DNA from: Paramacrobiotus metropolitanus | Lineage: Eukaryota; Tardigrada; Eutardigrada; Parachela; Macrobiotidae | Length of the DNA stretch: 64,000 nt | Assembly (NCBI RefSeq): GCF_019649055.1 | Contig: NW_026570225.1 | Location: 930,001 to 994,000, forward strand | Direction of reading: 5' to 3' | In this document: piece by piece, positions 1-64,000 of the stretch | How the letters are laid out: every line of letters starts with the position of its first letter | How positions within the stretch are numbered: the stretch's first letter is position 1 | Program-made: the position numbers and the translations under genes | Notes under the pieces: generated by a model | Databases searched by the model: none | What the model was told of the DNA's origin: nothing | Seen by the model: only the letters and a program-made list of their open reading frames with translations

Positions 1-1495
1 CTTCGATGTTAATAAAATGTTTTATCTATTTTTGCTACTAAATAGTGATGTAAGCTCTCGCGAAAGCTTAACGCGATAGTGTAACGAAACATGTGCAGTT
101 GTGCACAGCTTGCGCATCTTTTGAGGGGGCCCTAAACAAAACAAGCCGCATATTTGACGTGATTAATTGTTAGACAACTTTTTTAACTGCGGTGCATGAT
201 ACTTCCATTTAAGAAAACGTTTCATGTGGCGCCTTTAAGTAGATTAAAAAGAAGAGGGCAAATTTGAAAGGCGGTATGGCAAATTGCTGCGCAAATTCGG
301 TTGGATAAGCACACAGTACGCTGTCCCTCTCAGTCTAATTACTGCAGTGTCTTGGAAGAAAAACGCCGGGAGCCAACTGATGGCTCCTTAAGTACTTCCC
401 TTTGACTTCTCCTTTATTGCTGCTGCACAATGAATGTGCAATGTATTAAAAAATGCGTTTTCTAGCACCTTTTAAAAAGAAAAGTAATTTGGCCTTAATA
501 TTGGCTGACAGACAGGCAGATGTCAGTCACTTAACTGATTTGCATGTGCTTGCTTGACAACATTTTACGGAAAGAATTGGGCTCACGTAAAGGTAATTTG
601 TTCGGCATCCGTATTAGGAAGTTATTTAATGTGCATATCAAAAATTAATTTTATGCACAAGGTACAAGATATACTTGTAAAATCATAATTATAGTAGTTG
701 AACGTGTACTGTAGCTGAAGCCGTTTGCAGTGGATTAGGTTTTGTGGAAAACATCGTGTATTGTATTCTTAGCAGTTACGTGCACAAGTAGGTATGTACC
801 GTCGACCACTCATCCACCTTTCGCGTTTTGCAGATTTCAAAACATCCGGAGCAGTCGCAAATTTGGCACAACGAGAATATTTATTGGGTAAATTAATTGA
901 TTACGCAAGGCGTTTTTTCAATAAATACAAGCAGCATCTGCTCTTAATTAACTATAACCTATTCTAGGTATTCTGCAGTAATTTTGTATGAAAAGTTAAT
1001 AGCCGCGTAGCGTCCCAGTAAAGATATGTTCAAAATTGAAAAAAACTTATTAAAGCCATATGGCTGACTACGGGTAATCGAAGGAACTTCATGCTATGAA
1101 AGTGTATAACTTGAGTACCTTATTTGTCATATATCATACAATGTGCGTTTATAGGAAATTGATTAAAATTTTCCAGTTTTCGTGTATGTTACTGTTAAGC
1201 GTCTTCTCGGCTTCTTCGAAATTATATTTCAACTCTGCAGGAAGGCTGCAGTTAAGTATCCAAGTTCAACTAATGCAATAATGATTTGCTGATTAATAAA
1301 ATTAATAAATTAAGTATACGGTGTAACTTATGATTTTATAAGGGCGCTTGTGCCTTTGCGACGAAAAAACTAGACTGTTGTAATTACAACTGTAATTAAA
1401 CCAGAAATGTTAAAACTGAAGAAATCCAAAGCTATGGAGGCAGTGGAATTAAAGAAACACAACACTTGTACACTAGCCTCGTCTTTTATTGACAG
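1..1495. other. upstream/intronic stretch of the RIM-binding protein gene
   Basis: No convincing gene is visible here. The first clear RIM-BP exon starts at 1496 directly after an acceptor and in frame, so coding sequence must exist upstream, either in this stretch or beyond the window edge. One possible small exon is 834-887: it follows a TTTTGCAG acceptor, ends before GGTAAATT, is 54 nt (18 codons, so it does not disturb phase) and is open in the needed frame. I cannot confirm it by similarity. The rest is AT-rich with short random ORFs. Confidence 0.5.
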
Positions 1496-4400
1496 AAATC
1501 CGAGTACTTCAGACTTTTCAACGAGAAAAGGGAATTGGAAAAGGAAGCCGACGAACTACGGGAATATCTGCGCGAATTCCGAGAAGTAAGCAATAACACT
1601 GACGCAGTACATAATATTATAGATACGTCGATGTAGTGCGGTTAAAGCATGCACTGCATTAGTCCTGGACTGATTTCATGCTCGGGATGCACTGCCGTTT
1701 TCCGCTAGGCTTCCATAACGATACGTGATGACTAATTCACCCATAAAGTACGCACTGCATGTACTCTTCCTGTACCTGCGTTATAAGGGGTCCGCATTTT
1801 CGGAAGCTGGGCTGTCATTCGCTCAATCTCAAAAGGTTTTTTTATCACTTGGTATATCTGTATATATCACCTACTTTTAACGGTGTACTCAATTCAGTGT
1901 CTGATTAAATGGTAAACCGCAAAAAGTATAACTTTTATGTAACAAATCTATTTTCATCTTTATCTGTGTAACAAGTCTGTCACAATGAAATCTATCTTTA
2001 TTAGTCAGTTAACAACATGGATAAGTTAAGACGAAATATTCCTTCCATTTTGTTGTACATTGTACTAACCATAGCCTGCATCCCTTCCTGTTATGGATGC
2101 AAATTACAAGGCATCCAAGCGTTGACAGAAAAGTGCGCCGTGTCAATGGCAATTTGCCGGTTCCGTTGTACATCCACATTTAATAAGCGTGTACCACATA
2201 TCAGGCGGTGTTATGTAATTATTATCTTCAGCTGCGGGTATAACAGCCCCCATCATGAAAATGATGTCAAATTCGCTCGTGCGCTCCCTCGAAATAACGG
2301 TGTAGGTTGCCTTAAACAGAGAATCAGCCTCCATGTTGACTTTATGTGTTGACTTAGAATATGAGATGGGACGTGTGTTTTGTGCATCCGTGCTGTATCC
2401 TGCACTTTTAACTGAGTGCTCGCTCTCATACGCGTGTTTTATCATTATCCTGGCGGCTGGCGCCATTTGTATACTGTCTTTTGTATCGTCCAAAAAGAAA
2501 ATTAAAATGTTTTTTGTCGGTCTGCTGCGGTTTTATGCTGCTGGAGCGCGATGCATAGCAAATCCCGGTACTGGCAAAAGGTCCAAAGTTTTTTTTTTCG
2601 CACATCCTGTTTCTTTTCTGCCATGCAATTACACTAACGACGCCTAGCTACCTACTAGTACCACACACACAGGAGAAAAAATGTCGCACATTATACTGGT
2701 CCTTTGTGTGATCGTACTAGCACAAGACGACAACGCTGATGCTATTGTTGTTGCATCCAAAAGCTAGAGCAAGCAGAAGAACATGCCGTTTGCCGATTGT
2801 AAAGGTTCGTCGCAAACGCATTTAGGCATTCCGTGCCGAAATTCGTTAGGCCGGGCCGGAGAGTTATCGGTGTTACACCCGGCATATGGATATGTACAGT
2901 ATGTGCGAGTGTGCGCGTACGATATATACCGACGCCAAGGGAGTCCAAGAAACAGGGACAGCATCCCAAAGATGAATCATTGAGCCTTATGCGTAAGTAA
3001 GTATTGCGTTGCTTTCTTTTGCTCACTGTCAAGTCGAGAATCGGATCCGGACAGTGAATGATCATGAAATTGTCAATAGACTCTGAAGAGACGGTCTTTG
3101 TCTGGACGTTTTTTCTCCTTCTTTCCCTGACAATTCAGCTGAGAAAAGGAGTTATTGATTAATTTTTCAACAACGGCACCGGATTGGCTAGGACAGTCCC
3201 AGTAAAAATAATAAAACGATACGATTTGCTTATACATGACGTCATGGTTCTGTACGTACATCTGGCGCCATGACATTGTGTAGAGATCATACGAGCATCT
3301 TACCGGTTAGCTGCATCTATGTACATAATAATATTATATTATAATAATTATTAAAGTAGCGCGGTGGATACTTTCGCAACCGGATGTATTTGAATTAATT
3401 TAAATTGTAAGCGTATGACTGATTATTACCGATTTTAATTCTGACTCCTGATTGCTACTGATTCAAAATTTGCTTTTAAACGCAAAAAACTTTTTATCAC
3501 AACAGTGTTGCTGCGCTCTCCTTCCTTATTTCTGAATTCGGTACTTGGAGTGATAAACGAACTCGCTATTGAGATAATTTTTACCATGATCACCAACCTT
3601 AATGCTTTCGTATTCCGATATTGAGCATGCAAAAATCAGTTGGCGATATTTACGGCGAACGTTTATCAAATTCCTGGCCAAAACATAACAACGCAATACT
3701 TCAACACCGTATTGGTTGTCGTTTTTTGTTATGCAAAGCGATAAAACTATTCCTTAGAAGTTAGGATGTATGCATATGGGAGGAAGAGATCATATTGTAC
3801 ATATATCGTTCAGCATTCGTGTATGGTTTACGCGGCACATATGAATTTAAGCATTTTGCTCATGCGCATAGTGCTGGACATAATAGCAGCTCTGGGAACT
3901 GTTAACAGTTCATTAAATTGTCACACTAGCATGCTTTTATTATGTCACATTCAATGTACTCAGTATGTATCGCAGCCAGCTGAATCCACATTCAGGATAG
4001 ATCCGACTGGGGAAATCGGGAATTCGCTAGTCGTCCTTGCCATAATCGGCTTTAGACTTTCAGAATACTGGGTCACAAATGTCATCGTGATTTCCGTGCG
4101 CTCAGGGCCCACAAAATATTTTGTTGTTGTTATATAGCCAATGCTTTACGAGTTATTCAACTGAGTTTATTCTTACTCATTTATTGCTGTCTGTGTTGTG
4201 TATATAGTAGTATTGGTTACTGCAATAGATAACTAATAAAACAGCACGATACAGTACACAGTAAAGTACATCTGCCGATATACGCACGGTACAAAATGGT
4301 CATTATGCATTTGACATTGCATGTGCCTGTATCCCTTGATGATGCAAGCGCTGGATGGGGGTGGTACGTTGGGGAAAAAGTGATGGAAATTATTGGTGGC

Positions 4401-7400
4401 TTAAAGGGATGCCCACGGGAATTCATTGCTAACCGGATTGCATGGCCAATTAATGCACAATGAAAAGTAGCAAAGCAGTCAGTAACTTTTAAATGTAATT
4501 GACAAGGAAAAGCCTAATGGACATTCCACAATTCTTCTCAGTTAATTATGTCCTTATCGATGCGAGAGTATCCTGTCGCATTAAATTTTGACGGAATGGA
4601 CATTATCTTGATAATAATATTTTTTCACTACGACCAATTACTAAAATTCGTGTCGTGAAGGCATACTCGATTTTGCTTGAGGAATGGAAAAATTCTTTTG
4701 CATTTTATTAGAGTATGCTGTTCGACTCCCCTACTCGTAGTTTCTGCAACCTCCAAATGTGCGCCGCCAAGATGCGGCACCATCTTTTGGCGCACTGCAA
4801 TCTTTAGCGTGCTTTTGCTTAATAAAAAGCCTGATTTGTTACGCCCATCCTATCCAATCCACCGTTGAATGAATTCGCTGTTAGAGGTCTGAGTTCAGAT
4901 AATTTTGCTGGTGGAGACATATAATTCACATTGATCCAAAGTATCACTTAAACAGATAAAGTCAGGGATGGTAAATTGCCGGAGCATTGTGACGACGATG
5001 TGACATTAGCGAGACAACTCCAGCAGGACGTCTCTGATTTCGCAACGTGTCTAACCATATGAATCTCAGACGTACAAGTACTGTAGTAGATGGCAAAACC
5101 ATTTTTCCTTATGCGCTAAATTTGCTGAAGTTGATTAAAAATCTGTTCGTGCTGTATACATACGTGGAATATTCTGAAATTTTTCTGCATTTTCAACTCC
5201 TCCGCATGTATTTGATTTCCTTAGGTTCGTCAATTCGCGGCGGTTACAGAATTATTTGCGGTTGTGGTGTAAACGTGGTTATGTATATTTCTGAATTGTG
5301 TAGTCTGTAGTCTACAGATACCGTATTACCGTAGAGTAGAAAATTAACCGAGTCTCTAAGTTTCTGGTGATACCGTAGTACTTAATTTTCCCGTTGCCAT
5401 TTTTCCGGGAAAATATCGTAAATCTCAGACTTGTGGATTCCGGTTACCTGCTACGGGTGTTTTCAACTTTTCTCATTCGATAAAAACAACACTCCGAGGC
5501 AACCTAATTATAGCTAAAGAAAATAAAAGGGGGAAGTCGTTGACACAATTTGTGACGCCAAAGCCACCTCCTCACGTACGGACACGTATGAGGCCAAATC
5601 GAGCGCCGAAATACACACATGCGGTACTTTAATGCCAAGTAGGGCTATATATATGTGTATATCCGGTTTCTCAATTTGTTCTGCCCCGGAAGTTGAGAGT
5701 ATCCCCGCCTGGGCCCGCCAAACTGACAACATTGGTAATGTTCCTGTCAACTGTGGCCTACTCCCGCTACGTTTGACATGACAATAATTGTGACTGGAGA
5801 GAAATCTAAACAATGACGGGATAATCTTGAAACTGACTGCGATAGCATGCTGCAAGCGTCTGTGACGTGTGTGCGCAACTACAATTAAAATTCGTATAAA
5901 GAGCAAGAGCTCGCAGCTGCAGTATGCCGCTATGAGCAGTAATTTGTGGAAATAATTTTCATCAATTTACAGTGTCCGCAAATATTGCAGCATTGTACTA
6001 CAGTACTGTTTATATTTTGTAGGCTTCCAAGGAATTAAAGGGCATCAAGGAGTCAGTTTGCAGTTTAAAGATAGAATGTCAGATTGTCCAAAGTGCACGT
6101 GATGAATATTATGCTAAATCCGGCAACCTGGATTCCTTAGTGAAGGTCAGTGTTTGCACACACTCGCTTTGCATATCGTCGTCAAGTTGAAGCTCGTCGC
6201 ACTTCGATTGTAATAATTTATGCTGCTTATAATATCGATCATAACATACTCGTACAGCTGGTCTCACCTTGGTTCTTGAATTGACGGTGTATACAGGAAA
6301 AGTCTTCGCTTGCTTGCTTGCTGCACGTCCACGTACATAGACAGATTCTTTACGTTGTTCTGCGCCGTTGCAGTCTCTTCGAGAAGCCGCTGAAAGGCGG
6401 AAAGACCTGGAATTAGAGCACCAGGAAGCACAAAACCAGCTTCGCGAAAAGCAGGATGAGATCAAACAACTCCACAAGGTTAGGCAACACGTCTTCGTTT
6501 GCGTTGCTTCAGGACTGTAAACAGCGCGCTATCCTTTCTTTGTAGAATGAAGTAGCCGGACGACGCAAACATCAAGAAGTAATCGAAGCGCTCGAGGTTT
6601 GTCTACTTGTGCCGATATATATCAGAACCCAAAATAATTCAAATCAGACATAATATAGAGCAGCAATCTGGGCCTTCCGTTAGCATCTTGCTGATTTAAG
6701 AATGTGTTTTGGCTCTATTCTATGGGCTTTAAATAATGCTCTGATATGTGAAACTAAATCGGGCATTTTTGTTGAAATATGTTGAATTATAATGGACCAA
6801 TATTTTATGCACTTAGTCTAAGTTACGAGAAGTGGAAAAGAAATGCGAGCTGCAAAAGGTCCGCTACGAAGAGCTGAGCGTGGAGATGGAATCCGTGCAA
6901 CGGCAGGCGTCGCGTTCGCGCTCGTTAGCCAGTGTGACAACAGCGGAAGTGCAGACCTCTCCCGAATCGGGCACGTCCACACCCGACTCGGCCCTGAGCA
7001 GTATCGGCACCAACACCGGCACTGCCACCGTCGCCACCGGCTCGCGAATGGTCAACGGCGAGACGCCATCTACCACCCAGCGGCAGGCGGTGGTCAACTG
7101 CAAACCGCGTTTCGGACACCAGAAGAGCGATTCCGGACTTGGTACGTTAACGGAGTGCTGACACCGCATATATACACGGAAACCGTCCTTGACCGAATGC
7201 TTTTAGTAGGATCCAGTCTGGACGAATCCGTCTCCTCCCGGAAGGACTACTCGAGCTCATCAAAGTATGTAGCGAAAAGGCAAGCATCCCCTTTAACAAC
7301 CATTAATCCATATCGCATGCAGCGTCCACGCCTGTGTCATTATCGTAACAAGTGCAGGTCAATAATCGAGCTAATGATGACACCGCCCACGTGCGCGTTC

Positions 7401-10400
7401 TGTACACACCTGCCTACTACAGCGTGAACATGAACACTTCCCCTCTCATTGCAGATCGGCGCGCAATTTAATCCATCATCCGCTATCCGCGACGGTTGAC
7501 CGCGCCGTGGACACGGTGCCTTCCGCCGGTGACCTATCCGGGAGACTGTCCGTCTTTGTGACGCGATTCGCATATATTCCGGCTAAGCACTCCCCCAACG
7601 ATATCCATGATCAGGAGCTGGAACTGAAAAAGGGTGAATTTGTGATAGTTTTTGGTGATATGGACGAAGATGGTTATTACGAAGCGGAGACGTTGGATGG
7701 TCGGCACGGTCTCGTGCCCAGCAATTATGTGGAGCGCCTGCCGCCGGAAGAGCTGGTAGATTTTCATGCCAGCTATCCTAATAACCCGGCTATAGCATCC
7801 GCTACAACCGGTATGGGACCGCCTATTATTACCGGTGCCAATCTCCAAGGGGTAAACTTTACTACCGCCCATGCTCATGTTTCTGCAACGCCCGGACGGA
7901 TAAGGTTTCGAGAGGAAGAAAGTGAGTGGGAGCGATGGAAGTTTTCTATTAGTTTAAAGTCACTAATTAATCAAAACAAACGATGTTACTAGGTATAATA
8001 CCATCTGATTCCGTGCCAGCCCCGGTAATGGGCAACAATACCACCCGCCCATCGAGCCTGAGTCAGAGCGCTCACCATCCCGCGTCTGTTTTACGTGACC
8101 CGTCCAACCGTGGTCAGGAAGACATCTCGGTGGCGCCGCCGGTTAATCTGGTGCTGGAGAAGCAGATGCACAAAAGTATTATGATCGGCTGGTCACCGGC
8201 GATGATTCCGATCAACAGGCCGCCGCCTAGTAGCGGCGCCATAGACGCCTACAATGTATATGTCGACGGGCATCTACGCTGCACCGTGGGGGCCAATGAA
8301 CGTTGTCGTGCCTTAATCGAGGGAGTGGACCTGTCGTCCTGTCATCGCGTTAGCGTACGGTCGAAGACCAGTATGTGTTGAAATATTTTTAAAATTAAGT
8401 TTCATTCGAATAACTCACCGTGCAACGGCTTTCTGACAGCAACCGGAAGGGAATCCATGGATAGTTTATGCACCATCCTGGTCGGAAAAGACTGTCCGGT
8501 AATGCCGACACAATTGCGCATTACCAACATAACCTCCAATTCGGCCACGGTATCCTGGTTTCCGGCCAATAGCAATTATCAGCACAGTATTTTCGTCAAC
8601 GAGCAGGAGTACGCCATTGTACCGGCATCCAGCCACCGCTTCACCATTCCCGATCTGACGGCCTCCACCATGTACCGGGTGCGAGTGGTGCCCATTGTAC
8701 CGAAATCCACGCTGGACTACTCCAGTTATCTGCAAGCCTGTGCTCAAGTGGAATTCAAGACGCTCCCGGACAATGTGCCCGATCCACCGAGCACACTGCA
8801 ATTGGAAAGTGGGCCGCAGGACGGCACTCTGCTGCTCACGTGGACACCGGTGACCGCGCAGCGGAACTGTGATGTTGTTGGTTATGCCATTTACGCTGAC
8901 GGCCAAAAGGTTAAACAGATCGACAGCCCCACAGGTACACTACACGATTCAGGTCATTCGTCATCTTGTAAGGATGTTAATGCAGGGTACGAGTACTTGA
9001 TAAATCTCTGTCTCCTCGAAAATGTTGCTCATGATGTTGCACAATTCATAACAGAGGCGACCTACCAAAAAATAAATTACTTATTGTTGTAAAATGACTG
9101 AAGCCGTTCAAACAACAGGATCAAAAATACTGGGCGAAAAGCAGATGGGTTTGAAAACAAAACTGTGCATTGTCAGGGTGCATATCGCTAAATACTCACG
9201 GTACTGCAATTCGATTGCTTTGAGATACTTCGAGTATTCTAGTACCTTCTTACATTCCATCTTGTGATAAAGACTAGAGTTGCATGACGGGTAAATTTAT
9301 ATCCTAGGCGATCACGCACTGTTGGACATCACCCGTCTGCAGCCGCCGGTTCCACGCAGTTTTACCGTTCGTACGGTCTCCTCAAAAAGTTTATCGCGCG
9401 ATTCCCCCTACCTGAACGTCACCGAAGACGTGTTACTGGGACGCGTAAAAGCCGTTGCTCAAGCCCAAAGCGAACAGCCTTACTCACAACCTCAGACCAC
9501 GCAACTACAATCCACCGCACTCCCGCTCATTCCGGCCTCTCTCAACCCCTCCCCAGGCGGCCATCCGCCCCGCATGCCATCCAATCGCCAGACAACAGTG
9601 ACCTTTTCCGACTTTCCTTCCCGCACGGCTCCATTTCCCGGTAATTCACCCGGCATGTTTCCACCACAGGGTCCGTCGCCGGATGTTTTCGCCGTTGCAC
9701 CAGAACGAGAAGAACTATCTGATATTATGGAGGAAGTGGAAGAGGAAGCGATGATGGAGCGAATGCATCGCATGGGACCATTTGGTGCACAATTCGGCCG
9801 GCCGAATATGCCGCCCCGGGGAGGACTGCGCAGCCCACTGATGAATCGACCTGGTGGCCGAAGAGAACCGCCTTTGCCGGAATCTGACATGATGGTAAAA
9901 AGTCATACTCATACTATAAAAAAATACTAAAACAATAACTGCATGGTACCATAACATGATTAAATATTGTGATTGTACAGCAATGAATTACACCTTTCGT
10001 ACTTTATGAATTGAAGGCACCTGCAACACGATAATTTCGGGTGTAAAATTATAACATATGTATTTCTAGGTAATATGGTTGGACACATTCAAACACATTG
10101 TCGTGATTCTGTTCTCTACACGCCTGTGAAAATTACAGATGTCAAGCCCAGGAGGACCACCGCTCCCTCCTCCCCAATTCGGCTTCGCTCGATCCTTCCA
10201 AGGCATGAACATGGGACCGCCGCCCGGCCAGCCACCGTTCTTCCCGCCCGGTCGGTTTCGTGACCGGCCGCTGGGCCCCGACGGAATGCGCCGCCAAAAC
10301 CGTCGCGATGACTACTTTCCAGCGCCGTACGAAGACGACTACTTCCTCCGTCGAGGACCCGACCGAGACCGCGACCGCGATCCTCGTCTCCCACGTGAAC

Positions 10401-12132
10401 CCTACGGTGCCATGCAGATCCGCACGTCTTCCTTGCCACAGATCGAAATCACCAAGGACGATTCTTTCGAGAGTATGGACTCCCGACATCGGGCCTTCTC
10501 CGATCGGGAAGAAGAACGGCCGCGTCGCAGCCTACGCAGCCGGTACAACAGTCCACCGGGCATGGAAGAAGGCGGTTCGTTCCACCGGCAATCAGCGCGT
10601 CAACGCAGCCAATCCCGCGATAGGAAACGCGACAGGTACGATCAGGGCGCTCTGAGGCAAGACGAGTATGAAGAGGAAGCGGCCAGGCGGAGAGGTGAAG
10701 ACATGCGGAGGGATTTACCGAGGGATGGATATCGCGATGAAAGGTCAACGGGATTAAATGAGCCCTTAGATAGACGGAGAGGAGATGGACGCACGGGAGG
10801 AACACTGGAGCGCAACGCAAGAATGGTACGAGTGTTCCGAGCAAATTTCGACTACGATGCGTCCATGTCACCGAATGTCGATGCCGACAGTGAGGAACTG
10901 TCGTTCAAGCAAGGACAACTCCTAAAGGTGCATGTAACTGAATGACTGAATGTAATTAATATAAAGCTTGCAAAAGCAATCGCTCAGTGATAATCATGTG
11001 ACCATCGAATTCCATAAAAACGTTTTCGTAAAATGTTGAAGTACCTATGCCGATTACAATGTACCATTTTTCTAACGACTTCTGGAGCTTATTTTTGCTC
11101 TACTAATAAACACTAATAATTTTTGATACATTCACATTTTTTAATGCGAACATATTTGCAGATCTACGGGGACAAAGATTCTGATGGATTCTACAAAGGT
11201 GACATACAAGGACGGCAAGGACTGGTTCCGTGCAATCTTGTCTCGGAAGTCACAGACGAAGCCACGGTTCGGCGCATTCTTGGCAACAGCGGAACATCCA
11301 CATTAGAACGCACTCGCTCCAATCCTGGAAAGGAAACGAAGCAGCCTGGACAGGCGACCGTGCAGTTCCGCCAAAAAAACACGAACCAGCCGGCGGATCG
11401 TACGGCCAAAGGGCCTGTACGAAGGATGGTAGCGATGTACGACTACGACAGCAAATCGGCTTCCCCCAATGTTGACGATGAGGTACAGCAACGGTTTCGC
11501 TGCGGTTGATTACCTGCTTCCATTCTACTGGAAAGCCGGATTCTGGTGATAGTTTCTTTGTGTCGTTACTGATCTTACTTGTGTACCCAGCTGAACAGAC
11601 TTTCTATTCTGAAGACGGCAACATTTGTGCCGTAATTGTGAGCATGCTTTCCAACAGTTTCGTATACTTCGAACATTTCTTGTACAGAATGCTAAAACAT
11701 TTTTGCTAAAGCTTCGTTAATTCACTAGATCAGATTCGTTATGTGTCGTAGATGGAATTATCCTTTAAGAAAGGTGACACAATTTACGTGAGCGGTGAAA
11801 TGGACGAAGACGGGTTCTTCGAAGGTGAACTGAATGGAAAGCGCGGCTTGGTGCCATCGAACTTCCTGCGCGATGCATCCGGTGCCAATCCCCCTCCCGG
11901 GATGGCTGGTGCCCGTCCTCCCCCCAACCCCTCCGGACCCTCCTCCACGAACCAAGCCCGCTCCAATAAGCCCCCACCGGTCATTCGGGAGCCCCATGAT
12001 ATGGCCCAGTCACCCCGCACTGCCCAGTCGATGACGGCTCAGTCTCGCGCGCCTCCGCCGGGCGCTTCCAGTCTGCGGCCTAATCCCGACATGCACGGCC
12101 AGTCCTCTGGTCATCTCAATCCCAACAGATAG
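1496..12132 (+). CDS. RIMBP: RIM-binding protein (RIM-BP), 5' partial
   Basis: Presynaptic active-zone scaffold; in the family the SH3 domains bind RIMs and voltage-gated calcium channels. Exons read: 1496-1585, 6023-6145, 6374-6478, 6546-6596, 6823-7141, 7207-7264, 7455-7921, 7993-8370, 8440-8934, 9308-9894, 10139-10927, 11162-11482, 11752-12132. Phases close to one frame of about 1,387 residues. The N-terminal exons are a Glu/Lys/Arg-rich coiled coil. SH3-I is near 7540-7730 ([20 protein letters not shown]). Three fibronectin III domains follow at 8130-9420. A low-complexity Pro/Arg/Asp linker leads to SH3-II (10820-11250, split by an intron) and SH3-III (11420-11870). A Pro-rich tail ends at TAG. 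This coil-SH3-FN3x3-SH3-SH3 order is diagnostic of RIM-BP. A 4.4-kb intron follows the first exon; later introns are 60-380 bp. A polyadenylation-type AATAAA lies at 12525. The N-terminus is missing. Confidence 0.93.
1586..6022. other. large RIM-BP intron (4.4 kb)
   Basis: AT-rich sequence between a GTAAGC donor after 1585 and a TTTTGTAG acceptor at 6022. I found only short, non-conserved ORFs on both strands, no transposon termini and no RNA gene. It is by far the longest RIM-BP intron in the window. The 5' first introns of such genes often hold enhancers, but nothing specific can be pointed to. Confidence 0.6.
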
Positions 12133-12945
12133 CGACACACGCTGGTTGATACATTTGGACGTTGCAGTGCATTTACACATACCCAAAACACGGTGCAGAT
12201 CGAGTGGATCGCAGCGGATCGATTCAGGTCCGAAGGATGTCTGCTACAGCGCATGACCTTATCTGCGATAAGTTGTGTTTCAGTCGGCGTATCGGTCCGT
12301 CTAAGAGTTGGTTGTTTCCAGTGTTGATAAGCAAAATTCTCAAATTTTTTACCATTTGATGTCCTGATTGGTGCATTAACCCGGTGTTCTGTTCCCTTGT
12401 GGTCCTTGTTGTGAGAAAATCAGGAGCAAAGAATTTTCCAGTAATTTTATCAATAATCCACGTCTTGGTGCGCATTGCAGTTCGTGATTTCGCAGAACCT
12501 ACAGTTTATTTAATAATCCTCGAAAATAAAACAATTTATTGTCGTAAGTAAAATTGTTTGTTATTGGGTGGTTTGACCCAGCGACTCTCAAACAGGAACA
12601 TTTATTTAGAAAAATCAGACGATTATTATAGCTTTGTTTCATGCAGAGCACCATGCAGTTTGCCATTCTGAACCGACAGTGCGCAAAAAGTCCCTGAAGC
12701 ATCGCTAAGTGAAACGTGCGATGACCACGGTCCACACCGAATCCTCCTTCCTTCAAATTTTATCAGAAACGGTTAATTTACATTTTACTGATGGTTATTA
12801 TTCGCGCTGTATGTACATAATTCGTTTGTATGTACACAGTACAAGTACTTAACTTTTTTTTTTTTTTTAGTGGTAGCTTTACCATTACTTTAATACGGTC
12901 ACAAGTTTCCATAGAAGTGAAAAGAATTGTACTGAATACACAGCC

Positions 12946-13467
12946 TCAACCGACTACGGAAATGGGCGGCCTAATCACAAAGAACATTTCGTCTAAGTTG
13001 GCCGATGCTGGTGCTGTTCCCATGACAGAGGCCGCGTTCCCGCGTTGGACGTCAATGCTGATCCGTTGGCGCAAAAACTCCGTCGCCCGTACCTCGCCTG
13101 TTTCCTGTTGTATCATCTTCCCGACTTCGGTCACCAAACGAGAAGCATCCGGTCCGAGTGGTCCAAGTGTTTCGACGCCAAATGCGCGGAACAGGTAATC
13201 TCGAGTGAGTTCCCGATACTTCGCCACTTTATCCTGCTCTGCGCGCGCCGCGGCTGCTCCCGCTTGCTTCGATGTTGCCGCGATGTGCGACAAAGCTACC
13301 GTGCACACACATGTGGCGTCCCAGGTCAACATCTTTCCTCTTTCCCATGGGACCAAAGTCACTCCGTCGGGGCGCTTGCCATTGGTTAGGCAAGTACCAG
13401 GTGGTTCCAGTTCCGTTTCAATACCGGCGGAAGCAAAGGCGCGCTTTAAAGTGACATTGATAAACAA
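12946..13467 (-). mobile_element. retroelement-like protein fragment (decayed)
   Basis: An open minus-strand frame of about 170 residues with a composition and motif order I associate with the C-terminal part of retrotransposon polyproteins of aquatic invertebrates: a KRPDGVTLVPW block, an Ala-rich helix (KQAGAAAARAEQDK), VETLGPLGP, TEFLRQRISIDVQRGNAASVMGT, then a short tail. No reverse transcriptase, ribonuclease H or protease is found next to it, and there is no start codon in a good context, so this is a fragment rather than an intact element. The coding strand faces away from the neighbouring genes. The family assignment rests on pattern memory only. Confidence 0.5.
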
Positions 13468-13487
13468 AGGCGCGCTTTAAAGTGACA
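13434..13487. repeat. tandem duplication of a 23-bp unit
   Basis: CAAAGGCGCGCTTTAAAGTGACA occurs at 13434-13456 and again, identical, at 13465-13487, with 8 bp between. It lies at the 5' edge of the retroelement-like frame. Confidence 0.85.
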
Positions 13488-13532
13488 GCCCACACCATAC
13501 GAGTACTTAACTGTACTCGTATGGTGTGGGCT
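13487..13532. repeat. perfect 20-bp inverted repeat, 6-nt loop
   Basis: Arms 13487-13506 and 13513-13532 are exact reverse complements (AGCCCACACCATACGAGTAC) around the loop TTAACT. It begins exactly where the second tandem repeat ends. It could form a hairpin in DNA or RNA; no downstream U-tract or gene end gives it a clear role. Confidence 0.85.
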
Positions 13533-13932
13533 GGTGCTTGCACTTTACAGTTTTGTTCTTCTGCTACTACAATTCCAAACTTCAAAGTCCTTAGAAAGTG
13601 AACTCTTACAGTAGGTACTTTTAGACGTAAGTGAGATGCTTTATTGTAACGGATTGGAAAATTGTCATTGCATGACAATGCATGTGCACAGTACAACATG
13701 TACACCGATATCACAGTACACACACACCATACTGTGATCGTAGTAATACAATACACTGAATACAATAATGCCATAATTATTTGCGTAAGGTAGAAGTCAA
13801 AGCTTTACGCACTTACGCATTTAAAAGCTTAACATTTTAAAAGCATTTGAAAGCATTTTGCTTTCAGACTTTCTGTGTAAATGCACTTGTTGCTTGTGCA
13901 GAACTTGGTGCAGTGCTTTTATCGCTGTTAGA

Positions 13933-16900
13933 ATGCTAAACATCCGCAGCCAATGTGTCCTGAAGTTGGTGCTTTCGCCATCGTCCCCTTCGGTAATATG
14001 CAAAGCACCGAAACCGCTTCTGCGCAAACGGAACTACGCGAGTTTAACTGACACATTGTTATGCCGTACACGATCAACTTTTGGACCACTCTCCCAGAAA
14101 CCGATTCAAGGAGCTGCCACAACTAATACGTGTCAGCGCACTGCAAATTCGTCTGTGCCAAAAAGTGCACAGCACATCGAAGTGGGCAAGAAATCTCTAC
14201 TGATACAGTGGAATAGCGGCGATGTGTCGCAAGAACGGGGAACATGGTCAGAATGTAGGTCTGCAGACTCTGCACTGGAATAACTTCTGCACAACAACAT
14301 TATTATATTGTGCCATTGTGCCATTTTATTGTGCCATTGTGCCTGGTACTTTATGAAAACATTCTGGCCGTTTTGTACGTCCATTGACTGTCACCTCTTT
14401 TTAGTGGACGCCCAGTGGTTACGCTTTCAGTGCATGTGTGATACGTGCCGTCAGCCATCGTCCAATCAGCGTATGCTAGACTGTGCGGATATTCCCGAAG
14501 ATATCTCCATATGCAAGGCAACAATTGTGGACGGTAGGTACACGGGTGCTGGATTGTGTAGCATACCGCACGATTGCCAATCACAAGCAAAATCAACCAA
14601 TAGTTTTCACTTTATTGTACGTATTTTGAGAGCGGTGCTGTGACTTTGTTTGTACAGGTAACCGACTGAGTGTCCGCTGGGCGGAAGACGCTCACGACGG
14701 ATGGATTGGTCTGGATTGGCTGTATGATGCCGTGCATTACCGGGAACTGCCTATTACGCCGTTTCAGGTACTTATACTCACATCCAGCAACATGCCAAAT
14801 ACGACCAGCATAAGTTTACCGTTTAAAGGCTGTTTAGTGTTTACACTAGTGTTTCGTTGGACTGGTTTACAGCAAAATCAAAAGTTGCCCAGGATAGACG
14901 ATCACCGTTTGCTCATCGGCAGTCGCACCGATAAAACCCATGCAACGCTTGCGAAACTTCAGTTCTACAACCATCTGTTGTTGGACGGTTTTTGCATCGT
15001 CAGCGGGCTTCCAACAACCGAGGGAACTGTGAAATCATTTGTCGAAGACGTTTTCGCTCTGCCTGTGCAAAAAACGATTTATGGCGAGGTATAATTAGAG
15101 ATGGGCAAACTAAATCTAACTAAACTAAACTAAACTAAAACTCGGTTAAAAGTTTTAGTTGCTAAAACTGACTTGGTTAAAACTTTTAGTCAACTAAACG
15201 CTGGCGACTAAATTTGTTAGCGGTTAACCACGAGTTGGTTAAAATTTTTAACCGGTTAACCAAAGTTAACCGAGACTGAAGTTAAATTTTTCGGTTTTCC
15301 AATCAAGTGTAATTTACTGCGTCCAAGCTATTGTCATTTGTAAAAATATATTGCTCTTTTCGCCGTACGCCTATGGTTGCCGAGCTTAAACTTTACAGAA
15401 CACGTAGACAAACAGTCATTTAATTGCGGCTCACTCAGACACTGGAATAATATAGCCGTAAATCAAGATGCATTACACACCTCCTGGTACTGCTGCAGTC
15501 GTCCGCCCGTAGTTTCGCTATTTGATCATACTTGAGGCGATTATTAGAGCATTACTGAGTACAGGGAAGGAGTGTAATGCACGAATGAATTTATTTTGTA
15601 TATTTGGGCTTGGTCTGCTAGGGCCCTAACCAAACAATTTTGGTTAACCGATTAACCGTGGAAATTTAGTAACTAAAATCAACTTGACTAAAATATTTAG
15701 TCACTAAAAAGCTTCTTACTAAATTTTTTAGTTACCAAAGTTTGCTAAACTAATTTTTTTAGTTTTGGTCAGGTTAACCGAAGTTAACCGTTAATTAGTC
15801 GACTAATTTTAGTTTGCCCATCTCTAGGTATAATGTGACTCTGGGATTTGTCGCATCCTGTTCGCAGTGACCTTTTGCTGATTTTTGCAGATTTTCGATG
15901 TTTTATCCACACCAAATCCGATAAACGTCGCGTACAGCAATGCAGAATTGAAACCCCATATTGATCTCGTTTATTACGAATCGCCTCCAGGATTGCAGCT
16001 GCTGCACTGCTTAAGGTCGGTCTGTGTGGTTCGATAAACTGTGTCTCCTTCTGTAACGCATCGGAATCGGTTGCTGGTGCAAGGTTTGATGAAACGGTCG
16101 AAGGGGGAGAAAGTACGCTGGTGGATGGGATATTTGCGGCGGAAGAAATGATCAGGCGGTATCCACAGGAAGCCGAAATCCTTATCAACACGCCGGCAAC
16201 ATTCGAAAAAATCCATTTCAACCGAGATTTACCTGTGTGGATGCGGTATTCCCGTCCCCACATAGCAGTGGATGCGAACAAAAAGGTACACAGAAATTTA
16301 CTGATTGCAAATGCTTTGTGTTGTGTCAGTGAAAATAATTGATAATCATGCAGATTTCGTGTACAGTGCTAGAGTTAATTCAGATCGTTGCAACCTTTTA
16401 GGAGTTCCGTGGTGATTAGGCATAACCATTCTACTTTGTAACTTTGTTCCATGCAGTTGGTTTAATAGCTCGTGCTTTTAGGTTACAAGTGTCTTCTGGG
16501 CACCTCAGTTCGAGGGACCGCTAAGGGCAACGCAAGTAAATTTCCGTAATCCCTAAAGGGACAAATAATTTTTATACAACGGTACGAAAAATATCATGTT
16601 TCGTGTAGGACGTAATATCCAAGTACTACAGTGCCTATCGGAAATTCGCGCGACTTATCCATGATCCTTCTGTGAAAATTCAGTTCCGGCTACAACCTGG
16701 TGAAGTGCTTGTATTTAATAACAGACGAATGCTGCATGGGAGAAATGCGTTTACTACGAGCTCCGGTCTTCGCCATTTCCAAGTAAGGAAAAATACTGCT
16801 ATTTTAAAGAACTGTTTTGCAGTGAATCAACGCAGAAATAAAAAATTGACAACATAATGTAAAAGACCTACATGTCCGACGGCTTTTCTTATTTTACAAG

Positions 16901-17008
16901 GGATGCTACGTCCACATCGATGAATTCAAATCTCAAGCGCAAGTTTCACTGAAAAAAGCCGGAAAATCCATCAGTGTGCCTCATGTAGCTAATCAAAGCT
17001 GCTTCTGA
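13933..17008 (+). CDS. gamma-butyrobetaine dioxygenase-like Fe(II)/2-oxoglutarate oxygenase
   Basis: 2-oxoglutarate-dependent hydroxylase of the BBOX/TMLHE family, acting in carnitine synthesis if the assignment is right. Exons: 13933-14254, 14405-14533, 14658-14767, 14873-15088, 15891-16015, 16084-16285, 16482-16535, 16609-16782, 16901-17008; together 479 residues in one frame. The N-terminal DUF971-like zinc module shows QWLRFQCMCDTC with further Cys and Trp (GLDWLYDAVHYRE). The oxygenase core has the iron-binding HxD in PHIDLVYYESPPG, then GGESTLVDG, PGEVLVFNNRRMLHGR, and a region near the exon 8/9 junction (GLRHFQ/GCYVHIDEF) that should hold the distal iron ligand. YESPPGLQLLHC resembles BBOX more than TMLHE. 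The first 45 residues are Arg/Lys/Ser/Leu-rich and almost free of acidic residues, as in a mitochondrial presequence. The first exon is the least certain. Confidence 0.82.
15088..15834. mobile_element. non-autonomous hAT element (MITE) with 8-bp target duplication
   Basis: The element itself is 15096-15826 (731 bp). Termini are inverted copies of TAGAGATGGGCAAACTAAA, and the flanks are the direct repeat GGTATAAT at 15088-15095 and 15827-15834. An 8-bp duplication and a TAGAGATGGGC-type end are characteristic of hAT transposons. The interior has no transposase frame. Both ends are rich in repeated AACTAAA and GGTTAACC motifs, and the middle is unique. It sits entirely inside intron 4 of the dioxygenase gene. 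The left target copy includes the last base of the exon and the intron's GT donor. Confidence 0.9.
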
Positions 17009-17065
17009 TCAGCAGATGCACAAAAAATGTGATGAAACGAACCGACAGGAACTCCGTTCTTGGAA

Positions 17066-20000
17066 TCAGCTCGGTTCAATTTCTCCTAAATAAATCTGTT
17101 TGTCGCTGGAAACTGAGAGAACTGAAAAGAGAAAAAACATTTGCTGCTGAAGTTCATCATGTGGGTCGGTTATTTTATTGCTGTCACGCATTACACAGGT
17201 TCCGTACTTATTGGTTCGTTCGGATGGAACTGCACATCGTTCACTGATCCATTGTGTCCCGGCAATTTGTAGAGAATCTTGCGAGTTTGTGTTTCCCAGA
17301 TGTAAACAAACCGATCACCCGACCCACATGCGACTCTTTTCCCGTCTTTCGACCACGCACATTTTAATAAGTTCTTTTCAAAATTATGTTGATGTCCGGT
17401 GAACAGCCCCGCGCAGCGCTGAGGAGGAGCATAAGGTCGAATGTCCCATATTCTCGCTACAATAAGGCGGTCAAAAATAATCGGTACGAATACTGGAATA
17501 TTTTGTACAGAAGACAGAAAATAAGTTCTTGGAACAATATATGATTACTGTATATCCAATGTGTGTGCATATTCTGACAAAAGATCAGAGGGACGAGTTC
17601 GTACCCGTGTTGTCCATTGAGTTGGAAAGGACAAAGTTGCCGGTTGGATCCAAAGCCAACCCTGTGATGGTATCGGTGTGCCCCGGAATACTGAAGTGCA
17701 TGCTATCGCTTTTCAAATCCCAAACCTAGAACACAAGCGGCATATGAATTGAAACAGACTTTCCACACATCGTAGATCAGAGTTTATGGTATACGAGAGA
17801 ACAATTTTCGCGATTATATTGCCGACCAAGACAATGCAGAGCAACAATTTCAAAACTGATTGTAAAAATCACTATACGGGCACCTGTCGTGATCGACTCC
17901 CAAACCTAATTTCTTACCCGAATCTCTGTATCGATGCCACCGGTGATAACGGCATCTGAATTTTCATTGAAACAACAAGCCAAAAGAGGATATTTGGAAT
18001 CGAATGAGCGCACAAACGCCCGGCTTCGGGGATCCCATACTTTCACCGTTCCATCATCGCTGGCGCTGCATATCAATTCTGGTCCTTTCCGACTGGAATG
18101 GCAGCTGTTGACGAACATTTGGTGGCCTTTAAAACGCTTTAAACGCGCGCCTGTCTCGAAATCAAATATTCCAACTGTTTTGTCCGTCGCAGCCGTGAAA
18201 ATTTTTCTAGAAACCACCAAGGCACAAACCATTAGAACCATATCGCCAAAACACAGTCGATATTATAGAATTAAAATCCGATCAATACATTAATTACTAT
18301 GCACCATTGTTGTTAGGATTGGAAATATTATATTAATGTATTACGTGTGCGTAATCAGTAGCTGATCTATGAGTGTACAATCTTCATAGCTGATCAGTGA
18401 GTGTAACGTCCACTCAGTACACCTATCCCTAATGATGATCAGACTTCTGGGAGAAGTGCTGACTAATGTATGACTGTTATGTTACCAACTGTGGTATATA
18501 AGCGAGTGTTGTACAGAACATCTATGAACACCTTGTGGACATCACTGAATGAACAACTGCGGATGTATCTGAGTTGGTTCGTTAGTACAGTTAGTACGGT
18601 AGTCAGTTATCACCTTCCTAGAGACCACTATTTAATTTTCAAGAATTGTAACTCGATCGACACAGCAATGAGTATTCCGTTGCTGAATACGGAAATAAAA
18701 GTTAAACGCACCAGATTATCTCCTCGCATCAAAATAAAAAATCCAACACCGGTTCCGTTTATAAACGCTAGAAAATACTCGTTTAACAGTAACGCAATTC
18801 ACTAAAGTTGGTAACCGTCAACGGCACTTTTAATTCTGCATTGGTTGCATGTTGCAATTACGCAGATACCGATCCAGAAGGACATGATTTGTACGGAAAG
18901 AAACCCAAAACCATGATTCAAACACGAGCTAGAGCGTTACCCATTAGGCCATTACTGTTATGCTCTTCCTGATGTAGTCGAACAACGCAAAACGGAAAAT
19001 TTTAAAAAATGGTCATGGAGCATAAAATCGATTTAAATGAGGACCACGAGCCTAGTGCTGATTAAAGAATAAATGATAAAATCATAAAGTTTTTAATAAT
19101 TATCTTTACGGTTAGTTCCTTACTTTCCATCAGCCGAAAACTGGAGATCCATAATCGCCCCACTGTGAGCGGGAAGCACCGCATAATTTTCACATTCACC
19201 GTGAACATTCCAAAGATCTGCAACACATGCACAATATTACAAAACTCCGCACCGACCACACTTTCTCATTTAGTATGCGGAGATATATACATTCACATAC
19301 AAATTTGCCGATCAAAGCCAGCGGACGCTAGTGCACTTCCATCGGGATGAAATTTCGCAGTGAATATTTCGCCACCATGTCCCGCTAACAGCATAATGGG
19401 AGCTTCCAGAGTGGAGGTTCGAGGAATACCCTGTTAACACATTCAGTGCGTCAAGATCAGAGGTACGCCACTTACTGTATGCCAGGAGGCGCTTTTGAAA
19501 AGCAGTTTGTGGAATTACCAAAACAGCTGCGCATTTGGCAACCCCTGCAGGTTTGGTGTTTTTTCGATTTGTTCAAATTCATACAATCCGTGCGTACCAT
19601 AGCTTAAAAAATGCAGAAAAAAAAGTTAAGTTTGAAAACGAAAAGTCTATAAGCAAAAAGTTTTGAAAGAAACGTTTGATTTGCGATTTAAGAGAATTTC
19701 GTTCAGCATGGAGGTCTACGAGGCGGTTTGCCATAGACCGCTATGCTGAACGAAATTCTCTTAAATCGCAAATCAAACGTTTCTTTCAAAACTTTTTGCT
19801 TATAGACTTTTCGTTTTCAAACTTAACTTTTTTTTCTGCATTTTTTAAGCTATGGTACGCACGGATTGTATGAATTTGAACAAATCGAAAAAACACCAAA
19901 CCTGCAGGGGTTGCCCAATGCGCAGCTGGTTTGGTAATTCCACAAACTGCTTTTCAAAAGCGCCTCCTGGCATACAGTAAGTGGCGTACATCAGAGCAGT

Positions 20001-20161
20001 CCACCGCAAATGTAACTGAAAAGTGAGATGCTGGCACTTACAGATAAGACCAGTTCGCCGCCACCTGCTCCGCCTGTGGACGGAACCAGCTCATTTCGAG
20101 CACGCTTCGCCAAGGGAACCATGGCGTCGCTTTCACCCATGCGCTTCGCAACTTGCGCCAT
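17066..20161 (-). CDS. SNRNP40: U5 snRNP 40 kDa WD40 protein
   Basis: WD40 beta-propeller of the U5 snRNP and spliceosome core. Exons (transcription order): 20161-20042, 19430-19301, 19217-19124, 18206-17918, 17725-17605, 17456-17208, 17121-17066; 352 residues, close to the usual ~357. A short basic N-terminus (VPLAKRARNEL) precedes seven WD repeats: TLEAPIMLLAGHGGEIFTAK, LWNVHGECENYAVLPAHSG, FTAATDKTVGIFDFETG, SASDDGTVKVWDPRS, ITGGIDTEIRVWDLK, SNSMDNTARIWDIRPYAPPQRC, CGSGDRFVYIWE. It ends SSDKQIYLGEIEPS. The match runs through all repeats, so identity is firm. Intron 1 is almost filled by a 527-bp hairpin element, and intron 3 is 917 bp with nothing recognisable. Its stop lies only 57 bp from the stop of the dioxygenase gene on the opposite strand. 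Confidence 0.96.
19456..19996. mobile_element. 527-bp foldback element with 7-bp target duplication
   Basis: The element 19463-19989 is almost one hairpin. Arms 19463-19718 and 19734-19989 (256 bp each) are inverted copies with only about four mismatches that I could find, around a 15-nt loop. Outer ends read GTACGCCACTTACTG and its complement. The direct repeat ATCAGAG flanks it at 19456-19462 and 19990-19996. It has no coding capacity. It occupies most of the 611-bp first intron of SNRNP40. The duplication length (7 bp) does not point clearly to one superfamily. Confidence 0.88.
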
Positions 20162-20698
20162 ATTTCAAGCTGACAACGACAACCACTCAATCAAACTTTG
20201 TCAATCCACTACGAATTTCCCGAGCCAATTCCAAAAAAGAAGAACACAGCCCGATGAGCAGCCTTCGATCTTCACTACAACCAGTAAAATGCTATCCGTT
20301 ATTTCAACTAAGTTTATACAGCAACTGCAAGGAATATTTCTTTACTAAAAACAGTCCCAAACCAAACGAAAGATCCGCGGCACGGACTGACAAGAAAGTT
20401 GAAGAAACAGCGAAGTGTAAACGGGAAACGGAAAACATGACTTCGAAAGTAATTGCCGATTCAAAGGGTGTCTCATGGCGACTGACAAGTCCGCTGCTGT
20501 TATTAATAGTGTAAGACTGTAAGTAATTTCAGTACTGTAATTTTGCATTAATAATGATTAATTGAAAACAATTTGAAATACTTACCTATAACCTATTCAT
20601 GAATATAAATCTTTTACAGCAAACTGGTCCAATTACGGATCATGATCTATTTTTTTAAAGTATAGAGTTGTGTTGAGGCTGCTGAAAAAATTGAGGAG
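20162..20698. promoter_or_regulatory. shared upstream region of SNRNP40 and DDX51
   Basis: The two start codons (20161, minus; 20699, plus) face away from each other over about 540 bp, so both promoters must lie here. The DDX51 side contains a possible 5' exon ending at a strong GTAAGT donor at 20519. No TATA box or known motif stands out. Confidence 0.5.
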
Positions 20699-22764
20699 AT
20701 GGAAACTATGAGTATGGAACATGCCACAACGAAGAACCAAAGACGAAAAGCCAGAAAAAAGTTAAAACGGGAGAATCACGGTGCAGAAGAACTTATTCCT
20801 GCCGAAAAATCAGCCAGCAACGCTCCCATTCCTTCAGACGGTACAGCAGTCGTTCCGATAAAAAAGAAGAAGCGAATACGTGGGCGTTCAAGGCGTGCGA
20901 ACGGCAACGCCAAGAAGCCCAGGCTGGCCGCAGCCAGTGAAGAGGACGGCGAAGAGCCGAGCGATGCCGCGCCGAAACAGGCCGCCACTGTACAGTCGGA
21001 TTTTACCATCATTGGTGCTCAAACCCCCGCGAAGAAGGCCAAACTTCCCCCGTTCCTGCCGGCATGGTACAGCAGTCCTGTTCCCATTGCAGCGGGACTA
21101 ACAAGCTCCTTGGTTCCCCTGGAGGAGATTTCCGGTTTGAATCCGCACTTTATCGATGTACTGCGAGAACAAGGCATGATTAACTTTTTTCCCGTCCAGA
21201 GCGCTGTGATTCCGGAAATTCTGAGATATCAGACATTCCAGCGTTACTATGCGCGCCGGCCACGCGATCTGTGTGTGTGCGCTCCCACCGGAAGTGGGAA
21301 GACGCTGTCGTATGTGCTTCCCATTCTGCACGATTTGATTTCCCGTCATGATCATCGCATTCGCGCGCTGGTATTGCTGCCGGTGAAAGAATTGGCGATT
21401 CAGGTGGCGGATGTGTTTCGAACCTTTGCCAAAGGAACACGCGTGAAAATTGCTCTAGTATGCGGAAAGCAGTCATTTGAGCAGGAGGCGAAAGAGCTAT
21501 TTGTGCAGAATGATGACACGTTAAGTTTACCCGGAGGCTTGAGCAGTGAAATGAGTAGTGCTGTCACTGCTGTGGATGTTCTAATAGCTACTCCTGGTCG
21601 CTTGGTGGACCATTTGTACGAGACCAAAGGATTGGATATGCAAGCGCTGGAGTATTTGATTGTAGATGAAGCTGATAGGATGATCGAGGAATTCAAAAAT
21701 AATTGGTTCCGCTTGCTGGAGCGAGCAGTTTTTCGGTATGGTGACTTTTTGAACATAACAATAATGACGTGATTTATTGTTACAGCTTAAATAAGCAAGT
21801 CTTCTTACTTCGTTTATGTTTCGGTAATTTATAATTGCTTTTGTCTTGCTAGTGCTACTAAATTTGTTGACTGGATTTTGTCGCCGCTTAGTTTTTTATT
21901 TTAATATGGAATTTTTTCCGGATCTTGTAGTAATTTGTCGGCTTAATATATGTGTTTTTGTTTTGCAGGAACCCTGAAATCAGACCAGCGCTGCAATACA
22001 ATTGCCTCGCGGATCTGGAAACACCATCTCTTCCACTGCAAAAGCTCCTGTTTTCGGCCACTTTATCGTACGATCCGCAACGCTTTGAGACATTAAAACT
22101 TTATCGTCCTCAGCTCTTCTCCGTGGTGTCCGGCTACGTCGGCGATGATGTTTTGTTCCGTAATGACGCGGAGCTGGTCGGCGCCTATGTAACGCCGGAA
22201 GGATTAAACGAACTCTTCGTGCAGTGTGACCCACGTCTCAAACCACTTATTGTTCTCCATTTACTTCATAATCTTGCATGGAGACGCGTTCTTGTCTTCA
22301 CCAATTCCCTGGAAAGCACTCATCGTTTGTATCGTCTGATAAGCCTCTACAAAAGTCCCGTCAAGCTCAACGTTCAGGAAGTCTCATCGGAGGTGCTCCA
22401 GCGGAAACGACAAGCGACGCTGGAACGATTTGAGAAAGGCAATGTGGATGTGATTGTTGCATCGGATGCCATGGCGCGTGGCATTGATTTACCCAACGTG
22501 GATTACGTGATATTGTACGATGTGCCATTGCATGCTAAGACCTATATTCACCGCAGTGGTCGAACGGCGCGGGCCGGACGACATGGAACAACGCTAACGC
22601 TTCTAAAGCCCAATGAGAAGAAAGAATTCAATGGGTTAGTGAAGGCGCTGAAGAAAACGTTTCCGAAACAGCTGGATGTGAAAGCTGACGACATGTCTGC
22701 TTTGGAAGCAGGATACAAGAAGGCTCTGAAAGACCTGGAAGATGAATTAGAAATGAAAGTCTGA
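20699..22764 (+). CDS. DDX51: DEAD-box RNA helicase DDX51 (yeast Dbp6)
   Basis: ATP-dependent RNA helicase for large ribosomal subunit assembly in the nucleolus. Exons 20699-21735 and 21969-22764 join in phase 2 to give 610 residues. A Lys/Arg-rich N-terminus (KKKKRIRGRSRR, nucleolar-type) precedes the core. Motifs in order: Q-like FFPVQSAVIPE, I APTGSGKT, Ia LVLLPVKELA, Ib TPGRLVDH, II VDEADRM, III SAT (KLLFSATLS), IV VLVFTNSLES, V ASDAMARGIDLP, VI YIHRSGRTARAGR. LPVKELA and the inserted segment between Ia and Ib are typical of DDX51. The start may instead lie at 20475 in an upstream exon, reading MATDKSAAVINSVR and joining near 20663. An AATAAA is at 22785-22790. Confidence 0.95.
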
Positions 22765-22896
22765 CAGATATCATATTGTTATCAAATAAAATATACCATA
22801 ATGGATATTGTTTGATTGCTCGTATACCTGAACCGAATGTGTTGAAGGTGGAACGGTGTAACTGGGTAGAATAAAAACATCCGAATTTGTTCGTAA

Positions 22897-25143
22897 TTAC
22901 GCTTTACGAGGGATGTGTGCCGTTTTAATTGCCACTTTCTGTTCGGAAATTGTTTCATAAGACTTCTTGAGCTTCTCTATACTCAGAGTCTACAGTCATC
23001 AAATGTCAGTAATCAGCAGTGAGGCAGACGATCCCTTGCAAGGTTTTTACTTCTGACAAATGTTCACAGATGCAGCCACAGGATTACTTAATCGTAAGTT
23101 CAATAAGAGAATGCGCAAGCATAATACGAGCAGCAAGCATCAGGGCATATGAAACTTTTGTTTAACAAACTATTTCAAAACTTTAACTGCTAAACTTTCT
23201 AACATCATGAAATGCTGATCAGATCATCACAGAAAAGCCTATCACAAACTATCCAAATAACTGCAGAAGTGTGCTCGGCCGGCTTATGGAATAAAAGCAG
23301 AATCCACACAGTCATATGACTATGGCCACGGGGTGTTCATATTTCGTTTTCACTTCTCCTCATTTCTCCTTCATGGCGTTTCGCCAAGATATCATATTCC
23401 TGCGGAAAACATTTCATTCATAAAACTGTCAATTCACCGATCGTTCCCCGTATTAATACACGAGAAAGTAGAAAGTAACGACAAAACCACTCGAACTGTG
23501 TATAACAACGCAAGAATACCGCAGCATATCCAGTGTTACGAACTTAACGCCAGTTACCTTCTGGCATTGTTCCAAACTGCCGAAGACACGTCGGGACACA
23601 ATCTGATTACCTGGGCTGACCTCTGGTTGGATCATAGGTGCGCCGGTTGCCGATTGTGTCAATTCAGGAGTAACCCCAGTAACAAGTGCAACAGGCGTTT
23701 CCGTTACATTTTGCACAAATCCAGCAAGCCTCATTAAGTTCATCAACCGCAAATTGAAACCCTACAAATAAATTCACAATTCAGCCCAGATAACATTGTA
23801 TCAAACGGATACATTACCTTTTCGGTAAGGTCCCCTTCCAGCCGTTGAGTTTCAAAAATATCCCATTTTATTTGTAATTCATCGGATAGCATAGGATAGA
23901 TCAAAAGAGCGTCAGGAGAGCAAGCCTGGGGAAGTTTAAATACGGCATGGTATGCGCACTGGTGCGGTTCAGTTACATCCCATAATCCCGCGTCGTCGTT
24001 GCATGCGAACTCTACCTACAAGAAAAAGATTATTCAACATCACCCAAAACAATTCAAATGCATACTACTCAACATTGCGTCTCACCAAAATAATCGGACC
24101 GAAAAGCGAACGGTCTTCAAAATATTAGTGCTGTATCATAAGAATTACGAGAATCTTTCCCACAGAACTCAACTGTACGCACTTTTGCAGATCGCGGCTT
24201 ATTTCCGCACATTTCTCCGTTCTGCATATTCCAGCCGGCGAAATTCCCTTCTTCGATGATCCAGTCGTACCAAATGCTATTATGATAAGAGCGCAAAATA
24301 TAGCCCAGAATTTATAAAAAGATCGCAACGAAGATAGTGATAGACAGACCCAATGATCCTGGTCGCCCGCTTCCGTCCGACAGCGTATGATGTCTCTCTT
24401 TGAGTGATATTTTGAAACGGACAGATTTTGTATTCAAAACTGGAAAAACGCAAAATATATTAAAAAACAATTTTAAATTTTCTCGCGGACAAAACAAAAG
24501 GTTCAAAAGAATCTACCAATATATCGATCACACTCATCGCACTGATTTATTTAGATCTGTGATTTATGAAACTTAATATTTCCGAACTCATAATTGTCAT
24601 ATAGTATGCAATTTGAAAAAAACATGCACAGAGCCATACGTATTCTCCATAGAAGTATTTCTAGGGTTATGTAAACCGAAAACCGACTCTGTAGGAATAC
24701 TGAATACACCGCTGCAGTACACACTTGGATTTTTCCAAAGTGTAACATCGTCCGTCGTACAGGCGAAAATGATCTGGTCCAGTGAAAGCAGCTGGCATGA
24801 CCAGGCTGTCATTCGCTGAATCCAGCGCCGCTTCCGTTTCGTCATCAGCATCTTCCGTTTCGTCGTGCCTCGTTACTGCGCCATGTGCTAAGGAAACTGG
24901 ATCGGATATAATCCGCATTCTAATCACATCATTTCCTACAGATTTGGCTAAAAATAACCGAACGAGCGTCAATACTGTGGCGCTTCGAGGACACAACAAA
25001 TACGATATATTACTGAATATCCATTGTTTACCTGCCGCTGTTGATGACTCCGTGCTTCCATAGCAAAACTCCGCAACCGCAGTCCAGAGCAGAAAACCGA
25101 CAGCAAGGACACATGGACTGTTAACTGCACCGCTGCGCTTCAT
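22897..25143 (-). CDS. GNPTG: N-acetylglucosamine-1-phosphotransferase subunit gamma
   Basis: Gamma subunit of the Golgi enzyme that starts the mannose-6-phosphate tag on lysosomal hydrolases. Exons: 25143-25032, 24935-24725, 24439-24350, 24276-24183, 24015-23818, 23761-23558, 22989-22897; 333 residues, one frame. A signal peptide of about 29 residues with a hydrophobic core (VLAVGFLLWTAVAEFC) is followed by an acidic stretch. The MRH (mannose-6-phosphate receptor homology) domain follows: FRLYDGRCYTLEKS, YKICPFQNITQRE (conserved Cys and N-glycosylation site), GIWYDWIIEEGNFAGWNMQNGEMCGN, VEFACNDD. TEPHQCAYHAVFKLPQAC and LLIYPMLSDELQ are family signatures. A DMAP-binding-like helical tail carries SLEQCQK and ends IPRKA. 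The tail exon is the least certain part. It converges with DDX51, stops 132 bp apart. Confidence 0.9.
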
Positions 25144-26209
25144 TCCGTAAGCGATATCGACAAGATCTATCTCTCCGCGGAAAATGTATCCAGAGTAAGT
25201 TTTGCTTACTGTTATTACTTATTCGTAGCCACAGCATGCAAGCCTGTTTGCTAACCATAAGTAATGATAAGTTATCCAAGTTGTACGAACTGTCCTGAAG
25301 GATGTAAGATGTGCTCGGTGTACAGCATGATACGACAAATGCTTATAAGTTGTATAAAACACCGAATCAAAACACCTGTTTCGTTTCTCACTTTTAGTAA
25401 CACACAGCGTAATAAATTGCTTAGCGTACAGTAAAAAAAATATAAAAATTCTATAAAAGATAAAAGTTTTGGAGTGGAACGAATGCGGATTTTTGGAGCC
25501 GGAAATGTGCGTATGTGCAATCAGGGGTGCAGTCAGTATGCAAAGTTGTAAGTAGTAGAGGCAACCATCATTGAGCGCTGCAGCCTTTCGAAGCAGACGC
25601 CTTCTTTGACTAGACAACACCATTCTGAAGGTTTCAAGTTCACCTTCTTGGACCCTTTGCTTTCTGCAGTTTCAGAACCTTATTTTGCATGCACTGCTAA
25701 ACCTGGCATTTGCATTTTGTTGAGAAATTGTTCATGTTTTGTTTGTTCACTAGAGAAGCTGCTTCTAATTGTTCTCCTGTTTAATTTATTGGAGTCTACT
25801 GTGTTAAATCTGTGATCTCTGTGTTGGCTGTGATCCCAGTTTTGGTTGTGGCGCATTGACTGGTGCAGACTGCACATCACACAGCAGCCCAGTGAGCCCA
25901 CATCTTGCCAAACTCCCGTATAAAAGATCAGACCAGATGTGAGTGCAGATTTATTATTGATGGCTGCGCTGAGGCCGTCGTGTTGTCTGCCGTTTTTCTG
26001 GGTTGGCGTCACTATTGCTTATCATTATTGTATTGTTCCGGAAATGTAATTACCTTTTTTTCCGTAATACTGTTTAGCAAATGGCTAATACGCCATTTGT
26101 TTCGTTTTTTGTTTGCTGTCAGGCTGCTATCCTGTACAAGATGGGTTTTTTCAGTAGAATTCGAAACTGGTTTGCGGTGCGTTTGCGATCCGGTGATAAG
26201 GCATCCACT
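25144..26209. promoter_or_regulatory. upstream region between GNPTG and p38
   Basis: Head-to-head gap of about 1.07 kb. The p38 frame stays open upstream to 26081, giving a possible N-terminal extension. No motif or RNA gene is recognised. Confidence 0.4.
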
Positions 26210-28755
<2,546 letters not shown>

Positions 28756-29227
28756 CATTAGTGCCTCCTGCATGATAGCAAAGTTATTGACGACTGTGTT
28801 GAGTTATAGCTATTTGACTGTTTTAATTTTGATATGGTGCTTTCTGTTTTGCTGCAATGCGGATGTAATTTTACTCCCTTGTTTTGGTTGTATCTCTAGT
28901 TTCATGTTATGTGTTTGTATATACCTTGAATCCCTTTTGATCTTTTTTTTGTTGTATGTATCGATTTCCTGTGCAATCGTTTATTTTTCTGTATCGGTTT
29001 TGAACTTTTGACTTTCGAGTATTCAAAGAGTAAATAATAGAGAGTGCATAACGTACAGTAAGTTTCCAGCTGTACTAGTATTATGTATCATTATTATGTA
29101 TCAGTTATATCCACTTTCTATGCATAAGCAACATAATGCGCGCGTAGCTAAACAACATAGAGCCGTGGTAAACGACATTCGCAAAGCAATTCAAGATTAC
29201 GAAAAAACCACACCAGATAAAACAAAA
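28756..29227. other. intergenic gap between converging p38 and TFIP11
   Basis: About 470 bp of T-rich 3' flank. Nothing coding was recognised. Confidence 0.6.
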
Positions 29228-32200
29228 TCACTCCTGCTGGAGCAATGTTTCCAGCGCAATCGGCGCCCAAGCGGTCCCAGCCTGTACAAAAATGACATTT
29301 CTATCGATATAGACGTTTCGTTTTCCGAATTGAAAGACCGGTTTTCCCTGATAGTTGCGGTTGAAGTTCCGGACAAATAGTATACCTCGTTCATTAGCCT
29401 TTTCTTCTACGAGATCCCGGAACGTCTTAGCAAAGCCAACTCTGACACTCTCTTCTTTGGCCGGAGGAGAAGGTGGCGGCGCAGGCGCGGACGGTAACTG
29501 CGCATCAACTATTTGTACTGTGATTTCTTCGCCAGTTGCGGCTTGGTTCATAGCCATCAGTGCGGCATTCCATTGTTTTTGCATGTTAGGATGGTTACGG
29601 AGGGCTTCTGGGAAGAGTTTCTTCCATTCAAGGTACCACTGGGATACTTCTTGTAAATTAGGATCCATATTCAACCATCGGTACAGAATGTCGAACCATT
29701 GAGGAAATAGGTACTTCTCGAATAGCATTACCATCGAATTCAGTGGCATTAGATCCAACCATTCAAAAATGTAATCTAAGGGACGGAGTTCTTGTTGTTT
29801 CGGATTCACTTGAAAGGTCTGCATCAGTTCCTACAAGAGATACATAGTCAGATAGAAACTGACAGAAACACATACGGACAAAAATAAAAAAACAATTCCA
29901 AAATCAAAATAAAAGCAATTCGACAGCATAAATTCCAACCTGCAGTTTAGGTAAGATATTCCTTATCAGAAATTGATCCATTGTCGCTTTAGAAAAAAGC
30001 GGTATCCACGGCTGTAGCATTAGTTTGGCAGACATATCGCTGGGATGCCACCGTGTCAAGGCAATACCCAGCTTTTGGCGCAGAATGGAATAAACGACTT
30101 CTAAGCGCTTGTCGAGGTATGGCAACCAGGGGTGTATCCAGTGATGCACCGGCATCGGATCCATAGTCGGATCCCACTCTTCCATTTCGGTGACGAGTCG
30201 AGGCAGAACCTGCTGCTCCACGATATTATCCAGCATCCACTGCGGTAATGTGGAGTTCCATGTATGGATCAATTCAATGATCGGGTTCACTTCGGGAGAA
30301 CTTCGAGGAGACCAGTTTCTGTAACATACGAACATATATAGGTATTTGCTACTTACAATTATTTATAATAATTAATGTAACAGATGGCTTACAGTATCGC
30401 TGTTCGAACAAATGGCATCCAAACCTCCCAAAGAATGTTGTGATACGAATTGACTACATTTCTTGAAGCTTCAAAAGATCGCTGCGGTGGCTCCAACAAT
30501 CGCTTCCACTCCTGTAGCTCTCCCCAGCCAAAATTCGGATCAACTAGCGGGTTCCAACCCGCGAAAAACCGCTGCATCTGCAAAAATAATTTACCATACC
30601 AGCTAAAATTAGCAATCTTTCCTAGTATAAATGCAGTAAGAATCGCTTTTAAAATTAATTATTTTAATAAAGGAATTCAGTCACTTACTATTGGTATCAC
30701 TGTGGATCCAGCCAACAGGTCCATTTCGTAATAGCGATACTGTTCATTATAATTGTCAAACAGATCATTGAAAAGATCCAGACATTCATCCAAGGACAAT
30801 TCATTTTGTTTCGTGATAGCTCTAAAACATTAGAACAACTAGTTTTGTGCAGTAATAAATATAACAAATTTTTTAACAGTTAATTAATAGTAAATTTATT
30901 AAAAAACATATCATTCATTTTATTCTCTGTAAATACCAGAACAGCTACAAAAATAACCTTGAATAACACATATTTATGAAGCGGTACCTCTCTACACGGT
31001 CGTTAATGGCATTTAGCCGGTCAACCAGCACATCATCCTTATCCAGTGCTTCTTTTGAGCCTTTCTCTTCATCTTTCAAAGTGACTAATAAGTTCTTTTC
31101 GTAATCCAGCTTTTTCGTGCATTCGATAATCCTCGCTTCGCTCATATCAATCAGCAAATCCAAATTATGTCTCAACTCAGCCACATCAAATATCCGCTCG
31201 CTATCCGCGTCTTCGAAACCTCTCTGCGTGTGAATGGCATGATAACCTGAAAGAAACTAATCCATACAAAATCCATAGTAAACAGACTGTACGTATAGTA
31301 CCAGGAATGAAATAATACGGCTATCTCTATTCTCAAAAATGCAACGGATGAAGCTTAAATTTAGCAAACTTAACCAGGATTTCTGCTAGTGGCCCGATAT
31401 GATCACTTCATTAAAAGCAGTTTGGCTTACTGCAGTCTGTTATTGGTATTATACAATAGTTCTACCAATAAGTCAGTATACCCACCTGACAAAACCTTGG
31501 TTTCCTTTCCGGTCATATCAATAACCTTAACTTTACTCAACTCAGAAGCATCCCAACCACCAGCCTGACGCGAATCCTTCTCCTGCAGAACCTCATCGAC
31601 AGTCTTGTAATCATAAGCCGTCATCTGTTCTCCATCCTTTTTTCGCCACTGCTTTTTATGACGGATAACTGTTTTCTGCTGCGCCAGTACTGCAACCTCG
31701 TCATTCTCTCGAGGATCACGAACTCCTTCGGAACCGTGAGCGCCGATGGCTCCTTTTCCTTTCCGTACGGTAGCCACAATCGGCGTAGCAATACCAGTTC
31801 CTTCCTTGCCCAAACCTTGGCCGGGTTTGTATCTGTAGCAAATACCAGAAACGTTACCTGACCAACCGAGTGCTGCACGTTCGCACTTCGCAGATGCGGT
31901 TCTCACCCCATCTTTCGGAGAAGTTTCTGCCCAATTCCCGTTGTATGCTGCTCCCAACTACCAAACTCTTTATCGACCGGTTTGCCCAATCCAGCAAAGG
32001 TCTGTGCTTTTGATCCATGGTGAGAAGTTCTCGAAGATCCCTAGAATTTTAACACGGTAAGGTAAGGCAGCAAAGTAACACAAATTTCTAATAAAAGCTG
32101 CGTTTGTTTGGACATTATAGTACGCAGCTATAGCGTTAGCTACGGAAACGCAGACTTAGAAAGCAAAGGTGTAACATTTCACATATTCATAAATGTAAAA

Positions 32201-33075
32201 TACAAAATATTTACTTTCGATACTTGAACAACAAAATGTTCAATATCTGAACACTGAAGAAAATAGTATTGCTGATGCCTTGTCTTGATTCCTTTCTAAT
32301 AACACGTACTGATTACTCGAGCTAGACACTGCAGTATTAAGCTACTCAAGTCACACAGTGTTTCTGAGTTCGCTACAGAAGAAGCAAAACACGGCTACAA
32401 CCAGACTAAAGTCTGAAGCCTTCAGTAATTTCAAATACATACACCCATGAGACACGAATACGACAAACACGTGGAATCTCAGAATCATAGTTCGGGAGGT
32501 TCCAGCATATCATACTAAAAATCCGCTTAATACTGGCACTATCTTTCGAGTTTTATATCAAATCTACTACTGGCTAATTCGACTTTTATCAATTGCAAGC
32601 TGTCTGTACTCGCAGTAAACGCTAAACTCCAATTTTCAACAGTCAAACGCTACATCTGGTTTCCTTCTAACTTTATGCCGCCCTACCTTGGATTTGGAGG
32701 AAATGCGAGTACTTAAGTCAGTAGTATCATCCTCACCACGTTCACGATCAGTTTTGCGTTTTTTCTCTGCCTCGCTCTGAGCGACACCACCACTGACGAA
32801 ACTCATTGGCATGGAAGCGTAGTCCTTCTTTCTGCGTCCTGATCGATCATCTTCCTCATCGCTGTCGTGATCAGCCCACATCCCTGGACAAAAGATATTC
32901 TTCTGTCGTTAGAATTCGTAAATCTCAAGACAGCTGATAAATAAAAGCGTAACGTGAGATTCTTGCCATATATAGCGTCGTTCTTGGTGAATTTTCGTCG
33001 TTTGCGAGATGTTGGATCGAAGGCGTCCTCCAGATCATCCGCGGTTACTTCGAATCTCTCGTATCCCTCATCCAT
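29228..33075 (-). CDS. TFIP11: tuftelin-interacting protein 11 (spliceosome disassembly factor, Ntr1-like)
   Basis: G-patch protein that partners the DHX15 helicase in releasing the intron lariat spliceosome. Exons: 33075-32967, 32883-32687, 32040-31907, 31833-31487, 31246-30988, 30821-30689, 30577-30393, 30318-29940, 29830-29228; 781 residues. Acidic start (FEVTADDLEDAFDP), MWADHDSDEED, then the G-patch split by an intron: GSWEQHTTGIGQKLLRKMG/YKPGQGLGKEG. Next come KGKGAIGAHGSE, SKVKVIDMTGKETKVLSG and a coiled coil (LRHNLDLLIDMSE). The GCF-type C-terminal region has WEVWMPFVR, WIHPWLPYLD, KWHPSD-like RWHPSDMSAKLMLQPW, WYLEWKKLFP, and the end QFGKRNVYIDRNVIFVQ. Intron 1 has a GC rather than GT donor. 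It shares an upstream region with the unassigned plus-strand gene. Confidence 0.95.
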
Positions 33076-33244
33076 TTTGGTAAGATCTATAATAAAGAGA
33101 CTAATGTGCCCCTGGAGCTATTTAAAGGGAAACAAGATTCTGTAATTTTCTATTCCCAGATCAAGATGTTTAAAAACTTTAGGCTTTATTGTTAGCTATA
33201 TACGTTCTTATAAACAGGAGCTCTGGCATATGTGCCACTGGTGG

Positions 33245-33266
33245 GTGATCAGTGATCACTGATCAC
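33245..33266. repeat. 22-bp perfect palindrome
   Basis: GTGATCAGTGATCACTGATCAC-type sequence with dyad symmetry through all 22 positions, made of repeated TGATCA/GTGATC units. It lies in the bidirectional upstream region and could be a dimeric protein site. Confidence 0.8.
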
Positions 33267-33303
33267 ACACATCACACACTAATAAAGCACGGTACAAAAA
33301 ATA

Positions 33304-33339
33304 CATGGGGCACAAAGTCCCCAGACTTTGTGCCCCATG
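33304..33339. repeat. perfect 16-bp inverted repeat, 4-nt loop
   Basis: Arms CATGGGGCACAAAGTC (33304-33319) and its exact complement (33324-33339) flank the loop CCCA. It is GC-richer than its surroundings and 38 bp from the palindrome at 33245-33266. Confidence 0.85.
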
Positions 33340-33740
33340 CGGCCTTATCTCTGCTACTGACGCGGCGGTGAGTCTTCCCATCTTTTATGCAGGTACATAC
33401 CCAAAATCAGTTATATTGGTTTGTTTATGTTTTCAAACAATGAGCTTTTAGTTCTAGTTTTTACACGTTATACTTTATACACATTTTATATTCGTGAGGA
33501 CTGAGGACATACTTACCTATCTTAAGAAGCTTTAGAAACAGTTTTGAAATGATCACATTACGGCTTGATGCGATTCTTTCATATTTTGCAGTCGTTTAAT
33601 ACTGAAAACTGATACTGCAGTCTGCAGCATAGTCTTCGCTGTTACCATAATCTTGCTGTTACCGTGTAAACCGTGTCTTTTGTCAATCGTTCTGCTTTGT
33701 GATTTTATCTTCTGAGGCGCTTCGTCCTTTCCCAGAAACA

Positions 33741-35138
33741 ATGGAAAAAGAGAACTTTATGGTATATTCAGCGAAAGACCTCCCGCATGCGGAGCGTTCA
33801 AACGGCAAGATTGACGAACCACAATATTTCTTGAACCACTTCGATCCAAAAACATTCGCCAACCAGGAAGAGTATCGAAATCGTAAGCTACAGCGCATTG
33901 TGGTGGACACGTGCATTGTTTACTTTCATTTTACGTTCCAAGGAAGAATGGTAATTATTTGGCTGTTAACCAGCCATCAGCAATCAATATAACAACTGTA
34001 TGAAATAACGAAGATTGTATTGTTGTTACATAGTACTGATATTGAAGATTGTCCGCTTTTTGCTTTTTTTGTTGCATCGGTTTCTAATGAATAATCGTCG
34101 TGTTTTAGTGGAGAGGAAGGCATCTGCTTGTATTTTTGCCAGCATGAAATCCTTCTTCAGAGAACTGGATAAAAACCGTCATGTCCAGGAAGACCCACTT
34201 CGTCAAATGGCTGACGAAGTTCTGGCTCAGTGGAACCTTTCGGTGGCAGTCGCCTCCGAGCGATTTCAGGTGCGGCTTCCGTTTGCCCATTTACCTTGAC
34301 TGGTCAGCCTTGAATTAATTAATTTGATGCTACCACTTACTGATAGTTGCTGCTAAACATTTATTTTCATAGTTAAGTGCAGCAGAATTAGTACTTCAGT
34401 TGCTGGAATGTATTTGCAAAAGACTCCAGAGTCAGACATATATATGCATTTCCGGTTTCCCTTATGGAATGCAGTTAAAGCATTCGAAAGAATTGAAAGT
34501 ACTGATACGATCATATTTACAGGTAAACAGCAGTCTTTGGATCCCGAATGGCTTGAAAGTTGCTTATTTTTTTGTTTTTGAATTTGTAACATTGTAAACT
34601 GTTATAACCAGGTTTGTTTTGTGGAAATAGAGAGCGGTTTCTGATCTCCATTTATTATCGCCTGATTGTCTCCTCGACGACGATTCTGTACCGGATAACT
34701 GGAAAGCCGAATTAGTGGTGAACGAGATGGCTCAACTGGTTGATAATTACGAGAATCTGTTGACGCTGCGCGCCGGAAATGCGGCTTTAGACATGATCTT
34801 GGCTGAACTGGATGAAGAAATCCAGTTGTCCGATCAGCTGGAGGGGTGGGCTGTAGACGCTATTCATGCAGGTTGGTATATTTATGGAAAATTACAAATC
34901 TGACTTTCTTTCGAAAAATGCTGAGATTTGCTTTCAATGGTTCATTCGTTTTAAATTACATCGTGTCGCTCTTGTATTCCGAATAAGGTAGCAGGCTTAT
35001 TTTCATTCTTGAAAAATTGGCATTCCAGTTTTTTTCTCCCTTTTTACAGAAAGCATCGGTGCAGCTGATTTGGAAAAGGCCCGAAGGTGCATTCGCAGTT
35101 GCGCTGAAATTGAATCACTCATGAAGAAACAACAGTAA
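33741..35138 (+). CDS. unassigned 260-residue protein, five exons
   Basis: I do not recognise the family. Exons 33741-33882, 34109-34269, 34373-34522, 34631-34871 and 35050-35138 close to one frame of 260 residues, with good donors (GTAAGC after 33882, GTAAAC after 34522) and pyrimidine-rich acceptors. The protein is mostly helical in character and has no signal peptide or membrane segment. It has recognisable blocks FLNHFDPKTFANQEEYRN, KSFFRELDKN, LVLQLLECICKRLQ, LLDDDSVPDNWKAELVVNEMAQLV and a charged end (RSCAEIESLMKKQQ). Even spacing of splice sites and acidic/basic helices argue for a real gene. The third exon (34373-34522) is the weakest link. The start could also be a non-AUG extension upstream. 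Confidence 0.7.
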
Positions 35139-38100
35139 AGCGTGAAGAAGCTACAGGGTTATTAGTGTTATAATATTGCTTAAGGTTTAGTACAGTAACA
35201 AATACAAAACTTATTATACTGTATTGGTTAGTTTCGGTGACCGAGTGCAAAAATCGCTGGGAATATTTTGTTTTTGAAGCTTGGATTTTTAAAACAAAAT
35301 ATTAAAGCGCTGCGGTAATTTTCGAATAAAATTGATTACATTTTCTGTCATAATTGTTTTGAACATCGCATGTGACTGATGTGAGTCCTTGCATACGTAA
35401 TGGCATATTCAGCACGATTCCTTTGTGATACAAGGGGTGCAATGCGATCTCTTTGATTCGCTTGTAAGCAAGAATACGTCGGCGGCGCTGCCACATGGTC
35501 CCATGTCCCGGTTGCCGTACCAAGTGTGCACTTACGTCCAGGTGTTAGGGAAGCAATTACGCGTCGTGTTCCCGGGCACCAAGTGTTTCGGCCGGAGATG
35601 ACTGATTTTTCTGGATCTGGTTGTTCATTTGTACACATGATTCTCGCTCTTACGACGACTGTAAATACTAGGGTAGATCGTTACACAGTGGACCGAAAAA
35701 TTGATTATTCAATTACAATATGCTGGCGTAGCGGTAAATTACAATTTTTCAGACTTGAATTTGCATACACAGTGACGGTGTTGCACACAAGCTGCTCGCA
35801 ATCAGCACAACGATGCCGGCAGTATGACGCGCTACGCAGTAAACACAAACAGAAATCGAGCACATACTTAATATTTAAGTTCAAAAATCGCCAGTGAAAA
35901 CGACATTGTTCAACTGTCGTCGGGCAAATTGAAATCTGAAACCGGTTGATGATTTGATCGATAAAATGTCATTGTATGCGGCATTTAAAATAGCATTTTA
36001 AAAAAACGGCATTTTAGCTTATATAGGTCTAACCTGAATCTTACGGGTTAGATAAAGCCATTAATATTTCGTTTTACTTTTGCAGAATAGTTCTGTTTAT
36101 GACGCAGTGTAATAAGTAGCTTGTTATGTGTTAGCGTGCCATGTAGCTTGTTATATATCATTCGCACAATAATTATTTAAAAATGGTGGTAGTTCACTTT
36201 TCAGTTTCAGTCACAGTTTTCATAAAAGGACTGAATTTAATGGACGTAGTTAGGTGTGTGGCACTGTGTGTCGTATGTATTGTACGTCTGCTGCAGTAGG
36301 CCGGCACTGCACTATAGGTTATGCGTGCCTTTTCCCCTAATTTGTAATAGGGGTTTTTTGCCGCATAACAGCAAACGGAACTCAATAAAGGTTGATATAT
36401 ATAAATTTGCAAGCCTTTTCGGCCGAAGAAATTCGCTTGCAAAAATTTGCTTATGTATTGTACGATGCATGGTATTTCTTAACGTCACATGTAACCCGAT
36501 ATATATACGCTAGGTAATCTGGTTATGTTGACTGATAGATAGTTAAAAGTTTGCAATATTTTATGATAAATTAAATTAATGCGTGTTCTACCGTTATACT
36601 TCCACTCGTGCTGTACTACTACAGTATGAGTAAAACTGTAAAAGCGACTTCGATCACACAGTTTTTACTCCGAAAAACTATAACAGCTTCGATTTCAAAT
36701 TATTACGATATGCTGTATTCAGTATTATGTAGTATGGACACGGTAGTATGGAGGCTTACGTACATAATATATATATACATATGAGATATTACACTTTGAT
36801 TTACTGGTTAGCTCCAGATTCGCTAATGGTTTGAGTACGAATATTCATTAAAACGAAGCACAGGTTCTTAAAAGATTACAGACATAATCATTCCCAGGTG
36901 CTCACTAACACTACCACGCAAAATACGTTTGTATAGAATCTATTATATCTATATTAGTATGTCTTAACTGTGCTATTATACGCATTAGCAAAGGTACTAC
37001 AATAGAATTCTATTTAAGGTAATAAGTCCAGGATAAGTATAAGGCCTCGTCCCGAATTCAAAGCGAATCTCGTTGCGATACAGCAACTCCACCTCGCGAG
37101 GTGGCTTCGCGTACCGTATCTGTAGGCGTGGCCACTGCATACAGCCACCTCGTGCGGTTGAGCAACCGTACCATAGCGAGATTCGCTTTGAATTCGGGAC
37201 AAGGCCTAAGATGCCTGGCAGAGTCGTACATCGTACAGAAGGCGTAGCGCACGGAAGTGGAACTGGGCCAGGTACTTACATCAACAACAAGCTGTCTAAC
37301 CCTAGCGGCCTAGTCATGCACCGGGTGGCTGCGCAGGCTGTACATGGTTTTTGCGATTGGCATACCACACTACCACGCGCGGTCTCGCTACGCCTCTGCG
37401 CTCGAGTGCACTATAGCGAGAAGCAACAGGACCGCTGGTTGCTGTCTGCGGGGATGATTCCTGTTTCTATGATTCTGCCCAATCCCTCCCCGACGGCGCC
37501 GCGATCTCTCTGTGTTAGCGCGAGAGAGGCTGGTGGTGTCTCCCATTTATTTTTTCCCAAGGCCTTCGTGCATGCAGCGGCACTAATCCCATGATACCTG
37601 TTCATGTGTACAACATTACCGCATTACATTCGTACTGCACCAAAACCAACTATCGGGACTAGCAACAGCCGCTGGAACGTTTATCGTGCATGTCACTGGT
37701 GTCACAGTGTTGTGTACTGTGATGATGAACAAAATTCCCATTCTACTCCGATCCCTCCGTCGGCTGGTTTTGCACGGCATTTGTCGAGGATCAATATGCT
37801 TCCCATTCGCTTCCCTGTGTGTACCGAGCGTTATGTGTGTACGCCAACCTTGATTTTCTCACCATAATAACATAACAGATTGGATTGCTTATATTTTCTT
37901 ATCAATCCACCATCGTGTACACTGGATGAATGCTGCTTTATTTTGACGTCCGTCCTGTATGCTGCCTATCTGTGTCATGAGTTCTGGCTCAAGGAACGTA
38001 AGTGCTTTATGTGATCATGATCGTGTAATGTATTACTACATGCTGAAAGGGTCAATTTACATTTTCAAGTGCTACTTTCTGTTGTGCTCCATTGAATCCC

Positions 38101-41100
38101 ATCGAGAAAACATTTTGTTCCTTCGTATATTAATCATATGACATTCGCAGCGGATGGTCACTTTCAGCACATGGAACGTAATGTCCGTGTTTGACCAGCG
38201 AATGGAACAGCGCATTTCGTCGTATTGCTAGAGTTTTGATGTACCGCCTGTGCGCTACTAGAAAACTTCCTCTTGGGAAACATACGTACGGTTTCAGTAG
38301 TTCGATTTTATGAATACTTTTATACGAAATACACGTTAAGTCCGAAAGTCCGGCGTATGAAATTTGTTAAATGCTATCGAGGGATATACATTATGTTAAG
38401 TAATATCTATATTTTACTTCTCCTACTGATGTAAGTTATGCCTACCGTCGTACCGATACTGCGAAAAACTTTTCCCTTAACATCCTGCTGTCTAATGTAT
38501 TCCTTTTAACGTCTAATGTATTCCTTTTGCAAACGTCCTGCTACACATTGATATTAAACTCTGACTATATTTTCATGTTGGGTCACATTGGTTAACGATA
38601 TTATGTATTGTAATGTTTTTCGAAATAATTCCTTTTTGAATAAAATTTCATCATATGGGACATCGATTTTTGTCGTATACTCGTATTGTGCTACGATATC
38701 GCTATAATCAGCAGTTAAGCCATACAATGATTTATTGGCTGATTAGCAAACATTGAGTGAAAATTTCAGCATTGCCGGATTGATGAGCCCGTGACCGGCA
38801 GGATAAGTGCAAAAACAGTTAGGCGTCGTGTTTGTTTGGGCCTTGGAGTAATAAAATAATCCTGAGGGCCAATGTTTATCAAAGTGAGGGGAATGATGCA
38901 TCAGCTGACGATAATTCAGCTCATGTCGACGGATGGCATTCGTTTTTTTCCCACGTAATTTAACTACAATGCCCTGCGATCGCGATAACGACGACGGCAC
39001 TGTGGGCTCTGCAACAGTGTACTGAAAATGAAGTCTGACGGGAAACAGTAAAGCGGATCGATTGATTTCCGGTCCGGTATGTGTCGCCTGCTGTAGTGTA
39101 TGTATGGGCCTTGGCGCTAATGTTTCGGCATTGTGGTTAATGGTTATAAACGTTGAGCGTTGGTGGTGTTCACGCAGTATATATCCTTTCCCCGATTTTA
39201 ACGCATGCATACAAGAATATATAGTTGGATTTTGATACCGCTCCCGTATTTATCGCTGCCCCCATGATAGGCCAGAGAATATAAGTACACATGCTAATTC
39301 CTTGACGTTAATGTACTGACATGGGTGCACGATTAGTGGCGCTGGACACATTATGATTAAGATCTTTTTATATCCGCACCAGTACCATTAATGCGCTTTT
39401 TCGCCTTCCAACGCGCTACTTTCAAGGGAGTGAGAATTGCTGGCTAGGGTACATTAATCTCACGTTTCTCCCTCATTAGAGATTTCCCTGGAAAGGTTTT
39501 TCCTCCACTGTATTCTTCCATGAAAACAGGTTCTAAACAAATTTTGGAGCGGAATCTTCCAAAAGTAAGGAAGGGAAAATGCAGACTACAATGCCTCAAT
39601 TAATAGTATTATACATTTTTGATAATAATCGGTGTGTTCTGCCTTCGTCAGGATATTCACATTCGTCTGAATGACTTGCGTCAGGGACAACAAATCCCTG
39701 ATTGCCTCATCGTCGGCAACCAGAGGCAGCCGGCAAGCGACAACAGTCACATTGTATATAGGCATATGAAGAGTTAGCAACAGGGTCAAATGGGATTTTT
39801 TCCGCTTGATCTCGTAAATTCGGGAAAATGAAGAGGGATTAGCGTTTTAACTTTCTCGCATCATAAGATTTGAATGCCGTAAAATTTGAAAATATCCACT
39901 TTACACTGTGTATACAGACGAGTGAACATGAACTTATCCCGTTCCGTTGATTTAAACTTATGTGCCAAAAACGCTTACATTGCGTCAGTATCATTTCATG
40001 ATTACTACAAACATTGTACATCAGCTTTGATTAGACATAGCATGCTTCAGTGAAATCCATGAAATGTTATAATCACGCAACAGTAAACCTGCGGAGAGAT
40101 TTAGGAAGGCCAGTATTACAACGCGTGCGCTGCCATATTGCGGAAGCGCTACGTCGCTTATTTGTTGATTACTAACAATGTCGGTCGATTTTACCGGTAT
40201 TCCTTGGTAGCTCATTATAATTACTTTGTTTTCCTTCCTTAATTGTAGAAACAGAATCCTGTGCGCATGGGTCTTGAACAATTCTGGTGTAAATCGTTCA
40301 CAGCCGGCAGAGTGTGGAGTCAACTGATGGGTTTATTGGGATTTTTTATGCCCAGAGCTTAGAACAAGTTGTAAATTCGTTAGGGCTGTGGCTGATCATT
40401 AGGTGCCTTTTGAGACCAGCTTGATCCGTGCGTAAAACTGTCATTTCGCTTTCTCTCCCACTCCCTGCCGCGCTGCCGCACATCCATAGTCCCAAGTCCC
40501 AGTCGGAAAATGTCGCTCTACTAAATTATACAGCGGAAATCTCATAAATTTTGCGCTGTTTACTCGGCCGTAAAAACATATGTTGGGCTTGTATGCGGCG
40601 TTGCTTTTGCAGCTTAATTTAGAAAATAAGACAGCCGGATTACCTGTTGTTTTAGAAGGTGCCTGGATGCACTGATACATGCATATGCGTACCACATTTT
40701 GTAGTTTTGAAACATTTTTCATGATCTGAATCGGCGACGTCGACTATATTATTTATTGTTGTTCCTGCTATGTATTGAATTGACTTAGGCGCTGTTATAA
40801 AGGTTAAGCACACGATAGGTCATTAACTCAGTGTCGTGACAATTTTATGAGAAATATTTTCTTGCCTGGTTCAGGAGATCTCGCTAACTGAAAAAAGGAG
40901 AAAAGCGTATTCAGAAATTAAATACTTTAAATCTTAACTGCAGCTAAAGAAGTTTTTTAGTGTGGTGCGGTATGAGTACTGCACAATTTCTGCCGTAGCA
41001 TGGAGGAGTGTGTCGGCGCCGCATGTATGAATTTAAATGTGCTTTCAGATTTGCATCCTTCCATCCATCATAATTACGCCGCTTAGCTGTTAGGACTGCC

Positions 41101-41202
41101 GACGTATCGGAAGTGTCAGGAGTCGGTCTAGTTCACTGCTAATAAGCGGCCCTCCTGTACACTGTCACTCGGCCGGGTTAGCGCGGTGTGCATCTAACAG
41201 GC
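35139..41202. other. gene-poor stretch of about 6 kb
   Basis: No convincing gene. It holds one Harbinger-type MITE (37043-37206) and, toward 41.2 kb, the rabphilin 5' flank. Several frames of 90-170 codons exist (for example around 37.1-37.6 kb and, on the minus strand, 38.7-39.2 kb) but show neither recognisable domains nor consistent splicing. A distal promoter or first exon of rabphilin may lie here. Confidence 0.55.
37040..37209. mobile_element. PIF/Harbinger-type MITE, copy 1
   Basis: A 164-bp element (37043-37206) beginning GGCCTCGTCCCGAATTC and ending with its inverted copy, flanked by a TAA duplication (37040-37042, 37207-37209). GGCC-type ends and a 3-bp TWA target are typical of PIF/Harbinger. 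The interior contains the palindrome CCACCTCGCGAGGTGG and a second inverted pair, so nearly the whole element can fold. A second, almost identical copy lies at 47897-48060. Confidence 0.9.
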
Positions 41203-45797
<4,595 letters not shown>

Positions 45798-46746
45798 TGC
45801 TGCTGCTCACTACGTTTTGATCTCTTAGTACACTTCTTGTTTACAGTCAGGTTCTCGCATCGTTTTCGGTGTGAGTTATGCTTGTGATCAGGTATTTTTT
45901 CATTGCAGCTAAATAGTAATTATTATGTAATTTGTAAATCTTTAATTGTCTTGTGTGAGCTATTTGCCGTCCAGCTTCCTGTTACATACCGCAGAAAATG
46001 GCTTGGTGATGTACGCAGATAACGATGTGCCGTTATAATTCTGCGTACTGCGCGCTCATCAAGCTCGCGATCCGCATCGGTGCAATCATGCAAAAAGAAC
46101 AACCATAAACCGATGGGCGAGCAAAGTTCAAAGAATGCAGCTAAACAGAATTACGGCATATAAGTATCATCTGAATTAGGGATTTTTTAAGTGCCTAGTG
46201 CAACGCCATCCAAACTGACCTTTTTAGTTAAGGTTAAGGAGCACATCCTTATGAGACGCAGTACGGTGTGCAGTGTAAGTTCACACTGTACTGTAAACAC
46301 CTTCCTTTTGGCATACTGCCTGAATTTTCGAGGGCTGATCCAATCTTGGTAGGCGTTTTTGGTGCCATACTTTACAGTAACGAATGTAAGTATGTACTTT
46401 TCTAATGCAGTAATTACAGATATGTACACAGTCTGTACACTTACACACGTTTGGTCATAAAATTAAAACCTATAACAGTTATTGTATTTTGTACGACTAT
46501 CAAGCGACTATTCAAGGCGCTTGTGAGCTGCGTTGACGAATTTTAAAGAAATGGCTTTTCATCGACGTGTGCATCGAAAATGCATGCAGATTACTGACAG
46601 TGCCACCGTGGTATTCACTCTGCAAATGATTTAATAATCCAAAATAAAACAAAAATATAAATACTGGATACTGGATTTTATAGTAAAGTCACGACTAAGA
46701 AATCCAACGAGTCAAAACGATAAAAAAATCATTAATTCTGTACAGA
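45798..46746. other. intergenic gap, rabphilin to hAT-derived gene (converging)
   Basis: About 0.95 kb containing both 3' UTRs. No gene or element was recognised. Confidence 0.6.
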
Positions 46747-49700
46747 TCATGCGAATAGTTCTTTTAAAGAGGCCACTCTGCTGCTCTCCCCAAACCATCC
46801 TTCCTCGGGGACATCGCTCTTGATGTTCTCCATATAATTAGCTACAGCGTCCTGACATCCAACCACATCGGCCTCTTTTAAATCAACATTCTCCGTGCTT
46901 CCCTGCTTCTTCGCCTTTCTCTCATCCTTCATCAGTTTCACTTTCGTTCTAGCTATTTGTATAAGCTTTTCTCTACTGGTCAGGTCTGGGCATGTCCTCT
47001 CCGCGTCTTTCCACACCGTCTCTACAGCCACTGCCGATGGAGTGATTCGCAGCAGAAAGATGGCTAATTTGGCCAGCTCGGGATGGATTTCCTTAACATA
47101 CTTCCAGTAGTAGATCTGACCTTGAGCTTTCCATTGTCGAATAGTGGATTGATTGAACGGCTCTTCTTCATCCCGGTAAGCTCCGATGGAAGGAAGCAAC
47201 GCATCCGGTTGGCAATGAAATACCTGTTCGTACAACTTCAATGCCCAGCTCCCGATTTTCGTCCATTTGATCGTGTTGGCCGTGAAAATGGACAAACGCG
47301 TTTCAATGTTAAGAGCGCAGGCAATAATTAGCAACTTCTGGTCGCAGTGATTTTTCCAGAACGTTTCCAGATTGTTTAAGAGAGCTGTCCTCACCAGCAT
47401 ATCGGAAACATTAGCAAAGGCTTTATGCAGAATTTGCAGCTGGATGAGAAGATCGCAAATGAAAAGGTTATCACGCTGAATACTCCGCTGGGCATTGGTA
47501 AGTGGCAGCAAAACGTGCTGGAGATTCTCCAAACTGCTCCAAAATGTTTCGTCTTCCATCAATAGTTGCAACTCTATTGGTAATTCGCTATCTTCACTCC
47601 TTGAAAAATCCTGCCAAAAACAAACATAAATTTCTTAATTTAACGCAATGCATCGTTGACACAATACAATGCAGTAACTGTACGATGAAATAATTCTTAG
47701 TATTCCACTATTATTGAGTGCGTGGTTGCGTATTTTCTGATACAAAATTAATGTAGAAAGTTATGTACTGTACGTACATTTTTGCATAATACTCTACTAA
47801 GATGTGTTTGAAAGTAGAAATCATAATGGGTAACTTTTTCTTTCTTTCATCTCATCTATCTGTGATTCTTAATGCAGTAACGTCCTCTAACACTAAGGCC
47901 TCGTCCCGAATTTGAAGCGAATCTCGTTGCGATACAGCAACTCCACCTCGCGAGGTGGCTTCGCGTACCGTATCTGTAGGCGTGGCCACTGCATACAGCC
48001 ACCTCGTGCGGTTGAGCAACCGTACCATAGCGAGATTCGCTTCGAATTCGGGACAAGGCCTAATGACGACGGGTCGACCCGGCAAGATTTTTGCATGAAA
48101 TCAATAAGCTGACGTGCTCATTGCGCAGCCTTTCTCCCTATGCAGTATCTATACGAATAGCCATAATAACTTTTGGGCTGATGGTTCTCACAGAGTTATA
48201 GTCAACAGGTGTTAAAGATGACAGACATCGATTTTTCGTGCTCTTTGATGCCCGAACAACACCTTACGCACCTGCAAAGCATCTTTGTTTTCCACAATAC
48301 TGGAGAAGCATTGCACATATGAATTCCAGCGTTGTCCAACAGGAGTGGGCACTTCTTCAGCGCTGGGATCGAATATTAATTGTATCTTCCTAAACAGTTC
48401 CGCAGTCGATTTACTCCGGTGAAGACATTCTTGCAGCAAGACTACCTTATCCAGCCATCGCTGGAATTGCAGCAGTTGCAACGCATCTCGCGTTAGTTTA
48501 TCAAAATGCTGAGAATATAATGGCAAAACGATAAAACTGGAAATCTGCTCGTGCACAGCACGGTGGATATTAATGCAGAGGGAGGATAAAACAATGGACG
48601 CCACAGTGGCACCGTGTTCTTGCTGCAGTAACTCTACAGCGTGCATAATTTCCTGAGTCAGTCCCTGTGCAGCTGCGTCCTGGCTTACTGGTTCGGAAAC
48701 ACTCAGGAGAAAGCTATCTGCAATGCTGCCGACCCGCACAGAAGCCACGAACCCTGCAAGAATTTTGGACTTCATCCCAATAAATCATTCAAATCTCCAC
48801 TTTATATGTTTTCTATACATATTTCCATATGACATAATTTTTGCCCATACGTGCGTGCACCATAAAGTACATTCAGTTCCTTTCGCAAAAATAGATTATG
48901 TTAATTATTATTTAACTAGCCTTCTATTTTTGATCAGAAGTCGGTTTCTACATCCCGCTCAACATAAATACTCATACCGGTCACAAAGCGACTCCGCGAA
49001 TCATTCCACATACGAACATGCAATGTCACACATTCCTGGTCGACCAGTAAGTTGACCGTATCCTTCTTTGTTTCCAGTACAACGCTAGCCAAAACCTCCC
49101 CCATCAGATCACTGACGCTCGGAAGCAGTGCCGTCGAATTCAGTGTTTTGAAGAGATGGACAACATGGTTATCAGACAAGGCAGAAAAGGGAATGCCTGC
49201 CGAAATACATGCTTTAATCACATCTAAGTCCAACGCTTTCACTTTCGGCACTGCGCTGGGAAGAGTAGTAGCGACTGTGGAAGCACTGGAAGTGGACTCA
49301 ACGGAAACGGGTCCCGTATCTGGCGGCAGCACGTCGTTATTCTCTGCAACTTTTACCGGAGCCTTTAGCTTAATCGTGGAATAAGTGCGCTTCTTGGACG
49401 ATCTCCTCATCTGGTCTTCATTAGTCAGGTCCAGCCTAGCTTCGTGCGTCAAGTACGGACATCTCCTCACATGAATCATTAATCGATCCCGTTCGCGACG
49501 CAAGGGTTCCCATTCTCCAGTGTGTTCATGGCATGCCACACAATAAGCGACGGAGTGATGTTGGCCGCGATACTTTCCGGGACCTTTTCGAAAGTGCGTC
49601 CATAATACGGTATTGCTTTTGTACTCCGGATCCACTAACACAACCAAGGATCTTCGTCAGCTTTAGTAAAAGACAATTAAGTGTCTCATAAAGTATAATC

Positions 49701-50757
49701 CTAAATTCCCTACTGGCAGTATATCGTCATACGATAAATCGGAATGATTACATCAATTTTCCATAGTTGGATATAAAAACATTACACATTTCATTTATGG
49801 AGAAAGCTTCGTATCCATCTATCCGACAGTCGGCACAAGCTTACTCTGGGCGCAAAACTGGAAAAGCGTTAACTACCGGTATACGGTATGTACGTATCCA
49901 TATAATGCGAATTTTAACAGAATAGACTATTACTATTCCGGTCGTGACTATTACTAATAGTCATGACCGGAAAAGCGAAACAAAGTTTTCAAAATCGAAA
50001 TATTATGAATTACAGAACAACTGAAAATTAATTACGTTAGCAAAATTTAATTATAAATGCCAAAAACCACAAGCAAATGCCATACCAATAATAATTTAGC
50101 CGAAATGTTCGTCTTGTGCAGCAAATAACCCATCGCTCTGAAACAATTTATTAAAATCCCGACTGTACTTATTCCAATTTACCGAAGTGACACTCAATTA
50201 ACAGGCTAGGAATTTCGCAGTCAACTAAGCAACTTACTCGGACCGTCATCAGAATATTCACCAGAGCCTTGCATCTCATCGTCGTTGACGGGCAGAGCGG
50301 CATATTCATCGCATTTAACGGAGGTAGGCATGGGAAGACGCATACTGGAAGACAATTTCTTGGCTTCCATCTTTGGTTTCTTCTGTGCCGACGTGTCACA
50401 TGCATCACACTGCAGATCAGTTTTAACGCTGGCAGACATGTACGGGCATTTTTTTACATGGCGCATCATCGCTAAACGTTCACCACGCAGCGCCTCCACG
50501 ATCCCCACTGCTTTGCAAGCACAGCAGAAGGCTTCCGGATGATTACTAGTGCAGTGTTTTCTTGTTCCCTTCTCGAAATAATTCCATAATTTCAATCGCT
50601 GGTAGCCACTGCATGAAGCTGGTGGGTCCTCTGCTACTGAAAACAATGCCAGATTTTATGCTATTAAACAATTGCCAATCAATCTGAAGGAATGCCACAA
50701 GCGAAGCCCATTGTCAAGTGGCTTACAAGGCAAGGATTCCTCGGATTCATCATCCAT
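46747..50757 (-). CDS. hAT-transposase-derived protein with two BED-type zinc fingers
   Basis: Exons: 50757-50727, 50636-50238, 49634-48978, 48753-48272, 47610-46747; 810 residues, phases consistent. BED finger 1 (about residues 20-70): KLWNYFEKG, FCCACK, MRHVKKC. BED finger 2 (about 145-205): VLWTHFRKG, YCVACH, MIHVRRC. After a Ser/Thr-rich linker comes a degenerate RNase H-like transposase core (FVASVRVGSIADSFLLSV; SIVLSSLCINIHRAV; PTPVGQRWNSYVQCFSSIVENKDAL). The HATC dimerisation region at the C-terminus reads HPELAKLAIFLLRITPSAVAVETVWKDAER. Where active hAT enzymes have VxTDNA, this protein has VLSSLCIN, so the second catalytic Asp appears lost. Four introns, no inverted repeats at the ends and an intact frame suggest a domesticated gene, probably DNA-binding. 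Its partner THAP gene starts 556 bp away on the other strand. Confidence 0.85.
47894..48063. mobile_element. PIF/Harbinger-type MITE, copy 2
   Basis: A 164-bp element at 47897-48060 with GGCC-type inverted ends, flanked by TAA at 47894-47896 and 48061-48063. It is the same length and orientation as copy 1 (37043-37206) and differs at only a few positions, mainly paired changes near the ends (AATTTGAAGC against AATTCAAAGC). It sits in the last intron of the hAT-derived gene. Confidence 0.9.
49936..49972. repeat. 17-bp inverted repeat with one mismatch, 3-nt loop
   Basis: Arms TTCCGGTCGTGACTATT (49936-49952) and AATAGTCATGACCGGAA (49956-49972) pair except at one position, around the loop ACT. 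It lies in intron 2 of the hAT-derived gene, between the two BED finger exons. Confidence 0.8.
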
Positions 50758-51312
50758 CTCTGTTATTAGTAGTAATCGCTCACGGTAGTTACTAAAGTTT
50801 CTTCAGGAACACATGCAGTACTTATTATTACCTCATACATGTTATAGCACACGTACAAGCCAAAACTGTAATAATAATTTTATAAACTCAATACAAATTA
50901 TAATTACAACAGGGAACTGCTCACAATGTTAAATTTGTTTGCGTTTTGAATTTTTGAGAAAATAATTTCAAAACGATGCAAGAAGTACTTACTCGTATTA
51001 GCGAACATTCACTTCAACCAGCGACTTTTTATTAAGTGGCAGTCTGTGGCAGTCTGTGGCCCTGCTTCAACATTACACAGTGGAGGCTTAACTCACACAG
51101 CGGGCGCTCGACGGTTAGGGCATCAAATGTTAAGTCGAACGCTCTCTCGCAGCAGTCACGTTATTTTGCCCATTCCCCTGTCACAGATGGCAGCAGCGTC
51201 GTTTGCCATCGGCTGGTATGCACGCGGTGCAGAGTTCACAACTTTCGCAGAGTTCTCCGTGAATTCGGGGAGGTTGATTCCGAATGAAAAAAGTTTTCAG
51301 AGCGAGTGCTCA
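50758..51312. promoter_or_regulatory. shared upstream region, hAT-derived gene / THAP gene
   Basis: 555 bp between the two start codons. A short tandem repeat (GTGGCAGTCT, then again) lies at about 51036-51060. The THAP frame is open upstream to 51046, so part of this region may be coding or 5' UTR for that gene. Confidence 0.5.
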
Positions 51313-53515
51313 ATGTCCAGCTCTGATGTGGCTGCGTTTATTATCAGCGGTATATCCGACGAAACGGAAGAGTCATCCACAAAAATGCCGCGATTCCACC
51401 GTGGTCGACGTTGTTTTGTCAAATCCTGCATGAACTACCAGCGTGATCTGAGTAGGGAACCAGGAGAAATCCGCTTTTACTCTGTTCCCGATGATCCCGA
51501 GGCAAGGGAAGTGTACAAAAGCCTGTGCAGCCGCACTGGGGAAGTCGCCAAATGCTCCGTGATATGTTCGCAGCATTTCACAGAAAACGATTTAACAAAA
51601 TCTGGGCATTTAAAAAGGAACGCGCTGCCCAGTCTGAATCTTATTACGTGAGTGCGTTTTACTGATACAGAGATACTTAACAGGTTATTACCGTTTTTCT
51701 GTGTCATTAATTCGGCAGTTTCCAAAAGAAAATGTGTACACTACTATCTATATTTGGTCGTAATTGTTAAGAAGACCGCTATGTTAAGAAATTGCGCATC
51801 GTTCTTTCGGAAAAATAAGTAATGTCATTCTATCGGAAATACAGCATTACGGTATAGAACATAGGTTACTAACAGAAAAACAATGGTAAGCGGGACTTCG
51901 AAATTTTAAAACTCGCTATGAGCCAGTGGGAAAACAGGTTTCAGTGTTCAGATAATTTTCACGTCATCAAATGTGACGTGACCATTGGGCATTTTTAAAA
52001 ATTATCGAATTCGGTTTTTTTTCGCTTTCATATGAATTACTATGACTGTGTCTACTCTAATATTTGCTGCCTGCTCTTTCAACTATCGCTTTATCAGAAA
52101 ATACGCAATGTTTAAATAGCTGTACACGTAGTCTGTAAAACAGGTGCTGCATTGCAGTGAATTATGGGATGTGGACAAGCCGGTACGAATTGGAAAGAAA
52201 TGGAAAGGAAACCTGTGCGCCGTGCAGGGCTGCCGCAGTTACACGGGAGAGCGGCAAATTATGAATCTCCACTTTTTCTACTGCCCCCAGAAATCCTTGT
52301 CCGAGCAGTCGGATGAAGCGATGGACTTGTATAACAAGTGGTTCATGGCCTGTGGTCGGAATGACATTGACCAGTTTTCCAAGTATCACCGCGTCTGCTC
52401 GCTGCATTTCGAGCCGGATGACATCGATCTCGATACAAACCGCGCCAAATTACGGCCAACTGCTTATCCCACTCGCTTTCTGCCCGGCACTGAGGAAGAA
52501 ATGCCTCACGCCAAACTGCTTGAAGAAAGAACAAGGAATGTGGAAGCGGATGAGGAGAAAATTCGGCGATACCGATTTGAGAAAGGCTGCAAAGAAACTT
52601 GGTAACAAATGCTGGAACTTCTACTAGCACTGACTGCAACAAAACCTTAAATGTTAAAGCGGACTATTATTATATTTCTGTTTGTTTGTATAATAATAGT
52701 TTGTGCAATAATATAATTGTGGCATTCTCTGCACCTCATTCTTGCATTTCTATCGTCATAGCGATTTCTTTGCATTTTCTGTTAATTGATATTGTCGTAG
52801 GAAGCACATTCGAAATCCGTATTACAAGCCGCCGGCGCCAACGGACAATCTGGGAAATTGGTCCGTTTTCGAGAAGCACGATGCCTTTATAACGTTCAGT
52901 CGAGTCCGGAAAGGCAACAACTCTCGTTTAATGTACAGCGCCGTGGTAGATTTTGTGCGCTTCGAGGAGGACATGAGCGCCACCCTGTCATCGGGCAGCC
53001 ACAACATCCTGCCGCAGAAATACAGCGATTTCCTGGAAGACGGCCGCGCCGCGTCCACTAAAATGGTGGAGAGCATGTTCAACTTCGATTTCCAGTCCTG
53101 TGAAGTGGTCCTCGTGATCCAGTCGGTGCCGCCGCTGAACGTGGTCGATCAGGCGTTTCTGGTCAGTCTAGGCGACAGTGTGACGCAGGTGACCTTTGAA
53201 GACGGCTTGACCACGGTCACGCAGGCTCTGCAAGTGGATGGCGACATGGTGGCGGACAGCTCAGCCTCGGAAGCGACACTGGCAGCGCCTTCGGACCACA
53301 ATGCAAGCGATCAGGACATGATCGATGCATTAACGCCGCTGGATGATATGAGCGCCACACCGGAAGAATCCGTCACCACCACTGCGGAACTGGAAACGGA
53401 GATCGTGGAGTCCAGTATTCCGGTGCCACAGGGGAAGAAGCGCGGTCGGAAACCGATGGCGGTTATGAGAAACATCGCGAAGAAAGTTATAATTGGGGAT
53501 TCAAAGATCGGCTAG
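51313..53515 (+). CDS. double THAP-domain protein with AT-hook
   Basis: Exons 51313-51647, 52158-52601 and 52801-53515; 497 residues, phases consistent. THAP finger 1 (about 30-112): CFVKSC, then CSQHF, ending HLKRNALPSLNL; the usual Trp is replaced (REVYKSLC). THAP finger 2 (about 120-215): CAVQGC, WFMACGR, CSLHF, ending AYPTRFLP. These are the C2-C-H zinc ligands and the terminal AVPTIF-like box of the family. Then follow KHIRNPYYKPPAP, a region without recognised domain (FEKHDAFITFSRV), a long acidic Ser/Thr tract, and an AT-hook-like KKRGRKP near the end. THAP domains derive from or are shared with P-element transposase; no transposase catalytic part is present. Start chosen at MSSSDV; an upstream in-frame ATG is possible. 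Confidence 0.87.
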
Positions 53516-54743
53516 GTGCAATGGCATGCGTAACGGTAGTTGCGCACGGTGATTCTTTGTACACAATGTTCATTTTTGGACATAGCTTTATATAAGGACC
53601 GTGTGGCGTATGCCACATAAAACGATAAGTCTGCTTCTCCTGAAGGACAAATTTGTTCGACCATCATGTTACTTGTTAGTAATTGCAAGTGGTGTTCGCC
53701 GAAACGATCTGCTCTTCTTTCCTGGATTTGGATTCGGGTTTTCTGTGCATTTGTTTTAGTTTTTATACATTAAAATTGAGGTTTAAAGATTTAAATAATA
53801 CAGTTCGTTTTCAGTTGTTTTAAACCTGTTTTCTACCCTTCAACTTTAATTCCTTAGTCGCTAGTTTACATTTTCTTTGGAGAATGAAAGAAAACTTATC
53901 AAATGGCACGAGTTCGGTTTTTTACACTTGCAAATATGATTTCATCTTGGTTACTCATTTCTTTCACTTATCACCTGTTTGATTGCACTTCCGACGTCAG
54001 CCGATGCTTTTCGAGTCGGGTAAATTATTTCCGGAGTGACTAACTGGCCGCTGGGAGCGTTGCGAACTATGGACGGCTAAATCCCTGGTCATGGTCACTC
54101 ATGGGTTCTGGCTCTGCCATTCGGCAGAGATTAACCTTCTGGATTTACTCTTCCGCAAAATTCAATTTTTAGGATGAAGTTACACGATTTACAGTTAAAA
54201 GTTGAGTAATAGCAGATAAGTAAATTTTCTCGCCGTTCCATCGTTGCACGTTATTCCGTGTCCTTACGACTGGTCCTTGTAACTGGCAGTAAGCTCGGGA
54301 CGCCACGCTGACAAAGCTGAATCCATAGTGATATCGATACGTGCTGTATTAGTTGTAAATTAAATCTTGTTGTTCTCATACGATTCTCCTAGTTAATTTT
54401 GTAAAAGTAAAAAATTACAGTTTAATATTGGACGATAGCACTTGTTAGTTATTACTGTATCTCGTTAAAATTCTATCTCGCTGTGTCGGATGCTTTGAGA
54501 TTTATCAGATTCTGATTTATCAGGTTCCGAAATTTTGTTTTGTTTTGACTGCAGTAGCAGAGTTGCCTTTTTATCGCTGTTCTTATCCCTTGGTGTGGTC
54601 CTTGCAGTTTGAAGGCGTATTGCCTTATTTGCCTTCGTGTTTACTCTTTACGGTTTTAGTTTTGCGTTTGTTCTATAGTCTTGACTATTTACTATTTCGG
54701 ACTAATTTTCTGGTTATCGAGGAGTTGTGTAACTTACGCGAAA
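53516..54743. other. intergenic gap, THAP gene to CHMP2A
   Basis: About 1.2 kb, AT-rich, with the THAP 3' UTR and the CHMP2A promoter. No gene, repeat element or RNA gene was recognised. Confidence 0.55.
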
Positions 54744-56059
54744 ATGGCACTTGAATTTCTATTCGGTAAACGGAAAACTCCTGAGCAAATGATGCGAGAG
54801 AATCAGCGCACGCTGAACAAAGCTATGCGCGATCTGGATCGTGAACGAGCACGGATGGAACAACAGGAAAAGAAGATTATTATGGATATTAAGAAAATGG
54901 CCAAAGATAACCAGATGGTGTGAATGTGTTCTCTCTGCATATGTTGCTGACCAACAAGGTTTTGGTCATGCTTTTCAGGATGCTGTGAAAGTGATGGCCA
55001 AAGATCTCGTGCGCACCAGACGCTACGTGAAGAAGTTCATGATGATGCGCGCCAACATCCAGGCAGTGTCCCTGAAAATCACGGGACTGAAATCCACTAA
55101 CGCTATGGCGCAGGCTATGAAGGGTGTCGCCAAGGCCATGGGACAAATGAATAAGCAGGTACATCCATTTTGGCTCGACCTGCCTGATCTTTGGAGGATT
55201 GAGATACTTTACGGTTTTACCGTAGACTGATGAATCTCTTATGAGTCTTATCGTTCTCTATGCTTTACTCTACTGCCCGACTGTCCTAGGGGTTGTTATG
55301 GTTTTATTTTACGGTTGCAAATTGCAAATTTATGACGGCATAACGGTCCAGTGTTTTTGGTTGTTTACTGTAATAATTCATGTTGGTGTAGCGCGTTGCT
55401 GGTTGTTGCAGATGAATCTGCCGCAAATCCAGAAGATAATGCAGGAATTCGAGAAGCAGTCTGAAATCATGGATATGAAAGAGGAAATGATGAATGATGC
55501 CATGGACGATGCCATTGGAGCGGACGACGATGAGGAAGAAACGTAAGTCTGTATTTCCGAGTTATGACCGATTTTGAGGAGAAATTTTCATGATTTTGTA
55601 AAAGATGCTTTGTTATTAATTTATTGCCGTTATTGCTCATTTATTCTGATATATAATCACAAATTATGTCGTTTAATATGAGTGGCAGTGACTGAAATGA
55701 AGTACTCCAGCACAGTTTTATGTTAGCAGCAGCCGTGTGCCGTTAATTTGCTCTATCGATTATTAGAAACCTTATTACTAAGTTAGATAAGTATAGGTTA
55801 GCCTTTATCCATGCATACGTTGCTCCGCATGTTGGATAAAAGCGTATTTATTTATCTGCTGCCTTGTAGCGACCAGATTGTCAACAAAGTACTGGATGAG
55901 CTTGGCCTGCAGATCGCTGACCAAGTGGGTGGACTGCCCATCGCCCAAGGCTCGGTGGCGCCCGGTGCTGCCAAGAAACTGCCTTCCGCCCAGCCGGCTG
56001 GCGGAAGCGATTTAGATGCCGATCTGGAAGCGAGATTGGAGAACTTACGCCGAGAATAA
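54744..56059 (+). CDS. CHMP2A: charged multivesicular body protein 2a (Vps2), ESCRT-III
   Basis: ESCRT-III subunit that polymerises on membranes for vesicle budding, abscission and repair, and recruits the VPS4 ATPase. Exons 54744-54917, 54979-55158, 55412-55542 and 55870-56059 give 224 residues (family about 222). The start MALEFLFGKRKTPEQMMRENQR is a typical Snf7-fold N-terminus with an amphipathic first helix. The basic helices (LVRTRRYVKKFMMMRANIQAVSLKI) are followed by the acidic autoinhibitory part (MMNDAMDDAIGADDDEEE). A C-terminal MIM1 motif (DLEARLENLRRE) binds the VPS4 MIT domain. All expected parts are present. AATAAA-type signals follow at about 56385. Confidence 0.96.
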
Positions 56060-56471
56060 TCGGAACATTTTCTACGTCGAAAATTCCTTTTTTTCTTGTG
56101 CTGCTTTCATGTTTCCGATATTTATGATTACGTTCAAAATTTTTTTTCGCGAATGCTTGTACTTAACTGATATTTTATATACTATATTGCCGTCAGATAG
56201 TAAATAGATTTATTTGGTTTAACGCATAAGTTTGCATTATTGCGATGCTTTTATTTAATTCCGATTTTTTTGGCATATTTTACAGAGAAAATTAGAACAG
56301 CAACGGGTTCAGTCACGTGTGCTGTGTTCATTTTAATGTCTGACGACGATACCGTAACCAAAATATGTTATTCGTATCGCGAATCAATAAATTAAGGAGT
56401 GACACCAAGAACAATATCGAGATTATAACTGAAGTCCATAAAAAAAGGAAAATTTGCACCATAGTTGCGAT
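56060..56471. other. short converging gap, CHMP2A to RNF20
   Basis: 412 bp with both 3' UTRs; nothing else seen. Confidence 0.6.
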
Positions 56472-59400
56472 TCAAGCAAGGTACAGACGCCGATAATCAT
56501 TTGCTCCAAAGGATGTTCCGCACTGCGGACAACGTCTTTGGCGGGTTTCATAGCGTTTCGATATGCAAGAATTACAGAAAACATGGAAGCATTTCGTCAA
56601 AACGGTATCCTTGCGAGCACATTTACACGACGGGCAGTTCAGGAGATCCTTGTATTCGCGTAAATCTTCTTTTAATATTTCCTCACTTGAGCCTGTTATT
56701 TCGACTAATTTGGCTCGCTCTAGCCGCCTTTTCAGCTCCGCATTCTCTTCCTACGAAAAGAACACACTAAACATCCGGTTACGATTACTGTAAACCCATG
56801 AACATGCAATATAATCATGTAATACAATACATGAAAAACATTCTGTGATATTAAACAGCAGGGACTGTTTTTATTTTGAGTAAATACTGTACGCACAGGC
56901 ACTTTGCCATTGATAAAGAAACTTAACAATGGTAACGATTTTGATTGTTTTTTGTATACTGAAAGCTGGACCATGCTGTTGTGCAACTTGTGCTTAAGGT
57001 GCGACTGTGAACCGATTTAATAAAACGAGGAATCAAATACTACAACACAGTGTCGGAGAACTATGCCGGCTTTTCAAGTATTTTTGATACAAAAACGTAA
57101 CCGAATTACGGGACATTACCGTGAGCCGTTTGGTTTTATACACATCGCCTTCGTGCGACTTGATCCGGTCAGCATGGACTGTGCGTGCAAACTCAACTTC
57201 CTTTTCCAACTGTTCCAGTTTCAATCGCAGATCATTCGCTTCTTTCGTCTGATCGTGTGCCTTTCGTTTCCAGCTCTCTATCATATAATCACACGTTTTG
57301 CGGTCCTCTTCGAGTGTTGTGTTGGCGTCTTCGATTGCTTTTATCCGTTCTTCCGCCAATATCATCTGCTTTTCGTACTTCTGTATGGTCTCCACAGCGG
57401 TGCGAAAGCGCATTTCCTGGGCAATCTTCTCGTCTTTCAAGGTCTTGATAATTTGGTTATTCCGAATATTCTGAACAACAATATGCAAAAATCAAGCAAT
57501 CTGCACAGAAAACGATGCTTTCCCAGTTATGAATTGCGACACAAATCTTTGTCAAACCCTTACATCAGACATCCATTTTAGGTTAGTGTTGTCCTTTTCC
57601 TTTAGTTGATCAATCAACTGTTTATTTTGATTCTGCAAATCTTCCAGAGCCTGCCCGGTGATTTCCATTTCGCTCATCATTGCTTCCTCTTCAATTTTAT
57701 GACTCTGGAGGGCCTTCTTACACGACGCCAGGGAATCTTCCAAAAATTTCACTTTCCGCTGCAATTCTTCATCGGGACCACCGCGCGCTTTTTCACTTCT
57801 CTCCTTCTCTTTTTCTCTTTCCAGCTCATGCACCTTTTCTTCCAGCTGCCGGTTTCGCGAGCGGAAGTTATCCACGGTATCCACCAGGGTCTTGTAACCG
57901 GACTCCGCCGCATGGATCTTCTCGTCCGCACCAGCCGCCAGCTTGCGCAGTTCAGCATTTTCGTCCTTTAAGCGCCTTTCGGACACCATCACTTCCACCA
58001 GTTCGCGGGTAGTTTTACCGGACTGCTTGGTTATATCATACAACAGCTTCAGTTCATCGTATTCCTTGGTTTTGTCTCTAAAGACAAATACTTAAATTAA
58101 GAGGAATTCCATACATAAATACCGAACACTCATACCGAAGCTGTTTGCGCAGATCTTTAATCGTCTGCGAATCACCCCGGCTATCCGGGGAATTGACTGA
58201 ATCCTGAGATCCGGTAGATGTGTGCCGCAAGGATCCAACTGTGTCGGCGCTACCCGGTTCTTGCCCTTTTGGCTCACCATCGAAACCACGCTTTTCAGGT
58301 GTAGAGATCTTAGTGCTCGGCCGAGCCGCGTCACGAGGTTGTGTCTGCAAACCAAATTCATAAAAAAAAATTCACAAAAGTTATGAAGCGGTAAATCAAA
58401 CCTTCACCTTTGCCAATTCCGCCTGCATTGACTGAATCCGTTTCCGCAACCGCAGCACCTCACTCTGCATGGAATTATTATGCTGCATCATTGATTTGAA
58501 CAGTTTATCGTAATCCTTATTTGTCCCTGTAATTCACGATAAACTCGGTAGAAAAAGCTTAAAAGGTTAGTTTTCGGAGCACTTACCGCTAGTTTCGCGG
58601 CTGGCACGCTCCTGCTCAAATTCAATTTTTAATCTTTGATAATCCACTTTAGCCGCATTGGTAGCAGTTTGTAAATTGCTTAAGAAGGATTGAAACATTT
58701 GGCTTCCATCTTCTTCATGTTTCTATCCAAACGATGCATTACAATCAGACTGGTATTCCCCATTATTAACACTCAGCAGGTAAGTGTTCTCCACGAAAAA
58801 CACTCCACAATCAAGCTTACCTGAGCTTCTTTCAGCTGTTGCAGGTAGCTGTTACGGATCGTCGTCACCGCTTCTCGTGCAATTTTATAGTGCTCTTTTA
58901 ACTTTTCATGCTCGACGAAGATTACCGAAAAGCTGGTCTGAAGGGATTTATATTTAGCGCTATTGATAACCAGGTCATCGGGAGGGCTGGATATCTAATT
59001 TTAAACAGCGGAATTTCAACTTCCTATTTCTCCAGACTGAAAATATTTATCCCACCTGGATTTTCATCCGATCAATTGTAGATTTCAAATCCGCTTTTTC
59101 TGCGTGGATTTTATCAATTTCCTGTAATCGATTAGCCGACAAGGTTTTCAAGTTTTCCAGTTCTGTTACCATTTCCCCCATCTGGAAAAGATTCAAAAAC
59201 TTGAAAACACTGGAAATCAATCTGCGTGCCACCTCGTGTTCACATTAGTTCCACTGTAATCCAAAATAAGTTTTCACATGTGTTATATAAAATATGTCAC
59301 CTTGGACTGGGACAAGTTCGCATCGGTGGCAGCCACTTCCACGTATGTGCCTTCTTTCTTTTTTGTCCCCAGCTGCGTCTCCAGTGCAATGACTTTCTGG

Positions 59401-60639
59401 CGCAGCTCGACAACCATATTTTCCGCTTTCTCCCTTCTTGTCTGCTCTTTATCCAGCGACCAAGACAAATCAGCCTTACGATTGTTTAGTTCATCCCGTT
59501 CCGTTTCTAATTCCGTAATGCGATCTTTCAATTTGGAACTCTTCAGAACCATAATTACGTTACAAATCTGACATATTCCACTGATCAGAGGATAAAATAC
59601 ATACTTCCAGGGAGAAAGCTGTGTGTTTTTCCTGAAGGATTAATTGTTGCTTCTCCAGTTTTTCATTCTTTTTCATCATCTGCTCCATAGCGCTTTTTGC
59701 AGGTTCCTCTGCAAATCAAAACTACTTACAAATGAAGACAGCACAAAATTCTGTAAAATTTTAAGAAAGCATTGCATAAAAATAAAACATGGATGTGTGT
59801 TGCTGAAGGGACTAAAACTGCATTACTCACCGACATTCTCTGCGTTTTTCAGCTTTTCCATGGCAGAGCGCGACTGATTCCACACCGTTGCATAGACCTG
59901 TACCAATTTGGAAATGAGATTGCGCGTCTCCTGTACTCGTCCGGCCATCGTCTTATCCAGTTCCTCCTCGTCCAGAGTTGACAACTGCGTCACGAAGGAT
60001 TCTACGGGACTCAAGGGATTCTCGGCAGCTTCCGAATCTTTTAGGTGCTCATCTTCGAAATTCTTCACCAAAAGACGCGCATTCTCATCCAGCTACAAGC
60101 AAGAATGTACTGCACATCTGTATAAAATTCCTGTGACAGTATGGCACTCACGGATTTCATATGACGATTGATGATGAAGATTTCCGAATCTGTTGACGCC
60201 AGACGCTGCTGCAGCTGTTCATTCCGATTGCGCAGTTCCTCTGTCACCGTCTGGTAATGCTCAAGCCTTTCCGCAAGTTTCCGATTTTGAAAGCGTAAAA
60301 CTTTAGGCTCCATTTCTTCCTACGTCCAGAAAAATGTCACAACTAATGCAGTTACTAACACTAATAACAAAAGGAAATGTGGTCTTTAATGTTTAAGTAT
60401 TAACCAAACTTTTAATCGACTCTCGTATTAGATTGTACACAAATCAGATGACAAGCACAACATGAACATACCAGAGATGACGAGGGACCAATCTGGTATG
60501 TCTCGCGAAAGACTTTCGCTCCTCGAGCGGACTTCGAAGATGCTGGATCAGACTTCTTCAAGGATTTTGGTGTAGATGCCTCATTCTCCACGGGGGTAGG
60601 AGATGCAGGAGAACTGCCTTGCGATGACTTGCTGGCCAT
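56472..60639 (-). CDS. RNF20: BRE1 E3 ubiquitin ligase (RNF20/RNF40)
   Basis: RING ligase that monoubiquitinates histone H2B in transcribed chromatin. Thirteen exons: 60639-60472, 60319-60152, 60092-59831, 59708-59605, 59540-59301, 59181-59056, 58994-58821, 58722-58587, 58526-58408, 58344-58136, 58077-57564, 57470-57120, 56750-56472; 949 residues (human about 975-1000). N-terminus: Ser/Pro/Lys-rich, then EEMEPKVLRFQNRKLAERLEHYQ, the family's opening coiled coil. Long heptad-rich helices run through almost all exons, interrupted by a Ser/Pro-rich linker (58136-58344). The C-terminal RING reads CPSCKCARKDTVLTKCFHVFC, NSCISKRYETRQRRCPQCG, followed by FGANDYRRLYLA, matching BRE1 closely. One gene stands for RNF20/40 as in other invertebrates. 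Some internal exon edges are judged only by phase. Confidence 0.94.
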
Positions 60640-61110
60640 TCTGCTAAACCTAATAACAATTAACTTCAACAGGAACGAACAGGAAGATAACAGTACATAT
60701 TATAGATAGAGCAGCAGTAAGTCAGCAGACATGACACAAGTCCAGTAGAACAAATCTCTCGTACAGTCGTACTGCTTACGTGAACGATCGCGGATAATCA
60801 AAATCTTCTGAAATATGGCTGCGTTAGCTGTCCGCATCCAACCTTAACTTCAGTTTAGACCCCAAACTGGAGTCTTAAATTTATGATGTTTTCAACAAAA
60901 ATTAGTACCGAAGTGGTCCGAACCCTAACACTTAAAATTGATATTACCGAAATGGGTGAAAAGCGAAGGGAAAAAATCGATAATTATACAAGCACTAAGG
61001 GGAGTGCGCAGAATGTTATGACTTAAGGGGTCGGTCTATATCGAAGACCCCGCCCACCCACTCTTCATTGGTTTGCGTGGTGTCATTTATTAGAGTTAGA
61101 GAAAAAATAA

Positions 61111-61206
61111 ATTGGTATAATAATACTTACTGGTATTATACTTAATACTTAATTGGCATAATAATACTTAATAATTTAATGGTATAATATTACTTACTTA
61201 TAATAA
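61111..61206. repeat. AT-rich imperfect tandem repeat
   Basis: Several diverged copies of a unit like GGTATAATAATACTTA (also GGCATAATAATACTTA and GGTATAATATTACTTA) follow one another. It looks like a degenerate minisatellite. Confidence 0.6.
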
Positions 61207-62276
61207 TTTGCACATCAAAACGAATTCTACCAAATTTGATGGCTCTCAATTGAGCTGATATAGAAATCTATTCTAAGCCTACGCTAAGCCCCTGAAAACA
61301 CCTTCGGCGCATGCTGAAATGTCTCACCTTGCTGAACGATAGGCTTAGACGAGATAGCAGCATCCAAGCAGGACACTAATTACAAATCACTTTTTTTATG
61401 GGTACAGTATATTTGGGATTTTATATGATGAGATGCAAAGTACTGTAGATAGTCCTAGTTCACTGTAGACGTCTTGGCCTGCACACGTCTTGGCCTGCAC
61501 AGCTACCGAACGGCCAATAAATCTAGAACTTTTCTGTACCCCTTTTCTCGCTTTTTTCCCACTGTTTTTTCCTTGCCAAAGTATGAGTTTTTTTACTTGA
61601 ACGCGGCGCTCTTAATTAGAGCTTGCCCATCGGGTAATGGAGATTCATTATGGAAGCATATCTTCTGCATCTTCCTTTTTTTCCTGCAATTTGTGGAGCA
61701 GGCTGCTGGATATACGACGCCTCGCTGTTGGAATAACGGTCGACCGTTGGATATCTGGCCCACCATAAAGCAGAAGCATCTGGCTGTTTTCCCTACTTTG
61801 GACGTTAACAACATCCGGTAAGCCAAGACTCCTGGATCTGGCATCATCCAGAATTTACACGCAGCATCGCTTTCCACCTTTTGCGTTTTGCACACGACGC
61901 GGGTGCCTCCATCCATGCTGCCGTGTGCCTCACATCGAGGAGGAGGGCCTCTCATTCCATCAAAGACTGTGCAATTGCCATTCGCCATCGGCATTTGGAG
62001 TGGGCGGAGTTGTCCAATCAGCTTTTGCTACTTCATTCTTTTTTAGGCCCCTTTGTGATGTGCAGGTCGGCTTGCCCTTTTTTGCGGCGCCAAAATGTTG
62101 CCTTGTTGTCAATTACGTAGCACTTTGTTTGATTGTTTTCTGAAATTGTGAACTACATGTACTGACGATCTTGAATTGTACCAACCACAGGACAATAAAG
62201 GCTGAGACACCAGTGACCAGGCTGGGCCCGCGGGCGGACCGGTGATCCAACACTGAGCCTGAATTGTATTGTCTAT

Positions 62277-62315
62277 GTAACCAATGGGGACGTTTCAGAA
62301 GGTTTGATTGGTTAC
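62277..62315. promoter_or_regulatory. inverted CCAAT-box pair upstream of mitochondrial EF-Tu
   Basis: GTAACCAAT at 62277-62285 and its exact complement ATTGGTTAC at 62307-62315, spaced by 21 bp, about 0.5 kb before the EF-Tu start codon. Another CCAAT box next to a GGGCGG element lies at about 62000-62020. These are NF-Y-type promoter motifs; function is inferred. Confidence 0.35.
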
Positions 62316-62826
62316 AGTTGCATATTATAAGAAACGTGTTTGGATCGCGAGATCCGTCTATTGACATAGCGAATAGTTGTTTCGCTTCGGCACGTCCAAA
62401 TCCTGACTATTACGCATGTCTTTTAATGATTCAAGAAAACCCGCAACGGGAAAGCTTGCCAAGTTCGCTAATTTCTGTTGTGGGAAATTTCGAATTTCAG
62501 TTTTTCTAAGCAGAAGGAGGAATATTACGTCTTTTGTTTGATCTACGAGGCAGTTCAATCCGTCGAAAATTTTTGACGTTTAGGTTAGTGCTAACATTTT
62601 GGCTCATCGGTTGTTGTTGTCCTGCTGTACGTGGTGCACTGGTGTTTGAACAGTTTGATCAAAGTTTTCCTGCGCGTTATTAGAGTTGTTAGCAGAACAC
62701 TGATTGACTAATCACTACGCCCGTGAAGTTGAAATACTTCAGTTGGCTGAGTTGCTTTTAGCTTGGTCCATATCCGTTACTGGTGACTGCATTCATAGGA
62801 ATTTGAAATCTCCGATCCAGACAACG

Positions 62827-64000
62827 ATGGCTACCGCATTGCTCTCCAGCTTGGAAAGGAGCCTGACGCTCGCGCAGAGACCTTGTTGTTACAAAGTGCT
62901 TCAATGCAGATTCGCGACTGATCCCAGCTGCTTTCCGCGGGTTGTCCTCGATCGTTTCCAGCAAGAACTGGGAAGTACGCAAGCTTTCGAAATGCAAACC
63001 ATCCGGTTTTTTTGTTTATAATTTGATGAACTATGCATACGGTTCATTAAAACAGGCGCACCCAAGCGATTTTACGCTGCTCCTGCTAGCGAAAAGAAAG
63101 TTTTTGCGAGGGACAAACCTCATTGCAACGTGGGGACCATTGGACATGTTGACCATGGAAAAACTACACTGACTGCGGCCATTACTAAAAGTACATGCCG
63201 TCGTTTCCTTTAGAAAACTGAGCAGTCGAAATAAAAGGATAGGCCGTAAATTCTTGATTTTGAAGACAACTTGAAACTTAATTTGAGCGTTTTGGCAAGA
63301 AATTTACGATTACAAGCTGACAGATCTTTAAATGTTTTATTTCCTCAGTTCTTGCGGAGGAGAACAAAGCCAAATATGCCAAATACGAAGATATTGACAA
63401 TGCCCCGGAAGAACGAGCTCGCGGCATCACCATCAACGCCGCGCACATCGAGTACGCCACGGATAATCGGCATTACGCCCATGTTGACTGTCCCGGCCAC
63501 GCGGATTATATTAAGGTAGAAGAAGTCCACATTCCGGTCTTGGGATGTCCGTGTGTTTGACAGAAAGTGTTGTATGTAGAACATGATCACGGGTACCGCG
63601 CAAATGGATGGAGCCATTTTGGTATGGAGTGTTTGATTGCGTCAGAACTGGCTGGATCGGAACGACAAACTACATTGTACCGTTGCAGGTGGTGGCGGCC
63701 ACGGACGGCGTGATGCCACAGACCCGTGAGCATCTGATCTTGGCCAAGCAGATCGGCGTGGAGAAAATTGTGGTGTTTATTAACAAAGTCGACCAGGCTG
63801 ACAGCGAGATGGTTGAGCTGGTGGAAATGGAAGTGCGCGAAGTGATGAATACGTTCGGCTACAAAGGCGACGAGTCACCCGTGATCAAGGGTTCAGCTTT
63901 ATACGCTCTGGAAGGAAAAGAGGAGGGAAAGAAGGCTGTAAAGGAACTCCTGGCGGCTGTTGACAGCTATGTTCCCATTCCTGAACGCGATTTGGACAAA
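62827..64000 (+). CDS. TUFM: mitochondrial elongation factor Tu (3' truncated by window)
   Basis: GTPase that brings aminoacyl-tRNA to the mitochondrial ribosome. Exons 62827-62974, 63056-63190, 63349-63515, 63580-63621 and 63689 to the window edge, consistent phases. An N-terminal targeting peptide ([19 protein letters not shown], Arg/Ser/Leu-rich, no acidic run) precedes [23 protein letters not shown], which holds the P-loop (G1). Then [10 protein letters not shown] (G2), [11 protein letters not shown] (G3), INKVDQAD (G4) and GSALYALEG (G5). The bacterial-type EF-Tu sequence with a presequence and introns marks it as the nuclear mitochondrial copy, not a bacterial contaminant. Domains 2 and 3 lie beyond the window. 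Confidence 0.95.

Follow-up and report, generated by a model that had tools for sequence, protein, structure and literature searches.

Two divergent genes with doubled transposase-type fingers in Paramacrobiotus metropolitanus: a probably domesticated hAT-derived gene beside a THAP family member

In the genome of the tardigrade Paramacrobiotus metropolitanus, a gene with two BED-like fingers and a gene with two THAP domains are transcribed away from each other (46747-53515). Do they form a co-regulated pair of domesticated transposon proteins, as an earlier sequence-only reading proposed, or are they two separate host genes, and is either of them still a transposon? We address this question in a window of 64,000 nt, the whole stretch of DNA that was analysed, and in the genome around it (169.8 Mb in 533 contigs, labelled C2, C5, C7, C12 and so on; the THAP gene of the window is the C5 gene). 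The explanation that we find probable is that of two separate host genes, one a domesticated hAT-derived DNA-binding regulator and the other a member of a THAP family.

Gene models and the region between them

Rebuilding both gene models reproduced the extent of the locus, its divergent transcription, its introns and its open frames, all as first read; the two stop codons end at positions 46747 and 53515, respectively. The hAT-derived gene lies on the minus strand (46747-51008) and its five exons encode 805 amino acids (2418 nt), while the THAP gene lies on the plus strand (51385-53515) and its three exons encode 473 amino acids. Internal stops are absent from both, all splice sites are GT-AG and the exon phases are compatible. 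Both genes are real, and they look like intact DNA-binding regulators.

The exons of the hAT-derived gene start in phases 0, 1, 1, 1 and 0. Its predicted first exon (50993..51008, minus strand) is only 16 nt long and carries the putative start codon; there, an ATG is followed by a GT donor, and its phase of 1 fits the second exon. Exon 2 (50238..50636) encodes the first BED-like CCHC finger and is in phase 1 at both ends, exon 3 (48978..49634) encodes the second finger, a linker and the start of an RNase-H-like region, exon 4 (48272..48753) encodes more of the RNase-H-like region, and exon 5 (46747..47610) encodes a helical region and the hAT C-terminal dimerisation region. The fourth intron holds a fold-back, MITE-like element (47896..48061, plus strand) with 65-nt arms that are 80% complementary and with 29 nt identical to L003 1294-1322. 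On the plus strand, the THAP gene encodes its first THAP domain in exon 1 (51385..51647), its second in exon 2 (52158..52601) and a conserved C-terminal domain in exon 3 (52801..53515), close to the end of which stands KKRGRKP, a motif that we take to be AT-hook-like.

The region shared by the two genes had been put at 555 bp. We measured 376 bp from ATG to ATG (51009..51384), or 118 bp if translation starts at another in-frame ATG further upstream, at 51127. This region has a GC content of 50%, a CpG observed-to-expected ratio of 1.01 (1.08 in the whole window) and no TATAWA. It is a candidate shared divergent promoter, and may act as one.

The THAP gene, its family and its neighbour

Both THAP fingers that had been read in the plus-strand protein were recovered by the Pfam THAP profile, the first at 44.8 bits (E 2.2e-11) and the second at 51.9 bits (E 1.4e-13), against a cut-off of 23.9 bits. 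Each has the C2CH ligands of a THAP protein, spaced as C-x4-C and then C-x2-H. The THAP domain is generally associated with P-type transposases, and both genes had been claimed as domesticated transposon proteins; this probably holds for the hAT-derived gene, but is not supported for the THAP gene. In its 473-aa protein, Pfam finds THAP domains only, with no P-type transposase domain and no match to the C-terminal domain, and a P-element origin was rejected on the absence of that transposase domain. A profile search of the C-terminal domain against solved structures returned one match, which is not credible (E 0.83).

Comparison with the rest of the genome places the THAP gene in a small family whose members have their C-terminal domain in common. 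A paralogue on C12 carries the same pair of THAP domains, together with a C-terminal domain that resembles that of the window gene. In Smith-Waterman alignments of the two genes, the first THAP domains score 158 and the second THAP domains score 282, while comparisons of first with second types score 53-89; since each domain matches its own counterpart best, the two-THAP layout predates the duplication that gave rise to the two genes. A third gene, on C61, has a single THAP domain, of the first type (scoring 146 against the first domain of the window gene), and the C-terminal domain comes immediately after it. A genome search with the C12 C-terminal domain found C12, C5 and C61 only, and in all three an intron that interrupts a Trp codon (TG^G) lies before the domain. 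The gene on C7 has such an intron as well, and its C-terminal stretch was considered as a further copy of the domain. It was rejected as weak by sequence, the shared intron being its only support: its scores against C5, C12 and C61 were reached by 30, 14 and 86 of 1000 shuffles, its hhalign probability is 0.6% (E 0.091), and when it was used as a query, it retrieved nothing but itself.

The C7 locus also bears on whether the window's two genes belong together. A co-regulated functional pair, in which one divergent promoter drives a dead hAT protein and a THAP protein with related binding sites or with an affinity for one another, would be a two-gene counterpart of nematode LIN-15B, and we regard it as unlikely. 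Arguments for it are the head-to-head layout with a short distance between start codons, the description of C. elegans LIN-15B as a protein with THAP-type domains and a LIN-15B domain that contains a hAT-like sub-region (PMC12570147), and the C7 locus itself, where THAP, BED and THAP exons with fitting phases are united in one open 8-exon model. Scanned as single exons, the C7 zf-BED and second THAP reach 32.8 and 39.8 bits and the first THAP reaches 23.1 bits (cut-off 23.9); with the exons joined, two THAP stretches and the zf-BED all exceed the cut-off.

We then counted how often THAP and hAT/BED loci lie close together. The THAP input consisted of 72 of the 150 scored matches and two from another search, six of them on C17, and the THAP matches left out were taken as a dense C17 array. 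The hAT/BED input consisted of two complete sets of matches (14 of 14 and 53 of 53) and 13 of the 35 from the hAT-protein search. Merging matches within 5 kb of each other gave at least 67 THAP and at least 69 hAT/BED loci, which are lower bounds because 150 of the 180 THAP candidates were scored. Two THAP-hAT/BED pairs lie within 5 kb, where 0.27 would be expected, and the Poisson probability rises from 0.012 at 3 kb to 0.031 at 5 kb, 0.10 at 10 kb and 0.30 at 20 kb. However, the two close pairs are the window pair and the C7 locus, and the latter is apparently one gene, with a finger of the Pfam type that differs from the type in the window; with 0.27 pairs expected, the window pair alone has roughly a one-in-four chance of occurring somewhere in the genome. 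Moreover, the contig of the two-THAP paralogue on C12 carries no hAT/BED match among the matches listed. The adjacency of the two genes is not clearly above chance, and co-regulation, while possible, is not supported by this comparison. The simplest view is that the two genes are neighbours by accident and share promoter activity at most. If the pairing proved to be functional, it would point to a repeated partnership of two unrelated transposase-type finger classes.

One could go further and propose that the two genes form one DNA-reading unit: a hAT protein without catalytic activity and a protein with two THAP domains, expressed from a common promoter, would read the same sites, as a split counterpart of LIN-15B or of the THAP-BED-THAP arrangement on C7. 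We find this quite doubtful; if true, the two transposase-type finger classes would have come together on more than one occasion in animals.

Origin, fingers and probable immobility of the hAT-derived gene

We assign the minus-strand gene to the hAT group because of its similarity to the genome's own hAT relatives, its invariant finger ligands and two intron sites that it shares with them. The best relative in the genome search matches with an E of 5.4e-25 at 29% identity, and the full-length alignment to relatives spans the hAT C-terminal dimerisation region. The hAT origin first read from the sequence is upheld by these relatives, but not by the Pfam Dimer_Tnp_hAT profile, which stays below its cut-off (14.6 bits versus 21.4; E 0.029 for the exon and 0.095 for the whole 805-aa protein), though a relative on C59 exceeds it (24.1 bits). 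Pfam DUF659 is likewise below cut-off on the whole protein (E 0.001).

Several of the relatives are hAT transposons, as their terminal inverted repeats (TIRs) and flanking duplications indicate. Among the 12 fetched, three pairs of near-identical copies with sharp ends are 97.5-99.6% identical along 3.1-3.5 kb; in a fourth pair, the identity is 93-94%. By eye, the eight paired copies begin with TAGG or TAAGG, and an 8-bp duplication is perfect in five of the eight and absent from one, the right end being unresolved in the other two. The introns after exon 3 and after exon 4 of the window gene occupy the same sites as introns A (phase 1) and B (phase 0) of these relatives, as judged by eye; intron A was compared in C97, C120 and C133, the donor of intron B in C97, C120, C54 and C133, and its acceptor in C97, C120 and C54. 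The shared sites place the window gene as a descendant of the same intron-bearing hAT lineage.

Its catalytic residues differ from those of this lineage. The full-length alignment covers four of the 12 fetched relatives (C97, C120, C133 and C59, the last not shown to be an element). At the first catalytic position, all four aligned relatives have D and the window gene has R (exon 3); at the second, three of three have D and the window gene has S (exon 4); at the third, three of three have E, which the window gene keeps (exon 5). With R, S and E instead of the D, D and E of an active hAT transposon, the protein is not expected to catalyse transposition.

BED fingers are characterised by Cx2C...Hx3-5(H/C) ligands and a leading W or F, and both fingers of the window gene have this pattern. 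Their C-C-H-C ligands align with those of the relatives and are invariant in all eight fingers compared (two from the window and six from the ten relatives with a finger match), even though the two window fingers are only 38% identical to each other in one alignment and 41% in another. The claim of two BED-type fingers is sustained on these ligands and fails on the Pfam zf-BED profile, which matches neither finger; nor does it recognise the fingers of hAT relatives in the exons scanned on C97, C120, C59 and C28. A profile of the window-type finger matches the genome's Pfam-type BED fingers weakly, over 25 columns of the first half only (E 0.00024, probability 43%), and searches against solved structures gave either nothing or a single non-credible match at E 0.95. 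The missing zf-BED matches, the weak profile comparison and the structure searches all count against our explanation. The ten relatives with a finger match, out of 12 fetched, have one finger place each, and the window gene has an extra finger exon. Exon 2 both starts and ends in phase 1 and so does not disturb the reading frame; the extra exon is most simply explained by exon duplication. The finger tree places both window fingers with those of C97 and C133 at 100/100, but groups the two with each other in only 24% of bootstraps, with long-branch warnings, leaving as a possible alternative that the second finger was recruited from another element copy.

An active hAT transposon has TIRs and an 8-bp duplication, and the window gene shows neither. 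The TIRs of one related element have no match in the window, and those of another have one three-mismatch match where 2.79 are expected. Exact 8-bp repeats flank the gene in 39 pairs, but even the best 12-nt ends differ at five positions, with seven alike. A 15-nt inverted repeat (45852/50970) around most of the gene could have been what is left of a TIR, but this reading was rejected, because its 8-bp flanks differ and because ten inverted pairs, 14 to 65 nt long, are listed for the same 8.8 kb. A recent insertion was also rejected, as the genome holds no close copy of the gene, the 29% match being the best, and the window holds no TIR of the related families.

We next consider selection. The pN/pS ratio is 0.46 between finger 1 and finger 2 (bootstrap 0.31-0.64) and, between the C5 and C12 genes, 0.43 for the first THAP domain and 0.40 for the second. 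Overall, pN is lower than pS in eight of eight comparisons, and the bootstrap upper bounds of the ratio lie between 0.38 and 0.88. In six of the eight, synonymous sites are saturated (dS infinite), and consequently these ratios show past constraint but cannot date it; part of the constraint may stem from the transposon phase. Third-position GC is 0.51 in the hAT-derived gene and 0.44-0.51 in the elements, compared to 0.63 in the THAP gene and 0.60 in a neighbouring C2 exon, and this element-like value lends no support to a long history as a host gene. It would suit an immobilised transposon copy, never domesticated, whose frame is open by chance, as would the recent activity of the lineage that its near-identical elements reveal, but we hold this to be very unlikely for a gene that has no close copy, TIR or flanking duplication, that has two catalytic residues replaced and yet no stop or frameshift in 2418 nt, and that keeps every zinc ligand in two such dissimilar fingers. 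The hAT-derived gene is best read as encoding a domesticated, non-mobile, putative DNA-binding protein of the ZBED6 kind.

Proposed functions and comparison with known systems

We propose that the two host genes work as follows. The minus-strand gene goes back to a lineage of hAT transposases with introns, among whose relatives are elements that were mobile in this genome until recently. It has lost the element ends and two of the three catalytic acids and has a second finger, gained most simply through exon duplication. Its protein most likely acts in the nucleus as a DNA-binding regulator, with the two CCHC fingers of each chain reading a bipartite site and the retained hAT C-terminal region pairing two chains, and the DNA would not be cut. 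The THAP protein most likely binds a bipartite site of its own through its two C2CH fingers.

Proteins with several THAP domains are described from Drosophila, C. elegans and some echinoderms (PMC13228809), and the THAP gene resembles those described there in having more than one; it differs from them in its C-terminal domain, which has no Pfam match and turns up again in at least two further genes of this genome, on C12 and C61. The likeness of the locus to LIN-15B, as that protein is presented in PMC12570147, lies in the combination of THAP-type with hAT-like parts, but these are joined in one protein there and divided between two divergent genes here, and orthology is not implied.

For the hAT-derived gene, PMC10368747 gives the CCHC finger of the Hermes transposase as C51, C54, H71 and C73, and the window gene has such a finger and the same domain order. 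A further comparison is with ZBED6 and ZBEDX, which PMC3606216 describes as domesticated vertebrate hAT genes with two BED fingers, doubled after domestication. The window gene is likewise hAT-derived with a doubled number of fingers, but it represents an independent lineage, bears introns and has fingers beyond the reach of Pfam zf-BED. It has also lost two catalytic acids, in contrast to the ZBEDs, for which the same source reports a conserved DDE motif in common. Finger doubling in a domesticated hAT transposase thus seems to have occurred here independently. The local relatives (C97/C127, C347/C120, C371/C54 and C133/C161) have the same domain order and both intron sites, but a single finger place each where a finger was found and D-D-E where aligned, compared to two fingers and R-S-E in the window gene. 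Since relatives that were mobile until recently and that share its intron sites persist in the genome, the loss of ends, the loss of catalysis and the gain of a finger can be compared directly.

Surroundings of the two genes and repeats near hAT sequences

The two genes are flanked on the left by a C2-domain exon (window 44581-45069; Pfam E 1.6e-28) and on the right by a Snf7-family (ESCRT-III) gene at 54660-55543, which we take to be of the CHMP2/Vps2 type and whose exon reading frames match the family with E-values of 1.1e-5, 1.2e-15 and 2.9e-9. Within intron 4 of the hAT-derived gene lies a fold-back element (47896-48061) with 65-nt arms; 29 nt of the element are identical to the sequence adjoining a hAT element copy elsewhere in the assembly (fetched stretch L003). 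On contig C245, close to a hAT-type finger, repeats offset by ~42 bases form a tandem array (L014 655-1946).

Genes sharing the THAP gene's C-terminal domain, and an apparent THAP/zf-BED/THAP gene

A Pfam scan of the window THAP gene returned no match for its C-terminal domain. By sequence search of the assembly, G000, we found genes with this domain at G000:C12:853073-854832 and G000:C61:4953-5738.

On contig C7, domain matches and an open exon model delineate an apparent THAP/zf-BED/THAP gene on the minus strand (L015, G000:C7:2324001-2334000, exons between 6975 and 1). The model, whose ends are provisional, comprises eight exons with fitting phases and without a stop; all three domains apparently belong to a single gene. 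A TG^G intron, splitting a Trp codon as in the window THAP gene, precedes a C-terminal stretch that weakly resembles that gene's own.

THAP matches on contig C17

THAP matches are densely arrayed across ~200 kb of C17 (G000:C17:1202474-1406957). Open frames in this array are very long, up to 1310 aa among the matches listed. The 1310-aa frame (L029 252-4181, minus strand), the one frame fetched and read for domains, is uninterrupted and contains nine THAP stretches. The array as a whole appears to represent a large poly-THAP gene family.
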